64,000 nt of DNA. Source: Paracoccus salsus. GTDB lineage: Bacteria; Pseudomonadota; Alphaproteobacteria; Rhodobacterales; Rhodobacteraceae. The notes under the pieces were generated by a model that was not told where the DNA came from, ran no database searches, and saw only the letters and a program-made list of their open reading frames with translations. Position numbers and translations under genes: made by a program. The DNA is taken from NCBI RefSeq assembly GCF_021556615.1, contig NZ_JAKGGD010000006.1:186001-250000 (forward strand), written 5' to 3'. This document shows, piece after piece, positions 1 to 64,000 of this stretch (the first letter of the stretch is position 1; every line of letters begins with the position of its first letter).

Positions 1-2059
1 CGCCATGTGGAACGAGCATTGTTCCTACAAGTCGTCCAAGAAATGGCTGCGGACCTTGCCCACCGAGGGCCCCCAGGTCATCTGCGGCCCCGGAGAGAAC
101 GCCGGCGTTGTCGATATCGGCGATGGTCAGGCCGTGGTCTTCAAGATGGAAAGCCACAACCACCCCAGCTATATCGAGCCGCATCAGGGCGCCGCGACCG
201 GCGTGGGCGGCATCCTGCGCGATGTGTTCACGATGGGCGCGCGTCCGATCGCGGCGATGGATTCGCTGTCGTTTGGCCGGCCCGAACATCCCAAGACACC
301 ACATCTCGTCAAGGGCGTGGTCGAAGGCATCGGCGCCTATGGCAACTGCTTCGGGGTTCCCAATGTCGGCGGCGAAGTGCGTTTTCACCGCAGCTATGAC
401 GGAAACTGCCTTGTGAACGCCTTCGCGGCAGGGCTGGCCGATGCGGACAAGATCTTCTACTCGGCGGCCTCGGGCATTGGCATGCCGGTCGTCTATCTGG
501 GCGCAAAGACCGGCCGCGACGGCGTCGGCGGCGCGACCATGGCATCCGCCGAATTCGACGACACGATCGAGGAAAAGCGGCCGACCGTGCAGGTCGGCGA
601 CCCGTTCACCGAGAAATGCCTGCTGGAAGCCTGTCTCGAGTTGATGGCCTCGGACAGCGTGATCTCGATCCAGGACATGGGCGCGGCAGGTCTGACCTGC
701 TCGGCGGTCGAGATGGGTGACAAGGGCGGTCTGGGGATAAAGCTGCAGCTGGATGCGGTGCCGCAGCGCGAAACGGACATGACCGCCTACGAGATGATGC
801 TGTCGGAATCCCAGGAACGGATGCTGATGGTGCTGAAGCCCGAGAAAGAGGCCGAAGCCCGCGCGATCTTCGAGAAATGGGATCTGGATTTCGCCATTGT
901 CGGCGAAACCCTTGCGGAAGACCGCTTTCTGATCATCCAGGGAAACGATGTGAAGGCCGACTTGCCGCTGTCGAAGCTGTCCTCCAGCGCGCCGGAATAT
1001 GATCGCCCCTGGGTGGAAACCCCCGCTGCCGGCGCCGCGTCCGCCCTGCCCCAAATTACGCCTGTGGCGGCCCTGCGCGCCCTGATCGGCAGCCCCAACT
1101 ACGCCCATAAAGCCTGGGTTTGGGAACAATACGACACTCAGGTCGGCGCCGACACGATCCTGCGCCCCGGGCTCGGCGCCGGTGTGGTGCGCGTTCACGG
1201 CACCAACAAGGCGCTGGCCTTTACCAGCGATGTGACCCCCCGCTATGTCAAGGCGAACCCGTTCGAGGGTGGCAAGCAGGCCGTCGCCGAGGCCTATCGC
1301 AACCTCTGCGCCGTGGGCGCGACGCCACTGGCGACGACCGACAATCTCAATTTCGGCAACCCCGAAAAGCCCGAGATCATGGGCCAGCTGGTGGGCGCCA
1401 TCAAGGGCATCGGCGAGGCCTGCCGGGCGCTGGACTTCCCGATCGTCTCGGGGAATGTCTCGCTTTACAACGAAACCGACGGGACGGGGATCATGCCCAC
1501 GCCCACGATCGGCGGCGTCGGGCTGATCGAGGACCTGTCGCGGTTGATCGCCGGCCTGCCCGGGGATGGCGATGTGGCGCTTGTCATTGGCACCACCTCG
1601 GGACATCTGTCGCAGTCGGCCCTGGCCCACGAGGCTTTCGGCATCGACAGCGGGGATGCGCCGCCGGTCGACCTCGTTGCCGAACGCCGCCATGGCGAGT
1701 TCCTGCGCGCAAACCGGTCGCACCTGACCGCTGCCAGCGATCTGTCGGACGGTGGCCTGGCTCTCGCCGCGTTCGAGATGGCCGAGGCCGCCGGCATCGG
1801 TGTGCGGCTTGACAGCGACGATATCGGTCAGTTGTTCGGCGAGGATCAGGCGCGCTATCTGGTCGCCTGCGATGCGGCAGGTGCAGAAGCCCTGCTCGAG
1901 GCCGGCGCACAGGCGGGGATCGAGGTGGCGCAGGTCGGCAGCTTTGGCGGCATGGCCATCCAGATGGGCGGCGATGCGGGCGATCTGGCGGAACTGTCGC
2001 AGCTTTACCGCACGGCTTTCGCGACCGCGATCCGCGGTGACATACCCGACCACGCATGA
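1..2059 (+). CDS. purL: Phosphoribosylformylglycinamidine synthase subunit PurL, 5'-truncated by the window edge
   Basis: PurL is the ATP-dependent FGAM synthase subunit of de novo purine synthesis. It converts FGAR to FGAM with ammonia supplied by PurQ and PurS. The reading frame is already open at base 2 and the first visible residues carry the conserved [12 protein letters not shown] segment, which lies about 45 residues into small-type PurL proteins, so the true start is outside the window. Visible hallmarks are the Mg/ATP-binding KMESHNHPS motif, the [12 protein letters not shown] region, and the duplicated AIR-synthase-like halves, the second beginning near PRYVKANP. The last codons overlap the ispDF start by four bases (ATGA). 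Identification is firm; only the N-terminus is missing. Confidence 0.97.
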
Positions 2060-3204
2060 CCGTCAATGCGCCCGCAGGCTATGCGGCCCTTGTCACGGCG
2101 GGCGGCCGAGGCCACCGTGCGGGCGGGGTGACGCCCAAACAGTGGCGCGATCTGGCCGGGCGATCCGTGCTGGCCCGCGCGCTGTCCGCCTTTGCGGGGT
2201 TCGAGCGCGTCATCCTGGTCGTCCATCCCGATGACATGGACTTGGCAATCGCGGAATTCGCCGGACCTGTCACGATCGTCGCCGGCGGCGAAACCCGTGC
2301 CGCCAGTGTCCGGGCGGGCCTGCGGACGCTTGAGGGAAGCGGCCTCACCCATGTCCTGATCCATGACGGCGCGCGCCCGCTGGTCGGCGATGCGGTCATT
2401 CACGGCGTTCTGGACGCGCTGCGGGCCGGCGCGCTGGCCGCCGCCCCCGCACTGCCGGTCAGCGACGCATTGTGGCGCGGTGAAGGCGGCATCGTGGTCG
2501 GGACGCCCGCGCGCGAGGGGCTTTTCCGGGCGCAGACCCCGCAGGGATTCGCGCTTGAAGCGATCGTCACGGCGCATCGCACGCACGCCCATGACGCCGC
2601 CGACGATGTGGAAATCGCCCGCAAGGCCGGAATCGCCGTTGCCATCACGCCGGGCGACGAGGACAACCTGAAGATCACCTACCCCGCCGATTTCGCGCGG
2701 GCCGAACGCATTCTGGGGACCACGATGGATATCCGCCTTGGCAATGGCTACGATGTGCATGGCTTCGGGCCGGGCGATCATGTCGTCCTGTGTGGCATCC
2801 GGATCGCCCATGATGCCGGGCTGGTCGGACACTCGGACGCGGATGTCGGCATGCACGCGCTGACCGATGCGATCTACGGCGCGCTGGCCATGGGCGACAT
2901 CGGTCGCCATTTTCCGCCCTCGGACCCGCAGTGGAAGGGGGCCGACAGCGCCATCTTCCTGCGCCACGCGGCCGATCTTGCGCGCGCGGAGGGCTTCGCG
3001 TTCGGCAATGCGGATGTCACGCTGATCTGCGAGGCCCCGCGGATCGGACCGCATGCGGACGCCATGCAAATGCGGCTTGCCGAGATCATGGCGGTCGAAC
3101 CTGGCAGGATCAGCGTCAAGGCAACCACATCCGAGCGTCTGGGCTTCACCGGCCGGCGCGAGGGGATCGCCGCCATCGCGACCGCCGCGCTGATGAAAGG
3201 ATAA
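2056..3204 (+). CDS. ispDF: Bifunctional IspD-IspF enzyme of the MEP isoprenoid pathway
   Basis: One 382-residue protein fuses two non-consecutive MEP pathway enzymes. Residues 1 to about 222 are the IspD-type cytidylyltransferase, with the nucleotide-binding [12 protein letters not shown] loop near residues 13-25. From Met224 onward it is IspF (MECDP synthase): Asp233 and His235 in GYDVHGF are the expected metal ligands, followed by [15 protein letters not shown] and the C-terminal [13 protein letters not shown] signature. Such fusions are typical of alphaproteobacteria. It starts inside the purL stop codon (ATGA), so the two genes are probably translationally coupled. It also ends only 3 bases before pgpA. 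Confidence 0.97.
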
Positions 3205-3207
3205 GCG

Positions 3208-3699
3208 ATGGAACGTCTTCTCTGCATCTGGTTCGGGACGGGATTACTGCGCCCGGCACCCGGCACCTGGGGCTCGGCCGTTGCGGTGGTGCTGGGTGTG
3301 CTGCTGCATCGGATCGGGCATTTTCCCCTGTTGGCGGCAGCAACCATCGCCGTGACCGTCGCGGGATTCTGGGCCGTGCGCCGGCATACCGCCGGGATGG
3401 CTGATCCCGATCGCAGCGAGATCGTCATCGACGAGGTCGCCGGTCAATGGCTGACCCTGTGCTTTCCCTCCGCTGCGTTCTACTTTTCCGGCATGCCCGC
3501 CGACGTGTTTCCCTATCCCGGTTGGCTGGCGGCCTTCCTGTTCTTTCGCCTCTTCGACATCTGGAAGCCCTGGCTGGTCGGGCGCGCCGACCGTGAGGGC
3601 GGCGTGGACGGCGTGATGAAGGACGATCTGTGGGCGGGCGTGTTCGCGGGCATCGCGACGCTGGCTGCCGCTGCGATCGCGCATCTGGTGCTGATGTGA
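3208..3699 (+). CDS. pgpA: Phosphatidylglycerophosphatase A
   Basis: This 163-residue inner-membrane enzyme dephosphorylates phosphatidylglycerol phosphate to phosphatidylglycerol. The N-terminal FGTGLLRPAPGTWGS segment is the family signature. The acidic SEIVIDEVAGQW stretch carries the conserved Asp-Glu pair, and the DIWKPW and GGVDGVMKDD segments near the C-terminus are also typical. Several hydrophobic stretches (about residues 20-50, 95-120 and 140-163) fit membrane segments. It lies 3 bases after ispDF and overlaps the next gene by four bases (GTGA), giving a tightly packed purL-ispDF-pgpA-pncC run. Confidence 0.95.
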   Translation: MERLLCIWFGTGLLRPAPGTWGSAVAVVLGVLLHRIGHFPLLAAATIAVTVAGFWAVRRHTAGMADPDRSEIVIDEVAGQWLTLCFPSAAFYFSGMPADVFPYPGWLAAFLFFRLFDIWKPWLVGRADREGGVDGVMKDDLWAGVFAGIATLAAAAIAHLVLM

Positions 3700-4166
3700 G
3701 CCTGGCCTCCGATGTGCTGGACGCGGCGCGCGATCGCGGTGTCCTGATCGCGACGGCGGAAAGCTGCACCGGCGGCCTGATCGCGGGCGCGCTGACGGAG
3801 GTGCCGGGTTCGTCCGATGTGGTCGATCGCGGCTTCGTCACCTACTCCAACGCCGCCAAGCAACAGATGCTGGACGTCCGGCCCCAGACGCTTGTGGCGC
3901 ATGGCGCGGTCAGCGAGCAGGTCGCGGCCGAGATGGCGTCCGGTGCATTGTCCCATTCCGACGCGACGATGACCGTTTCGGTGACCGGCATCGCCGGACC
4001 CGGCGGATCCGAGCACAAGCCCGAAGGCCGGGTCTGCTTCGCTGTCGCAAACGCCTTCGGCATCAGCACCGAGACGGTCGAGTTCGGACCACTCGGCCGC
4101 CATCGGGTCCGCGCGGCGAGCGTCGATCATGCGTTGCGCCTGTTGTTGCGGGCGCTGCGGAACTAG
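3696..4166 (+). CDS. pncC: CinA C-terminal-type nicotinamide-nucleotide amidohydrolase
   Basis: A stand-alone CinA C-terminal domain of about 156 residues. Members of this family deamidate NMN to nicotinate mononucleotide in pyridine nucleotide recycling. The motifs ATAESCTGGLIAG, VTYSNAAK and TGIAGPGG are all present. The frame can be extended upstream to an ATG at 3630, but that would run inside pgpA. The GTG at 3696, which overlaps the pgpA stop as GTGA and gives VSLASDVLDAAR, is the better start. The stop codon TAG is shared base for base with the stop of the convergent ltaE, because CTAG is palindromic. Confidence 0.92.
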   Translation: MSLASDVLDAARDRGVLIATAESCTGGLIAGALTEVPGSSDVVDRGFVTYSNAAKQQMLDVRPQTLVAHGAVSEQVAAEMASGALSHSDATMTVSVTGIAGPGGSEHKPEGRVCFAVANAFGISTETVEFGPLGRHRVRAASVDHALRLLLRALRN

Positions 4167-5218
4167 CTGCGCAGGCCGCCGTCGGCGAGGATCGCGACGA
4201 AGGCGTCGACATCCGCCTCGTCCGTGTCCCACGAGGTCACCAGCCGCAGCGGAACGGGATCCAGCCCCTCGGCCGATTTGTCGGGCCAGAGATGATAGAC
4301 CGCCCCGGCGGCCAGGGCGCGGGCATGCGCTTTCGCCGGAATGGTCGCGAACACCGCGTTGGACTGGACCGGGGCCAGCAACGTGCCGCCAGCCGCCTGC
4401 AAGGCCTTCGCCAGTCGCGCGGCCAGCGCATTCGCACGACCGGCCAGGCTCAGCCACAACCCGCCTTCCGCCAGTGCCAGCATCTGCGCGGCCAGATAAC
4501 GCTGCTTCGAGACCACGTGGCCGGTCTGCTTGCGACGATAATCGAAGCCCTCGGCCATGTCGGGATCGAAGAATACCACGGCCTCGGCGGCCATTGCGCC
4601 GTTCTTGGTGCCCCCCAGGCACAACACATCGACGCCGGCCCGCCATGTCAGATCCGCGGCGGAACACCCAAGTGCCGCAACGGCGTTGGCAAATCGCGCG
4701 CCGTCCATGTGCAACGGCAGACCGGCCGCGTGTGCAATCCGCGCCAGCGCGGCAACCTGGGCCGGGTCATGGATCGTGCCCCACTCGGTCGCATTGGTGA
4801 TCGACACCATCGCATTCCGTCCGCCGTTCAGGCCGCCGCCCGCGCCGATCCGCAGCGCCTCGGCCAGATCCTCGGGGTCCATTCTGCCCGCCGCGCCCGG
4901 CAGCGTCACCAGCTTGGCGCCATGCGAAAAGAATTCGGGCGCACCGCATTCGCTTGTCTCGATATGTGCGTCACGGTGGCAATAGATCCGCCCGCCCGGC
5001 GGACAAAGCTGGGCGCAGACCAGGGCATTCGCCGCCGTACCGGTCGAAACGAACCGCACGAAGGCCTGCGGCGCCTCCAGCAGATCGCGGATCGCCGCCT
5101 CGGCCCTGGCCGTGACCGGATCGGCACCATACCCCAGGACCGCCCCGCCATTGCAATCGTTCAGCGCGCGCAGCACGGCCGGATGTGCGCCAAAGGCGTT
5201 GTCGGACGCGAAATTCAC
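4163..5218 (-). CDS. ltaE: Low-specificity L-threonine aldolase family enzyme
   Basis: A 351-residue PLP-dependent fold-type I enzyme expected to split L-threonine or allo-threonine into glycine and acetaldehyde. The N-terminus MNFASDNAFGAHPAVL and the glycine-rich GYGADPVT stretch match the beta-eliminating-lyase/threonine aldolase family. The PLP lysine is probably the one in CLGGTKNGAMA. LHMDGARFANA contains the expected cofactor-contacting Asp and Arg. It is the last gene of a minus-strand run and overlaps the upstream YcgN-type gene by four bases. Exact substrate stereopreference cannot be read from the sequence. Confidence 0.93.
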   Translation of the reverse strand: MNFASDNAFGAHPAVLRALNDCNGGAVLGYGADPVTARAEAAIRDLLEAPQAFVRFVSTGTAANALVCAQLCPPGGRIYCHRDAHIETSECGAPEFFSHGAKLVTLPGAAGRMDPEDLAEALRIGAGGGLNGGRNAMVSITNATEWGTIHDPAQVAALARIAHAAGLPLHMDGARFANAVAALGCSAADLTWRAGVDVLCLGGTKNGAMAAEAVVFFDPDMAEGFDYRRKQTGHVVSKQRYLAAQMLALAEGGLWLSLAGRANALAARLAKALQAAGGTLLAPVQSNAVFATIPAKAHARALAAGAVYHLWPDKSAEGLDPVPLRLVTSWDTDEADVDAFVAILADGGLRS

Positions 5219-5655
5219 GACAGGTCCTCGATGATATGCTCTTCCCAGTCGTCCTCGGTCACCTCGGCCTCGCTTACGGTCCAGCCGCGCACACTGACAC
5301 CGGCGCGGTGCACGGTTTCCGCGTCGCCCGAGATCAGATGGTGCCAGTCATACAGCCGCCGCCCTTCGTGGCGCAGCCGGTAGGCGCAGGTCACGGGCAA
5401 CCACCAGGCGATGGCCTTCAGCTTTCCGGGGGTCAGGACGACGCAGTCGGGAACGTAATCGTGGCGGTTGCTGTAAGAACTGCACCGGCAGGCTTCGCCA
5501 TCCAGCAGCTTGCAGGCGACGCGTGTGAACGCCAGTTCGCCGGTATCCTCGTACTCGATCTTGTTCAGACAGCACTTGCCGCAGCCGTCGCACAGCGCCT
5601 CCCACTCTCCGGGCGTCAACTGATCCAGCGGCAATTCCCAGAACCGGTCACGCAT
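5215..5655 (-). CDS. YcgN/UPF0260-family cysteine-cluster protein
   Basis: This 146-residue protein belongs to the conserved UPF0260 (YcgN) family, whose biochemical role is not established. It shows the family's cysteine pattern: CDGCGKCC near residue 22, then ACKLL, ACRCSSYSNR and the later VPDC. Together these look like a zinc or Fe-S ligand set related to YkgJ-type CxxCxxxC proteins. There is no signal peptide or membrane segment, so it is probably cytosolic. It sits between ribF and ltaE: the stop touches the ltaE start (ATGA) and its first base coincides with the last base of ribF. Assignment to the family is secure; function is unknown. Confidence 0.88.
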   Translation of the reverse strand: MRDRFWELPLDQLTPGEWEALCDGCGKCCLNKIEYEDTGELAFTRVACKLLDGEACRCSSYSNRHDYVPDCVVLTPGKLKAIAWWLPVTCAYRLRHEGRRLYDWHHLISGDAETVHRAGVSVRGWTVSEAEVTEDDWEEHIIEDLS

Positions 5656-6584
5656 CAGGCGCCTGCCAGAACCGCACGGGCCTGTGCCGCGTCGGCGGCG
5701 ATCTGGTCGATCAGCCCGTCGATACTGTCAAAACTTGCCTCGTCCCGCAGGAACTCGACCAGTGCGACGGACAGATGCTGCCCATAGAGATCGCCTTCGA
5801 AATCGAACAGATGCACCTCGAGATTGGGGGCATTGCGTCCGAACATCGGCCGCACGCCAAGGCTGGCCACGCCCAGGCAGGACAGCCGGTCCGGGCCGGT
5901 CAGGACATCGACCAGCACGGCATAGACGCCCAGCCGCGGCAGGTGCAGCCCCTCCATCCGCATATTGGCCGTGGGCCAGCCGAAGTCGCGGCCGCGTTTC
6001 TCGCCATGCACCACCTCGCCCTCGATCCGGTGCCAGTGTCCCAGGATCTTTTCGGCATCGCGCGTGCGGCCCTCGGTCAGTGCGGTGCGGACGGCGGTAG
6101 AGCTGTAGTCCTGCCCCCCGGTGCCCACCAGCGGCACGGCGGTCACGCCAAATCCCAGCTGCGCGCCCAGTTCCGCAAGCGTCTTCGCGTTGCCCGCCCG
6201 TTTCGTGCCAAAGCAGAAATCCAGCCCGACGGTGACATGGCGCACGCCAAGGCCGTCCACCAGCACCTCGCGGGCGAAAGCCTGCGGAGTCAGGCCGGCA
6301 AGCACCGGGCCGAACGGCAACTCGTAGAGATGCTCGACACCAAGCCGCGCCATCCGGTTCGCACGCGCCTCGGCGTTCATCAGCCGGAACGGCTGTGTAT
6401 CGGGGACGAAATATTCGCGCGGATGGGGCTCGAAGGTGATGACACCCAGCGGCGCATCCGCCGCCCGGGAGGCCGCCTCGATGACCGCGCGATGGCCCAG
6501 ATGCAGGCCATCGAAATTGCCCATGGCGATGGTCGCGCCCCGTGCGTCGGAGGGCAATCCGCTCCAGTCTCGATGGATATGCAT
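5655..6584 (-). CDS. ribF: Bifunctional riboflavin kinase/FAD synthetase
   Basis: RibF phosphorylates riboflavin to FMN and then adenylates FMN to FAD. The chosen start at 6584 gives MHIHRDWSGLP and a 309-residue protein. A longer open frame to 6689 begins with an arginine/glycine-rich segment that has no family counterpart. The adenylyltransferase domain has GNFDGLHLGHRAV near residues 22-34 (HxGH motif). The C-terminal kinase domain carries GRDFGWPTANM and the GVYAVLVDV strand. It stands about 30 bases downstream of the phaJ-like gene and is probably transcribed with the following YcgN and threonine aldolase genes. Confidence 0.95.
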   Translation of the reverse strand: MHIHRDWSGLPSDARGATIAMGNFDGLHLGHRAVIEAASRAADAPLGVITFEPHPREYFVPDTQPFRLMNAEARANRMARLGVEHLYELPFGPVLAGLTPQAFAREVLVDGLGVRHVTVGLDFCFGTKRAGNAKTLAELGAQLGFGVTAVPLVGTGGQDYSSTAVRTALTEGRTRDAEKILGHWHRIEGEVVHGEKRGRDFGWPTANMRMEGLHLPRLGVYAVLVDVLTGPDRLSCLGVASLGVRPMFGRNAPNLEVHLFDFEGDLYGQHLSVALVEFLRDEASFDSIDGLIDQIAADAAQARAVLAGA

Positions 6585-6616
6585 TGCGCCCCCAATCGGG
6601 GCGCGACGAAGCCCCG

Positions 6617-7072
6617 TCAGTCGAACTTGCGGCTTGGGGCCAGCACGACCGCCTCGCCTTTCAGCACGACCGTATCGCCCACCAGACAACGGGTTGCAAG
6701 CGTCACCCGGCGTCTCCCGTGGTCGATCGAGTCGACCGTGACCTCGGCACGAACCACGTCGCCGGGTCGCACCGGAGCCATGAATTTCAATGTCTGGCCC
6801 AGATAGACGGTGCCATGTCCGGGCAACTGCTCACCGATCACGGCCGAGATCAGCCCGGCTGTCAGCATGCCGTGGGCAATCCGGCCCTCGAAGATGGTGT
6901 CGCGCGCGTAGTCGTCGTCCAGATGCACCGGATTGCGGTCGGTGGACACCTCCGAGAACAACGCGATATCGCGGTCGGTGACCTGCTTTTGCAGATAGCG
7001 CGTCATGCCGATCTCCAGGTCCTCGATGACGATCGTGCCGCGCGGAAGATTGTCGAACATGATTTCATCCAT
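6617..7072 (-). CDS. phaJ: PhaJ-like (R)-specific enoyl-CoA hydratase (MaoC family)
   Basis: A 151-residue single hot-dog MaoC protein. The hydratase dyad region is clear: DRNPVHLDDDYA supplies the Asp and His of the hydratase-2 motif, followed by FEGRIAHGMLTAGLIS and LPGHGTVYL. This pattern matches PhaJ enzymes, which hydrate trans-2-enoyl-CoA to (R)-3-hydroxyacyl-CoA and feed beta-oxidation intermediates into polyhydroxyalkanoate. An alternative start at Met5 is possible. A perfect CTGC-N3-GCAG palindrome, the known PhaR-type operator, lies 30-40 bases upstream and supports a PHA connection. A more general MaoC dehydratase role cannot be excluded. Confidence 0.85.
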   Translation of the reverse strand: MDEIMFDNLPRGTIVIEDLEIGMTRYLQKQVTDRDIALFSEVSTDRNPVHLDDDYARDTIFEGRIAHGMLTAGLISAVIGEQLPGHGTVYLGQTLKFMAPVRPGDVVRAEVTVDSIDHGRRRVTLATRCLVGDTVVLKGEAVVLAPSRKFD

Positions 7073-7100
7073 CTGCTGAGGCCGGTTTGTTCACTTCCGA

Positions 7101-7115
7101 TGCTGCATAGCAGCA
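7101..7115. promoter_or_regulatory. Candidate PhaR operator upstream of the phaJ-like gene
   Basis: The 15 bases TGCTGCATAGCAGCA form a perfect 6-bp palindrome with a 3-bp centre and contain CTGC-N3-GCAG, the site reported for the polyhydroxyalkanoate repressor PhaR in Rhodobacter. It lies 29-43 bases before the start of a PhaJ-like gene, where a repressor could block transcription. The match is seen directly; the binding protein is inferred, and phaR is not in the window. Confidence 0.6.
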
Positions 7116-7127
7116 ATCTTGCGGGCG

Positions 7128-7174
7128 CGCAACAAAATACCACTTTACCTGCATTAAAGTATGCTTTTGTTGCG
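7128..7174. repeat. Nested inverted repeat between phaJ-like and HAD genes
   Basis: Two dyads share one centre near base 7151. The outer arms are CGCAACAAAA (7128-7137) and TTTTGTTGCG (7165-7174). The inner arms are ACTTTA (7142-7147) and TAAAGT (7155-7160). Both are perfect. The segment is AT-richer than its surroundings and lies 56-102 bases upstream of the phaJ-like start. It could be an operator for a dimeric or tetrameric regulator, or a hairpin. There is no T-run that would make it an obvious terminator for the HAD gene. Confidence 0.7.
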
Positions 7175-7258
7175 GACCTGATTGCGGCGGCGCCTACAGG
7201 CAAAAGCGCCCGAACCGTCACCGGTGCGGGCGCCTGGGCCAGTCGCGGTGATCCGGCC

Positions 7259-8128
7259 TCAGCGAAGCCGGCCGATGCTGAATTCCGGGCCGAGTTGGTG
7301 ATGGGCCAGCCATTCGCGCAGCAATTCCGGGTCCGGCTCTTCGACATCGGTCCCAAAGGCTTGGGCCGCCAGGCCGCCTGTGACGAACACCGAGTCGATG
7401 CCCTCCTGACGGGCACCGCGAATATCGGTGTTGATGCCGTCGCCGATGGCCAGCACGCGGGACTTGTCGCTCAGCCCCAGCAGCCGTCGGGCGCGCTCGT
7501 AGATCGGCGGATGCGGTTTCCCGAAATAATAGGATACGCCGCCCAGATCCTCATAGAATTCGGCCAGGGCGCCGGCGCAATAAATCCGGGTCTCGCCCAG
7601 ATCCACCACCACGTCGGGATTGGCGCAAAGCAGCTTCAGGCCGCGCTGTTGCGCCAGCATGAACGGCGCGCGGTAATCCTCGGGGGCCTCGTTTATCTCG
7701 TCGAAGGGACCGGTCACGACGATCCCCTCGGCCTCTTCCAGAGCGACGCGACGGATCGGCGCCGCGCCGGTCCATTCGGGCGGGGTGTCGGTGAAGAACC
7801 CGTCATCCTTCTCGGTGCCGACATGCCAGACCTTGCGGCCGACGGCCCCGCCGAACATGGCATCCTGTGCGGCGTCGCCGGAACTGATCACCATGTCCCA
7901 GGCATCCCGCGGCACACCCATGCGATCCAGCTGCGCGATCACATACTGGTTTGGGCGCGGCGCATTCGTCAGCAGAACCACCCGACCGCCGCCGCTGCGA
8001 TAAGCCTGCAGGGCGCTGATTGCGGCCTCGTAGGGCCGCTTGCCATTATGCAGGCAGCCCCAGAGATCGCACAACAGCGCGTCGTAGTTCGCACCGATCT
8101 GCGACAGGTGCCGGATGATGCGCGTCAT
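7259..8128 (-). CDS. HAD-superfamily IIA hydrolase (TIGR01459-like)
   Basis: A 289-residue HAD phosphatase of subclass IIA. The catalytic nucleophile motif is LLCDLWGCLHNG, in which D-x-W-G replaces the more common DxDGT as in this subfamily. VVLLTNAPRP is motif II, GKPHPPIYERA carries the motif III lysine and AIGDGINTDIRGA is motif IV. The physiological substrate is unknown; relatives act on small sugar or nucleotide phosphates. Its ATG overlaps the ppaC stop (TGATG), so it is coupled to the pyrophosphatase gene upstream. It is cytosolic, with no signal peptide. Confidence 0.88.
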   Translation of the reverse strand: MTRIIRHLSQIGANYDALLCDLWGCLHNGKRPYEAAISALQAYRSGGGRVVLLTNAPRPNQYVIAQLDRMGVPRDAWDMVISSGDAAQDAMFGGAVGRKVWHVGTEKDDGFFTDTPPEWTGAAPIRRVALEEAEGIVVTGPFDEINEAPEDYRAPFMLAQQRGLKLLCANPDVVVDLGETRIYCAGALAEFYEDLGGVSYYFGKPHPPIYERARRLLGLSDKSRVLAIGDGINTDIRGARQEGIDSVFVTGGLAAQAFGTDVEEPDPELLREWLAHHQLGPEFSIGRLR

Positions 8129-9045
8129 CAGAGCGCCAGGGCCGGTATGATCTGCTTCTTGCGGCTCATGATGCCCGGCAGCACGACGCTGTCGCCCGTG
8201 GCGGTGGCGCCGAAGCTTTTCCGGGCGATCTCGCGGACGAGATCATTCTGCAACAACAGCGTCGCCTCTTCGTTCAGGATGTCGATGATGAACAGCAGCA
8301 CCTCGTCCGCACCATCGGCTGCCGCGACGGCCGGCATGGCGGCGATAAGCGCCTCCTTGCGGTCCAGCAGCACCTGCGGCGCGGTGGTTTCCAGCACCGA
8401 GATCCGCAGCTGCTTGCCGCCCAGCTGGTATTCCTTGCTGTCCATGCGCAGCAACGCGTCCTCGCCGAAGGCGCTGACATCGGATTTCGCGGCAAACATC
8501 TCGTTGGCATAGTCGGTGATGTTCACGCCCAGATCGGCGGCCAGTGTCTCGGCAACCGCGCGGTCATGTGCCGTCGTGGTCGGGCTGCGGAACTCGAGCG
8601 TGTCCGACAGGATGCAGGTCAGCATCGCGCCCTTCACCCCGTCGGGCGCGCGGCTCATGTCGTCGCCGATCAGGTCGTGCATGATCGTGGCGGTGCAGGC
8701 CAGCGGTCGGATGGTGATGTTGATCGGAACGCCGGTCTTGATGCCGCCGGCCAGAAGATGGTGGTCGATGATCTCGATCACGTCGGCATCGTTGATGCTG
8801 GGCGGCAACTCGGCAGGGTTGTTGGTATCGACGATCACGCATTGATCGCCCTTGGCAACGTCCGAGATGATTTCCGGCTTGTCGAGATTCCAGCGGGTCA
8901 GCATCCACGCGGCTTCGGTGTTCGGCTCACCCTGAAGGAAAGCCCTGGCCGGGGTCTTGCGGACCTCGGTCAGATACCAGGCCCAGATGATGGGCGAGCC
9001 GGTCGAGTCGGTGTCGGGGGCTGTGTGGCCGAAAACCTTGATCAT
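8128..9045 (-). CDS. ppaC: Manganese-dependent (family II) inorganic pyrophosphatase
   Basis: A 305-residue DHH-superfamily enzyme that hydrolyses pyrophosphate. Metal ligands are visible in GHTAPDTDS (His7, Asp11, Asp13), in CVIVDTNN, in EIIDHHLL (the DHH motif) and in LSDTLEF. The C-terminal substrate-binding SRKKQ motif lies about ten residues from the end. There are no inserted CBS domains. It is the first gene of a two-gene unit with the HAD hydrolase. Family II enzymes are the minority type among proteobacteria but are known in Rhodobacteraceae. Confidence 0.94.
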   Translation of the reverse strand: MIKVFGHTAPDTDSTGSPIIWAWYLTEVRKTPARAFLQGEPNTEAAWMLTRWNLDKPEIISDVAKGDQCVIVDTNNPAELPPSINDADVIEIIDHHLLAGGIKTGVPINITIRPLACTATIMHDLIGDDMSRAPDGVKGAMLTCILSDTLEFRSPTTTAHDRAVAETLAADLGVNITDYANEMFAAKSDVSAFGEDALLRMDSKEYQLGGKQLRISVLETTAPQVLLDRKEALIAAMPAVAAADGADEVLLFIIDILNEEATLLLQNDLVREIARKSFGATATGDSVVLPGIMSRKKQIIPALAL

Positions 9046-9532
9046 GATGCACCTCTGCGGGGTCTGAATTCGCGCGCCTTATAGGCGTGGCGGCAGGCGA
9101 TGTCCACGCAGCCGCCATCCCGAAGAAGAACAGGGCAGCCCAGGCAGGAACAGCATGTTTCGCGCCGGCTCGCGCGGCCGGCCAGCGAGCCCGAAGTTCT
9201 GCCGCGGCACGGCATCGGCGCGCTGACCGGCACCAATGCCGCGACCGGGCTCGAAGCCCTGGCACAGCATCCCCGGAGGCAACGGAACAACCAATTCCGG
9301 CTTGCATGCATCGACGCAGCCGGGGCGTTCGTCTCCTTGGGTGCTCGGCGCGCGCGACCGCCACAGTCTCGCAGGGTTCAATCTGCCAGACGCCTCGGCC
9401 GTTCTCGGCCACATGCCCCGCGCAAGATCCATGCCCCCGATCGCAGCGAATTGACCCTGATCGGGCCACCGGATCCCGGCCGCAGAGACCGATCGGGACA
9501 CGGGCGACAAGCATAGCGATTTCAGGTATTTT
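9046..9532. other. Intergenic stretch without a supportable gene
   Basis: Between the ppaC start and tRNA-Asn there are about 490 bases. Several open frames of 70-195 codons exist on both strands, but they are arginine, proline and alanine rich, overlap one another, and show no recognisable domain or ribosome-binding context. The ppaC promoter must lie at the left end. I see no hairpin-plus-T-run terminator. Confidence 0.5.
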
Positions 9533-9607
9533 TGGCTCCGGCGGTAGGGATCGAACCTACGACCAATTGATTAACAGTCAACTGCTCTACCGCTGAGCTA
9601 CGCCGGA
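9533..9607 (-). tRNA. tRNA-Asn (anticodon GTT)
   Basis: Read on the minus strand, 75 bases fold as a tRNA. The acceptor arm is TCCGGCG/CGCCGGA with G as discriminator and an encoded CCA. The anticodon loop CTGTTAA carries GTT, and the T arm contains GGTTCGATCCC. This reads asparagine codons AAC and AAT. It stands alone between ppaC and an MBL-fold gene. Confidence 0.95.
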
Positions 9608-9667
9608 ACACGGGGCGGGATATAGCAATGCATCCATGGGGCGTCCAGAGGCATTGCGCCGTTTTTT

Positions 9668-10567
9668 TCACATCGTCACAAACTGCGCGTCGGCCGACAG
9701 CGGACCGGTCGGCGCGATGGCGCCCAGAGTTGTCAGCGCGATCAGATGGGCAAGCACGTTGCGTGAGGCGGCGGGCAACAGATGGGGTGGGACAGCATAG
9801 ATCCGACGGGCCAGCCCCGCTGCGTCATCCGGACCGTCGCGCAGGGCGGCAAGGATCTGGGCCGTCCGGAAACGACGATGCGCCGCGAGCTCGGCCAGAC
9901 GGATCGCGGGTTCGACGACGGCGTCGCCATGCGCCGGCAGCAGGACTTGCGCGTCGAGTCCGGCGATCCGTTCCAGCGACTTCAGGTAATCCGCCAGATC
10001 CCCGTCGGGGGGCGAGATGATGGTGCTGGACCAGCCCATCACGATGTCGCCGGAAAACAGCGTGTCCTTCCACAGGAAACAGAGATGTCCTCCGCAATGA
10101 CCGGGCGTATGGAGCGCGGTCAGGCACCACTCGCTGGTTTCGACGGACTCCCCGTCCCGCAGCAGCCGGTCGGGCGCGAAGCCCATGTCCAGCCCCTCGC
10201 CGCCACCGACAAGCCCCTGCGCCGCCAGGCCTTCCATCACCGGCGAGCGGCCCGAAAGCGCGTCGCCGAAGGCCAGCACGGGCGCACCGCTGAGCCGCGA
10301 CAACCGCGCCGCGCCGGCGCTGTGATCGCGGTGCGCATGGGTCACGAAGATGTGGCTGATGCGGTCGCCGGCAGCCTCGGCGATCGCGGCGATATGGGCG
10401 GGGTCGTCGGGCCCGGGATCGATCACCGCGACGTTCCGCGCTCCGATCAGGTAGCTGTTCGTGCCCGGCCCCGTCAGCGGCGAGGGGTTCGGGGCGAGGA
10501 TGCGGCGAGGCTCTTTCGTCGTGTGGCGCATGCGGTTAGCGTAGCGTCCAGACCACGGGGTTTCCAT
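9668..10567 (-). CDS. MBL-fold metallo-hydrolase (LACTB2/beta-lactamase-like)
   Basis: About 299 residues. The binuclear metal motif THAHRDHSAG (HxHxDH) is near residue 76, followed by the later metal-binding segments HTPGHCGGH, FSGDIVMG and LPAHGD. A C-terminal helical extension resembles the winged-helix tail of LACTB2-like hydrolases. I placed the start at 10567 (METPWSG). An in-frame ATG 18 bases upstream would overlap the divergent kinase gene, and MRHTTKEP at 10531 is a reasonable shorter alternative. The ATG complements the start of the divergent histidine kinase (CATG), so the two genes must share or overlap promoters inside their coding regions. Substrate unknown. Confidence 0.88.
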   Translation of the reverse strand: METPWSGRYANRMRHTTKEPRRILAPNPSPLTGPGTNSYLIGARNVAVIDPGPDDPAHIAAIAEAAGDRISHIFVTHAHRDHSAGAARLSRLSGAPVLAFGDALSGRSPVMEGLAAQGLVGGGEGLDMGFAPDRLLRDGESVETSEWCLTALHTPGHCGGHLCFLWKDTLFSGDIVMGWSSTIISPPDGDLADYLKSLERIAGLDAQVLLPAHGDAVVEPAIRLAELAAHRRFRTAQILAALRDGPDDAAGLARRIYAVPPHLLPAASRNVLAHLIALTTLGAIAPTGPLSADAQFVTM

Positions 10568-11921
10568 GTCTAACCAGGGCGACACAGGCTTTTCGCGATG
10601 GCTTCTTCCGCGCGGCCTTTACGGGCGCGCAGCGCTGATCCTGTTCCTGCCGGTCGTCGTGGTGACGCTGGTCGTCAGCGTGATGTTCCTTCAGCGCCAT
10701 TTCGACGGCGTGACCCGGCAGATGACCGCCAGCATGGCACGAGAGCTGGGCTTTGTCGCCCAAAGCATGGATCAGGCCGACAACGCAGCCCAGGCGCTGC
10801 TGGCGGGCCGCGCGATCGCGGTGCCGCTTGGCCTGACGCTGCAGCTGCCGGTGCCGGCCGGCGGTGGCGATCAGCGCCTCGGATACGACTTCTCGGGCCG
10901 CGTGGTGATCGAGCAGTTGCGTGAAAGCCTGCCGCAGGTCCGGTCCGTCGACCTCGCCACGGACGAAAAGCGGGTGGTGGTCGTGATGGAGGGACGCTTC
11001 GGCCCCTACGCGCTGGCCTTCCGGCGCGAGCGTGTCAGCGCCTCGAACCCGCATCAGTTGCTGGTCCTGATGGTCTTCACCTCGCTGCTGATGACGGGGA
11101 TCGCGACCGTGTTCCTGCGCAACCAGCTGCGCCCGATCAGACGGCTGGCGCAGGCGGCCGAAGAATATGGCAAGGGCCGGATCGTGCCCTATCGTCCCGG
11201 CGGCGCCGTCGAGATCCGCAGCGCCGGAACCGCCTTTCTTGACATGCGAAACCGGCTTGAGCGCCAGAATGAGCAGCGCAAGTTGATGATGTCCGGGATC
11301 AGCCACGATCTGCGCACCCCCCTGACCCGCCTGCGCCTCGGCTTGTCCTGCGTCTCTCCCGATGCGCCGCCCGACCCCGAAGAGATCGCGGCGATGGAAA
11401 ACGACATCACCGAGATGAACCGCATGGTGGACGCCTTTCTGGACTACGCCCGCGACGAAGCCCAGGAACGCGCGCCCGAATCCGTCGCCGCGCTGGAATT
11501 CCTGCGCGGTGTGGTGGTCGACGCGCAGCGTGCCGGCCAGAATGTCCGCTTGCTGCGCGCGGAAGGCGACGAGGCCGGGCGCGCCACGTTTCGGCCCGAC
11601 ATGCTGCGCCGGGCGCTTGACAACCTGATCAGCAACGCCGTGCGCTATGGCAGCCGTGCCGAGCTGGACGCGACGCTGGGTCCGCGCAGCCTGCGGGTGG
11701 GTATCGAGGATGACGGGCCGGGAATCCCCGATGACAGCGTCGAGGCCGCGATGCGGCCGTTCACGCGACTGGATGCGTCGCGCAATCGCAACCGCGGTCA
11801 GGGCGCGGGTCTGGGACTTGCCATCGCCGCCGATGTCGCGCGCGCCCATGGCGGTCAGCTGCGGCTTGGTCGCGGACCGCGCCTGGGGGGTCTGCGCGCC
11901 GAGATCGTGATCCCGCGATAA
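10566..11921 (+). CDS. EnvZ-like sensor histidine kinase, orphan
   Basis: A 451-residue membrane sensor kinase. Two membrane segments (about residues 22-45 and 160-183) flank a periplasmic sensor region of about 115 residues. A HAMP-like segment (FLRNQLRPIRRLAQAAEEYGKG) follows. The H-box ISHDLRTPLTRLRL has its phospho-accepting His near 247. The N-box (ALDNLISNAVRYG) and the G-boxes (EDDGPGIP, GAGLGLAI) complete the ATPase domain. The layout matches EnvZ-type osmosensor kinases of alphaproteobacteria. No response regulator gene is adjacent, so its partner must be elsewhere or upstream of this locus in other genomes. The upstream neighbour is divergent with start codons touching. Confidence 0.9.
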   Translation: MSNQGDTGFSRWLLPRGLYGRAALILFLPVVVVTLVVSVMFLQRHFDGVTRQMTASMARELGFVAQSMDQADNAAQALLAGRAIAVPLGLTLQLPVPAGGGDQRLGYDFSGRVVIEQLRESLPQVRSVDLATDEKRVVVVMEGRFGPYALAFRRERVSASNPHQLLVLMVFTSLLMTGIATVFLRNQLRPIRRLAQAAEEYGKGRIVPYRPGGAVEIRSAGTAFLDMRNRLERQNEQRKLMMSGISHDLRTPLTRLRLGLSCVSPDAPPDPEEIAAMENDITEMNRMVDAFLDYARDEAQERAPESVAALEFLRGVVVDAQRAGQNVRLLRAEGDEAGRATFRPDMLRRALDNLISNAVRYGSRAELDATLGPRSLRVGIEDDGPGIPDDSVEAAMRPFTRLDASRNRNRGQGAGLGLAIAADVARAHGGQLRLGRGPRLGGLRAEIVIPR

Positions 11922-11989
11922 GGCCGCGCCACGGTCATCTTGTGCGGAAGAGGTCTTGCCGCGAAATATGTGGTATTATCGAGGCCGTA

Positions 11990-12017
11990 TTGAACGTGAA
12001 CGCACGCCCCCCTAGAT
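11990..12017 (+). promoter_or_regulatory. Possible heat-shock (sigma-32/RpoH) promoter of lon
   Basis: TTGAAC at 11990-11995 is followed after 13 bases by CCCCTAGAT (12009-12017). This resembles the RpoH pattern (CTTGAA, 13-15 bases, CCCATnT) with deviations in the -10. It lies about 70 bases upstream of the lon start, and lon is a classical heat-shock gene. The assignment is a pattern match only. Confidence 0.4.
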
Positions 12018-12085
12018 TGATCCAGGCAGGGATCGTGCGCCGCCATGTCGGGGCCATGATCTCGGGCAGGAAAGGAACGCAAAGC

Positions 12086-14503
12086 ATGAACGAATTCGCC
12101 CCCCAAACCTATCCGGTGCTGCCTTTGCGCGACATCGTGGTCTTTCCGCACATGATCGTGCCGCTTTTCGTGGGGCGCGACAAATCGGTCCGCGCCCTTG
12201 AATCGGTGATGGAATCCGACAGCTCGATTCTGTTGGCCGCCCAGAAGGACGCCTCGATCGACGAGCCCGTCGAGGATGGGATCTATCGCACCGGCGTGCT
12301 GGCCAATGTCCTGCAACTGCTGAAGCTGCCGGACGGCACCGTGAAGGTGCTCGTCGAGGGTCAGGAACGCGTCGCGATCACCGGCTTCGTGCCGAATGAC
12401 GACCATTTCGAGGCGACGGCCCTGGTGCTGGAGGAAAGCGACGGGGACGCATCGACCGTGACCGCGCTGGTCCGCACCGTGGCCGACGAGTTCGAACGCT
12501 ATGTCAAGGTCCGCAAGAACATTCCCGAAGAGGTCGTGACGGCCGTTGCCGAGGCCAAGGAGCCCGGCAAGCTGGCGGATCTGGTCGCGGGCCATATGGG
12601 CATCGATCTGGACAAGAAACAGGACCTGCTGGATACGCTGAACGTCGCCGAGCGCCTTGAGAAGGTGTACAGCCACATGCAGGGCGAGATGTCTGTTCTG
12701 CAGGTCGAAAAGAAGATCAAGTCCCGCGTCAAGACCCAGATGGAAAAGACGCAGCGCGAATACTACCTGAATGAGCAGATGAAGGCCATTCAGAAGGAGT
12801 TGGGCGACGGCGAGGATGGCCAGAACGAGATCGCCGAACTGGAAGAGAAGATCGCCCGGACCAAGTTCAGCAAGGAAGCCCGCGAGAAGGCGGACGCCGA
12901 GCTGAAGAAGCTGAAGTCGATGTCGCCGATGTCGGCCGAGGCGACGGTCAGCCGCAACTATCTGGACTGGCTTCTCGCCCTGCCATGGGGTGTCAAGTCG
13001 CGCACCAGGAAGGATCTGGGCCGCGCCGAGCGGGTTCTGGACGCCGATCACTTTGGCCTCGAGAAGGTCAAGGAAAGGATCGTCGAATATCTGGCCGTGC
13101 AGTCGCGCAGCCAGAAGCTGAAGGGCCCGATCCTGTGCCTTGTCGGCCCTCCGGGTGTGGGCAAGACCTCGCTGGGTCGGTCCGTTGCGAACGCGACGGG
13201 ACGTGAATTCATCCGCATCAGCCTGGGCGGTGTGCGCGACGAATCCGAGATCCGGGGCCATCGCCGGACCTATATCGGCTCGATGCCCGGCAAGATCATT
13301 CAGGCGCTGAAGAAGGCCAAGACGACCAATCCGCTGATCCTGCTGGACGAGATCGACAAGATGGGTCAGGACTTCCGCGGCGATCCGGCCTCGGCGATGC
13401 TCGAGGTGCTGGATCCCGAACAGAACGCGACGTTCGTGGACCACTATCTCGAGGTGGAATACGACCTGTCGAACGTGATGTTCGTGACCACGGCCAACAG
13501 CTACAACATGCCCAGCCCGCTGCTGGACCGGATGGAAATCATTCCGCTGGCCGGCTATACCGAGGATGAGAAGCGCGAGATTGCCAAGCAGCATTTGCTG
13601 CCCAAGCAGATCAAGGCAAACGGCCTGCGCAAGGGCGAGTTCAGCGTGACCGATGACGCGCTGACCCATGTGATCCGCTACTACACCCGCGAAGCGGGCG
13701 TGCGGTCGCTGGAGCGCGAGATCGCCAAGCTGGCCCGAAAGGCCGTGACCGAGATCCTGAAGGGGAAGGTCAAGTCTGTCGAGGTGACAGCCGAGAAGGC
13801 CGAGCAATATCTTGGCGTGCGCCGCCATCGCTATGGCCTGGCCGAGAAAGAAGACCAGGTCGGCGTCGTGACGGGGCTTGCCTGGACGTCGGTCGGTGGT
13901 GATCTGCTGCAGATCGAGGCACTGCGCCTTCCCGGCAAGGGCCGGATGAAGACGACGGGCAAGCTGGGCGATGTGATGAAGGAATCGATCGATGCAGCCT
14001 CCAGCTTCGTTCGGTCGGTCGCACCGGAAATCGGGGTCAGGCCGCCCGAATTCGAAAAGCGCGACATCCACGTCCACGTCCCCGAGGGCGCCACGCCCAA
14101 GGACGGGCCGTCGGCGGGCGTTGCGATGGTAACGTCGGTCGTTTCGGTGATGACTGGCATCCCGGTCCGCAAGGACGTCGCCATGACCGGCGAGGTCACC
14201 TTGCGCGGCAATGTGCTTGCGATCGGCGGGCTCAAGGAAAAACTGCTGGCCGCACTGCGCGGGGGCATCAAGACCGTGCTGATCCCGGCCGACAACGAGA
14301 AGGATCTGGCCGAGATCCCCGACAACGTGAAATCCGGCCTGAAGATCATCCCGGTCGGAAATGTCCGCGAGGTTCTGAAACACGCCCTCGTCAGGATGCC
14401 CGAAGCCGTCGAATGGGACGAGGCTGCCGAGGAAGCCGCCGAGGCGGCGAAATTGGCGGTCCGCGATTCGCGCGGAGAAGGCGGCAGTGCCGTTGCACAT
14501 TAG
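12086..14503 (+). CDS. lon: ATP-dependent endopeptidase La (Lon)
   Basis: Lon is a hexameric AAA+ serine protease that removes misfolded and regulatory proteins in the cytosol. The start at 12086 ([16 protein letters not shown]) follows an AGGAAAGGAACG purine-rich ribosome-binding region and gives 805 residues, the usual length. An upstream extension to 11942 is non-conserved. The LAN substrate-binding domain fills about residues 8-200. The Walker A motif [11 protein letters not shown] has Lys360, Walker B is LILLDEIDK, and the proteolytic dyad is Ser676 ([10 protein letters not shown]) with Lys719 (GGLKEKLLA), spaced 43 residues as in E. coli. A strong terminator follows. Confidence 0.98.
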
Positions 14504-14540
14504 GCAAGCCAGCCGCTGACGCGGGTCTCTTGCGTGCCCT

Positions 14541-14573
14541 GGCCGGACCGGAAACCCTCCGGTTCGGCCTTTT
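14541..14573 (+). terminator. Rho-independent terminator of lon
   Basis: GGCCGGACCGG (14541-14551) pairs with CCGGTTCGGCC (14559-14569) across a 7-base loop, with a single G-U pair. TTTT follows at once. It sits 37 bases after the lon stop. Confidence 0.85.
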
Positions 14574-14600
14574 GATTCACCGGCTTGTCGCGATTAGCGG

Positions 14601-14615
14601 TTGACGTAGCGTCAA
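14601..14615. promoter_or_regulatory. Palindrome TTGACGTAGCGTCAA upstream of the HU-like gene
   Basis: A perfect 6-bp inverted repeat with a 3-bp centre lies 52-66 bases upstream of the HU-like start. Its left arm TTGACG could serve as a -35 element, with a -10-like region about 17 bases later. The arms resemble an FNR box, but the half-sites TTGAC and GTCAA are 5 rather than 4 bases apart. It is a candidate operator without a known regulator. Confidence 0.4.
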
Positions 14616-14666
14616 TTGGGTTCCACCCTAGCGTCGGGTAATTCCGTCGTTTGGGGGACGAAGACC

Positions 14667-15011
14667 ATGGAAAACAAGTCAATCGCGGATCGATGCGCGA
14701 CGCTTATGGCCGGCTGTCAGGCCTCCGATCCACAGCCGGCGCAGGTCGTGCAGAAGAAGGATTTCGTCGATCGGGTCGTCGCCGCAACCGGGGTCAAGAG
14801 ATCCGAGGCGCGGCCGATCATCGAAGCCACTCTGGAACAGCTGGGGCTGGCATTATCCGCTGGCCACACGCTGGCCGTTCCCCCGCTTGGACGGGCGCGC
14901 GTCAATCTGGAAAAGGACATGCGGGGCGGTGACGTCATCACGCTGCGTCTGCGCCGCAAGCGCGGCCTCACAAAGCCGCAGGCCAGCGTCACCCCGGTGG
15001 CGCCGGAATAG
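14667..15011 (+). CDS. HU/IHF-family DNA-binding protein, divergent member
   Basis: A 114-residue basic protein. From about residue 30, QKKDFVDRVVAATGVKRSEARPIIEATLEQLG matches the helical dimerisation half of HU. This is followed by LAVPPLGRARVNLEKDMRGGDVITLRLRRK, a beta-arm region that is shorter and less canonical than in classical HU (no clear GFGxF or NPxTG motif). The N-terminal 25 residues and the C-terminal tail are extensions. The ATG at 14667 was preferred to an upstream start at 14616, which would overlap the palindromic promoter region. It probably bends or coats DNA; whether it replaces HU is unknown. Confidence 0.78.
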   Translation: MENKSIADRCATLMAGCQASDPQPAQVVQKKDFVDRVVAATGVKRSEARPIIEATLEQLGLALSAGHTLAVPPLGRARVNLEKDMRGGDVITLRLRRKRGLTKPQASVTPVAPE

Positions 15012-15064
15012 CGGTTTTTTGGGCCTTGCAACGATGCCGGCCTGCCGCTAGAAACCCCTCCACC

Positions 15065-15139
15065 GGGTGATTAGCTCAGCGGTAGAGCGCTTCGTTCACA
15101 TCGAAGATGTCAGCGGTTCAAATCCGTTATCACCCACCA
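15065..15139 (+). tRNA. tRNA-Val (anticodon CAC)
   Basis: 75 bases. The acceptor arm is GGGTGAT/ATCACCC with A as discriminator and an encoded CCA. The anticodon stem is CTTCG/CGAAG with loop TTCACAT, so the anticodon is CAC and it reads GTG. The T loop is TTCAAAT. Confidence 0.95.
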
Positions 15140-15655
15140 GAATTGGCCGGTCTGCCGCAAGGCGCGCTGGTGCGGGCCGCCTCAGGGGCGGCCCTTCGCA
15201 TGTCAACGGACCCCATTCAGCCTGGCCTTGTATCCCGATCCGTATCAGATGCGGCACGGCGAGACGAAAGGGAGGGCGTGCGGAAATGTGGAGGGGCGCC
15301 TGGATGAGCCGCCGACCGATCTGTGCTGTCGCCATCCCGACAGCGTTCACGGGGCGTTGCGCGACTCGTCCGATCGCGCACCCGGTGGCCAAGGCTTCTG
15401 CCGCCTCATGCGCCGGACCCCGGTGGCATCGAGACGTTCCGGGGTCTGGCGTCGATCGTGACGCCTGGGATGACGCCGACCATGCTGCGATTGATCGCAT
15501 GGCGGGCAGTGTGCACCATGTTCCCGATCTGGCGACCGATCCGGGTACGGCCCCTGTCGTATGGAGCGCAGAGTATCGGGGATGGCACGAAGGCGCAGCC
15601 GAGCGGCAGGCAGGGCTGGCGCTGCCAGCAGGATCACGCTAGAAGCCGCGCGAGA
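15140..15655. other. Spacer between two tRNA-Val genes
   Basis: About 515 bases separate the two valine tRNAs. Overlapping frames occur on both strands (up to 191 codons on plus and 134 on minus). None has a recognisable domain or convincing ribosome-binding site, and the long plus-strand frames run into the tRNAs. I cannot support a gene here. Confidence 0.5.
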
Positions 15656-15731
<76 letters not shown>

Positions 15732-16536
15732 TCAAATTTTTTCCTGGAACTTTGCATTTTTTTCGTGTTTCAGGATTTGTCGCCAGCCCCGGCCGGCGTC
15801 TGGTTTACAGGCCATAATCAGTTTCGAAGACATGATCCGTGCATATAGTCTGGCCTGCTCCGGTGGCCGCCGCGCGGAAGGTCGTAGGCCCTCCAATTCA
15901 GTAATCAAAGATTAATCGACGAAACAAGCGGACAGGCCGCCGCGCTGGCGCGCGGCGCTCTGGCCGGATGCGCATCACCCGCCTGCGTTGCCTTGGCCGC
16001 CGCATCGCAGCGCGGACCATCCTTGCACTGTGATCGCTGCCTTCGTTCGGGCGTCTTCGCCTGACGACTGTAAAGTATAGATTATTCCTGGTTAACCAAG
16101 GTGTCTTGCCGACCTGGGCACTGTGCCGAACCGCTGTCATGCCTGATTCGCTGCGCGGCAGCGATTTATCGACAGAGTGACGGGCGCGCACATTCTGGCT
16201 GTTTCAGCATATACGACTTTCGTAACACGTAGCCGCATAGTTAAAAGACAAATACAGCAGACAAATTGCTCTTATGCTTTGTGATGAGCAGGCGAATGCC
16301 GGAATGTTCGACCGGACGGTAAGAAACCGCCGATCCTTGGGGGCGCCTTGGCTGCGCTCCTTGCATCCGCGGCAGGGGCTAAACTAGTCTGCAACTCAAC
16401 TGAACGGCGTAGTTCTTTTGTTAATACAATTTTAAGTTGTGTGTGCCCTTCTCGGCCGCGTCGTGCAAGAGATCAACTGCCGATGCCAGACGGAACGTCT
16501 GGGTCGTCGAACCATGTTTTGGGAAGGTCGTAGGAA
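15732..16536. other. 0.8-kb non-coding, AT-richer stretch ahead of the giant secreted protein
   Basis: No gene is supportable in these 805 bases. Composition is visibly richer in A and T than the surroundings, especially near 16060-16100, 16195-16290 and 16400-16445, with runs such as TTTTGTTAATACAATTTTAAG. The region must contain the promoter of the following 4.5-kb gene. I could not assign a sigma-70 site with confidence. A 97-codon minus-strand frame here is arginine-rich and looks like noise. Confidence 0.6.
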
Positions 16537-19500
16537 ATGGCAAGATATCCGGTGTCCACAGCGGAAACAGCCTCCGAGGCAAACTATGAGTCGGGACTGC
16601 TTGGGCAGGTTTATACTGATGAATCGCTCAGGAACCTCTTCGATGCTCTGGACAGGATGAACGGTGCATCGGATGCGATGTTCGTATCGGATGCGATCGA
16701 TTACGGGTCGACAGACGGTTCGCTGCAAGAGTTTCTGGGCGACGATGCCCTGACGCTCAGCGATCCCGCCCTCGGCAACGTGTCCGACCTGTACGCTTTG
16801 CAACTGTCCGGTCAGATCTTTCTCGAGGCGGGGACCCACCGCTTCGGCAATGTGACCGATGACGGTTTCAGGCTGACGATCGGCGAAGAGACCGTTGCCG
16901 AATACACCGGCGCTCGGGCCGCATCAGCGACTTACGGCGAGGTCGAGATTACTGAATCGGGTTGGTACACGATCCGCGTGGATTACTTCGAGGCCTGGGG
17001 CGCAACCGAACTGCGTATCGGCCACAGTCTGGACGGCGGCACGTGGTCATATCTTGACGAAAGCCGCCTGCGCCACGGCACCGACGAGGCTGTGAGCGAT
17101 CCCGAACCCGCGCCGAATGTCGCCCCGGTGGCGCAGGATGATGGCGGTTTTTCGGTGCAAGCCGGCCAGACGGTCACCATTCCGGTGGCCCAGTTGCTGG
17201 CGAATGATTCCGATGCGGACGGCGATGATCTTTCCGTTCTGCGTCTGACGAATGTCACCAACGGCACCGCGCAGATCGTCGGAGACGAGGTTCGGTTTAC
17301 CGGCGCCGCACAGGGTTCGGGACGCTTTGACTATGTGATTGGCGACGGTCGCGGCGGCGAGGCGATCGCGACCGTTTCGGTGGGCGTGACGACCGCGCCG
17401 GCCAGCACGAACACGCGCCCGGATGCGCGCAACGACACGCGCAAGATCCTCGAGGATGGGCAACTCACGCTGAACCCGCTGGCAAACGACATCGATGCCG
17501 ATGGCGACACGATGACGATTTACGAGATAGGCTCGCCGGGACACGGCACGGTGACGCAAAACGACGATGGCACGCTGACCTATGTTCCGGACGCGAACTT
17601 CAACGGGCGCGACAGCTTCATCTACCGGATCACCGACGGCAATGGCGGCACCGACACGGCCCGCGTCGTCGTCAATGTCACCCCGGTCAACGATGCACCG
17701 GTCGCTGGCGACGACGGCGGCTTCGCCGTTCAGGCAGGAGAGTCGATCACCATCGCGATTTCGGACCTGCTGGCAAACGACACGGATGCGGACGGAGATG
17801 CGCTGTCGCTCGTGCGGCTGGGCGACATCACCAACGGCACGGCAGAGATCGTCGGCGACCAGATCCGGTTCACCGGGAACGGTGCGGGCACCGGCAGCTT
17901 TGACTACGTCGTGGGCGACGGGAATGGCGGCCGCGACACGGCACGGGTTTCCGTGAATGTCACCGAGGCGCCGGTCACCGAGGCGCCGGTCACCGAGACG
18001 CCGGTGAACGTGGCACCGGTCGCTGGCGACGACGGCGGCTTCGCCGTTCAGGCAGGAGAGTCGATCACCATCGCGATTTCGGACCTGCTGGCAAACGACA
18101 CGGATGCGGACGGAGATGCGCTGTCGCTCGTGCGGCTGGGCGACATCACCAACGGCACGGCAGAGATCGTCGGCGACCAGATCCGGTTCACCGGGAACGG
18201 TGCGGGCACCGGCAGCTTTGACTACGTCGTGGGCGACGGGAATGGCGGCCGCGACACGGCACGGGTTTCCGTCGAGGTATCGGCCCCGCCGGTGATCGGC
18301 GATGGCGACACGGGCGGCGGCGATACCGGCGGCGACACCGGCGGTGGCGACACGGGCGGCGACACGGGCGGCGATCATGGCGGCCACGGTGGGGGCGACA
18401 CGGGCGGCGACACGGGCGGCGATCATGGCGGCCACGGTGGGGGCGATCTGATCGACCCGCCGCAGACGGCGGCCGAGATCGCGGCTTTCGTCGAAATGGT
18501 TCAGAACATGCCCGAGCACGACATGGAGGGTCACTCCGGCGCAATGGCTGGCCACATGGCGGCCTTGAATCTGGTTTCGCGCGGGGACGCCACACATGTG
18601 GCCGTCAACCATGGCGACTGGAACGATCCTTCGATCTGGCACAACGGTCAGGTGCCGGGCGATGACGCCCGCGTTCTGATCCCCGAGGGTATCTCTGTCG
18701 GCTACAGCGAGGAAAACGACGCCTCCATCTTCACCGTGCGCGTGGACGGCTATCTGCACTTCGCCACCGATGAGGATAGCAGGCTGGTGGTCGACACGCT
18801 GGTCGTCTCGCCGACCGGTCATCTGGAGATCGGCACCGAAGGGCGCCCGGTCCAGGCCGGAACGAATGTTGACATCGTTTTTGCCGACAACGGCAACATC
18901 GATGTCGCCTGGGACCCTGCCCTGCTGTCACGCGGCATGGTCGCGATGGGCGAGGTGGACATAGCCGGGCAGGAAAAGGCGTCGCATCTGAAGGTTCAGG
19001 TGGATGCGATGGCCGGGGATACCACGCTGACACTCGAAGAGGCCCCCACAGGATGGCAGGTGGGCGACAAGCTGGTCCTGACCGGCACCTACCAGCAGGG
19101 CTTCTACTGGAACAATGCCGAAGGTCGGATGGCTTTTGCAGAGACCCAGGACGAGGAAGTCACGATCGCAGCGATCAGCGGAAACACCGTGACGCTGGAT
19201 CGCCCGCTCACCTTCGATCACGATACCCCACGTGAGGATCTGAAAGCCTATGTGGCGAACATGACCCGAAACGTCACCTTCTCGAGCGAGGGCGGTGACG
19301 ACCTTCCGGCGCATCAGCGTGGCCAGGTCATGTTCATGCATAATGACGATGTCGATGTGCGTTATGCGGGCTTCAACGATCTTGGGCGGACTGACAAATC
19401 GGAATATTCCGGCCCGGCGAGCGATTTCGGCGGTGTCGGGAACCTGTCGCCCGATGCCAATATCGAGGGGCGCTATCCGTTCCATTTCCACGAAGCCGGC

Positions 19501-21054
19501 CTTGATGATATGGAGAACCCGGCGATTGCGATCGGCAACGTCGTGGACGGATCGCCCGGCTGGGGTTTCGTGCACCATTCGTCAAACGCCAACCTGACCC
19601 GCAACGTGTCCTTCGATGCCTGGGGCGCTGGCTTCGTTGCCGAGGACGGCAACGAAACCGGCACCTGGTATCAAAACATCGCCATCAAGGGTCAGGGCTG
19701 GAGCTTTGGCGACGGCGCGGTCAAGAACAGCGAAGTCGACGGCGACGTCGCCCGCACCGGTGACGGCTTCTGGATGGGCGGTCGTCTGGTCGAACTGGCC
19801 GAGAACGTCGCCGCGAATACCACGCACGGCTTTGTCTGGTTGCACCGGGGCGATCGCGACTCGATCGATCCCGACACGATGCATCACTCCGAAGTCGGAT
19901 ACGGACGCGATCGGTTGGACACCGACAAGCCGGCGATCCAGGGCTTCCGCGACAACGAGGCGTTCGGCACCAACACGGGCTTGATTGTCGTGAAACAGAA
20001 CCCGGACCAGGGGCATGACCTGCGCAGCGTGTTCGACGGGTTCCTGAACTGGGAGACCCGCGAGGGCATCTTCCTCAGCTATACCGGCCACTACACGTTC
20101 AAGGATGTCGATCTGGTCGGGCAGCGCCCCGAGAACAACGACATGCCGGATGATACCCCTCATGGTGTGAACCTGGCCACGAACGCCTTCGACATGGTGT
20201 TCAACGGCATCAGGATCGATGGTTTCGATCATGCGTTCAACATGCTTGACAACAACGACATCCACAGTGGCGGAGGCGCGCCCGGCGACTTCCACAATAC
20301 CGTCATCGACGGCGATTTCCGCAATATCGGTGGTGTCGATATCCGCGAGTCGTTTGCCGGACAGTTGACACAATTGGACGGCTCGAGCCTGACACCGGGA
20401 CAGCTCGAATTCCGTTTGACGGCGGACCGAGTGATTTCCGATGCCGATCACATGTTGTTCAATGGTATCAAGACCGACTCGATCGGATCGATCCAGAGGA
20501 ACTTTACCATCGAACAGCAGGGTCTGTGGAATTATCAGAAGGATGAGTTCCTCGACAGCGAAGGCTATTGGCGGCTGCCCGACGGCACAGCGGTCGCCCT
20601 GGTCGAGGACTTCGTGACGGACAGGGCAACCGGAGAGTCGCTGAAGCAGTATCTGGTCTTCGAACTGGACTATCCCGACAGCACCCTGAACAGCCGCTAC
20701 TCCTATAACGGGGTGATCAATCTGGGCGGACCGGGTCCGATCGCGAACACTGACCACGCCACGACCAGTGCCGGCACCGCCTTGCGCATGGATCTTGTGG
20801 CCAATGACAGCGATCCGGATGGCGGACTTGTCCGGGTGGGCGGTCTGATCGACCCGCGCAACGGGAATGTCTATCTGCAGGACGACGGCTCTGTCCTCTA
20901 CCGTCCCAATGACGGTTTTGTCGGGGTCGATCACTTCCAGTACTGGGCGGCCGACGAAGAGGGGAACTTTACCCGCGGTGAGGCCATGGTCACGGTTGGA
21001 GCTGCTGGCACCATGCTGCATGACGCCATGATGAGCGATATGTTCGACTTGTGA
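16537..21054 (+). CDS. Giant secreted-type protein: PA14, cadherin-like repeats, Gly/Asp/His linker, G8 domain, beta-helix
   Basis: 1505 residues, acidic and rich in Asp, Gly and Asn. A PA14-like domain (about 65-182) is followed by four cadherin-like/VCBS-type Ig repeats (about 190-287, 290-385, 386-476, 492-582), marked by LLANDTDADGD and FDYVVGDGNGG motifs. A Gly-Asp-Thr/His linker runs about 585-645. A G8 domain begins near HGDWNDPSIW (Trp695). A beta-helix region contains RYPFHFHEAG (979-988), a motif I associate with CEMIP/TMEM2-like G8 proteins. A last cadherin-like domain spans about 1405-1492. There is no Sec signal peptide and no RTX nonapeptide. The hydrophobic-acidic C-terminus ending SDMFDL could be a type I secretion signal. 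Likely an extracellular carbohydrate-binding or depolymerising adhesin; activity is inferred only. Confidence 0.85.
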   Translation: MARYPVSTAETASEANYESGLLGQVYTDESLRNLFDALDRMNGASDAMFVSDAIDYGSTDGSLQEFLGDDALTLSDPALGNVSDLYALQLSGQIFLEAGTHRFGNVTDDGFRLTIGEETVAEYTGARAASATYGEVEITESGWYTIRVDYFEAWGATELRIGHSLDGGTWSYLDESRLRHGTDEAVSDPEPAPNVAPVAQDDGGFSVQAGQTVTIPVAQLLANDSDADGDDLSVLRLTNVTNGTAQIVGDEVRFTGAAQGSGRFDYVIGDGRGGEAIATVSVGVTTAPASTNTRPDARNDTRKILEDGQLTLNPLANDIDADGDTMTIYEIGSPGHGTVTQNDDGTLTYVPDANFNGRDSFIYRITDGNGGTDTARVVVNVTPVNDAPVAGDDGGFAVQAGESITIAISDLLANDTDADGDALSLVRLGDITNGTAEIVGDQIRFTGNGAGTGSFDYVVGDGNGGRDTARVSVNVTEAPVTEAPVTETPVNVAPVAGDDGGFAVQAGESITIAISDLLANDTDADGDALSLVRLGDITNGTAEIVGDQIRFTGNGAGTGSFDYVVGDGNGGRDTARVSVEVSAPPVIGDGDTGGGDTGGDTGGGDTGGDTGGDHGGHGGGDTGGDTGGDHGGHGGGDLIDPPQTAAEIAAFVEMVQNMPEHDMEGHSGAMAGHMAALNLVSRGDATHVAVNHGDWNDPSIWHNGQVPGDDARVLIPEGISVGYSEENDASIFTVRVDGYLHFATDEDSRLVVDTLVVSPTGHLEIGTEGRPVQAGTNVDIVFADNGNIDVAWDPALLSRGMVAMGEVDIAGQEKASHLKVQVDAMAGDTTLTLEEAPTGWQVGDKLVLTGTYQQGFYWNNAEGRMAFAETQDEEVTIAAISGNTVTLDRPLTFDHDTPREDLKAYVANMTRNVTFSSEGGDDLPAHQRGQVMFMHNDDVDVRYAGFNDLGRTDKSEYSGPASDFGGVGNLSPDANIEGRYPFHFHEAGLDDMENPAIAIGNVVDGSPGWGFVHHSSNANLTRNVSFDAWGAGFVAEDGNETGTWYQNIAIKGQGWSFGDGAVKNSEVDGDVARTGDGFWMGGRLVELAENVAANTTHGFVWLHRGDRDSIDPDTMHHSEVGYGRDRLDTDKPAIQGFRDNEAFGTNTGLIVVKQNPDQGHDLRSVFDGFLNWETREGIFLSYTGHYTFKDVDLVGQRPENNDMPDDTPHGVNLATNAFDMVFNGIRIDGFDHAFNMLDNNDIHSGGGAPGDFHNTVIDGDFRNIGGVDIRESFAGQLTQLDGSSLTPGQLEFRLTADRVISDADHMLFNGIKTDSIGSIQRNFTIEQQGLWNYQKDEFLDSEGYWRLPDGTAVALVEDFVTDRATGESLKQYLVFELDYPDSTLNSRYSYNGVINLGGPGPIANTDHATTSAGTALRMDLVANDSDPDGGLVRVGGLIDPRNGNVYLQDDGSVLYRPNDGFVGVDHFQYWAADEEGNFTRGEAMVTVGAAGTMLHDAMMSDMFDL
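17695..17954 (+). repeat. Copy 1 of a 260-bp perfect direct repeat (cadherin-like module)
   Basis: These 260 bases recur identically at 18013-18272, offset by 318 bases (106 codons). They encode the third cadherin-like repeat of the giant secreted protein. Identity at every third-codon position means very recent duplication or ongoing gene conversion. Confidence 0.97.
17959..18003 (+). repeat. Three 15-bp tandem units (Val-Thr-Glu-Ala-Pro linker)
   Basis: Three in-register 15-base units start at 17959, 17974 and 17989. The first two are identical and the third has one substitution. They encode a VTEAP-type hinge between the two duplicated cadherin-like modules. Confidence 0.95.
18013..18272 (+). 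repeat. Copy 2 of the 260-bp perfect direct repeat
   Basis: Identical over 260 bases to 17695-17954. It encodes the fourth cadherin-like module. Identity ends exactly where the downstream linker begins. Confidence 0.97.
18349..18444 (+). repeat. Two 48-bp tandem units (Gly/Asp/His linker)
   Basis: Perfect tandem duplication of a 48-base unit (18349-18396 and 18397-18444), itself built from 12-base GGC-ending blocks. It encodes DTGGDTGGDHGGHGGG twice and forms a flexible, possibly cation- or metal-binding linker ahead of the G8 domain. Confidence 0.95.
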
Positions 21055-21413
21055 TCCCGGCTTGGGGACGAGTGTTGCACACTGGTCTCGAGGCTTCACG
21101 AATCTGAACAAGCCCCCCGCCCAGGAAGCCCCGGGCGGGGGGTCTTGAAAAAACGAACGATGGTCGTCGAGTCGGACCATCATCTTGCCGGCGGCCGAAG
21201 CGCTGGCCTCTCGGGCAAGGATCGTGCGGCTCATGGTGCGCGGTCATGTCCGTCCGCGGGTGGCCGGTGACGGGGTGGTTCGACCGACACGGGCCGCTTT
21301 CCACGATCGATGCGCGACGCGATCCTGCCCGACGCCTCCGTTCACGACGCGCGGGTCGGGGAACAACCTCTGCGCTCACGGGTTGAGCCTGGAACGGACT
21401 CACGGGAAAGCCC
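21055..21413. other. Intergenic region after the giant protein
   Basis: About 360 bases. A terminator lies at 21113-21142. The rest carries no convincing gene; a frame of 164 codons on plus is out of phase with, and runs through, the next gene. The promoter of the 214-residue protein should lie in the right half. Confidence 0.5.
21113..21142 (+). terminator. Terminator hairpin after the giant secreted protein
   Basis: CCCCCCGCCC (21113-21122) pairs perfectly with GGGCGGGGGG (21133-21142) over a 10-base loop. The downstream T-run is weak (TCTTG), followed by AAAAAA. The very stable stem 59 bases after the stop codon still argues for a terminator. Confidence 0.7.
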
Positions 21414-22058
21414 ATGCTGGACTGGATTTCGCAGAACGCGACCCTGGTCACCGCCACCGCGCAGATCGTCACCGCCAGCGTTTGGATCGTCTATCTGCAC
21501 ATCCTGGTGCGCAGCATCCAGCGCGGCCGGAAGACCAATATCCTGATAACCCGCGTGGCCGGAAACGCGGATCGCGCGCATCTGATCGTCGGCAACATGG
21601 GCGCCGAGCCGATCTTCGTGTCCGGGGTGTTCGCCGATATCGAGATCGACGGCGAGACGTTCGAGGCGGTCGTCGGTGACAACCGCATCCAGTCGAACCG
21701 GGAAGACGCCGATCCAGTCCTGCAAGCCACCGAGGGGCCGCTGGACCGAGCAAGATATCGCGATCTTGGCGCGATGTCGGACATTCTGCGCGGGGCCCTG
21801 AATTTCCTGGGAAAGTCCGAACAGATCGACCGAGCCGATTGCATGACCGTGACAGTGGTCGCAGAGAGCAGCCAGGACTCGATGCTGGCCGCCGGACAAC
21901 AATCCTTCCGGGTCCATCGCAAGGGCGACAAGCGCATCTTCCTGCCGATCCGGACCCGCACCCACCAGATTCGCGGCCGCCGGGATCGCCGGCATCTTCT
22001 GGATCGCCTGCAACGGCGCATCAGCATGGAAGCCGACAGGGTGGCCGGCAACGACTAG
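21414..22058 (+). CDS. Membrane-anchored protein of unknown function
   Basis: 214 residues. A single N-terminal membrane segment (about residues 8-32, ATAQIVTASVWIVYLHILV) is followed by an Arg-rich stop-transfer patch (RSIQRGRKTN). A soluble domain with beta-rich stretches (NILITRVAG, AHLIVGNMGAEPIFVSGVFADIEIDG) comes next, and the tail is strongly basic (RTRTHQIRGRRDRRH). The topology suggests a cytoplasmic domain, because positive charges follow the membrane segment. I do not recognise a named family, although similar N-anchored proteins occur in Rhodobacteraceae. It is isolated, with no operon partner, between the giant secreted protein and a convergent phosphoesterase operon. Confidence 0.7.
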   Translation: MLDWISQNATLVTATAQIVTASVWIVYLHILVRSIQRGRKTNILITRVAGNADRAHLIVGNMGAEPIFVSGVFADIEIDGETFEAVVGDNRIQSNREDADPVLQATEGPLDRARYRDLGAMSDILRGALNFLGKSEQIDRADCMTVTVVAESSQDSMLAAGQQSFRVHRKGDKRIFLPIRTRTHQIRGRRDRRHLLDRLQRRISMEADRVAGND

Positions 22059-22436
22059 AAGACGATCCGGCTGCGCCGCTCGGCGCCGGAACCAGGTGTT
22101 GTGCTGTCCCGGCGTGGCCGCGTCCGCGAGTCCGGTGTCCTTTCACCGGCACGTTCGGTGTCATTCCGGGTGGCTATCGAGGTGGAATCTGGCCGTAGAA
22201 TTTGGCGGTTCGCTCAAAGCTCGGAACGTGGCGGCGCTTGCCCGCGGTGGTCGGCAACTCGGCGACGTCGATGTGACGGCACCCGATCGGATGGCGCTTG
22301 AATTTCGGCCGCCTTGGCTTTCATCCCGCGACGTCGGGCAAACCACAGGTCCCATGCCCTGCAGGCACGGGTGCTGCGCTGGTCTGGTTGGCCGCGGCAC
22401 CGATGGCTGCAAGGCACGGAGGAAACAAGGGCCGCA
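22059..22436. other. Convergent intergenic region
   Basis: About 380 bases between two converging genes. The open frames are short, overlapping and of poor composition. I see no clear terminator hairpin with a T-run and no RNA gene. Confidence 0.5.
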
Positions 22437-23249
22437 TCAAGGCTCGGGATCAGGCACCTGGCCGAGGCTTTCCCAAAACCCGCTTTCGCGCGTCAGCCGC
22501 TGGAACGAGGGCGGGCGAAAATCCGGCTCGGCCATCGGCGCGACATGGCGTTCGATGGTCAGGCGCGGCCCGTCGATCCTGAGCACGGCGAATTCGTTCT
22601 GCAGATCGCTCGGCCGCGCGCACAGCGCCGTCCCGGCCTGGATCTGCAGGATGGACGGATGGCCTCGGGCCAGCAACGCGCGCGCCGCCCAGATGTGAAG
22701 ATGGCCGCTGAGGGCGATCTGTGCGCCCGCCCGCTCCAGCCTGTGCAGAGCCTCGGGCGCGCGACGCGCCAGCTTCTTGTCGATGCCGGGCAGGTGCTGC
22801 AGCGGGTGATGCAGCGCGACGATATTGGTGGCCAGCGGATCCAGCCCCGCCACCAGACGCGCGATCTGGGTATGCCGTATCACCCCGCGCTGACACGCGA
22901 ACGGGTCGACGCTGTTCAGCCCCAGGACACGGACCTGACCGGCCGCACGCACCGGCGACAGCTCGGATCCGATCCCCTGGCGGTAGCCCGACCAGGGGAT
23001 CAGGAAACGCACCGGGATATTGTATAACGGGACGTCGTGATTGCCCGGGACGGCCATGACCGGCGCGGTGATGCGCGACAGAAAGCGAGCGGCGTCGTGG
23101 AACTGGCCCGGCCGTCCGCGATGGGTCAGGTCGCCGGTCACCACCACCAGATCGGCCTCAAGGCGGTTCAGCCGCGCCAGCAACGGTTCGACCAGTTCGC
23201 TTCTGTGAAACCCGAAATGCAGATCCGACAAATGGACGATCCGCGTCAT
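22437..23249 (-). CDS. Metallophosphoesterase (calcineurin-like)
   Basis: 270 residues with the full dinuclear metal signature: IVHLSDLHFG (D-x-H), VVTGDLTHRG (GDxx), VPGNHD (GNHD), IVALHHP and LSGHLHIW (GHxH). This resembles the CpdA/Icc-like branch, whose substrates include cyclic nucleotides and phospholipid headgroups, but the substrate here is not determinable. It overlaps the lipid-kinase-like gene upstream by four bases, implying one transcript and suggesting opposing phosphoryl chemistry in the same pathway. No signal peptide. Confidence 0.9.
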   Translation of the reverse strand: MTRIVHLSDLHFGFHRSELVEPLLARLNRLEADLVVVTGDLTHRGRPGQFHDAARFLSRITAPVMAVPGNHDVPLYNIPVRFLIPWSGYRQGIGSELSPVRAAGQVRVLGLNSVDPFACQRGVIRHTQIARLVAGLDPLATNIVALHHPLQHLPGIDKKLARRAPEALHRLERAGAQIALSGHLHIWAARALLARGHPSILQIQAGTALCARPSDLQNEFAVLRIDGPRLTIERHVAPMAEPDFRPPSFQRLTRESGFWESLGQVPDPEP

Positions 23250-24196
23250 GTGGCGCGGTCCCGTGTCTTGCTGACGCCGTCGGCCGGCAGCAGGACGGTC
23301 AGCCCGCCGAGCCAGACCTTGAGATTCAGCGGCGAGGCCATCACGGTCTTTTCGCCGTCATGCGCGATCAGATGGCGCTTCTTGGGCGTCTCGATCGTCA
23401 GCGCGTCGGTCAGTATCAGGTCGAAGTCGCTGTCCTTGGCAGAGAAGCCGAAGGCCAGGCGGAACGCCGACCGGATCAGCGGCAGCGGTCGCCTTGCCCT
23501 GGCGACCAGAACCGCGAACTGACCCGCACGGATGGCGTCGGCCCCGTCAAGGCCAAAGCTGTCCAGCTGGTAGGCGCTGCGCGCCACGAAGACCAGCGCC
23601 GTTGTGAAGTGCCTCGACTGGCCGTCCATCCGTGCCGTCAGCCTCATCGGGTGCCGCAGACGACGCAGCGCCACCAGCACCGACCAGTAGGCGGCGATGC
23701 GCGACCGGCCCCAGCGCCTGTAGATGCTTTCGCGCGTCTTCAGGATATGCGGATAGGCGCCAAGGCTGACATTGTTCAGGAAGATCAGGTTCTCGATCTG
23801 CCCGATATCGATCGGCGTGAGCCGCGCGTTGCGGATCGTGTCCAGCGCATCGTCAAGCGTCTCGCCAACGCCAAGGTCGCGCGCGAAATAGTTGAATGTT
23901 CCGCAGGGCAGAACGCCCATGGCCGTTCCGGTCCCGGCCAGCGCGCTGGCGACTGCAGACTGGGTGCCATCCCCGCCAGCGGCCACCACCACGTCAAAGC
24001 CGTCCGCGACGGCGCTGCTGGCCATGTCCACCAGATCCGACCCGCGCCGGGTCTTTCGCAGCGCAAATTCGGCGCAACAGGGCTTCAGCGCCTGCGTGAC
24101 CGCCCGGGCGAATCCCGTGTCGTCCTTGCGGCCCGCGCCGAGATTCATGATGACGCAAAGACGGCTTTGCGACAGGTCGTGGATGGCGTCTGACAT
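23246..24196 (-). CDS. Diacylglycerol/sphingosine kinase-family protein (YegS-like)
   Basis: 316 residues with the DAGK catalytic fold. The N-terminal strand CVIMNLGAGRKD and the nucleotide-binding VAAGGDGTQSAVASAL (GGDGT motif) are clear, followed by LPCGTFNYFARDLGV. Downstream, IDIGQIENLIFLNNVSLGAYP matches the second half of the fold. Such enzymes phosphorylate a lipid hydroxyl with ATP at the membrane face; the lipid is unknown. It is transcribed with the downstream metallophosphoesterase (ATGA overlap). About 55 bases separate it from the end of fdsD, so read-through from the formate dehydrogenase operon is possible. Confidence 0.88.
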   Translation of the reverse strand: MSDAIHDLSQSRLCVIMNLGAGRKDDTGFARAVTQALKPCCAEFALRKTRRGSDLVDMASSAVADGFDVVVAAGGDGTQSAVASALAGTGTAMGVLPCGTFNYFARDLGVGETLDDALDTIRNARLTPIDIGQIENLIFLNNVSLGAYPHILKTRESIYRRWGRSRIAAYWSVLVALRRLRHPMRLTARMDGQSRHFTTALVFVARSAYQLDSFGLDGADAIRAGQFAVLVARARRPLPLIRSAFRLAFGFSAKDSDFDLILTDALTIETPKKRHLIAHDGEKTVMASPLNLKVWLGGLTVLLPADGVSKTRDRAT

Positions 24197-24252
24197 GGGG
24201 TGCCCGTGGGATCATCGTTTCACCCCTCAACCCGCGCAAGCGTCGCCTGGTT

Positions 24253-24453
24253 TCACAAGTGTTGCACGGCCTCTTCGACACTGGGCTTCAGACCGGCGCC
24301 GCCGGCCTGGACATACTCTGCCAACTGGCTCCGCATCCGCGGCTCCCAGTAGTCGCGCAAATGATCGGCGATCCTCTCGGGCGCGTTGCCGGGTTGGCTG
24401 TCGAAGAAGCTGGCAATCTGGTTGGCCATCATAATCATTTTCTCAGGCGACAT
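24253..24453 (-). CDS. fdsD: NAD-dependent formate dehydrogenase delta subunit
   Basis: A 66-residue protein typical of FdsD: MIMMANQIASFF, then FDSQPGNAPERIADHLRDYW and a C-terminal acidic helix. FdsD is a small accessory subunit of the soluble formate dehydrogenase, reported to be needed for activity in Ralstonia and Rhodobacter-type enzymes. It overlaps the end of fdhD by 11 bases. It is the last fds gene. Confidence 0.92.
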   Translation of the reverse strand: MSPEKMIMMANQIASFFDSQPGNAPERIADHLRDYWEPRMRSQLAEYVQAGGAGLKPSVEEAVQHL

Positions 24454-25282
24454 CGGAAACCTCGGCCTTCATGCGTTCAGGGTGGGAAAAGAGATCAAAA
24501 TCCGCGCCGCGCGCAAGGGCGGCCAGGGTCACGCCCGCGCCCTCGGCCAGCCGCAGCGCGTGAAGCGTCGGGGCCGAGACGGCGACCAGCATGGCGCAAC
24601 CGGCCATCGCGCATTTCTGCACCATCTCGACCGAGACGCGGCTGGTCAGGACAAAAGCGCCCTGTCCCGCATCAAGCCCTTGTCGCGCCATCGCGCCGAT
24701 CAGCTTGTCAAGAGCGTTGTGGCGGCCGACATCCTCGCGGGCCAGGATCACCCCGCGTCCGGGCAGCAGGAAACCGGCCGCATGGACGGCGCGGCACTGG
24801 TCATGCATCCGTTGCCACGCGCGCAGGGATTGGGTGGCCGCGGCGATCTGCCCGGCGGTCAGCACCGGGCCCGCCTTGCGCAGATCGGGAAGCGGTCGGG
24901 CGACCTGATCCAGACTGTCAATCCCGCACAGCCCGCAGCCGACCGGCCCGGCCAGTGTCCGACGGCGCGCGGCCAGCGCCTCGGCGCGGTCCTCGGTCAG
25001 CCAAAGCCGCGCCTCGATCCCCTGATCATGCGCCACGATCTCACAGGATGCGATCTGGGCAATGTCGGTCACGATGCCCTCGGACAGCGAAAAACCGGTC
25101 GCGAAATCGCGGATATCCGCGGGGCTGGCCATCATCACGGCGTGACTGGTGCCGTCATAGACCATCGCCACCGCCGTCTCCTCGGGCAGGACACGGCTTA
25201 TGGCGCTGCGGCTGCCCCGCGATCCGTCCAGGGCATGGATGTGCAAAGCCTCCGTCGCCCCAAGGGGCTGCGGCAAGTCCAT
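24443..25282 (-). CDS. fdhD: Formate dehydrogenase accessory sulfurtransferase FdhD (FdsC)
   Basis: 279 residues. FdhD transfers sulfur from the cysteine desulfurase to the molybdenum cofactor, which formate dehydrogenase requires before it becomes active. The catalytic loop GCGLCGIDS (CxxC) is present near residue 113. It is followed by the family motifs HAAGFL, REDVGRHNALDKLIG and SRVSVEMVQKCAMAG. It lies 3 bases after fdsA and overlaps fdsD, so it belongs to the same operon, where it corresponds to fdsC of fdsGBACD clusters. Confidence 0.95.
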   Translation of the reverse strand: MDLPQPLGATEALHIHALDGSRGSRSAISRVLPEETAVAMVYDGTSHAVMMASPADIRDFATGFSLSEGIVTDIAQIASCEIVAHDQGIEARLWLTEDRAEALAARRRTLAGPVGCGLCGIDSLDQVARPLPDLRKAGPVLTAGQIAAATQSLRAWQRMHDQCRAVHAAGFLLPGRGVILAREDVGRHNALDKLIGAMARQGLDAGQGAFVLTSRVSVEMVQKCAMAGCAMLVAVSAPTLHALRLAEGAGVTLAALARGADFDLFSHPERMKAEVSDVA

Positions 25283-25285
25283 GCG

Positions 25286-28219
25286 CTATTCCGCCGCCGG
25301 CAGGATCCGGCGTGACCTTTCGGCCTGCTCGTTATAGCTTTCCTGCCAGTCCGACGGCCCGTTCGAGGGGCTGACCTGCACCGCCGTCACCTTGTATTCC
25401 GGGCAGTTCGTCGCCCAGTCCGAGAAGTCGGTGGTCACCACATTGGCCTGCGTCGCCGGATGGTGGAACGTCGTGTAGACCACGCCGGGCGCCACCTTGT
25501 CGGTCAGCGTGGCCCGCAGCGTGGTTTCCCCCGCACGCGAGGCCAGCCGGACCCAGTCGCCCTCGTTCACGCCGCGAAGTTCGGCATCGTGGGGGTGGAT
25601 TTCCAGCACGTCCTCGGGGTGCCAGACCACATTCGCCGTCCGTCGCGTCTGCGCACCGACATTGTATTGCGACAGAATGCGACCGGTCGTCAGCAGCAGC
25701 GGGAAGCGCGGGCCCGATTTCTCGTCGGTCGCCAGATACTCGGTGACGATGAAATGCCCCTTGCCCGAGACGAAGTGATCGACATGCATGGTCGGCGTGC
25801 CCTCGGGCGCGTCGTCGTTGCATGGCCACTGGACGCTGCCCTTTTCTTCAAGCAGATCAAAGCTGACATTGGCGAAGCTGGGTGTCGTGGCGGCGATCTC
25901 GTCCATGATCTGGCTGGCATGGGTGTAGTGCCAGTTCGCGCCCATCGCGTTGGCCAGAAGCTGCGTCACCTCCCAGTCCTCGTAGCCGTTCAGGGGGTGG
26001 ATCACCCGGCGGACGCGGTTGATGCGGCGCTCGGCGTTGGTGAAGGTGCCCTCTTTCTCAAGAAAGCTGCTGCCCGGCAGGAACACATGGGCATAATTCG
26101 CCGTCTCGTTCAGGAACAGGTCATGGACGATGACGCATTCCATCGCCTTCAGACCCGCCGCAACGTGATGGGTGTCGGGGTCCGATTGCAGGATATCCTC
26201 GCCCTGGCAATAGAGACCCTTGAAGGTGCCATCGACCGCCGCGTCCAGCATGTTGGGGATCCTCAGGCCCGGCTCGGGATCGATCTCGACTCCCCAGGCC
26301 TTTTCGAAGATCTCGCGCACATCGGGCAGTTTCACATGGCGATAGCCCGGCAATTCATGGGGAAAGCTGCCCATGTCGCAACTGCCCTGCACATTGTTCT
26401 GGCCGCGCAGCGGGTTCACGCCGACGCCCTCGCGTCCGACATTGCCGGTCAGCATCGCCAGATTGGCGATGCCCATCACGGTGGTCGAGCCCTGGCTGTG
26501 TTCGGTCACGCCCAGACCGTAATAGATCGCGCCGTTTCCGCCGGTCGCGTAAAGCCGCGCGGCCGCGCGCAGATCGGCAGCGGGAACGCCGGTCAGAGCC
26601 TCCATCGCCTCGGGGCTGTGGCGGTCCTGGCTGACGAAATCGACGTAATACTGGAACTCGTCCCAGTCGCAGCGTTCGCGGATGAAGGCTTCGTTCACCA
26701 GGCCTTCGGTCACGATCACATGCGCCATCGCGGTGACCACGGCGACATTCGTCCCCGGACGCAGCGGCAGGTGGTAGGCGGCCTCGACATGCGGGCTGCG
26801 CACGATGTCCGTGCGGCGCGGATCGACGACGATCAGCCTTGCCCCCTCACGCAGCCGCTTTTTCAGACGGCTGGCGAAGACCGGGTGGCCGTCCGTCGGA
26901 TTCGCGCCGATGATCATGACCACGTCGGACTTTTCGACGCTGTCGAAATCCTGAGTCCCGGCCGAGGTTCCGAAGGTCTTGCCGAGCCCGTAACCGGTCG
27001 GCGAGTGGCACACCCGCGCGCAGGTGTCGGTGTTGTTGTTCATGAACACCGCGCGGGCCATTTTCTGAACCAGGTAGGTTTCCTCGTTGGTGCAGCGGCT
27101 GGAGGTGATCACCCCGACCGAGCGGCGTCCGTATTTCCGCTGCAATCCCAGCATGCGGTCGGCGGCGAAGGCCAGCGCCTCGTCCCATTCGACCTCGCGC
27201 CAGGGTTCCTCGATCGTGTCGCGGATCATCGGCTTCAGGATGCGGTCCTTGTGCTGGGCATAGCCATAGGCGAAGCGACCCTTGATGCAGCTATGGCCGC
27301 GATTCGCCTTGCCGTGCTTGTAGGGCACCATCCGCACCAGCTCATCGCCGTTCATCTCGGCCTTGAAGGTGCAGCCGACCCCGCAATAGGCGCAGGTGGT
27401 GAGGATCGAGCGTTCGGGCGTACCCATCTCGATCACCGATTTTTCCTGCAGCGTCGCGGTCGGGCAGGCCTGGATGCAGGCGCCGCAACTGACGCAGTCC
27501 GACGTCAGGAAATCATCGGTCGCGGTGCCGGCACTGACCTTGCTTTCGAAGCCGCGCCCCTCGATGGTCAGGGCAAACGTGCCCTGCACCTCTTCGCAGG
27601 CCCGCACGCAACGCGAGCAGACGATGCATTTCGACGGGTCGAAGGTGAAATACGGGTTGCTTTCGTCCTTGGGCGTGTAGCGCGGATTGGCCTCGGCGAC
27701 CGGCATCCGCAGACGGGCCTCGGCCTGGCTGCGCGCGCCGGTATCGGTCGGGTCGAAATGGTTCTGGCCGGGCGTGTAGCGCACGTCGCGCAGACCCACC
27801 TGCCCTGCCGTATCCTGCAATTCGCAATCGCCATTGGCCGCACAGGTCAGGCAGTCCAGCGGGTGGTCGCTGATATACAGCTCCATCACGCCGCGACGGA
27901 TCTTCTTGATCTTGCCCGACTGGGTATGGACCACCATGCCCTCGGCGACCGGGGTCGTGCAGGATGCGGGCGTGCCGCGCCGTCCCTCGATCTCGACCAC
28001 GCACAGGCGGCATGACCCGAAGGCTTCCATGTTGTCGCTGGCGCACAGCTTGGGCACCATGATCCCGACCTGGGCAGCCGCGCGCAGCACCGAGGTGCCC
28101 TCGGGCACGGTGACGCCGAAACCGTCGATGGTCAGCGTGACCGGCGCGCCCGTCCGGGCCGGAGTGCCCATGTCGCGGTCGTCGCCAGGTGCAAATTGCG
28201 GGATGATGAAGTCCTTCAT
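25286..28219 (-). CDS. fdsA: Formate dehydrogenase catalytic alpha subunit (Mo-bis-MGD, Fe-S)
   Basis: 977 residues. The start at 28219 (MKDFIIPQF) overlaps the fdsB stop by four bases; a longer frame is non-conserved. In order: an N-terminal 2Fe-2S domain (CASDNMEAFGSCRLCVVE), HPLDCLTCAANGDCELQ, two 4Fe-4S motifs (CIVCSRCVRACEE, CVSCGACIQACP), a further cluster (CAYCGVGC), and the molybdopterin domains. The molybdenum ligand is cysteine (RVCHSPTGYG, about Cys404), not selenocysteine. It oxidises formate to CO2 and passes electrons along the Fe-S chain to FdsB. The five Fe-S motifs and the gene order identify the soluble NAD-linked enzyme. Confidence 0.97.
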   Translation of the reverse strand: MKDFIIPQFAPGDDRDMGTPARTGAPVTLTIDGFGVTVPEGTSVLRAAAQVGIMVPKLCASDNMEAFGSCRLCVVEIEGRRGTPASCTTPVAEGMVVHTQSGKIKKIRRGVMELYISDHPLDCLTCAANGDCELQDTAGQVGLRDVRYTPGQNHFDPTDTGARSQAEARLRMPVAEANPRYTPKDESNPYFTFDPSKCIVCSRCVRACEEVQGTFALTIEGRGFESKVSAGTATDDFLTSDCVSCGACIQACPTATLQEKSVIEMGTPERSILTTCAYCGVGCTFKAEMNGDELVRMVPYKHGKANRGHSCIKGRFAYGYAQHKDRILKPMIRDTIEEPWREVEWDEALAFAADRMLGLQRKYGRRSVGVITSSRCTNEETYLVQKMARAVFMNNNTDTCARVCHSPTGYGLGKTFGTSAGTQDFDSVEKSDVVMIIGANPTDGHPVFASRLKKRLREGARLIVVDPRRTDIVRSPHVEAAYHLPLRPGTNVAVVTAMAHVIVTEGLVNEAFIRERCDWDEFQYYVDFVSQDRHSPEAMEALTGVPAADLRAAARLYATGGNGAIYYGLGVTEHSQGSTTVMGIANLAMLTGNVGREGVGVNPLRGQNNVQGSCDMGSFPHELPGYRHVKLPDVREIFEKAWGVEIDPEPGLRIPNMLDAAVDGTFKGLYCQGEDILQSDPDTHHVAAGLKAMECVIVHDLFLNETANYAHVFLPGSSFLEKEGTFTNAERRINRVRRVIHPLNGYEDWEVTQLLANAMGANWHYTHASQIMDEIAATTPSFANVSFDLLEEKGSVQWPCNDDAPEGTPTMHVDHFVSGKGHFIVTEYLATDEKSGPRFPLLLTTGRILSQYNVGAQTRRTANVVWHPEDVLEIHPHDAELRGVNEGDWVRLASRAGETTLRATLTDKVAPGVVYTTFHHPATQANVVTTDFSDWATNCPEYKVTAVQVSPSNGPSDWQESYNEQAERSRRILPAAE

Positions 28220-29733
28220 TCGGCGGCCTCCTTCTGGGTCGCGAAGTCGTCGGGAAAGTTCTGCAGCGCGGACATGACCGGATAGGGCGTGAAGCCCCCC
28301 AGCGCGCATAGCGAGCCATCCCGCATCGTATCACAAAGATCGGTCAGAAGTGCGGCGGCGGCGGCATCGCCCGCGGCAATGCGGTCGATCGTCTCGACGC
28401 CGCGCACCGCGCCGATCCGGCAGGGTGTGCATTTGCCGCAGCTTTCGATGGCGCAGAATTCCATCGCGAAGCGCGCCATGTGCAGCATGTCGGCGCTGTC
28501 GTCAAAGACCACAAGCCCGGCATGGCCGATCAGCCCGCCCTCGGCATCGAACTCCTCGTAGCCCATCGCCGTGTCGAATTTCGAGACCGGCATATAGGCC
28601 CCAAGCGGTCCTCCGACCTGCACGGCCTTGACCGGCCGGCCGCTTGCGGTGCCCCCGGCGATGTCGTTCACGACCTCGCCCAGGGTGATGCCGAACCCGG
28701 CCTCGAACAGCCCGCCGCGCCGGACATTGCCGGCGATCTGCAAGGTCGCCGTTCCGCGCGAGCGGTTATGTCCCAGCCCGGCATACAGCGCCGCGCCGCG
28801 TTCGAAGATCACCGGCACGGTCGCCAGGCTGATGACGTTGTTGACCACGGTCGGCTTGCCGAGGAAGCCTTCAAGCGCCGGAAGGGGCGGCTTGGCGCGA
28901 ACCACGCCGCGCTTGCCTTCAAGCGAGTTCAGCAGGCTGGTTTCCTCACCGCAGACATAGGCGCCCGCGCCGACCCGGATCTCCATGTCGAATGCGTGGC
29001 CCGATCCCAGCACCGCAGGCCCAAGCACGCCGGCGCTGCGGGCGATCTGCACGGCCCGGTTCATCACCTTGATCGCATCGGGATATTCGGACCGCAGATA
29101 GACGTAGCCGCGCGTCGCGCCGACGCCGAGACCGGCGATCACCATGCCTTCGATCAGCGTGAACGGATCGCCCTCCATGATCATCCGGTCGGCGAATGTG
29201 CCGCTGTCGCCCTCATCGGCGTTGCAGACGATGTATTTCTGCGTGGCCTCGGCCTGCATCACCGTCTTCCACTTGATGCCGGTCGGAAAGCCCGCGCCGC
29301 CGCGGCCGCGCAACCCGCTGTCGGTGACCTCCTGCACGATGGCCTCGCGGCCCATGCCGATGGCCCGGCGCAGACCGGCCAGCCCGCCATGGGCCTGATA
29401 CTCGTCCAGGTCCAGCGGATCGATGATGCCGCAGCGGGCAAATGTCAGGCGCGTCTGGCGCGCGAAGAACGGAATGTCCTCGACGCGGCCCAGGCTGTCC
29501 AGTTCGCCGTCAAGCAGAGCGCCGGCGTCCTCGGGCGTGACCGGCCCGAACGCCACGCGTCCCTCGCCCGCGTCGATCTCGACCAGCGGCTCCAGCCAGA
29601 TCATGCCGCGCGTTCCGTTGCGGATGATCTGCACATCAATTCCGCGTGATCCGGCCTCGCGGGCGATCGCTTCGGCCACGTCGTTGGCGCCGACGGCCTT
29701 GGCGGCGCTGTCCATGGGAACCCAGATCTTCAT
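28216..29733 (-). CDS. fdsB: Formate dehydrogenase beta subunit (NADH/FMN, NuoF-like)
   Basis: 505 residues. The start at 29733 (MKIWVPMDSAAK) is four bases inside fdsG. Residues about 1-110 are a thioredoxin-like domain lacking the usual cysteines. The rest is NuoF-like, with GRGGAGFPTGIKW for NADH binding, GAGAYVCGEETSLLNSLEGK for FMN, and ESCGKCTPCRIG plus a later Cys (DGSLCALGG) for the 4Fe-4S cluster. It accepts electrons from FdsA and reduces NAD+. The arrangement is that of R. capsulatus and Cupriavidus FdsB. Confidence 0.96.
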   Translation of the reverse strand: MKIWVPMDSAAKAVGANDVAEAIAREAGSRGIDVQIIRNGTRGMIWLEPLVEIDAGEGRVAFGPVTPEDAGALLDGELDSLGRVEDIPFFARQTRLTFARCGIIDPLDLDEYQAHGGLAGLRRAIGMGREAIVQEVTDSGLRGRGGAGFPTGIKWKTVMQAEATQKYIVCNADEGDSGTFADRMIMEGDPFTLIEGMVIAGLGVGATRGYVYLRSEYPDAIKVMNRAVQIARSAGVLGPAVLGSGHAFDMEIRVGAGAYVCGEETSLLNSLEGKRGVVRAKPPLPALEGFLGKPTVVNNVISLATVPVIFERGAALYAGLGHNRSRGTATLQIAGNVRRGGLFEAGFGITLGEVVNDIAGGTASGRPVKAVQVGGPLGAYMPVSKFDTAMGYEEFDAEGGLIGHAGLVVFDDSADMLHMARFAMEFCAIESCGKCTPCRIGAVRGVETIDRIAAGDAAAAALLTDLCDTMRDGSLCALGGFTPYPVMSALQNFPDDFATQKEAAE

Positions 29734-30206
29734 GCGCCGGCCTCGTTCAGCAGCTTGTCCATTCGCGCCTCGTCCAGCCGCGCGACCACGCGGTCGTCCA
29801 GCATCGCCGCGGGCGCGCAGGCGCACATCCCGAGGCAATAGACCGGCTCGACCGTCACGGCACCGTTGCGGGTGGTATCGTGCCAGCCGATGCCCAGCTT
29901 GGCCAGCGTCGCTTCCGCCAGCGCGTTGCCGCCCATGGACTGGCAGGCCTCGGCCCGGCAGATTTTCAGAATATGCTTTCCGGCCGGGGACTTGCGGAAG
30001 TCATGGTAGAAGCTGATGACGCCATGCACCTCGGCCCGGCCGAGATTGAGCACCTCGGCCAGAACCGGCACGGCAGGTTCGGGCACGAAGCCGTATTCAT
30101 CCTGCAACGCGTGCAGCATGGGCAGAAGCGGCCCTTCCAGAGAGGTCAGAGGGGCGACGATGGCCCGGATCTCACCCTCTGTCGGGGCTGGCGATGAAAG
30201 CGTCAT
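29730..30206 (-). CDS. fdsG: Formate dehydrogenase gamma subunit (2Fe-2S, NuoE-like)
   Basis: 158 residues from the ATG at 30206 (MTLSSPAPT), which follows a GAAAGG ribosome-binding sequence. A longer frame to 30263 lacks family similarity. The thioredoxin-fold 2Fe-2S ligands appear as KICRAEACQS and VYCLGMCACAP, the NuoE pattern. The subunit shuttles electrons within the FdsGBA core. It is the first structural gene of the operon, 84 bases downstream of the LysR gene, and the gap contains a LysR-type palindrome. Confidence 0.94.
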   Translation of the reverse strand: MTLSSPAPTEGEIRAIVAPLTSLEGPLLPMLHALQDEYGFVPEPAVPVLAEVLNLGRAEVHGVISFYHDFRKSPAGKHILKICRAEACQSMGGNALAEATLAKLGIGWHDTTRNGAVTVEPVYCLGMCACAPAAMLDDRVVARLDEARMDKLLNEAGA

Positions 30207-30282
30207 GGCTGGCCTTTCGAGAATTCTGAACACAAGGAAACAGGTTTGACGATCCAAAATCAATATCGTTGTTCCGTCGCTC

Positions 30283-30299
30283 GATAGAGATTATCTATC
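30283..30299. promoter_or_regulatory. LysR-type operator candidate between the regulator and fdsG
   Basis: GATAGA (30283-30288) and TCTATC (30294-30299) form a perfect dyad with a 5-base centre, giving ATAG-N7-CTAT. That is the T-N11-A class of site bound by LysR-family proteins, and also the OxyR core. It overlaps the last codons of the LysR gene and lies about 77-93 bases before fdsG. The match is seen; the bound protein is inferred. Confidence 0.55.
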
Positions 30300-31178
30300 C
30301 CCAACCATCCGCCGCGCCTCGGCCAGCAGCGCCTCCAGGACCGGGGTATGCGGTTCGCGCCAGGGCGCGACGAGGCCGACCGCGTGGATGGTTTCGGGCC
30401 GTGCCAGCTGCACCAGCCGCAGCGCCTTGCCGTGACTGAGAAACCTGGCGATGTCCTCGGGCAGGATGGTCACCCAGCCGCCCTCCAGCACATGCGAGAC
30501 AAGAACCACGGTCGAACTGGATTCGACGGTGGCCTGCGGCGTCACCCCGGCGGCGGCGAGGTTGCGGTTGATGATCCGCCGGTTCTGCATGTCAGAGGTC
30601 AGCAGGCACAGCCGGTGCCCCTCCAGGTCCGACCAGGCCACCCTGTCGCGCGCGGCCAGCGGCGAGGCCGCCTCGCAGACCAGCATGTAGCGTTCATCGT
30701 AAAGCCGCACCATGCTGACCTTGCCAAGCGGTTCGTTGTCCAGATACGAGATGCCCGCATCCACATCGAGATCGTCGATCATCTGCAGGATTTCGACCGA
30801 GGTGCGCGACAGGATCGTGAAGCCGACATTGGGATGCGCCTTGCCGAAGCGGGCGCTGATCTTGGCCGCCCATGTCAGCGCCGTCGGGATCACCGCGATG
30901 CGCAGCCGTCCCGACAGCCCGTGGCGGGTGGCGCGCATCTCTTCGCGCAACTGCCTTGTGTCGCCGACGATACGTCGCGCCCAGATCAGCGCCGACTGGC
31001 CCTCGGGCGTCAGCCCGCCATAGCGCGAGCCGCGAAAGATCAGCAGGACGCCAAGCTGTGCCTCAAGCTGCTTGATTCCCGCCGACAGGGTCGGCTGGGT
31101 GATCCCCAGCGATTGCGCCGCGCGGCCGAAATGGGCCTCCTTGGCGACCGCCAGAAACATCTCGAGCTTGTCGATCAA
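30291..31178 (-). CDS. LysR-family regulator of the formate dehydrogenase operon
   Basis: 295 residues. The N-terminal winged helix-turn-helix is MFLAVAKEAHFGRAAQSLGITQPTLSAGIKQLE, followed by a linker helix and a periplasmic-binding-like effector domain from about residue 90. It sits directly upstream of, and in the same direction as, fdsGBA-fdhD-fdsD. This is the usual position of the formate-responsive regulator often called FdsR. The effector domain lacks the paired redox cysteines and RAGAD-type features of OxyR. The name fdsR is withheld because only position supports it. Activation of fds by formate is inferred. Confidence 0.85.
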   Translation of the reverse strand: MIDKLEMFLAVAKEAHFGRAAQSLGITQPTLSAGIKQLEAQLGVLLIFRGSRYGGLTPEGQSALIWARRIVGDTRQLREEMRATRHGLSGRLRIAVIPTALTWAAKISARFGKAHPNVGFTILSRTSVEILQMIDDLDVDAGISYLDNEPLGKVSMVRLYDERYMLVCEAASPLAARDRVAWSDLEGHRLCLLTSDMQNRRIINRNLAAAGVTPQATVESSSTVVLVSHVLEGGWVTILPEDIARFLSHGKALRLVQLARPETIHAVGLVAPWREPHTPVLEALLAEARRMVGDR

Positions 31179-31227
31179 GGCATCCCCCGCTTCATCGACG
31201 CCATCAAGCCCGCCGCGCGGCCCGGCG

Positions 31228-34200
31228 TCAACGGTCTCGCGAAACCGGCGTGTCGTCCATCTGGTCCTTGCGCCCCAGAAGCCTGCGCATCAACACAAAG
31301 AACAGCGGCGCGAACAGGATGCCCAGCACCGTGGCGGCCAGCGTCCCGCCCAGCACCGTCGCGCCGATCGCGTTGCGACCGTTCGCGCCCGCACCACTGG
31401 ACAGCACCAGCGGCAGCACGCCCAGAGAGAACGCGATCGAGGTCATGATGATCGGGCGGAAACGCTGGCGGGCGGCCTCGACGACGGCGCGGAACAGCGG
31501 CATGCCGGATTCCGACTGCCCGCGGGCGAATTCCACGATCAGGATGGCGTTCTTGCCGGTCAGTCCGATCACCGTCAGAAGACCGACCTGGAAGAACACG
31601 CCATTGTCGAACCGTCCCAGAAACGCCCCCACAAGCGCGCCAAGGATCCCGATCGGCATGACCAGGATCACCGCCAGCGGGATCGACCAGCTTTCATAAA
31701 GCGCCGCAAGGCACAGAAAGACCGCAGCCAGCGACAGGGCGTAAAGCAGCAGGGTCTGATCGCCCGATTCACGTTCCTCAAGCGAAAGTCCCGTCCAGGC
31801 GACGTCGAAGCCGCCGGGAATCTGGGCCACCAGTCGCTCGATCTCGGCCATGGCCTCGCCCGACGCGACACCGGGCGCCGGGCCGCCCTGGATCTGCATC
31901 GAGGGAATGCCGTTATATCGGGTCAGCCCCTGTGGCCCGAAGGTCCAGCTTCCTTCCGCGAAATTCGAGAATGGCACCAGTCCGCCCGTCACATTCCGGA
32001 CCCGCCACTTTTCCAGGTCCGCAGGCGTGGCCCGGGCCTCGGCCTCGCCCTGCACATAGACACGCTTGATGCGGCCGCGATCGACGAAATCATTCACATA
32101 GGCACCGGTCCAGGCGACCTGCAACAGGTTCGCGACATCCGTCGCGGTGACGCCCATCGCACCGGCCTTGCGCCAGTCCACGTCCAGCCGATACTGCGCC
32201 GCATCCTCGAGCCCCGAGGGGCGCGCCTGTGCGATCAGCGTGCTTTGCCCGGCCATGCCCAGCAACTGGTTGCGCGCCGCAAGCAGTTGTTCATGCGACT
32301 GCCCGCCGCGCGCCTGAAGATAGAAGTCGAATCCCGACACGTTGCCCAACTCGATCACCGAGGGCGGCACGATCGGAAAAACCATCGCATCGCGGATCTG
32401 GCTCAGCGCGCCGAAGGCCCGGCCCGCCACGGCCTGCACCGATTGCGAGGGATCGGGCCGCTGGTCCCAGTCCTTCAGCCGCACGAAGGCGATGCCGACA
32501 TTCTGCCCCTGCCCCGCAAAGCTGAACCCGGCCACGGCGAACATCGATTCCACCGCCTCGGATTCCTGGTTCAGCATGTAGTCCTGAACCTGCTCGAGGA
32601 CCGCGATCGTCCGCCCGGTGGTGGCGCCGGTGGGGGCACTGACCAGGACGAACATGATGCCCTGATCCTCATCGGGCAGAAAGCCCTCGGGCGTGCGGAC
32701 GAACAGCAGCGCCATGACCAGCCCAAGACCGGCATAGATCAGCAGCACCCGCAACGGTCGCCGCACGATCCAGCCCACCGCCCCGGTATAGCCTTTCGTC
32801 GTCTGGTCGAAGCCGCGGTTGAACAGCCTGAACAGCCCGCGCTTCCGGGCATGAGCCGGCTTCAGCATCGAGGCGCACAGCGCCGGCGTCAGGGTCAGCG
32901 CGACGACCACCGACAGCCCCATGGCCGAGACGATGGTGATCGCGAATTGCTGGTAGATCACCCCGGTCGAGCCGCCGAAAAACGCCATCGGAACGAACAC
33001 CGCCGACAAGACCAGCGCGATCCCGATCAGCGCGCCGGTGATCTGGCCCATGGATTTCCGCGTCGCCTCGCGCGGGGACAACCCCTCTTCCTCCATGATC
33101 CGTTCGACGTTCTCGACCACCACGATCGCGTCATCGACCAGCAGGCCGATGGCCAGCACCATCGCCAGCATGGTCAGCGTGTTGATGGTAAAGCCGAAGG
33201 CCGCCATGATCCCGAACGTGCCCAGCAGCACGATCGGCACCGCCAGCGCCGGGATCAGGGTCGCGCGCCAGCTTTGCAGGAACACGAACATGACGGCGGT
33301 GACCAGCACGATCGCCTCGATCAGCGTCTTGACCACCTCCTCGATCGAGATCCGGACGAAGGGCGAGGTGTCGAACGGGATCACGTAGTCGACGCCTTCC
33401 GGGAAGAACTGCGCGAACTCCGCCATCCGCTGCTTCACCCGGTCGGCGGTGTCCAGCGCGTTTGCGCCGGGGGCAAGGCTGATCGCCATGCCGGTCGAAG
33501 GCCGGCCGTTGAAGGTCGCCGTCGAGGAATAGCTTTCCGCCCCGATCTCGACCCGCGCCACATCCTGCAAGAGGACCAGCCCGCCATTTTCCTCGGCGCG
33601 CAGCACGATCTGGCGGAAATCCTCGGGCGTCGACAGAAGCGATTGCGCGGTGACGGTGGCGTTCAGCTGCTGGCCGTCGGGCGCGGGCTCGCTGCCGAAG
33701 GCGCCCGCCGAAATCTGGGTGTTCTGGGCCGCGACCGCCGAGACCACGTCCGACGGCGAAAGCTCGTAGGCGGCCAGCCTGGACGGGTCCAGCCAGATCC
33801 GCATCGCATATTTCGCGCCGAAGACCTGCACGCTACCGACCCCCTCGATCCGGCTGAGATCATCGACGAGGTTGGTCACCAGATAGTCCGACAGATCGGT
33901 CTGGTCATACTCCTCGTCGCCGATCAGGCCGATGACCATCAGAAAGCCGGACGCCGATTTCTGGACCTGCACGCCCTGTCGCTGCACGGGTTCGGGCAGC
34001 AGCGGCATCGCCTGCGAAAGCTTGTTCTGCACCTGCACCTGGGCGATGTCCACGTCGGTGCCGGTCTCGAAGGTAAGGGTGATCGTGGAACTGCCCGCCG
34101 AGGTCGAGTTCGACGACATGTAGCGCAGACCGTCCAGCCCGGTCATCTGCTGTTCGATGATCTGCGTGACGGTGTTGGCCACGGTCTCCGCCGACGCCCC

Positions 34201-34350
34201 CGGATAGGTGGCGCGGACCGCCACCGATGGCGGCGCGATCTGCGGATACTGCGCGACCGGCAACGACAGGATCGACAGCAGGCCGATCCCCATGATGATG
34301 ATCGAGATGACCCAGGCAAAAACAGGACGGTCGATGAAGAAACGGGCCAT
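31228..34350 (-). CDS. RND multidrug efflux permease (HAE1/AcrB family)
   Basis: 1040 residues from the ATG at 34350 (MARFFIDRPVFAWVI); an upstream extension is not conserved. It is a twelve-helix proton-driven pump with two large periplasmic loops. The proton-relay Asp pair lies in AIGLLVDDAIVVVENVER (helix 4). The HAE1 signatures AISLAPGANALD, GFLPDEDQGIMFV and VLPLVLSSGAG are present. It is transcribed 43 bases after the periplasmic adaptor gene. No outer-membrane channel gene accompanies it, so it probably recruits a TolC/OprM-type protein encoded elsewhere. Substrates unknown. Confidence 0.95.
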   Translation of the reverse strand: MARFFIDRPVFAWVISIIIMGIGLLSILSLPVAQYPQIAPPSVAVRATYPGASAETVANTVTQIIEQQMTGLDGLRYMSSNSTSAGSSTITLTFETGTDVDIAQVQVQNKLSQAMPLLPEPVQRQGVQVQKSASGFLMVIGLIGDEEYDQTDLSDYLVTNLVDDLSRIEGVGSVQVFGAKYAMRIWLDPSRLAAYELSPSDVVSAVAAQNTQISAGAFGSEPAPDGQQLNATVTAQSLLSTPEDFRQIVLRAEENGGLVLLQDVARVEIGAESYSSTATFNGRPSTGMAISLAPGANALDTADRVKQRMAEFAQFFPEGVDYVIPFDTSPFVRISIEEVVKTLIEAIVLVTAVMFVFLQSWRATLIPALAVPIVLLGTFGIMAAFGFTINTLTMLAMVLAIGLLVDDAIVVVENVERIMEEEGLSPREATRKSMGQITGALIGIALVLSAVFVPMAFFGGSTGVIYQQFAITIVSAMGLSVVVALTLTPALCASMLKPAHARKRGLFRLFNRGFDQTTKGYTGAVGWIVRRPLRVLLIYAGLGLVMALLFVRTPEGFLPDEDQGIMFVLVSAPTGATTGRTIAVLEQVQDYMLNQESEAVESMFAVAGFSFAGQGQNVGIAFVRLKDWDQRPDPSQSVQAVAGRAFGALSQIRDAMVFPIVPPSVIELGNVSGFDFYLQARGGQSHEQLLAARNQLLGMAGQSTLIAQARPSGLEDAAQYRLDVDWRKAGAMGVTATDVANLLQVAWTGAYVNDFVDRGRIKRVYVQGEAEARATPADLEKWRVRNVTGGLVPFSNFAEGSWTFGPQGLTRYNGIPSMQIQGGPAPGVASGEAMAEIERLVAQIPGGFDVAWTGLSLEERESGDQTLLLYALSLAAVFLCLAALYESWSIPLAVILVMPIGILGALVGAFLGRFDNGVFFQVGLLTVIGLTGKNAILIVEFARGQSESGMPLFRAVVEAARQRFRPIIMTSIAFSLGVLPLVLSSGAGANGRNAIGATVLGGTLAATVLGILFAPLFFVLMRRLLGRKDQMDDTPVSRDR

Positions 34351-34393
34351 GACTGATCTTTCGCTTGTCCTGCTTGCGGCGGTCGTCGTGCTG

Positions 34394-35575
34394 TCAGTCG
34401 CTGGCCGGGCCCGCGCCGGCGGCCGGGCCTTCGGTCGATCCAGCATCGTCGCGCTCTTCAGGGGTCACGGTCATGCCGGCGCCGATCTTCTGCAAACCCG
34501 CCACGACGATCCGTTCGCCCGCCACCAGCCCGTCCCGGACGACCCAGCGGTTGCCCTGATCCTGGATGATATCCAGCAGTCGTTCCTCGACCACGTTGTC
34601 GGCGTTCACGACCATCGCGACCGGGCGGCCGCGCCGGTCGCGTGTGACACCTTCCTGGGGTGCAAGGATGGCGCCGCGCAGATGCGCCTGCGGCAGATCG
34701 GCCAGCACATACATCCCGGGCAGCAGAATGCCGTCGGGGTTGGCGACTTCCATCCGCAGGGTAATCACGCCGGTCGTCTCGTCCACATGCGGTTCGGCGG
34801 CGGTCAGCGAGGCGGTGTGTTCATAGATCGAGCCGTCGGCCAGCCGAAGCGCAACCGTGCGGTCGGCGCCCTCGGGCAGCGCGGCCGCGGGGCCCTGGCG
34901 CTGCCACCGGACGATCTCGGCGGCGGACTGGGTCACGTCGACGCGCACCGGATCGATCCGCCGGATCACCGCAAGCGGCGCGGTCTGGCTGGCCGTGACC
35001 AGCGCGCCCTGGCTGGCCTGAGCCAGGCCGATGACCCCGCCGATCGGGGCGGTGATCGTGGTCCGGTCAAGGTCGATGCGGGCCGCCATCAGCTGCGCCT
35101 CGGCCGCCTTGACGGCAGCGTCGGCGGCGTCGCGCGCGGCCACGGCACTGTCCTGGGTCTGTTCGCTGGCGACGCGGCGGTCGCGCAGGGCCGCGACGCG
35201 TTCGGCGTCGCGACGGGCGGCATCAGCCTGGGCGGTGGCCTGGGCCAGGGCCGCCTCGGCCTGCGCCACGCCGGCCTCGTAGCTGCGCGGGTCGATCCGG
35301 TAAAGCGGCGCGCCTTCCTCGACCTGGCTGCCCTCGTCGAACAGCCTTTCGGTGATGAGACCGTTCACCTGCGGGCGCAGCTCGGCTTCGGCCGAGGCAA
35401 TGACCCGGCCAGGCAGGCTGGCCGTCAGCGTCACGTCCGAAGCCTGAAGCGTGACCACGGTCACCGCAGGCGGCGGCGCCTCGCCGCCGGGCTGCTGCTG
35501 GGCCAGCACCGGCAGCGCCAGGACCACGGTCGCCATCAGGCCGGCGATCAACAGGGTTCGGGACAGCGTTTCCAT
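34394..35575 (-). CDS. Periplasmic adaptor (membrane fusion protein) of the RND pump
   Basis: 393 residues from METLSRTLLI at 35575. The first 27 residues form a signal peptide ending near LAQQQ. AELRPQVNGLITERLFDEGSQVEEG is the barrel-sandwich half. A coiled-coil hairpin rich in Ala (AEAALAQATAQADAARRDAERVA and onward) follows, with GGVIGLAQASQGALV as the second lipoyl half and the beta-barrel and membrane-proximal domains at the C-terminus. There is no lipobox. It bridges the permease to an outer-membrane channel. The upstream region contains a small palindrome, GTTACGCTAAC, but no regulator gene. Confidence 0.93.
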   Translation of the reverse strand: METLSRTLLIAGLMATVVLALPVLAQQQPGGEAPPPAVTVVTLQASDVTLTASLPGRVIASAEAELRPQVNGLITERLFDEGSQVEEGAPLYRIDPRSYEAGVAQAEAALAQATAQADAARRDAERVAALRDRRVASEQTQDSAVAARDAADAAVKAAEAQLMAARIDLDRTTITAPIGGVIGLAQASQGALVTASQTAPLAVIRRIDPVRVDVTQSAAEIVRWQRQGPAAALPEGADRTVALRLADGSIYEHTASLTAAEPHVDETTGVITLRMEVANPDGILLPGMYVLADLPQAHLRGAILAPQEGVTRDRRGRPVAMVVNADNVVEERLLDIIQDQGNRWVVRDGLVAGERIVVAGLQKIGAGMTVTPEERDDAGSTEGPAAGAGPASD

Positions 35576-35647
35576 GCCGGCAGGTCCGCTTGAATGTGAG
35601 TGGTCGCGTTCGCAAAGGGAACCGAGACCGCGAAACACGCGGTCGAG

Positions 35648-35658
35648 GTTACGCTAAC
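35648..35658. promoter_or_regulatory. Small palindrome upstream of the RND operon
   Basis: GTTACGCTAAC is a 4-bp perfect dyad with a 3-bp centre, 73-83 bases before the adaptor start. It has the look of a TetR-type half-operator but is short, so chance occurrence is possible. Confidence 0.3.
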
Positions 35659-35740
35659 GCTATCGTGAAAAAAGGCAACACTCACCGGACATGGTCGGGC
35701 GCCAGCCATGCCGTGGCCGCATGAAGGGCCGGGGAAGCTT

Positions 35741-35774
35741 CCGGCGCGGCGACGGGCAAAAGCCGCCGCGCCGG
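35741..35774 (-). terminator. Hairpin downstream of katG
   Basis: CCGGCGCGGCG (35741-35751) and CGCCGCGCCGG (35764-35774) form an 11-bp perfect stem with a 12-base loop, beginning 11 bases after the katG stop. No T-run follows on the minus strand, so intrinsic termination is uncertain; it may protect the 3' end. Confidence 0.5.
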
Positions 35775-35784
35775 TCAGGTCGGA

Positions 35785-38157
<2,373 letters not shown>

Positions 38158-38205
38158 TCAGCCGTCACACTAGCAAGCCACGGCGATAGAGATAAGTCGT
38201 ATATT

Positions 38206-38222
38206 CTGATCGTGGCGATCAG
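38206..38222. promoter_or_regulatory. Palindromic operator candidate in the katG leader
   Basis: CTGATCG (38206-38212) and CGATCAG (38216-38222) are perfect inverted arms around TGG, about 205 bases upstream of katG. Just beside it lies the AT-rich stretch GATAGAGATAAGTCGTATATT, partly resembling an OxyR half-site (ATAG). Probable control region for katG; regulator unknown. Confidence 0.45.
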
Positions 38223-38252
38223 GCAATCTTATGTCTGGTCGCCGGCGAACGA

Positions 38253-38288
38253 CGGGCCGGGCCATGAAAACGGGCCGGGCCATGAAAA
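38253..38288. repeat. 18-bp direct tandem repeat next to the carD terminator
   Basis: The unit CGGGCCGGGCCATGAAAA occurs twice without a gap (38253-38270, 38271-38288). The second copy runs into the A-tract that supplies the T-run of the carD terminator. Confidence 0.9.
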
Positions 38289-38311
38289 AAGGCGCCCCGC
38301 GACGGGGCGCC
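38285..38311 (-). terminator. Rho-independent terminator of carD
   Basis: On the minus strand, GGCGCCCC and GGGGCGCC form an 8-bp stem with a 5-base loop (38291-38311), followed by six T residues. It lies 23 bases after the carD stop. Textbook structure. Confidence 0.92.
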
Positions 38312-38333
38312 CGATATCAGGCTGCGAAACGCT

Positions 38334-38843
38334 TCAGGCCGCGCGCGACAGCAGGACGTCCTCGACGCGCTTCTGTGCGGCACCCTCGTCCAGACCGCTG
38401 ACGGCCGCGACCTCGCGGGTCAGGCGATCCAGCGCGGCCTCGTAAAGCTGACGCTCGGAATAGGACTGCTCGCGCTGCTCGTCGTTGCGGTGCAGATCGC
38501 GGACGACCTCGGCGATCGACATCAGATCGCCCGAATTGATCTTCTGATCGTATTCCTGGGCGCGACGCGACCACATGGCGCGCTTGACGCGGGCCTTGCC
38601 TTTCAGCGTTTCCAGTGCGCGGTCGATCAGGTCGGGCGTGGACAGGCCGCGCATGCCGATCTCGGATGCGCGGGCGGTCGGCACGCGCAGGGTCATCTTG
38701 TCCTTGTCGAACAAGATGACGAACATTTCCAGCCGCAGTCCCGCAACCTCCTGCTCTTCGATCTGTACGATCCGGCCAACACCATGGGCCGGATAGACGA
38801 CGAAATCATCGGGGCGGAATTCGTTTTTCTTGGTCTTGGACAT
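38334..38843 (-). CDS. carD: CarD/CdnL-family RNA polymerase-binding transcription factor
   Basis: 169 residues from the ATG at 38843 (MSKTKKNEFRPDDFVVYPAHGVGRIV), preceded by AGAGGAAG; an extension to 38915 is not conserved. The N-terminal Tudor-like RNA-polymerase-interacting domain (residues about 12-70) contains VVYPAHGVGRI. The C-terminal helical DNA-contacting domain includes KRAMWSRRAQEYDQKINSGDL. CarD proteins stabilise the open complex at promoters, including rRNA promoters, in alphaproteobacteria. It is a single transcript with its own strong terminator. Confidence 0.95.
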   Translation of the reverse strand: MSKTKKNEFRPDDFVVYPAHGVGRIVQIEEQEVAGLRLEMFVILFDKDKMTLRVPTARASEIGMRGLSTPDLIDRALETLKGKARVKRAMWSRRAQEYDQKINSGDLMSIAEVVRDLHRNDEQREQSYSERQLYEAALDRLTREVAAVSGLDEGAAQKRVEDVLLSRAA

Positions 38844-39235
38844 ATGGCTTCCTCTGAGTGGTGCCTTTATAAGAGCACAAAGAACCGCAAGCGGCGAATG
38901 CCGCCCCCGGTTCAACTTTGATCCTGGAATTTACCTCATGCCCGGCAGAGGGCGTGAAGTATAAGGTCGGGGCGCACAAGTGATGGACCTCTGACTCCCA
39001 TCAGATGCGAATGTGAAGGCAACATAACACAAATAAAGCCCAAAAAAAAGTGCGTTGACATCAACGCACAACGCGTGGGCAGCGCGAATTTTCGACTGCA
39101 TGGTCAAAGTGTTAAGTTTTCAGCCCCGGTCAGGTCACGACCATGTCGGTGCGAATCGCCCCGATCCGCCACTCCCGCAGCGGAAACGCGGCAGGAGAGG
39201 GTCGCCGACACGTGCGGCATCCCGCCTGTTCGGCC
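38844..39235. other. Intergenic region carD-fdxA
   Basis: About 390 bases containing the carD promoter side, an AT-rich patch near 39015-39050 and the fdxA terminator at 39042-39069. I see no additional gene on either strand. Confidence 0.6.
39042..39069 (-). terminator. Rho-independent terminator downstream of fdxA
   Basis: GTGCGTTGA (39050-39058) and TCAACGCAC (39061-39069) are perfect inverted arms. Read on the minus strand the hairpin is followed by eight T residues (complement of 39042-39049). It lies 166 bases after the fdxA stop, an unusually long 3' untranslated stretch. Confidence 0.85.
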
Positions 39236-39574
39236 TCAGTCACCCTCGCCCGGCGCTTCCGAGAAATATTTGTCAAGCTTGCCCGCCACGCCGTCCATCT
39301 CTTCCGCGGTCGGCAGCGGATCCTTCTTCTGGGTGATGACGGGCCATTGTTCCGAATATTTCCGGTTGAACTCGACCCATTTCTCCATGTCCGGTTCGGT
39401 GTCGGGGCGGATCGCGTCCGCCGGGCATTCCGGCTCGCAGACGCCGCAATCGATGCATTCATCCGGATGGATCACCAGCGCGTTCTCACCCTCGTAGAAG
39501 CAATCGACGGGGCATACCTCGACGCAATCGGTGTACTTGCACATGATGCAGTTATCGGTGACGACATAGGTCAT
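39236..39574 (-). CDS. fdxA: 7Fe ferredoxin FdxA
   Basis: 112 residues from [12 protein letters not shown] at 39574. The first ligand group [17 protein letters not shown] combines 3Fe-4S and 4Fe-4S ligands, and [16 protein letters not shown] completes the 4Fe-4S set. The long C-terminal tail (about 50 residues) is usual for this soluble electron carrier. Upstream in-frame codons to 39625 lack family similarity. It follows the S4/helicase pair on the same strand after a 179-base gap. Confidence 0.95.
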
Positions 39575-39753
39575 GACACGCTCCCGTTCGCTCCGCCGCG
39601 GTGTTACGCCCGGCGGGGGAATCATTCAAGACCGGGCGCGCCGAAAAGACCGCCGTTCCGGACCTCGCCGCGAGGCAGGACTGGCGTTCGCCGGGTCCCG
39701 CGCCGGGGCGAACGGCGTGCGGCCGCAGCTGCCGCAGGCCGATCCGCCGCCAC

Positions 39754-40029
39754 TCAGTCGCAGGCCAGATCCTCGTAAAGCGCGCGGGCCTCGGATGCGG
39801 GGCCGCGACGGTCTCCAAGCGCGAGAATCCGCAGGCTGACAACCTCTCCATGCGCCGAGACCACCAGCCGGTCGCCCGGCTTCACGGCCCGGCCGGCCTT
39901 CCGGCAAGGCTGGCCGTTCAAGCGTATGCCGCCACCCTCGATCCGTTCGGCGGCCAGGCCGCGCGACTTGAACAGCCGCGCGTGAAACAGCCATTTGTCC
40001 AGCCGCAGCCCGTCCGCTGTTGCCGTCAC
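39754..40029 (-). CDS. S4-domain RNA-binding protein (HslR-like)
   Basis: 91 residues that are almost entirely an S4 domain: LRLDKWLFHARLFKSRGLAAERIEGGGIRLNGQPCRKAGRAVKPGD. This is the Hsp15/HslR arrangement. Hsp15 binds the 50S subunit carrying nascent chains after heat shock in E. coli. It overlaps the end of the SUV3-like helicase gene by four bases, so both RNA-binding proteins are co-translated. Role in ribosome rescue or RNA handling is inferred from family. Confidence 0.9.
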   Translation of the reverse strand: MTATADGLRLDKWLFHARLFKSRGLAAERIEGGGIRLNGQPCRKAGRAVKPGDRLVVSAHGEVVSLRILALGDRRGPASEARALYEDLACD

Positions 40030-42935
40030 TTCTTGTCTTTGAGGGCGGCGAGGATCGCGAAGGGACTGTCGGGATCGGCCTTCTTCTCGGGGCGCGCGGT
40101 ATAGGTCTTGGGCTCCTGCTGCCGCGGCTTGCCGGCCTTCTTGGGTCCGCCCTTGCCGCGCGGCTTGCCGCCTTCGCGCCCCTCCCGGGCAGGCTGTCCG
40201 CCATCGGCGCGTGCCTCGCGATGGTCGCCGCCCTCCTTGCGGGGACCGCGCCGCGCCTGCCCCTCACCCTGCGGGCGACGGTTGGCGGCGCGCGGCCTGG
40301 GCGCCCAACGGAACGTGTAGAACACCTCGATCTCGGGCGCGGCCTCGGGCGCGGCGTCCGGCGTCTGATCCGACGCGTCGGCCGGGCCCTCGGGGTCAGC
40401 CTGAGCTGCGGCCGCGGCCGCGGCGCGACGCTTTTCAGCCTGCTCGGCCTCCCATTTCGCGCGGGTCTCGGCAGCCAGAACGCTTTCCTCCTCGGTCAGC
40501 GGCGCGTCCGAGGCCGTGCGTTCGGGTTCGACGGGCGCGGCGACCGGCTCGACAGGCTTGACCTTCTCGCGCTCGCCCCTCTCGGCGGCATAGCCAAGCC
40601 CCTGCATCAGCCCCGCGAACTGCTCCAGCGTCATGCCGGTGATCGACAGCATGTCGGCATTGGCCTCGAAGCCCCCGCGCGTATCCTGGGCGCGCAGCAA
40701 GTCTGCCAGCCGTTCCAGCATGTCGATGCGGATCGCGCGATCGCCCGCAGGTCGATAGCCCGACAGCGTGTAATACCCGTCCGGCACATCCGGCAGATGC
40801 GGGATCGTGACCAGCCCCGGCGGCGGGCTTTCGGGAAACTCGTCCAGACCTTCGGCCAGTGACCACAGGACCAGTCGCAGCCGCGTCGGCGCCGGCTTCA
40901 GCAGCAGCGGCATGAAGATGGTGAACTGGCCAAAGCGGACGCCATGCTTGCGCAGCAGGCCGCGCGCCTCCTGGTCCAGTTCCTTGACATCGGACGCCAC
41001 CCCATCGCGCGGCAGCACGCCAAGCGCCTCGACCAGCCGGAAGGCAAAGCCCTTGGCCATTCCGGTCAGCCCCTCGTCCTTCTGCATCGCGGTCAGCGGC
41101 TCGAACAGCGCGGCCACCTTGCGGTCGATGAAGTGCTGCAGGCGGCGACGCACCTTTTCGGCAATCTCGGGACCGGCCTCTTCGTCGACGAACACCTCGA
41201 CTCCGGGATGCAGCGCGTCCGGACCCTTGACCAGCTTGCCGACCGCCGAAGAGCCCCACATCAGGCCGCCCTGCTCGGTGAAATCAAGTTCGGTGTCCGG
41301 CGAATTGTAGAACCGGTCCGCGCGCAGGTGGAATTCGGGGCGCAGCGCCTCGTGGCTGGCGCGGTTCAGCGTCCTGGCCTCGTCCGCCGAGGCGGTCTGG
41401 TCGGGCCGGAAGCGGAAACCCTCGAGACGGCCGGCGAATTCGCCCTCGACCGTCACTTCGCCCTTGTCGTTCACTTCGGCCACAAGGCTCTCCTTCTGCT
41501 TGAGCCGGCGCAGCAACACCGAGGTGCGCCGGTCCACAAATCTTTGCGTCAGTGCCGCGTGCAGCGCATCCGACAGGCGGTCTTCTACAGCGCGCGTCTC
41601 GCCGCGCCAATGGCTTTCGTCCTCGACCCAGCCGCTGCGCTGCGCGACATAGGTCCATGTGCGGATATATGCCAGCCGCTTCGACAACGCATCGATGTCG
41701 CCATGGGTCCGGTCGATGCGCTGGACGGCGCGGCCCAGCCAGTCCGACGGGATCGCGCCATCCTGAAGGAACCCGAATATCCGTGCCAGAAGCCCGGCAT
41801 GTTCGGTCGGCGAAATACTGCGGAAGTCGGGCACCCGGCAGACATCCCAAAGCAGGCGCACATCCTTGCCGCCCTGCACCCGATCGCGGATATCGGGCAT
41901 GTCGCGCAGGGCTTTCAGGGCATGCAGGTCATCGGCCTCGCGCCCGCGGCTGAGCCATTCGTGGCCCGAGGCGGCTTCCAGGCTTTGCACCAGCCGGTCC
42001 ATGGTCCCGAATTCCGGTGCGCTGTTGCGCCACACCAGGCTGCTGATCGGCTGGAAGCGGTGGTTCTCGATCGCCTCGACCAGCCCGTCCTCCAGCACCC
42101 GCGCCTCGCCGGTGACACCGAATGTGCCTGGCTCGGTGTGCCGCCCGGCCCGGCCGGCGATCTGGCCCAGCTCATGGGGGAAAAGCGGGCGGACCCGGCG
42201 GCCGTCGAACTTGTGGGTGGCGCTGAAGGCGACATGGCGGATGTCGAGGTTCAGCCCCATGCCGATCGCGTCGGTCGCCACCAGATAGTCCACCTCGCCG
42301 TTCTGGTACATCTCGACCTGGGCGTTGCGGGTGCGGGGCGACAACGCACCCATGACCACGGCGCAGCCGCCCTTCTGGCGGCGGATCAGCTCGGCCATCG
42401 CATAGACATCATCGACGCTGAAACCGACGATGGCACTGCGCGCGGGCATCCGCGACAGCTTTTTCGAGCCAGCCCAGCTCAGCGTCGAAAACCGCTCGCG
42501 CCGCTGGAACTGGACGCCGGGCACCAGCGCCGCGATCGCGGGGCGCATCGTGTCGCTGCCCAGCAGCAGCGTCTCGTGCAGGCCGCGCATGTTCAGCAGC
42601 CGGTCGGTGAAGACGTGGCCGCGCCCCGGATCGGCGCAAAGCTGGATCTCGTCGATGGCCACGAAATCGGCCCCGATCTCGGGCATGGCCTCGGTGGTGG
42701 CGACCCAGTACTGGACGCGCTGGGGGACGATGCGTTCCTCGCCGGTGACCAGCGCCACGACCGAGGGACCGCGCGCGGCGACGATCCGGTCATAGACCTC
42801 GCGCGCCAGCAGGCGCAGCGGCAGCCCGATCACGCCGGTCCGGTGGGCCAGCATGCGTTCGATCGCGTAGTGGGTCTTGCCGGTGTTGGTCGGGCCGAGG
42901 ACGGCCGTGACCCGGCCCCTGTCATGGATGCTCAT
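40026..42935 (-). CDS. SUV3/MgpS-like RNA/DNA helicase with disordered basic tail
   Basis: 969 residues. Superfamily 2 helicase core: Walker A GPTNTGKTHYAIE near residue 14, the DEIQ box (VAIDEIQLCADPGRGHVFTDRLL), ATDAIGMGLNLDIRHV (motif V) and QIAGRAGRHTEPG (motif VI). The order and motifs match SUV3, the mitochondrial degradosome helicase of alphaproteobacterial ancestry. After about residue 800 the chain becomes Ala/Glu-rich and then strongly basic (Lys, Arg, Gly, Pro). This suggests a disordered RNA- or partner-binding tail. Cotranscribed with the S4 protein. Confidence 0.92.
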   Translation of the reverse strand: MSIHDRGRVTAVLGPTNTGKTHYAIERMLAHRTGVIGLPLRLLAREVYDRIVAARGPSVVALVTGEERIVPQRVQYWVATTEAMPEIGADFVAIDEIQLCADPGRGHVFTDRLLNMRGLHETLLLGSDTMRPAIAALVPGVQFQRRERFSTLSWAGSKKLSRMPARSAIVGFSVDDVYAMAELIRRQKGGCAVVMGALSPRTRNAQVEMYQNGEVDYLVATDAIGMGLNLDIRHVAFSATHKFDGRRVRPLFPHELGQIAGRAGRHTEPGTFGVTGEARVLEDGLVEAIENHRFQPISSLVWRNSAPEFGTMDRLVQSLEAASGHEWLSRGREADDLHALKALRDMPDIRDRVQGGKDVRLLWDVCRVPDFRSISPTEHAGLLARIFGFLQDGAIPSDWLGRAVQRIDRTHGDIDALSKRLAYIRTWTYVAQRSGWVEDESHWRGETRAVEDRLSDALHAALTQRFVDRRTSVLLRRLKQKESLVAEVNDKGEVTVEGEFAGRLEGFRFRPDQTASADEARTLNRASHEALRPEFHLRADRFYNSPDTELDFTEQGGLMWGSSAVGKLVKGPDALHPGVEVFVDEEAGPEIAEKVRRRLQHFIDRKVAALFEPLTAMQKDEGLTGMAKGFAFRLVEALGVLPRDGVASDVKELDQEARGLLRKHGVRFGQFTIFMPLLLKPAPTRLRLVLWSLAEGLDEFPESPPPGLVTIPHLPDVPDGYYTLSGYRPAGDRAIRIDMLERLADLLRAQDTRGGFEANADMLSITGMTLEQFAGLMQGLGYAAERGEREKVKPVEPVAAPVEPERTASDAPLTEEESVLAAETRAKWEAEQAEKRRAAAAAAAQADPEGPADASDQTPDAAPEAAPEIEVFYTFRWAPRPRAANRRPQGEGQARRGPRKEGGDHREARADGGQPAREGREGGKPRGKGGPKKAGKPRQQEPKTYTARPEKKADPDSPFAILAALKDKK

Positions 42936-42939
42936 GGCG

Positions 42940-43536
42940 TCAGATTTCGGTGCCCTGTTCCTGGCGTTCCAGACGTTCCACGCCGTCGATCGCCTCTTGC
43001 TGATGGGGATGGATCTTCAGGCTTTCGCGATAGGCCTTCAGGGCGCCCTGCCGGTCGCCCATCTCTTCCAGCATGACGCCAAGCTGCGTCAGTGCGGCGA
43101 AATGGCGCGGTTCCAGTTGCAGCGTCCGGGCCAGATCCGCGACCGCGGGGCCGAACGCGCCGGCCGTGGCAAGCGCCGCGGCGCGCAGGTGCCAGCCCGC
43201 CGCGAAATCGGGCGCATGGTCGGTCAGCGCCGTCAGATGGCCGATCGCGATGTCGGTGTTCCCCTCGTCCAAAGCTTGCTCGCCACGTTTCAGCAGCAGA
43301 TCCATCGAGGCCGATCCTGATTTCGACCACTCCCGCAGGATGTCGCTTTCAGCGATCCGCCAGGCTTCGCCCTCGGGCCTTGCCAGCTGCGCGAACAGCG
43401 CGTCCATATCCGGCCCGTCCTGCGCCGCGGCAGGCCGGGTCAGCACGAAAACGGTTGCGAAGATGGCGAAAATCGTAAGAAGTCGGTGGCAGGTTGCCGC
43501 GACGACGGGATGGTCATGATGGCGTTCCGGGCGCAT
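42940..43536 (-). CDS. Periplasmic tetratricopeptide-repeat protein
   Basis: 198 residues from MRPERHHDHP at 43536. The much longer frame upstream is antisense to the SCP2 gene and is rejected. A signal-peptide-like helix (LLTIFAIFATVFVLTRPAAA) ends near AAAQDG. About 4 TPR-like helical pairs follow: LLKRGEQALDEGNTDIAIGHL, WHLRAAALATAGAFGPAVADL, ALTQLGVMLEEMGDRQGALKAY. It is probably periplasmic and mediates protein contacts. It is 5 bases upstream of the SUV3-like helicase start, so likely the first gene of that operon. Function unknown. Confidence 0.85.
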   Translation of the reverse strand: MRPERHHDHPVVAATCHRLLTIFAIFATVFVLTRPAAAQDGPDMDALFAQLARPEGEAWRIAESDILREWSKSGSASMDLLLKRGEQALDEGNTDIAIGHLTALTDHAPDFAAGWHLRAAALATAGAFGPAVADLARTLQLEPRHFAALTQLGVMLEEMGDRQGALKAYRESLKIHPHQQEAIDGVERLERQEQGTEI

Positions 43537-43597
43537 AGACCGGGTGTAACCCAGCCCGCATGCCGGGCGCCAGCCAAAGCGCGATGAGAGGATGGAA

Positions 43598-43882
43598 ATG
43601 AGCAAAGTTGTGAACGCCGCGGTCGAAAGACTGAACGAAAAGATCGGCAGCTTCGGTTCGACGGCGAAATTCGTGATCGAGGACGAGGGCGCGATCATGA
43701 TCGACGGCGACGGCGCGCGCGCCGGCGACGAAGAGGCCGAGGTGACGCTGCACGCCAGCCGCGAGACCTTCGAGGGAATCCTGAGCGGCGACGTCAACCC
43801 GGCGACCGCCTTCATGACCGGCAAGCTGAAGGTCGACGGCAACATGGGCGTGGCGATGCAGCTTGGTCAGGCGCTGTCCTGA
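43598..43882 (+). CDS. SCP2 sterol-binding-domain protein
   Basis: 94 residues forming one SCP2 fold: VNAAVERLNEKI helix, strand AKFVIEDEGAIMI, then EAEVTLHASRETFEGILSGDVNPATAFMTGKLKVDGNM, the family's conserved core. Such proteins bind lipid or fatty acyl-CoA in the cytosol. I chose the second ATG at 43598, because GAGAGG lies 6 bases ahead of it but abuts the ATG at 43592. The alpha/beta hydrolase gene starts 5 bases after its stop, suggesting a joint lipid-related role. Confidence 0.92.
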   Translation: MSKVVNAAVERLNEKIGSFGSTAKFVIEDEGAIMIDGDGARAGDEEAEVTLHASRETFEGILSGDVNPATAFMTGKLKVDGNMGVAMQLGQALS

Positions 43883-43887
43883 ACCGC

Positions 43888-44835
43888 ATGACCCAGGAAC
43901 CTGCACCGTTCCGGCAGTTGCCGGACGACGACCGCCGCCCGGCGACCGCATTCTGGGTTACCGCCGATGACGGCGTCAGGCTGCGCCTGGCGCTTTGGCG
44001 CAGCGATGCCGACCGGACCATGGGCAGCGTGCTGCTGTTTCCGGGTCGCACCGAATATATCGAGAAATATGCCCCTTTTGCCCAACGGCTGAACGCCGAG
44101 GGCTACGAGGTGATGGCGATCGACTGGCGCGGCCAGGGGATGTCCGACCGGCTGCAGAAGGATCCGCGCCCGGGCCATGTCGGCAATTTCTCGGACTATC
44201 AGCGCGACGTGGTCGAGATGGTGGTCGCGGCAACCGATCTTGACCTGCCGCGGCCCTGGCACCTGCTGGCCCATTCGATGGGCGGCTGCATCGGGCTGGC
44301 TGCGCTGCATGACCAGTTGCCGATCGCAAGCGCGGTCTTTTCGGCCCCGATGTGGGGGATCAACCTTCGCCAGATGCCGCACGGGGTCGCACTTGGCGTC
44401 GCCTACATGGCCGGCCGGCTGGGGCATGGCGGGCGTTCCACGCCGGGCAGCGGCGCGGGCGGCACCTATTTTCTGGACGAGGCATTCAGCGCCAATCTGT
44501 TGACCACGGATGCGAGCGAATGGTGCCGGCTGCTGCGCGAGGCGGCCGAATGGCCCGAACTGACCATCGGCGGGGCCAGCTTCAACTGGGTGTCGCAAGC
44601 CCTGAACGAATGCTCGCGGCTTGCGCGGCTGGATTCGCCCGCCCTGCCCATGACCGTCTCGCTTGGCCGCGAAGAAAAAGTCGTCTCGATCCCGGCGATC
44701 CGTGACCGCGTCGCGCGCTGGCCCGGCGCCACCCTTCTCGAGATCGAGGGCGCGCGCCACGAAGTCATGATGGACGGGCCGGAACGACGCGAGCAATTCC
44801 TCGACGCCGCCTTGCGACAGTTTTCGCAGAGCTGA
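43888..44835 (+). CDS. Alpha/beta hydrolase, lysophospholipase L2/monoglyceride lipase type
   Basis: 315 residues. The serine hydrolase nucleophile elbow is HLLAHSMGGCIG (GxSxG variant A-H-S-M-G). RTEYIEKYAPFAQRL and DWRGQGMSDR match the PldB/monoglyceride lipase group. An Asp/Glu and a late His (GARHEVMMDGPERREQF) complete the triad. No signal peptide, so probably cytosolic or membrane-associated. Its partner gene 5 bases upstream is an SCP2 lipid-binding protein. Substrate unconfirmed. Confidence 0.9.
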   Translation: MTQEPAPFRQLPDDDRRPATAFWVTADDGVRLRLALWRSDADRTMGSVLLFPGRTEYIEKYAPFAQRLNAEGYEVMAIDWRGQGMSDRLQKDPRPGHVGNFSDYQRDVVEMVVAATDLDLPRPWHLLAHSMGGCIGLAALHDQLPIASAVFSAPMWGINLRQMPHGVALGVAYMAGRLGHGGRSTPGSGAGGTYFLDEAFSANLLTTDASEWCRLLREAAEWPELTIGGASFNWVSQALNECSRLARLDSPALPMTVSLGREEKVVSIPAIRDRVARWPGATLLEIEGARHEVMMDGPERREQFLDAALRQFSQS

Positions 44836-44846
44836 CGGGTTGCGGG

Positions 44847-45803
44847 TCACTCGTCGCCGGACGTCGCCCGCTCTGCCTCCGGAGGCGCGGTTGCGCGCGC
44901 GGGCGCAGCGACCGACCCCGGCAGGCGCAGCCTGACGCGCTTGATGCGGCGGGGGTCGGCATCGACGACCTCGAACTCGGCGCCGGAATCATGGGCGATC
45001 ACCTCGCCGCGCAGCGGCACCCGGCCGGTCAGCATGAAAATCAGCCCGCCAAGCGTATCGACCTCTTCGTCCTCGTCCTCGCTGGCCAGCTTGAGCCCGG
45101 TCTCGGCCTCGACCTCGCTCAACGGCGCCCGGGCCTGGATCAGCCACTGGCCCGGCTTTTCCGCGACCCACAGCCCGCCCTCGACCTCGTCATGCTCGTC
45201 CTCGATCTCGCCGATGACCTGCTCGATCAGATCCTCGATCGTCACCAGCCCGTCAACGCCACCGTATTCGTCGATCACCAGCGCCATGTGCGACCGTTTC
45301 TGCTGCATCTGCTGCAACAGCACGCCGATCGGCATCGAAGGCGGAACATACAGCAGAGGGCGCAGCATCGGGCGCAGCGTGAACTTGCCGCCCTTGCCGA
45401 AGCCATGCTTCAGCGCAAGGTCCTTGAGGTGGATCAGCCCCAGCGGGCTGTCCAGCGTTCCGCGAAAGACCGGCACCCGCGAGAAGCCATGCTCGCGAAA
45501 CATCTCGACCAGATCCTCAAGCGTCACGTTCAGCGGCGCTGCGATGATCTCGGCCTTGGGGATCGCGACGTCATCGACGCGCATCCGTCGCAGGTTGACC
45601 ATGCCGGGCGCCGGCGCCGCGACGGGGCGATCCTGTTCCTGGTGGTCCTCGTCGCCCTCGTCCGAACCGGTCAGAGCATCGAAGAATCGACCGAAGAAAC
45701 CGCGGGAGCTGGGCAGATCGCGCCCGTCTCCTCCGCAGCCATCGGCGGGGGCGGCAGCGTCATCGCCCAGAAAATGTTCGGGTAATCGGGACTCGGCGTT
45801 CAT
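44847..45803 (-). CDS. corC: CorC/HlyC-family CBS-domain protein
   Basis: 318 residues. After an acidic, probably disordered N-terminus (about 1-65) come two CBS motifs (VDDVAIPKAEIIAAP and LYVPPSMPIGVLLQQMQQ, with the strand DEYGGVDGLVTIEDLIEQVIGEI). A CorC_HlyC transporter-associated domain fills the C-terminal part (TLGGLIFMLTGRVPLRGE). There is no DUF21 membrane domain, so this is the soluble CorC (YbeX) type implicated in Mg/Co efflux and ribosome biology. The start overlaps the ybeY stop by one base in the conserved phoH-ybeY-corC order. Confidence 0.93.
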   Translation of the reverse strand: MNAESRLPEHFLGDDAAAPADGCGGDGRDLPSSRGFFGRFFDALTGSDEGDEDHQEQDRPVAAPAPGMVNLRRMRVDDVAIPKAEIIAAPLNVTLEDLVEMFREHGFSRVPVFRGTLDSPLGLIHLKDLALKHGFGKGGKFTLRPMLRPLLYVPPSMPIGVLLQQMQQKRSHMALVIDEYGGVDGLVTIEDLIEQVIGEIEDEHDEVEGGLWVAEKPGQWLIQARAPLSEVEAETGLKLASEDEDEEVDTLGGLIFMLTGRVPLRGEVIAHDSGAEFEVVDADPRRIKRVRLRLPGSVAAPARATAPPEAERATSGDE

Positions 45804-46297
45804 CAGACCTTCTCATGATAGGGATCGGGGATATCCAGCGATTGCAGGATCGAACGCTCGGCTGCCTCCATGGTTTCGGCATCGGCGTCGTTCAGGTGAT
45901 CATAGCCCAGCAGATGCAGTGTGGCATGCACCAGCAGATGGGTGACGTGATCGGCGAAAGGCTTTTGCTGCCCGCGGGCTTCGGCCAGGCAGGTGTCGTA
46001 GGCGATGGCGATGTCGCCCAGCTCGTCCGTGTCGGGCGGCAGGGGCCGTGCGCCCGGGTCACGGGGCGCATGTTCGACCGAAGGCCATGAAAGCACGTTG
46101 GTCGCCTGCGGCTTGCCGCGGAAATCGGCATTCAGAGCCGCGATCCGCTTGTCATCGCAGCCCATGACGACCACATCGCCCGCGATCCCATGCCAGCGCA
46201 GCGCAGCGGACACTGCGCCCGCGGCGAGCCCCTCAAGTCCTGCTTCGTCCCATCGGTCATCCTCGATGACGCAATCGGCGGTGATCTCGTCAGGCAT
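45803..46297 (-). CDS. ybeY: Endoribonuclease YbeY
   Basis: 164 residues from MPDEITADC at 46297. The zinc-binding motif HATLHLLGYDH (HxxxHxxGxDH) is present near residue 127, with the RGKPQATNVLSWP family segment. YbeY matures the 3' end of 16S rRNA and takes part in 70S quality control. It overlaps phoH by 8 bases and touches corC, matching the widely conserved phoH-ybeY-corC operon. Confidence 0.95.
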   Translation of the reverse strand: MPDEITADCVIEDDRWDEAGLEGLAAGAVSAALRWHGIAGDVVVMGCDDKRIAALNADFRGKPQATNVLSWPSVEHAPRDPGARPLPPDTDELGDIAIAYDTCLAEARGQQKPFADHVTHLLVHATLHLLGYDHLNDADAETMEAAERSILQSLDIPDPYHEKV

Positions 46298-47369
46298 GGT
46301 CGCTTCGTATTGCCCGTCGCGGCACGTACTGGCCGCGCGGCCCCTCGGTATCGCCGCGCGCGATCGCGGCGGCATCCTCGGCATCATAGGCATCGATGAT
46401 CCGCGCCACAAGCGGGTGACGCACAACGTCGCGTGCGGTGAAATAGCTGAAGCTGATTCCCTTGACCTGGTCGAGGATGCGCTCGGCATCGACCAGCCCC
46501 GACTGCATGCCGCGCGGCAGGTCGATCTGGCTGCGGTCGCCGGTGATGACCATCCGCGAGCCTTCCCCCAGACGCGTCAGGAACATCTTCATCTGCATCT
46601 GTGTGGCGTTCTGCGCTTCGTCCAGAACGACGAAGGCGTTGGCAAGCGTTCGCCCGCGCATGAAGGCCAAAGGCGCGATCTCGATGCGCTTTTCCTCCAT
46701 CAGCTTCTGCATCTGCTTGCCGGGCAGGAAATCGTTCAGCGCGTCGTAAAGCGGCTGCATGTAGGGATCGACCTTTTCCTTCATGTCCCCGGGCAGAAAG
46801 CCCAGGCGCTCTCCGGCCTCGACGGCCGGGCGCGAGAGGATGATCTTGTCCACATGGCCGTTGATCAGCATGGTCACGCCGACCGCGACGGCCAGATAGG
46901 TCTTGCCGGTCCCGGCGGGTCCGATGCCGAAGGCCAGCTCGTTCTCGAACAGCGCGCGGACATAGGATTTCTGCGCGTCGGTGCGCGGTTCGACCGATTT
47001 CTTGCGGGTGCGAAGCTCGTAATTGCCGGCCGAGAACATCTCGATCTGCTCGGCCGGGCTGGTCTCGGTCGTGCCATCGATGCCCATGCGCAGCGCGGCT
47101 TCGACCTCGGCCAGGCTGACGGCCTTGCCCTGCTCGAGCCTGCCATAGAGGCCGCGCAGCAACTGCGCCGCCTCGGCCTGCGCCTCGGGTCCGCCGACGA
47201 CGGCAAGCTGGTTGCCGCGGCGCAGAATATGGATGCCGAGGGCCTCCTCGATGCGCGCCAGATGACGGTCATTGGCACCGCACAGGTCGATGAGAAGCCG
47301 GTTGTCGGGAAATTCCAGCAGGGTTTCGCTTGGGTGGGTCGCGACGGGGGGCGTTGGGGTCAGGCCCAA
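46290..47369 (-). CDS. phoH: PhoH-family ATPase
   Basis: About 359 residues. The N-terminal KH-like RNA-binding segment (NRLLIDLCGANDRHLARIEEALGIHI) precedes the ATPase domain, with Walker A GPAGTGKTYLAVAVG, PAVEAGERLGFLPGDMKEK, and AFVVLDEAQNAT as Walker B. No ATG lies near the conserved N-terminus; the only upstream Met codons would add about 38 unmatched residues. TTG at 47369 has GGAG 6 bases ahead (GCTGGAGATCAAT) and gives LGLTPTPPVATHP, so I favour it. Members are thought to assist RNA or ribosome maturation, in keeping with ybeY. Confidence 0.9.
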   Translation of the reverse strand: MGLTPTPPVATHPSETLLEFPDNRLLIDLCGANDRHLARIEEALGIHILRRGNQLAVVGGPEAQAEAAQLLRGLYGRLEQGKAVSLAEVEAALRMGIDGTTETSPAEQIEMFSAGNYELRTRKKSVEPRTDAQKSYVRALFENELAFGIGPAGTGKTYLAVAVGVTMLINGHVDKIILSRPAVEAGERLGFLPGDMKEKVDPYMQPLYDALNDFLPGKQMQKLMEEKRIEIAPLAFMRGRTLANAFVVLDEAQNATQMQMKMFLTRLGEGSRMVITGDRSQIDLPRGMQSGLVDAERILDQVKGISFSYFTARDVVRHPLVARIIDAYDAEDAAAIARGDTEGPRGQYVPRRAIRSDHA

Positions 47370-47526
47370 ATTGATCTCCAGCTTAATCCTCTGTGCATAT
47401 GGTGGCGATCCGAAGGGATTCGCACAAGCGCATGTTGGCAGATCTTGCGGCAAAGCTGCCACCCCGGGCGGCATCGTGGGCAAGATACGGCCCGATGGCG
47501 CCCGGCGCAGCGGCAGCGCGGACCCG

Positions 47527-48237
47527 TCATGCCCCGGTTTTCCCCAGGAACTCTGCCAGAAGCGCGGCCTTGTCCATGGCGGCGACCGGGCCGTCCCAGA
47601 CGATCCGCCCGTCCTGCAGCATCGCCACCCGGTCGCCGATGGCCCGCACCGAGGTCATGTCGTGGGTGATGGTGACCGCGGTCGCGCCGGTCTCGCGCAC
47701 GATTCCCCTGATCAGTTCGTTGATTCGGCGGGCGCGGATCGGGTCCAGCCCGGTGGTCGGCTCGTCGAAGAAGATCAATTGCGGGTCGTCGGCGATGGCG
47801 CGGGCCAGGCCGACGCGCTTGGCCATGCCGCCGGACAGCTCGGCCGGCATCAGCCCGGCGGTTTCGGGCCCAAGGCCCACCCGTGCCAGTTTCTCGACGG
47901 CGATCGCGCGCGCCCGCTGATCGCTCATGCGCTGGCGCAGCCGGAAGGCCACGTTCTGCCACACAGTCAGGCTGTCGAACAGCGCGCCGCCCTGGAACAG
48001 CATCCCGAAATGGCGCAGGAAGTCCGGCCGCGATCCGGCGTCCAGCCGACGCCCCTGCCACAGCACCTCGCCCGCGTCAGGCGCGGTCAGGCCGAGGATG
48101 CATTTCATCAGAACGGACTTGCCGGTGCCCGACTGGCCGATCACGCACAGGCTTTCGCCCTGGCGCACGGTCAGGTCGACCCCCGCAAGCACAGGCTTGC
48201 TGCCGAAGGATTTCGTCAGGCCACGTATCTCGATCAC
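47527..48237 (-). CDS. mlaF: Mla-type lipid transport ATPase (ABC)
   Basis: 236 residues. Walker A IGQSGTGKSVLMKCI, Q-loop GMLFQGGALFDSLTVWQN, signature AELSGGMAKRVGLARAI and Walker B LIFFDEPTTGLDP are all present. The FQGGALFDSL wording is typical of MlaF/Ttg2A/MCE ATPases that move phospholipids between the membranes. I start at GTG 48237, which overlaps the mlaE stop as GTGA; the longer frame is antisense-like. Paired with the MlaE permease. The substrate-binding MlaD and other Mla components are not in the window. Confidence 0.93.
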   Translation of the reverse strand: MIEIRGLTKSFGSKPVLAGVDLTVRQGESLCVIGQSGTGKSVLMKCILGLTAPDAGEVLWQGRRLDAGSRPDFLRHFGMLFQGGALFDSLTVWQNVAFRLRQRMSDQRARAIAVEKLARVGLGPETAGLMPAELSGGMAKRVGLARAIADDPQLIFFDEPTTGLDPIRARRINELIRGIVRETGATAVTITHDMTSVRAIGDRVAMLQDGRIVWDGPVAAMDKAALLAEFLGKTGA

Positions 48238-48998
48238 CGGAAGAACAGCCCGGTCAGCAGGAAGTTTGCGGCCAGAATGCCCACCGCAGCAGCCACGACA
48301 GCGGATTTCGTGGCGCGCCCGACGCCTTCGGCACCGCGGCTTGATCGCATTCCGAACCAGCACCCGGCGACCGCGACGATCAGCCCGAAGGCCGCGCCCT
48401 TGATCAGGCCGGACAGCACGTCCCAACGCTCGAGGTAGGCCCAGCTGTTGGCCAGATAGGCGGTCGAGTTGAAGCCCAGTGAATTCGTGCCGATCAGCCA
48501 GCCCCCCATGATCCCGATGCTGTCTCCGACCGCGACCAGCAGCGGCACGGTCAGCACCGCCGCCCACAGGCGCGGCGTCACCAGCCAGCGTATCGGGTCG
48601 GTGGACAGGGTGACCAGCGCGTCGATCTGTTCGGTGACCTTCATGGTTCCGATCTCGGCGGCGATGGAGCTGGCGACGCGCGCCGCGACCATCAGCCCGC
48701 CCAGAACCGGGCCAAGCTCGCGCACCATGCCGATGGCGACGATGGCGGGCACCACGTCGCTGGCCTGGAACCGCGCGCCGCCCGAATGGATCTGCAACGC
48801 CAACGCCGCGCCGGTGAACAGCGCCGTCAGACCGACCACAGGCAGGGACAACCAGCCGATCTGCAACAGTTGCGTGGCAAAGGCGCGGGGATAAAAGGGC
48901 CGCAGCCGGAACAGCCCGCGCGCCGTGAACAGCATGACCGCCCCGCAGGCGCGCACCGTCCGCAAAGCGGCGCGTCCGGTCAGGCGGACAGGGTTCAC
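48234..48998 (-). CDS. mlaE: MlaE-family ABC permease
   Basis: 254 residues with five or six membrane segments. It carries the MlaE core: FTGAALALQIHSGGARFQA, MVRELGPVLGGLMVAARVASSIAAEIGTMKVTEQIDAL, and RLWAAVLTVPLLVAVGDS. It partners MlaF in phospholipid trafficking at the inner membrane. The start is GTG at 48998, overlapping the alr stop as GTGA. Because both junctions overlap, translation of alr, mlaE and mlaF is likely coupled. Confidence 0.94.
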   Translation of the reverse strand: MNPVRLTGRAALRTVRACGAVMLFTARGLFRLRPFYPRAFATQLLQIGWLSLPVVGLTALFTGAALALQIHSGGARFQASDVVPAIVAIGMVRELGPVLGGLMVAARVASSIAAEIGTMKVTEQIDALVTLSTDPIRWLVTPRLWAAVLTVPLLVAVGDSIGIMGGWLIGTNSLGFNSTAYLANSWAYLERWDVLSGLIKGAAFGLIVAVAGCWFGMRSSRGAEGVGRATKSAVVAAAVGILAANFLLTGLFFR

Positions 48999-50011
48999 AG
49001 GTAGATCCGCTCGTAACGCTGGCGAAGCGCCGTCAGGATTTCATAGCCGATCGTCCCGGCATGGTCGGCCAGCACGTCGATCGGCTGTTCGGGGCAGATC
49101 AGATCCAGGCGATCGGGAACCGTTTCCAGGTCGGTCACATCCGCCGTCACCAGATCCATCGAGACGCGCCCGACGATCGGACAGGCGACCCCGTCGGCAA
49201 AGAGACTGGCCCCGCTGGAGGACAGCGCCCGCAGGATACCGTCCGCATACCCGGCCGCAACCGTCGCGATCCGGCGCGGCGCCCCGGCGGTCCAGGTCGC
49301 ACCATAGCCCACGAATTCTCCAGGCAGGACGGGACGTGTCTGGATCACCGGCAGCGACAGCCGCACCACCGGCTGCGCGTCCGCGAACGGCATCCCGCCA
49401 TAAAGACCCACGCCCGGCCGCACGAGGTCGAAATGGTAGTCCGGCCCCAGCAGGATGCCCCCGGTCGCAGCCAGCGACAACGGCACGTCGCAGCCTTGGG
49501 TCATGTCGCGGAAGGCCTGCAACTGTGCGGCGTTGGCCGGGTGATCCGGCTCGTCGGCGCAGGCCAGGTGCGACATGATGAAGGCCGGTTTCAGGGCCAG
49601 CACCTCGGCGCGGATCGCCGACCATTCGGCCGCCTCCATGCCCAGCCTGTTCATGCCGCTGTCCAGCTGGATCGCGAACGGCAGGCACGGGCGCATCGCG
49701 CGGTCGCGGAAGAATTGCTCGGCGCTGTTCAGCACCGGCACCAGCCCGTCCAGATCCGCGCCCGCCATGTGACCCGACAGCACGTTGATGCGTGCGTCGT
49801 CAGGCAGATGTGGGCGGATCGCCCGGCCCTCCTTGGCCAGCGCCACGAAGAACTCGCGCGCGCCCGCCTGATACAGCGCCGCGACGATCCGGGCGGCGCC
49901 CAGCCCGTAGCCGTCGGCCTTGACCACCGCCGCCGCGCGCGCGCCCGGCGCCCTGGCCGCCAGCGCCTTCCAGTTGGCCACGATGGCCGATATGTCGATC
50001 TGCAACGCCAT
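48995..50011 (-). CDS. alr: Alanine racemase
   Basis: 338 residues from MALQIDISAIV at 50011. The frame extends to 50161 with a basic, unmatched leader that would also overlap the pccB promoter. PLP is bound by Lys31 in VVKADGYGLGA. The second catalytic base is the Tyr in EFVGYGATW, and LDSGMNRLG is the family strand. It interconverts L- and D-alanine for peptidoglycan. It heads a three-gene overlapping unit with mlaE and mlaF, an unusual pairing of cell-wall and outer-membrane lipid functions. Confidence 0.95.
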   Translation of the reverse strand: MALQIDISAIVANWKALAARAPGARAAAVVKADGYGLGAARIVAALYQAGAREFFVALAKEGRAIRPHLPDDARINVLSGHMAGADLDGLVPVLNSAEQFFRDRAMRPCLPFAIQLDSGMNRLGMEAAEWSAIRAEVLALKPAFIMSHLACADEPDHPANAAQLQAFRDMTQGCDVPLSLAATGGILLGPDYHFDLVRPGVGLYGGMPFADAQPVVRLSLPVIQTRPVLPGEFVGYGATWTAGAPRRIATVAAGYADGILRALSSSGASLFADGVACPIVGRVSMDLVTADVTDLETVPDRLDLICPEQPIDVLADHAGTIGYEILTALRQRYERIYL

Positions 50012-50119
50012 TCCGGTGGCTTGCCCCCCAGCCCGCGCGAGGTCAAGAGGGGTCGGCGCGCAGCCCTGTTTCGGCGTCGTTCGCGATTTTGCAGTTTGCC
50101 GCGGATCACCGCCGCATAG

Positions 50120-50127
50120 TTTGCAAA
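50120..50127. promoter_or_regulatory. TTTGCAAA box, candidate PccR site upstream of pccB
   Basis: TTTGCAAA is perfect here, with two further TTTGC elements at 50088 and 50095. In R. sphaeroides the short-chain acyl-CoA regulator PccR is reported to bind two TTTGCAAA copies spaced by 4 bases. Here only one full copy is seen, 72 bases before pccB, so the assignment is tentative. Confidence 0.4.
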
Positions 50128-50198
50128 TTTTCCTGATTTTTCTTTTCCGCGCCCGCGACACAGGCTAGCGTTCCGCAACCAAACCGGGAGGGTCCGCG

Positions 50199-51731
50199 AT
50201 GAAAGACATTCTGCAAGAGCTGGAGCGCCGCCGCGACGAAGCCCGCCTGGGTGGCGGACAGCGCCGCATCGACGCACAGCACACGCGCGGCAAGCTGACC
50301 GCCCGCGAACGGATCGACCTGTTGCTGGACGAAGGCAGCTTCGAGGAATTCGACATGTTCGTGGCCCATCGCAGCACCGATTTCGGCATGGAGGACGATC
50401 GCCCCTACGGCGACGGGGTGGTGACCGGCTGGGGCACCATCAACGGGCGCATGGCCTATGTCTTCAGCCAGGATTTCACCGTCTTCGGCGGCTCGCTGTC
50501 GGAAACCCATGCCCAGAAGATCTGCAAGATCATGGACATGGCGATGCAGAACGGCGCCCCGGTGATCGGCCTGAACGATTCGGGCGGCGCGCGCATCCAG
50601 GAAGGCGTGGCCAGCCTCGCGGGATATGCCGACGTGTTCCAGCGCAACATCATGGCGTCCGGGGTGATCCCGCAGATCAGCGTCATCATGGGGCCCTGCG
50701 CGGGCGGCGCGGTCTATTCGCCGGCCATGACCGACTTCATCTTCATGGTGAAGGATACCAGCTACATGTTCGTCACCGGTCCCGACGTGGTCAAGACCGT
50801 GACCAACGAGGTGGTCACCGCCGAACAGCTTGGCGGGGCCTCGACCCACACCCGGAAATCCTCGGTGGCCGATGGCGCGTTCGAGGACGATGTCGAAGCC
50901 CTGTCCGAGATCCGCCGCCTGTTCGATTTCCTGCCCATGAACAACCGCGGCACCGTGCCTGTCCGCCCCTTCTTCGACGACCCGGCGCGGATCGAGGAAA
51001 GCCTCGACACGCTGATCCCCGACAATCCGAACCAGCCCTACGACATGAAGGAGCTGATCGTTAAGGTCGCGGACGAGGGCGATTTCTACGAGATCCAGAA
51101 GGATTTCGCCGCCAACATCATCACCGGCTTCATCCGGCTGGAAGGCCGTACCGTGGGCGTTGTCGCCAACCAGCCCATGGTGCTGGCGGGGTGCCTGGAC
51201 ATCGACAGTTCGCGCAAGGCGGCGCGCTTCGTGCGCTTCTGCGACGCCTTCGAGATTCCGATCCTGACCTTCGTCGACGTTCCGGGCTTCCTGCCGGGCA
51301 CGGGCCAGGAATATGGCGGCGTCATCAAGCACGGCGCGAAACTGCTGTTCGCCTATGGCGAGGCGACGGTGCCGAAGGTCACGGTCATCACCCGCAAGGC
51401 CTATGGCGGCGCCTATGACGTGATGGCCTCCAAGCATCTGCGCGGCGATTTCAACTATGCCTGGCCGACCGCCGAGATCGCGGTGATGGGCGCCAAGGGC
51501 GCGGTCGAGATCCTGTATCGCAGCGAGCTGGGCGACGCCGAGAAGATCGCGGCGCGCACCAGGGATTACGAGGACCGCTTTGCAAATCCCTTCGTCGCCG
51601 CCGAAAAGGGCTTCATCGACGAGGTGATCCAGCCGCACAGCACGCGCCGCAGGGTCGCGCGCGCCTTCGCCAGCCTGCGCAGCAAGAAACTGTCGAATCC
51701 GTGGAAGAAGCACGACAACATTCCTCTGTAA
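50199..51731 (+). CDS. pccB: Propionyl-CoA carboxylase beta (carboxyltransferase) subunit
   Basis: 510 residues. It transfers the carboxyl group from biotin on PccA to propionyl-CoA, giving (S)-methylmalonyl-CoA. Crotonase-fold signatures appear: [42 protein letters not shown], then [13 protein letters not shown] and [18 protein letters not shown] in the second half. The C-terminus HDNIPL is typical of the family. The start has GGGAGG nearby. It opens the propionate cluster, with pccA 1.6 kb downstream on the same strand. Confidence 0.97.
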
Positions 51732-51935
51732 GTCGCGGATATCCATGCAAATGCACATCTTTGTGAATGATGCAGTGCCGCCACAGCAAGGCGGGCTTCT
51801 GCGGATGACCTCAAAAGGCTGCTGTCTGGGACGCCGGCGCGTGGCTATCATCGCGCCGGGGCCGGCTCGTCAAGAAGCGGGCCCAACCTTGAGCAGCCGG
51901 GCGCAGGGTCGCCCGATTTACAGGAGCAAGACACC

Positions 51936-52079
51936 ATGTCGAAGAAGATCATCCTCGGGCTTGTGCTGGTTTCGGCCTTTGCCGCCTGCCAGCGCCAGCA
52001 GCCGCAGGTCGATGTCTATCAGCCCACCGGCGGCCCGGTCACGGCCGAGCCTGTCTATCAGGGCAAATACGGCAGTTGA
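51936..52079 (+). CDS. Small putative lipoprotein downstream of pccB
   Basis: 47 residues starting at ATG 51936 with CAGGAGCAAG ahead. It begins MSKKIILGLVLVSAFAAC, a short basic n-region, a hydrophobic core and a lipobox-like FAAC. The mature part is only about 30 residues (QRQQPQVDVYQPTGG and so on), rich in Gln, Pro, Val and Tyr. It would be a membrane-anchored mini-lipoprotein. I do not recognise a named family. It lies between pccB and pccA, about 200 bases after pccB. Confidence 0.65.
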   Translation: MSKKIILGLVLVSAFAACQRQQPQVDVYQPTGGPVTAEPVYQGKYGS

Positions 52080-52148
52080 GCCCATCCTGCGCGGGCGGGC
52101 CGACCGCCCGCGCAGTCCTGACCGGTGGCACGGCCCGCGAGCTGTGTC

Positions 52149-52571
52149 ATGCTGAAGCATCGCGGCTTTCCCGGCCGCCTTCCCGGTTCTGATTACCAGT
52201 TCACCATCCGCCGCGAGAACCGCAAGAAGGGCGCAACGCCCCTGGCGCGCCGCGAACGATTCAAGGACCGCAAGCCCGCCGACCGCCGCGCCGACACGGC
52301 TTTCCTCGCCGCGCTGATCGAGCATTTTGGCGACGAGCCCTTCGTGCGCGGCAATCTGGACGCCGGCCGCCTGTCCTGGCTGCTGGGGCGCGAGGTCAAG
52401 CCGGTCGGAGATCTGGACCCCATCGATTACGAACAGCTTCTGAGGGTCGACATGGCCGCCGCGGAAGCGTCGTTCCCCGAGATCTTCGTCAGGGACCAGC
52501 CGCCCGTGTCCGACTGGGACGACGGCGACGGCGACGGCGACGACGGCTGGCAAGATGACGGTGACCGCTGA
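52149..52571 (+). CDS. Hypothetical soluble protein between pccB and pccA
   Basis: About 140 residues starting MLKHRGFPGR at 52149; an ATG 24 bases upstream is an alternative. The N-terminal half is strongly basic (RRENRKKGATPLARRERFKDRK). The middle is helical (AFLAALIEHFGDEPFVRGNLDAGRLSWLLGREV), and the C-terminus ends in an Asp/Gly run (DDGDGDGDDGWQDDGD). No signal peptide or recognised catalytic motif. Its place between the carboxylase subunit genes suggests co-transcription, but the function is unknown. Confidence 0.6.
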   Translation: MLKHRGFPGRLPGSDYQFTIRRENRKKGATPLARRERFKDRKPADRRADTAFLAALIEHFGDEPFVRGNLDAGRLSWLLGREVKPVGDLDPIDYEQLLRVDMAAAEASFPEIFVRDQPPVSDWDDGDGDGDDGWQDDGDR

Positions 52572-52701
52572 TGCGCGATTTGCTGCTTGAGGCGACAGAT
52601 ACACAGCGTTGTCAGTTTTACTGCGCGTTTGGCTGTGCGATAGTGCGATGGCAATATCAACACTCGGCCCGGAACCGGGTCCAAACGACAGGCGACTATT
52701 C

Positions 52702-52941
52702 ATGCAGACATCATTCTTCTTCCGCCTTGCGGGCGTCACTCTTGTTGCTGCCGGCCTTTCGGCCTGTGCTCCTGGCTATCAGACAGGGCTTTCGCCCGAC
52801 GCGCAGCGCGCGGCCGGCGGCGCAGTTGCCGGTGCGGTCATCGCCAAGGCGCTGGACGAGGACATCGCGACCGGGGCTGCCCTTGGTGGCGCCGCCGGCG
52901 CTCTGTGCGACGATGCGGGCGTCTGCCAGCGCCGCTACTGA
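52702..52941 (+). CDS. Small glycine-zipper lipoprotein (first of a pair)
   Basis: 79 residues. Signal sequence MQTSFFFRLAGVTLVAAG with lipobox LSAC. The mature part has glycine-zipper repeats (AAGGAVAGAVIAKAL, AALGGAAGALCDDAG) and a cysteine pair near the end. These features suggest an outer-membrane or envelope lipoprotein of the glycine-zipper type. A paralogue follows 75 bases downstream. Function unknown. Confidence 0.78.
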   Translation: MQTSFFFRLAGVTLVAAGLSACAPGYQTGLSPDAQRAAGGAVAGAVIAKALDEDIATGAALGGAAGALCDDAGVCQRRY

Positions 52942-53016
52942 TCCGACAGGGCAAATCCACGCGCTTGGGCACAGCGCCCGCAGCGCTGTAGCCGATCCAA
53001 AGACAGGAATTCAGAA

Positions 53017-53229
53017 ATGTCCAGAACACTTGCCCTTATCGCATTCGTCGGCGCCACCGCGGTTGCCGGCTGCACTCAGGGGATCAATCCGACCGACATG
53101 GACCGCGCGATCATCGGCGCGGGCGTCGGCGCGACTGCGGCCCATGTCGGCGGCAAGAACGTCGTCAAGGGCGCCGCGATCGGCGGTGCGGCCGGCGCGC
53201 TGTGCGACGACGTGCGGCTGTGCGAGTAA
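53017..53229 (+). CDS. Small glycine-zipper lipoprotein (second of a pair)
   Basis: 70 residues. Signal sequence MSRTLALIAFVGATAVAG with lipobox VAGC. The mature part is shorter than its upstream paralogue but shares GAAIGGAAGALCDDVRLCE at the C-terminus. Clearly a tandem duplicate of the preceding gene that has diverged strongly in its middle portion. A terminator follows before pccA. Confidence 0.78.
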   Translation: MSRTLALIAFVGATAVAGCTQGINPTDMDRAIIGAGVGATAAHVGGKNVVKGAAIGGAAGALCDDVRLCE

Positions 53230-53277
53230 CACGACTGCGGCGCATCGTCTGACGGCGCGCGCCTTGCTTATCATTGA

Positions 53278-53313
53278 CCGTCCGGGGCGCGACCTGCCCC
53301 CGGGCGGTTTTTT
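53278..53313 (+). terminator. Terminator between the small lipoprotein pair and pccA
   Basis: CCGTCCGGGGC pairs imperfectly with GCCCCCGGGCGG (one G-U pair and one bulged base), followed by six T residues at 53308-53313. It ends 25 bases before pccA, so pccA is probably expressed from read-through or from its own promoter overlapping this structure. Confidence 0.8.
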
Positions 53314-53338
53314 CATGTCTTCTGGCCGGGGGTAGCCC

Positions 53339-55387
<2,049 letters not shown>

Positions 55388-55427
55388 GCCGGACCCGGCA
55401 CATGCGCGGCAACGCCCCGGCGCGGGG

Positions 55428-55853
55428 CTATTCGTCCTGCATGGCTTCGCGCCGTCGCATCGGCATCGCATCGATCAGGCCGATGATCTCGGCCGGATCG
55501 ACCGGCGCGCTGCGGGACAGCTTGATGCCGCCATCCTTGCCGATCAGCAGAACGGCGAAACCATCGCCGAGCCTCGGGCGCAAGGCGGTCGCGCCCGGGC
55601 CATCGGTCAGCAGCACGACGTCGCGTTCACGCAGCGCCGCCGCCTCTTCCTGCAAGGCGGCCAGCTGCGCCCGCACCGCGTGTCCCTGTCCCAGGACCAC
55701 GACCGGTCGCGCTGTCCATCGCAGCCCCTTCAGGCTGTCCGCCCGGATGGGCGACACCGGCAGACCACCCTGCCCGCCCGTTGATTCGGCCACCGCAAGC
55801 ACAGGAAAAACGGCGCCGAGGATGGTGCCGACAGCAAACAGGCGCAAGATCAT
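55428..55853 (-). CDS. DUF4174-like secreted protein, copy 1
   Basis: 141 residues. A signal peptide (MILRLFAVGTILGAVFPVLAVA) precedes a DUF4174-like domain: LKGLRWTARPVVVLGQG, a helix LAALQEEAAALRERDVVLLTDG, and a strand FAVLLIGKDGGIKLSRSAPVDPAEIIGLIDAMPMRRREAM. It has no active-site cysteines, although the pattern of a beta strand then D-G-G-x-K-L resembles thioredoxin-like folds. AGGAG lies 6 bases before the ATG. A paralogue lies 1.5 kb away, next to mcm. Function unknown. Confidence 0.82.
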   Translation of the reverse strand: MILRLFAVGTILGAVFPVLAVAESTGGQGGLPVSPIRADSLKGLRWTARPVVVLGQGHAVRAQLAALQEEAAALRERDVVLLTDGPGATALRPRLGDGFAVLLIGKDGGIKLSRSAPVDPAEIIGLIDAMPMRRREAMQDE

Positions 55854-55937
55854 GGCAAACTCCTTCGGGTGGACCTCACGCGCGGACGGGCTGCCGGGTT
55901 CCCCTGCGTCGATGGCGCGAGGAGAGCGATAGCGGAC

Positions 55938-56627
55938 ATGGACTGGCAGGCGCTTTTCCTGAACGACCGGGTCGCCGCCGCCCTCGTCACCGCCATCGTG
56001 GGCGGCGGGGTGGTCGCGGCTGGCTGGTTCTGGACGCACGCGCTGTCGCGACACCGTGACCGGGTGCTGCGCGATGAGCAGGTCTCGGACATCCAGCGCG
56101 CGCTGCTGGCCGAGATCCGCGCCCATGTCGCGGCGCTGGAACAGCAGCAGGCCGGAGACAGCTCCAGCGTCAGCCAGGCGCTGCGGCAGCGGCTGCTGGA
56201 TGACCGCCATGTCCCGATCCTGCCGCACGACGCCAATGACCGGATCTTTCGCGCGGTGGTCGAACAGGTCCATATCCTGCCCGAAAATGTCATCGATCCG
56301 GTCGTGCGCTACTACCGGCTGATCGCCGTGCGGGTCGCGCTGGCCCAGGACATCCGCCGCAGCGCCCGGGGTCAGCCCGAACGCGCCGGCGAGATGCTTG
56401 ATGACTATCTCAGCCTGACCAGCGAAACGCGGCAGGCCGGAAATTTCGCGATGATGGTGCTGGGCGCCAGCCTTCAGGGAGGCGCTGCCACGGTCAGGGC
56501 ATTGCTGAAGGCGCTGGCGCAGAAAGAGCAGGAAACCGGAAAAACGGCCGCCCCAGCGAACCCTGAGTCGGGCGGCCCGACGTCCGACGACCCTAATAGA
56601 ACACTTTCGGACCGGAGATTCCCTTGA
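55938..56627 (+). CDS. Membrane-anchored hypothetical protein
   Basis: 229 residues from MDWQALFLNDR at 55938; an ATG at 55869 is a longer alternative. One membrane segment (AAALVTAIVGGGVVAAGWFW, residues about 11-31) is followed by long amphipathic helices rich in Arg, Glu and Gln (RDRVLRDEQVSDIQRALLAEIRAHVAALEQQQ), probably a cytosolic helical domain. No catalytic motif. Its last 35 bases overlap the end of the convergent 72-residue gene. I do not recognise a family. Confidence 0.7.
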   Translation: MDWQALFLNDRVAAALVTAIVGGGVVAAGWFWTHALSRHRDRVLRDEQVSDIQRALLAEIRAHVAALEQQQAGDSSSVSQALRQRLLDDRHVPILPHDANDRIFRAVVEQVHILPENVIDPVVRYYRLIAVRVALAQDIRRSARGQPERAGEMLDDYLSLTSETRQAGNFAMMVLGASLQGGAATVRALLKALAQKEQETGKTAAPANPESGGPTSDDPNRTLSDRRFP

Positions 56628-56811
56628 TGGGCGGAAGACCGATCACCGCTGCGATCTCGTTGGAATTGCTGGCTTTCAGCAATTTGCGGACCAGTTCGTC
56701 GGTGTCGGTCGCGGCCGAGACGCGACCGGGGCGCACCGGCGGGGCGGCCGGCCGGGGAGTCTCGATCTTGCGCAGGGCGGACGGGTTGGCCAATGCTGAA
56801 CCTTTCGACAT
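56593..56811 (-). CDS. Small hypothetical protein
   Basis: 72 residues from MSKGSALANPSALRKIE at 56811; a longer frame to 56904 is rejected as basic filler. It is proline- and basic-rich at the N-terminus. The C-terminal helix TDELVRKLLKASNSNEIAAVIGLPPIKGISGPKVFY resembles a small helical pair. There are no known motifs. Its tail overlaps the tail of the plus-strand gene by 35 bases. It may be conserved in relatives, which would be the only support. Confidence 0.55.
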   Translation of the reverse strand: MSKGSALANPSALRKIETPRPAAPPVRPGRVSAATDTDELVRKLLKASNSNEIAAVIGLPPIKGISGPKVFY

Positions 56812-56907
56812 CACAGGCCCCAAGAGCGGCGCTGTTGACCTGAAGATAGGGGGCGCGACGCCGTTTCGCAACAAGAACCGCGATGCGCGCGCCGGGTTCC
56901 GCAACAG

Positions 56908-57438
56908 CTACTCGCCCAACCCGGCCCGCCCGACCTCTTGCCGGCGCAGTGGAAACTTGTCGATGGCGCGGCTGATCTCGCGCACATCCCAGGGCAACGG
57001 CTTGCGCAGCTTGACCTGCCCGTCCTTGTCCATGACGACCAGCGAGAACCCGCGGGGGTGCATCTGGCGGCGCCACGTGCTGGCTGCGGCCGGATCGGCG
57101 TCGATGATGACCACCACGTCGCGTTCGGCCAACACCCGGGGCTGCTCGCGCAACGCCTGCATCTGCTGGCGAAACGCGGGGTCCTCGGGCGAGTCCGCAA
57201 AGACCACGACCGGACGGGCGTTCCAGAGGAAATCGCCGGGTTCGACCTCGGCCGCGCCATATTCCAGCAACTCCGGTCCGCTGGAAGGTGCCGGCGGGGC
57301 GTCGGGCACCTCTTCGGGACTCATCGGGCGCGTGGCTTCGGAAGGGGATTGGCCAGCCGACACGACCGGCGGCGGCGCCTCGCGCGATGGCCCCATTGCG
57401 GCAACCGCCATTGCGAAAATCAGGAAATTCAACTTCAT
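56908..57438 (-). CDS. DUF4174-like secreted protein, copy 2, upstream of mcm
   Basis: 176 residues from MKLNFLIFAMAVAAM at 57438, with GAGG 7 bases ahead. A signal peptide and a Pro/Ser-rich spacer precede a domain matching copy 1: NARPVVVFADSPED, FRQQMQALREQPRVLAERDVVVIID, FSLVVMDKDGQVKLRKPLPWDVREISRAIDKFPLRRQE. The start is divergent from mcm by only 58 bases, so the promoters overlap. Both copies have lost any redox Cys pair. Likely envelope-localised; role unknown. Confidence 0.82.
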   Translation of the reverse strand: MKLNFLIFAMAVAAMGPSREAPPPVVSAGQSPSEATRPMSPEEVPDAPPAPSSGPELLEYGAAEVEPGDFLWNARPVVVFADSPEDPAFRQQMQALREQPRVLAERDVVVIIDADPAAASTWRRQMHPRGFSLVVMDKDGQVKLRKPLPWDVREISRAIDKFPLRRQEVGRAGLGE

Positions 57439-57496
57439 CGGCACCTCATCCTTAAAGTGAATATAGGGACGAGCGGCCCGTGGGAAAGGACGGATC

Positions 57497-59632
57497 ATGA
57501 CAAAACCGACGCTTGATGACTGGCGCAAGCTTGCCGAGAAGGAACTGAAGGGCCGCGATCCGGACAGCCTGACATGGGAGACGCTGGAAGGCATCCCCGT
57601 CAAGCCGCTTTACACCGAACAGGATACCGCGGGACTGGACCATATGGGATCGCTGCCCGGGCTTGTCCCGTTCACCCGCGGCCCGCGCGCCACGATGTAT
57701 GCCGGCAGGCCCTGGACGATCCGGCAATACGCGGGTTTTTCGACGGCCGAGGAATCGAACGCCTTCTATCGGCGCAACCTCGCCGCCGGGCAGCAGGGCG
57801 TCTCGGTCGCCTTCGACCTTGCCACGCACCGGGGCTATGACAGCGACCATCCGCGCGTCGAGGGCGATGTCGGCAAGGCGGGCGTGGCCATCGACAGCGT
57901 CGAGGACATGAAGATCCTGTTCGACGGCATCCCGCTGGACAAGGTGTCGGTGTCGATGACCATGAACGGCGCGGTGATCCCGATCCTGGCGAGTTTCATC
58001 GTAGCGGGCGAGGAACAGGGGCATGACAAGTCGGTGCTGTCGGGCACGATCCAGAACGACATCCTGAAAGAGTTCATGGTGCGGAACACCTATATCTATC
58101 CGCCCGAGCCCAGCATGCGGATCATCGCCGACATCATCGAATACACCGCAAACGAGATGCCGAAGTTCAACAGCATCTCGATCTCGGGCTATCACATGCA
58201 GGAAGCAGGCGCGAACCTGGTGCAGGAACTTGCCTATACCCTGGCCGACGGGCGCGAATATGTGCGCGCCGCGCTGGCCGCCGGGATGGACGTGGACAGG
58301 TTCGCCGGCCGGCTGTCGTTCTTCTTCGCGATCGGGATGAACTTCTTCATGGAGATCGCCAAGCTGCGCGCTGCGCGGCTTCTGTGGCACCGGATCATGT
58401 CCGAGTTCGACCCGAAGAAGGATGCCAGCCTGATGCTGCGCACCCATTGCCAGACCTCGGGCGTCAGCCTGCAGGAGCAGGACCCCTACAACAACGTCAT
58501 CCGCACCGCCTATGAGGCGATGTCGGCGGCACTTGGCGGCACCCAGTCGCTGCACACGAATGCGTTGGACGAGGCCATCGCCCTGCCCACCGATTTCAGC
58601 GCCCGGATCGCGCGCAACACGCAACTGATCCTGCAGGAAGAGACCGGCATCACCCATGTCGTCGACCCGCTGGCCGGCAGCTACTACATCGAGAGCCTGA
58701 CGGCGGAGCTTGCCGAAAAGGCCTGGGCGCTGATCGAGGAGGTCGAGGAAATGGGCGGGATGACCAAGGCCGTGGCCTCGGGCATGCCCAAGCTGCGTAT
58801 CGAGGAGACCGCCGCGCGGCGTCAGGCCCTGATCGACCGGGGAAAGGACGTGATCGTCGGCGTCAACAAGTACCGCAAGGACAAGGAAGACCCGATCGAC
58901 ATTCTGGACGTGGACAACGTCAAGGTCCGCGACAGCCAGATCGCGGCACTGGAAAGGATCCGCGCCAGCCGCGACGAAGCCGCCTGCCAGGCCGCGCTGG
59001 AGGAAATCACCCGCCGCTCGCGCGAGGGCGGCAACCTGCTGGAGGCGGCGGTCGAGGCCGCCCGCGCCCGCGCAACCGTCGGAGAGATCAGCATGGCCAT
59101 GGAAAAGCAGTTCGGGCGTCACCGCGCCGAGGTGAAGACACTGGCCGGAGTCTATGGCGCCGCCTATGAGGGCGACGAGGGCTTCGCGGCGATCCAGAGG
59201 GATGTCGAGGCCTTCGCCGAGGAGGAAGGCCGGCGGCCGCGCATGCTGGTCGTCAAGATGGGCCAGGACGGCCATGACCGCGGCGCCAAAGTGATCGCCA
59301 CCGCCTTTGCCGATATCGGCTTCGACGTCGATGTCGGGCCCCTGTTCCAGACCCCGGACGAGGCCGCGCAGGACGCCATCGACAACGACGTGCATGTGAT
59401 CGGCATCAGTTCGCAGGCGGCCGGCCACAAGACGCTGGCGCCGAAGCTGATCGAGGCGCTGAAGGCGCAGGGCGCGGGCGATATCCTGGTGATCTGCGGC
59501 GGCGTCATTCCCCAGCAGGATTACGAGTATCTGAAGAAGGCCGGCGTCAAGGCGATCTTCGGGCCGGGCACGAACATCCCCGCCGCCGCCGCCGACATCC
59601 TGAAGCTGATCCGCGCGGCCCGCGCCGCCTGA
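57497..59632 (+). CDS. scpA: Methylmalonyl-CoA mutase
   Basis: 711 residues, the usual length of the one-chain B12-dependent mutase that converts (R)-methylmalonyl-CoA to succinyl-CoA. The N-terminal TIM barrel shows the substrate region [23 protein letters not shown] and [24 protein letters not shown]. The C-terminal cobalamin-binding domain has [11 protein letters not shown] (DxHxxG, cobalt-ligand His593), then [11 protein letters not shown]. Together with pccAB it completes most of the propionyl-CoA pathway; the epimerase is absent. A GC hairpin follows the stop. Confidence 0.97.
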
Positions 59633-59652
59633 ATCGTGCGTCCCGCGATGGC

Positions 59653-59674
59653 CGGGGGGCTGTCTGCCCCCCCG
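59653..59674. terminator. GC-rich hairpin after methylmalonyl-CoA mutase
   Basis: CCGGGGGGC pairs with GCCCCCCCGG over TGTCT (one extra C). It is followed by GGACCCCCCGAGGATATTT rather than a T-run. Runs of this wording after stop codons are familiar to me from Rhodobacteraceae genomes, so it may be a dispersed terminator-type element. Confidence 0.5.
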
Positions 59675-59736
59675 GACCCCCCGAGGATATTTCCGGACCG
59701 AAGCAACCCACCCTCGCGGCGAGGCCGGCGCCGTCG

Positions 59737-61026
59737 TCAGACCTCTTCGATGCGAAGCTCGACCGGGTCGCTGACCAGCACGCCGGTTCGCGGCAGGGCC
59801 TCGACGGCGAAATCGATCGCCTCGGGCGTGGTCTTGTGGGTGACGACGAGCACCGGCACGCTGCTGTCGCTGTGCTGGCCGTATTGACGCATCCGGTCGA
59901 TCGAGATGCCCGCGTCGCCCAGCACCGAGGCGACCTTGGCCAGCGCGCCCGGCTTGTCCTGCAACTCCAGCCGCATGTAATAGGCGGCCGGAACCGCTGT
60001 TCGGGCGGGCTGCGCGGCCTTCAGCGCGGCGGCCGGCTGTCCGAAGACCGGCATGCGGACGCCTCGGGCGATCTCGACGATGTCGGACAGCACCGCGCTG
60101 GCGGTCGGGCCCTCGCCGGCGCCCGCCCCGCGCAGGACGATCTGGCCGACGCTGTCGCCTTCGATCACCACCATGTTGGTGCCGCCCATCAGCTGACCCA
60201 AGGGGCTGTCGGCGGGAACGAGGCAGGGGGACATGCGCTGTTCCAGACCGCGCGCGGTCATCTGCGCCACGCCCAGCAGCTTGATCCGGTAGCCGAGATC
60301 CGCAGCCCGGCGGATGTCGTCGATGCTGACCCGCTCGATCCCCTCGATCTCGACCGCGTCGAACCGGACCTGGGTCCCGAAGGCGATGGCCGACAGGATG
60401 GCCAGCTTGTGGCTGGCATCGATGCCGCCAACATCGAGCTGCGGGTCGGCTTCGAGATAGCCAAGCTGCCGTGCCTCTTCGAACACCGCCTCATAGGGCA
60501 GCCCGGCGCTTTCCATTCGCGTCAGGATATAGTTGCAGGTGCCGTTCATGACACCCATCACCCGCGAGATATCGTTGCCGGCCAGCGATTCCGTCATCGT
60601 CTTGATGACCGGGATGCCGCCTGCCACCGCAGCCTCGAAACGAAGCACGCGGCCCAGTTGTTCGGCCTGCAGCGCCAGGTCCTGCCCATGAATCGCCAGC
60701 AACGCCTTGTTCGCCGTGACCACGTCCTTGCCGGCCCTCAGGGCCGCCTCGATGCTGTCGCGGGCGACGCCGTTGTCACCGCCGATCAACTCGACATAGA
60801 CATCGACATCATCCGCCGTCGCGATCGCCATGGCATCGCTTTCCCACCGGTAGCCGGACAGGTCCGCGTCGCGGTTCTTCAGCCGGTCGCGGGCGCCCAC
60901 CGCGGTGATCGACACGGCGCGACCCGAGCGAAGCGCCAGCAATTCGGCGTGCTTCTGGACGATCTTGACGACACCGATCCCGACGGTGCCAAGCCCGGCA
61001 ATGCCCAGGCGGAGGGGGGACGACAT
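59737..61026 (-). CDS. hom: Homoserine dehydrogenase
   Basis: 429 residues. It reduces aspartate semialdehyde to homoserine in threonine and methionine synthesis. The Rossmann motif GIAGLGTVGIGVV lies at residues 8-20. The catalytic segment includes VMGVMNGTCNYILTRM and LGYLEADPQLDVGGIDASHKLAIL. A C-terminal ACT domain (about 350-425, YMRLELQDKPGALAKVASVLGDAGISI) indicates allosteric feedback, probably by threonine. It is monocistronic and convergent with mcm. Confidence 0.97.
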   Translation of the reverse strand: MSSPLRLGIAGLGTVGIGVVKIVQKHAELLALRSGRAVSITAVGARDRLKNRDADLSGYRWESDAMAIATADDVDVYVELIGGDNGVARDSIEAALRAGKDVVTANKALLAIHGQDLALQAEQLGRVLRFEAAVAGGIPVIKTMTESLAGNDISRVMGVMNGTCNYILTRMESAGLPYEAVFEEARQLGYLEADPQLDVGGIDASHKLAILSAIAFGTQVRFDAVEIEGIERVSIDDIRRAADLGYRIKLLGVAQMTARGLEQRMSPCLVPADSPLGQLMGGTNMVVIEGDSVGQIVLRGAGAGEGPTASAVLSDIVEIARGVRMPVFGQPAAALKAAQPARTAVPAAYYMRLELQDKPGALAKVASVLGDAGISIDRMRQYGQHSDSSVPVLVVTHKTTPEAIDFAVEALPRTGVLVSDPVELRIEEV

Positions 61027-61113
61027 GGAAGCCTCGTTTTCATCGATTGCGCGGGGTGTTAGCGCGGTCGGGCGAAGGTTGCAACGCCGAAGCCACGACC
61101 GCGCGACCGCGGA

Positions 61114-61557
61114 TCAGATCCAGCGGCGCGTGCGTGACCGGTAGTCGGCGAACCCGGTGCCGAAGGCCGCCGCCAGCCGGCGTTCCTCGACCGCGATGAA
61201 GCGGCGGCTGATGATCGCCACGAAGCCTGGCACCAGGATCGGCGCGGCCAGCGGCGCGTCGAAGATCAGGCACAGGCCGGTCAGGATGACCGCGTCGCCC
61301 AGATAGATGGGGTTGCGGCTGCGTGCGAAGATGCCGCCCGTGACCAGTGCGCGGGGCTGGCCATGCGGATCGACGGTGGTGCGCCTGCGCAACAGTGCCG
61401 CGGCGGCTGCCACCATCAGCAGAAGTCCTGCCGCGACCAGCATGCGCCCGGGCCAGACCTGCCATGAGGGGCCGTGCGGCACGACCCGACCCACAAGCCA
61501 GCCGGCCGCGGCAAACCCCGCCAGCCAGACGGGCGGGTAATCCGCTGTCAGCCGCAT
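61114..61557 (-). CDS. Isoprenylcysteine carboxyl methyltransferase-like membrane protein
   Basis: 147 residues with about three or four membrane helices (residues 11-28, 38-60, 85-115). The C-terminal half has the ICMT/PEMT-type pattern: GGIFARSRNPIYLGD and then FIAVEERRLAAAFGTGFADYRSRTRRW. In the family this region binds S-adenosylmethionine. It may methylate a small lipid or prenyl compound; the substrate is unknown. It lies 6 bases after the following minus-strand gene (61564-62085), so the two form a likely operon. Confidence 0.85.
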   Translation of the reverse strand: MRLTADYPPVWLAGFAAAGWLVGRVVPHGPSWQVWPGRMLVAAGLLLMVAAAAALLRRRTTVDPHGQPRALVTGGIFARSRNPIYLGDAVILTGLCLIFDAPLAAPILVPGFVAIISRRFIAVEERRLAAAFGTGFADYRSRTRRWI

Positions 61558-61563
61558 CGTCCG

Positions 61564-62085
61564 TCAGCCTTCGTCGTCATGGCCTGACCACTCTCCGTCG
61601 ATGCCCGTTGCACGCATGATCGACACCACCCGCCGTGCAGCCTGCAGCGTGATGTCGTGGATATCATGGACGTCACCGGCGCTCATGTCATCCGGATAGC
61701 GCTCGCCGCGCGTGTTGATGAAGGTCGGGTGCCAGTGACCCGGCTGCTGCCCGGGGCGCCACGAGGCGTGGCACAACAGGTTGCGCTGCAACCGCAATCG
61801 GCTCAGGGACTCGGCCAGGATGTGGCGGTCCTCGACCCGGGCCTGACGCATCGCGGCGACGAAACCGTCGATCAGCGTGCCAAGCGTGTCATCGGCGATT
61901 TCCTCCATGCGGCGCAGCCAGCGTTCCAGCGCGGCGTCATCCGCGTCCTCGCCCAGACCTTGCCGGGTCAGCGAAAAGATGGCGCGTTTCAGCGCCTCTT
62001 CCAGAAAGCCGAACGCCGAGACGGCGTGGCCGATGGCCGAGGCCATCTCGTCGGACAGGCGGTCGGGGGCGCGCGGCAGGGTCAT
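61564..62085 (-). CDS. HEPN-like alpha-helical protein of unknown function
   Basis: 173 residues, mostly helical. AIGHAVSAFGFLEEALKRAIFSL resembles the first HEPN helix, and LRLQRNLLCHASWRP contains R-x4-H (RNLLCH), the catalytic motif of HEPN ribonucleases. The pattern is short and could be fortuitous. It precedes the membrane methyltransferase-like gene by 6 bases. No nucleotidyltransferase partner (MNT/COG2250 type) is visible, so a classic toxin-antitoxin pair is not supported. Confidence 0.7.
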   Translation of the reverse strand: MTLPRAPDRLSDEMASAIGHAVSAFGFLEEALKRAIFSLTRQGLGEDADDAALERWLRRMEEIADDTLGTLIDGFVAAMRQARVEDRHILAESLSRLRLQRNLLCHASWRPGQQPGHWHPTFINTRGERYPDDMSAGDVHDIHDITLQAARRVVSIMRATGIDGEWSGHDDEG

Positions 62086-62281
62086 GCGGCAGTCCTAGCC
62101 CGAAATGCCGAGCCTGTCTGCCCCCGACCAGCTGCCTCTGGTGCGGGCATCTTGCGGCAGATCATCACGCGGCCAGGCTGGTTCCGCAGAGCGACGGAAC
62201 GTCGCGATCAACCGTGTCCTGACCCGCCGCGACCGGGCAGCGGCTTCGATCATCAACCGCCCGCCCGGGGCGGAAGCGGAC

Positions 62282-62923
62282 CTAGCTGCCGGCGATCACG
62301 CGCACATAGTTCATCGTTTCGCGGTAGGGCGGGATGCCGCCATATTTCGATACCGCGCCCGGCCCGGCATTGTAGGCCGCCAGCGCCAGACGCCAGTTGC
62401 CGAACTGATTGTACATCATCCGCAGATAGCGGGCGCCGCCCTGAAGGTTCTGAACCGGGTCATTGGCGTTCACGCCCAGCTTTGCCGCGGTGCCGGGCAT
62501 CAACTGCGCCAGACCCGTCGCTCCCTTGTGCGACCGCGCGCGCGGATTCCAGCCCGATTCCTGCTGCACCAGCCGCAGGAAAAGATCCTCGGGTATGCCA
62601 TGCCGACGGGCCGCGTCGCGGGCAAGCGGGATGAAATCGCTGCGTTTGCCGCGATAGGCGGGGATATTGGCGGAAAGCTGGATCTCGACGGTGCTGCGGT
62701 TTCCGCCCCCGGGCTGCAAGCGTGCCGATTGCTGATACTGCGTGGCCAGTCGCGAATCCATCAGTCTCGTCTGGCGCGCGAACTGGTCGGCGCGGGATTT
62801 CGAGGAACTGCCCGAAAGTCGCAACCCCTCGGCGGCCGCCGGCCCCGGCATCATGGCCGGCATCGCCATGGCGCCGATCAAGGCCGCGCACAGCGCAAGT
62901 CTTGCCCTTGGAATAATATGCAT
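62282..62923 (-). CDS. Secreted lytic transglycosylase (SLT domain)
   Basis: 213 residues. A cleavable signal peptide ([22 protein letters not shown]) leads into a short basic spacer. The SLT domain from about residue 100 begins [31 protein letters not shown], with Glu of QQESGWN as the catalytic acid. [22 protein letters not shown] and [24 protein letters not shown] follow. It cleaves peptidoglycan in the periplasm. There is no partner gene; ssb lies 270 bases upstream on the other strand. Confidence 0.94.
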
Positions 62924-63193
62924 CGTTCCGCCCTCGTTCTTCCCGAATTCTCGCGCCGTGGCGCGTCGCGCTTTTTCGTTATCGCGTTGTGAAGGAACTA
63001 TACAGAAAATCGATCTTCAAGCCAGCCATGCGGATTCAGGCCCCCGGCCGCCCTGCCCGGTCGGCAAGTTCCCGCCGATCATTCCAGGGGGCCGGGCCAG
63101 GCGGAGGATCGGTCCCCGGGGGCGAAGCGCTTGCGCCCGGCGGGGGCGCTGGGATAGACCGTCCTGAAGAGTATCGAAGCGGGGAACTGGGGT

Positions 63194-63697
63194 ATGTCAG
63201 GCAGCGTCAACAAGGTCATTCTGATCGGCAATCTGGGGCGCGACCCGGAAATTCGCACCTTCCAGAATGGCGGCAAGGTGGCAAATCTGCGGATTGCGAC
63301 CTCGGAGCAGTGGAAGGACCGCAACACCGGAGAGCGGCGCGAGAAGACCGAATGGCACTCGGTCGCGATCACCTCGGAGGGTCTGGTGAACGTGGTCGAG
63401 CGCTTTCTGAAGAAGGGCAGCAAGGTCTATATCGAAGGCCAGCTTGAAACCCGCAAATGGCAGGACCAGTCCGGTCAGGACCGCTATTCGACCGAGGTCG
63501 TGCTGCGCGGCTTCAACGGAACGCTGCAGATGCTTGACGGGCGCGGCGAAGGCGGCGGCGGCGGGCGCGAATCGGGCGGTGGCGGCTATGATGATTCCCG
63601 CGGGAGCGGTGGCCAGACCGGCGGTGGCCAGACCGGCGGTGGCCAGACCGGCGGTGGCGGCGGCCGCAGCGATTACGACGACGAGATCCCGTTCTGA
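63194..63697 (+). CDS. ssb: Single-stranded DNA-binding protein
   Basis: 167 residues. N-terminal OB fold ([73 protein letters not shown]). A Gly/Gln linker built from repeats leads to the acidic tip DDEIPF, which recruits replication and repair partners. GGAACTGGGG lies ahead of the ATG. It is the last complete gene in the window. Confidence 0.97.
63608..63652 (+). repeat. Three 15-bp tandem units in the ssb linker
   Basis: GGTGGCCAGACCGGC is repeated three times without interruption (63608, 63623, 63638). It encodes GGQTG units of the flexible SSB linker. Such arrays change copy number easily. Confidence 0.95.
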
Positions 63698-64000
63698 GCG
63701 CGGCGCGCGCGGCAGGCAAGTCGCGGGACATTCGGCACGGGGGCGGTTCGGAACGGAAGACGAACTCGGCCTGAGCGTCCTTGCCGTCAGGCCGTTGGCG
63801 GCATCTGTGTCGATGGCCCTGGCGGCCCTGCGGATCGCATCCCTGCCCCCTCTGGCATGGCAGGCCCGACTTTCAAGGTGGGGCTGGGCGGGTCGGGGCA
63901 CTCGCTCGCGGGCATCCCCAGCATGCGCGATTCGATGCCGGACGGTGCCAGGATCCTGAACAGTCGGACCATCACGCCTCAGCGGCGGTTCGCACCGCCG
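63698..64000. other. 3' end of window, no certain gene
   Basis: About 300 bases. An ATG at 63857 opens a frame (MAGPTFKVGLGGSG) that runs off the window without a stop for 48 codons. It could be the start of a downstream gene, but no domain can be recognised. On the minus strand, a 62-codon frame is not convincing. Confidence 0.3.

Follow-up and report, generated by a model that had tools for sequence, protein, structure and literature searches.

Gene organisation at the maoC locus

The window, i.e. the whole stretch of DNA that was analysed (64 kb, Paracoccus salsus), harbours a maoC/phaJ-like gene with a short palindrome in front of its start codon. The features of this locus are as follows.

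4163–5218, minus strand: beta-eliminating lyase family gene (PF01212), possible end of the operon
5215–5655, minus strand: gene for a CxxCxxCC-domain protein (Pfam PF03692), overlapping the end of ribF
5655–6587, minus strand: ribF (riboflavin kinase/FAD synthetase), 29 bp downstream of maoC
6617–7072, minus strand: maoC/phaJ-like gene, 151 aa, (R)-specific enoyl-CoA hydratase family, ATG at 7072
7101–7115, minus strand: putative PhaR operator, TGCTGC-TAT-GCAGCA when read as minus strand, centred on the −10 element (assigned from sequence and conserved arms)
7104–7109, minus strand: likely −10 element, TATGCA, 17 bp from a TTGC −35 in aligned orthologues
7127–7132, minus strand: likely −35 element, TTGCGC, 17-bp spacer
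7128–7174, no strand assigned: inverted repeat CGCAACAAAA...TTTTGTTGCG, upstream of and overlapping the −35
7259–8128, minus strand: upstream gene for a TIGR01459 HAD-type hydrolase, on the same strand as maoC

Since ribF adjoins maoC in all 80 named loci of our comparison and the gap between both genes is only 29 bp in the window, maoC and ribF probably form one operon (phaJ-ribF). The gene for the CxxCxxCC-domain protein, presumably YcgN-like, is present in 78 of the 80 named loci, and the product of the PF01212 gene is one that we take to be threonine aldolase-like. The 14 best-scoring named maoC loci are all from Paracoccus, and the window falls inside the Paracoccus clade of the tree.

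The maoC product consists of a single MaoC/hotdog domain (Pfam PF01575, E 5.3e-24, residues 28–127 of 151). Its best relatives among 34 matched sequences of solved structures are 5cpg (E 2.3e-31) and 1iq6 (E 3.6e-28), which are both (R)-specific enoyl-CoA hydratases; we take 5cpg to be PhaJ1 of Pseudomonas aeruginosa, and 1iq6 is presumably PhaJ from Aeromonas caviae. Like these two proteins, which align over 135 and 130 residues, respectively, the maoC product keeps the Asp and the His residue in a single-domain context. The catalytic residues of PhaJAc are Asp31 and His36 according to the available part of PMC4823750. D45 and H50 of the maoC product align with D32 and H37 in the chain numbering of 1iq6, which we equate with Asp31 and His36 at a numbering offset of one. 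This pair, five residues apart, does not vary among the five sequences aligned, which were those of the window, of three further orthologues and of one genome lacking PhaR. A search of NCBIfam with the maoC product yielded no model at its cut-off; the best match, below cut-off, was the hydratase half of a hydratase/phosphate acetyltransferase fusion. The domain match, the closest solved relatives and the kept Asp/His pair agree with the first-pass annotation, made from the letters of the window alone, which had spoken of a MaoC protein with PhaJ signatures. By its family the protein is probably a handler of the PHB building block.

The palindrome upstream of maoC

The same annotation had reported a palindrome containing CTGC-N3-GCAG in front of the gene. 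We confirmed it at 7101–7115 (TGCTGCATAGCAGCA), where the plus strand reads TGCTGC-ATA-GCAGCA. Its placement before maoC was borne out as well; the distance to the start (ATG at 7072, minus strand) is 28 bp and not 30 bp. Missing from that annotation was the location of the palindrome on a likely −10 element: the site is centred on a conserved −10 of a predicted promoter and thus overlaps a promoter element.

The 15-base palindrome occurs as a single copy in the 64-kb window versus 0.01 copies expected from shuffles, and CTGCTATGCAG is likewise present only once in the whole genome. The inner CTGC-N3-GCAG is found four times in the window (2.17 expected; at least four copies in 21 of 100 shuffles) and 125 times in the genome, versus 95 times for the reversed control pattern. 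The genome-wide count of this motif was rejected as evidence, being at chance level in the window and in the genome. As the 11-base motif is near chance, the evidence comes from the comparison of orthologues.

The half-sites CTGC and GCAG with their 3-base gap are those of R. sphaeroides PhaR operators, whose sequence is given as CTGCNNNGCAG in the accessible text of PMC12542648 and in which N3 is free, and the designation of the palindrome as a PhaR-type motif is upheld to this extent. In rhizobia, the consensus of B. diazoefficiens PhaR, TGCRNYGCASMA, includes RNY in its centre (PMC6201568, available part), as does the motif of S. meliloti PhaR/AniA, which has AT-rich arms (PMC12542648), whereas the three central bases are unrestricted in a consensus published later for B. 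diazoefficiens (PMC10888616, as far as accessible). Unlike the S. meliloti and B. diazoefficiens motifs with RNY, the window site has ATA/TAT in its centre, and the AT-rich arms of S. meliloti are a further difference.

phaR and pha genes in the same genome

The genome encodes one PhaR (TIGR01848, E 6.2e-47, above cut-off; PF07879, PHB_acc_N, E 1.7e-26). Near phaR lie phaZ (PHB_depo_C, E 1.3e-89) and phaC (PhaC_N, E 1.1e-69); phaZ and phaC are divergent and are followed by a probable phaP and by phaR. The gene between phaC and phaR is called phaP, as probable, on the basis of its position and of a match to Phasin_2 below cut-off (E 0.0011, 19.6 bits against a cut-off of 24.9). It had no match in the NCBIfam search and no relative among solved structures, where one match appeared at E 0.56. 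Furthermore, the genome contains ccr (TIGR01751, E 8.3e-188), which encodes crotonyl-CoA carboxylase/reductase and thus the following step of the ethylmalonyl-CoA pathway. The maoC gene is located outside the pha cluster.

PhaR-type sites were found at these genes. TGCCGC-GAT-GCAGCA is located about 80 bp before the probable phaP (locus L017, with sites at 7684–7698 and 5249–5263 at phaP/phaZ) and sits in the 17 bp that separate TTGAAA from TATATT; a second site is located 28 bp away from it. TGCTGC-GTC-GCGGCA lies between the divergent starts of phaZ and phaC. The genome search for phaR, phaC and phaP with the same site, as suggested in the first-pass annotation, thus retrieved all three genes, phaP as a probable one, with sites at phaP and at phaZ/phaC; promoters of phaC and phaP devoid of the motif, which the annotation had named as an argument against its proposal, were not what we observed. 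Unlike the PhaR sites of the pha cluster, the window site belongs to the phaJ-ribF operon elsewhere in the genome, is placed on the −10 and has the centre TAT. It is a single copy, whereas phaP-side sites of Paracoccus often come in pairs 28–29 bp apart.

Some further sites of this genome were noted. TGCGGC-GGC-GCAGCA (L023, 1501–1515) is intergenic, with an acetyl-CoA synthetase-like gene starting about 160 bp further on, and TGCTGC-GTT-GCGGCA (L032, 1501–1515) precedes an mdoG-family glucan gene by about 40 bp; both genes are possible PhaR targets. Two loci (L020 and L021, 1501–1515) carry the identical TGCTGC-GGT-GCAGCA and both stop 123 bases later, which probably reflects contig ends in an assembly-breaking repeat.

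PhaR-type sites in orthologous upstream regions

For comparison, 198 upstream regions were compiled from the window, the 80 named loci and 117 loci from other genomes, one of these being the window's own genome; 110 upstream regions were taken from 351 matching genomes as the 30 best loci and 80 chosen among the matches listed. After leaving out L213, which has a short upstream region, from the counts, 197 of the 198 regions were long enough, and 188 were distinct. A site was scored as YGC-N3-GCR with matching arms. Such a site is present in 134 of the 188 distinct orthologous regions, as compared to a mean of 4.52 and a maximum of 9 in 50 dinucleotide shuffles. Of 742 control windows taken from the named loci, 24 contain one.

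At the level of genera we used 108 genomes, one per genus, which were drawn from the best matches and not at random, with L185 (the window's own genome) left out; the related loci in this set are not independent. A strict site was detected in 65 of the 108 genera, with 74 sites altogether, and 43 genera lack it. Although RNY was not part of the filter, 68 of these 74 sites have it as their centre. As background we took what this filter matched in other parts of the named loci (77 of 80, with L100, L103 and L124 left out), where 33 of 140 matches are RNY (Fisher p 2.5e-23 for non-independent loci). The core YGC-RNY-GCR of S. meliloti PhaR/AniA and B. diazoefficiens PhaR is accordingly shared by most of the orthologous sites. 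From the excess of sites over shuffles and the enrichment of RNY we conclude that this promoter carries predicted PhaR boxes wherever a genus has a site. Of the 65 loci, 36 have the operator across the end of the −10, 19 have it in the spacer after the −35 and 8 have it in both positions; one locus has it at another place, and one has a site overlapping the −10 plus one elsewhere.

A chance palindrome without function in a GC-rich genome would be in line with the 125 versus 95 genomic copies of the inner motif. Against it stand the expectation of 0.01 per window for all 15 bases, the same position of the site in 45 of 58 loci of the Paracoccus clade, and the 134 of 188 upstream regions versus 4.5 after shuffling. 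Chance was rejected on this conservation across upstream regions and appears hardly credible to us.

Other sequences recur in these promoters. CTGC-N4-GCA was seen in 22 of the 43 regions without a strict site, in 1 of the 65 with one and in 18 of 598 control windows; the corresponding numbers for TGCRAAGTAAT are 17 of 43, 0 of 65 and 0 of 607. A sequence resembling TTTCTGC-N4-GCAAAGTAATNAAATT is located in the last 115 bp before maoC in L222, L225, L246, L280 and others without a strict site.

Promoter geometry and the arrangement in Paracoccus

Aligned maoC promoters share a TTGCGC-like −35, a 17-bp spacer and TATGC(A/T) as −10, which reads TATGCT in many other genera. A scan for E. coli-type consensus promoters at this site returned no promoter. 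We distinguish promoters with the operator centred on the −10 (type A) from those with the operator 8 bp downstream (type B). The Paracoccus clade, with 58 rows including the window, comprises 45 type A promoters (the window among them), 10 type B promoters and 3 that are neither. These types were set by regular expressions fixing the inner half-sites, the TA of the −10 and the class of the centre, with 5 of 81 rows fitting no type, and the invariance of the corresponding columns therefore holds by construction. The −35 TTG, which was not used in defining type A, is present in 45 of 45 type A promoters.

For a recount, the −10 was called from the −35 and the TA alone, and a site filter blind to the centre was applied. 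By this filter the 58 loci divide into 45 TA-centred, 8 with RNY and 5 without a site. In the 48 promoters of the clade that are not type B, with the −10 called independently of the arms, the bases before the −10 are T (34), G (44), C (48), T (47), G (47) and C (48), and those after the first three bases of the −10 are G (47), C (48), A (44), G (45), C (41), A (45) and T (38).

Extended −10 promoters have TG one base before the −10. The TGC to the left of the −10 could be such an element, and this counts against a PhaR operator. Control by PhaR would then have been lost in Paracoccus, and conservation would reflect a strong extended −10 (TGC-TATGCA) together with constrained bases following it; the TG is indeed placed as in an extended −10, and the centre fits a −10 and not RNY. 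This account leaves aside that the outer arm bases are kept as well (−5 G in 44, −4 C in 48, +6 G in 45, +7 C in 41 and +8 A in 45 of the 48 promoters) and that the conserved bases form the very arms, TGCTGC...GCAGCA, which the window shares with sites upstream of phaR in Paracoccus. Moreover, in 29 type B promoters the −3 base, the T of an extended −10, carries less than 0.45 bits, yet the operator is present. We therefore regard a mere promoter as improbable.

The sites upstream of phaR differ from the window site in their centre. Within 1500 bp upstream of the part encoding the DNA-binding portion of PhaR, 27 of 29 sites in 15 genomes with a type A promoter are RNY and none of the 29 is TA-centred; at least one RNY site was found in 14 of the 15 genomes. 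By analogy with the window's genome these sites would lie before phaP, whether in coding or non-coding sequence. The departure of the window's TAT/ATA from RNY and the lack of TA-centred sites upstream of phaR in type A genomes count against a PhaR operator. An altered DNA-binding part of PhaR was considered as the cause and rejected: its start, KRYASRRLYNT, is identical in 27 of 27 loci, and other differences follow the clades as judged by eye.

We read the Paracoccus arrangement as a putative PhaR operator that has taken the −10 into its 3-base gap. At about even odds we hold the wider proposal that the PhaR operator of phaJ-ribF was shifted by 8 bp in Paracoccus, so that half-sites and promoter interleave and the RNY centre is lost while the sites upstream of phaR keep it, and that the promoter may in addition carry the inverted repeat of a second regulator. 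With the same reservation, operators downstream of the −10, in the spacer, in both places and on the −10 amount to a natural experiment in the movement of an operator at a fixed promoter.

An 8-bp deletion between ATGC repeats would convert the type B sequence of L115 to type A. As a proven event this deletion was rejected, since the tree also allows the reverse, a duplication back. Types A and B need two changes on the tree, and 10 type B loci of Paracoccus group with 8 type A loci (quick tree with SH-aLRT support only). In the type B loci L110, L115 and L103, longer nested palindromes, e.g. CTCTGCTATGCTGCAATGCAGCAGAG, span the −10 and the downstream operator; they are possible intermediates between the two operator positions.

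Inverted repeat and further conserved boxes

The pair CGCAACAAAA...TTTTGTTGCG occurs only once in the genome, and both arms are recognisable in 28 of 45 type A promoters. This inverted repeat is possibly the site of a second regulator. RamB was considered as its owner and rejected, as the P. denitrificans RamB oligonucleotide (Table 3 in the accessible part of PMC10370305) has no such boxes by eye. A different box, GYAAYWW(W)RTTRC, is present in 64 of 108 genus-level maoC upstream regions (seen in regions L186–L294) and in 0 of 616 control windows. It was looked for in the window and in the 45 type A loci and is absent from all of them; its kinship with the inverted repeat of the window is judged from sequence resemblance only.

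Co-occurrence of maoC and PhaR

PhaR was detected in 379 of 394 genomes of the family and in 121 of 125 genomes of the genus. The near-complete set consists of 347 family genomes (at least 90% complete, at most 5% contaminated), with maoC scored at E ≤ 1e-30. In this set maoC is present in 316 of 339 genomes with PhaR versus 2 of 8 without PhaR (Fisher 5e-6), and 6 of the 8 genomes without PhaR thus lack maoC. The two that kept it (G003, G379) also kept the gene order, but the distance between maoC and the upstream gene is just 8 and 6 nt, which indicates that the maoC promoter is gone. These PhaR-less genomes may have lost the whole PHB pathway, which would confound the correlation.

No PhaR match was obtained in four incomplete genomes of the family that contain maoC (78–85% identity); a site is present in one of them (L126). 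Of four Paracoccus assemblies likewise lacking a PhaR match, two contain maoC, one with a type A site (L298). PhaR-less assemblies that keep maoC, in L126 and L298 even together with the site, count against a PhaR operator; PhaR may be missing from these incomplete and Paracoccus assemblies.

Another regulator that recognises a TGC palindrome might bind in place of PhaR. Further conserved elements of these promoters suggest the action of additional regulators, and 43 of 108 genera have no strict site even though PhaR is nearly universal in the family, an observation that also counts directly against a PhaR operator. Nevertheless, the sites of the orthologues agree with published PhaR motifs, RNY centre included, the same genomes carry sites with identical arms upstream of phaR, and near-complete genomes devoid of PhaR lack either maoC (6 of 8) or its promoter (2 of 8). 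We consider a regulator other than PhaR very improbable.

It is rather unlikely, in our view, that PhaR binds as proposed and that the enzyme serves mainly outside PHB and the ethylmalonyl-CoA pathway, e.g. in general acyl-CoA metabolism; with respect to the operator this possibility overlaps with the reading we prefer. It would agree with the place of maoC outside the pha cluster and beside ribF in 80 of 80 named loci, and with the fusion-type hydratase as best NCBIfam match below cut-off. The closest solved relatives are PhaJ proteins, ccr is present, and maoC is mostly absent where PhaR is absent; all of this argues against such a role. According to the available part of PMC4823750, PhaJ1Pa and PhaJAc handle C4–C6 substrates, and PhaJAc is clustered with phaP and phaC, whereas maoC of the window is found beside ribF.

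Discussion

We propose that the palindrome serves as PhaR operator at the promoter of an operon, phaJ-ribF, that encodes a PhaJ-type enzyme, and assign to this reading a probability of roughly 0.78. The first-pass annotation had argued that operator and enzyme family both point to PHA metabolism; both lines hold, with binding of PhaR as a putative step. At the level of sequence, the proposal builds on the site and its conservation, the promoter-like geometry, the enzyme family, the presence of phaR, phaC, phaZ, ccr and a probable phaP, and the loss of maoC together with PhaR. Further points that count against it are the near-chance frequency of the 11-mer, the lack of an NCBIfam model at cut-off for the enzyme and the empty E. 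coli-type promoter scan.

In other species, PhaR is a repressor that leaves the DNA for PHB (PMC6201568 and PMC12542648, available parts). In cells with little PHB, PhaR would bind TGCTGC-N3-GCAGCA over the −10 and thereby block RNA polymerase. Once PHB granules form, PhaR would be drawn onto them, as is known for PhaR elsewhere, and the operon would be expressed. The enzyme would interconvert (R)-3-hydroxybutyryl-CoA, the PHB monomer, and crotonyl-CoA, and the hydratase step would thereby link stored carbon to the ethylmalonyl-CoA pathway and to beta-oxidation. In 45 of 58 loci of the Paracoccus clade the putative operator is placed on the −10, the TA of which is enclosed in the 3-base gap; its position in the other genera that have a site is mostly 8 bp downstream and/or in the −35/−10 spacer.

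A role of an (R)-specific enoyl-CoA hydratase (R-ECH) in PHA mobilization has been demonstrated for PhaJ1 of Haloferax mediterranei; this archaeal enzyme is also an R-ECH able to link PHA breakdown to enoyl-CoA metabolism. In the accessible literature, regulon databases and subscription papers aside, we found no report of a PhaR site at phaJ/maoC of Rhodobacteraceae, and a prediction of this kind may exist. MaoC and PhaJ are not mentioned in PMC12542648, PMC10888616 and PMC6201568, and the available text of a paper on the R. sphaeroides network (PMC4344238) contains no mention of PHB, MaoC or phasin.

PhaR itself is a well-known regulator; new would be an additional target and an odd operator geometry. 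If the proposal is true, the Paracoccus form would illustrate how a repressor site can move by 8 bp around a fixed promoter, and its TAT centre would offer a direct test of whether PhaR reads the three central bases. The step between the PHB monomer and crotonyl-CoA would be under the control of a PHB-granule sensor in many genera of a large family, and a gene of FAD synthesis would probably be under the same sensor. Stored carbon would then signal to the entry of the ethylmalonyl-CoA pathway.
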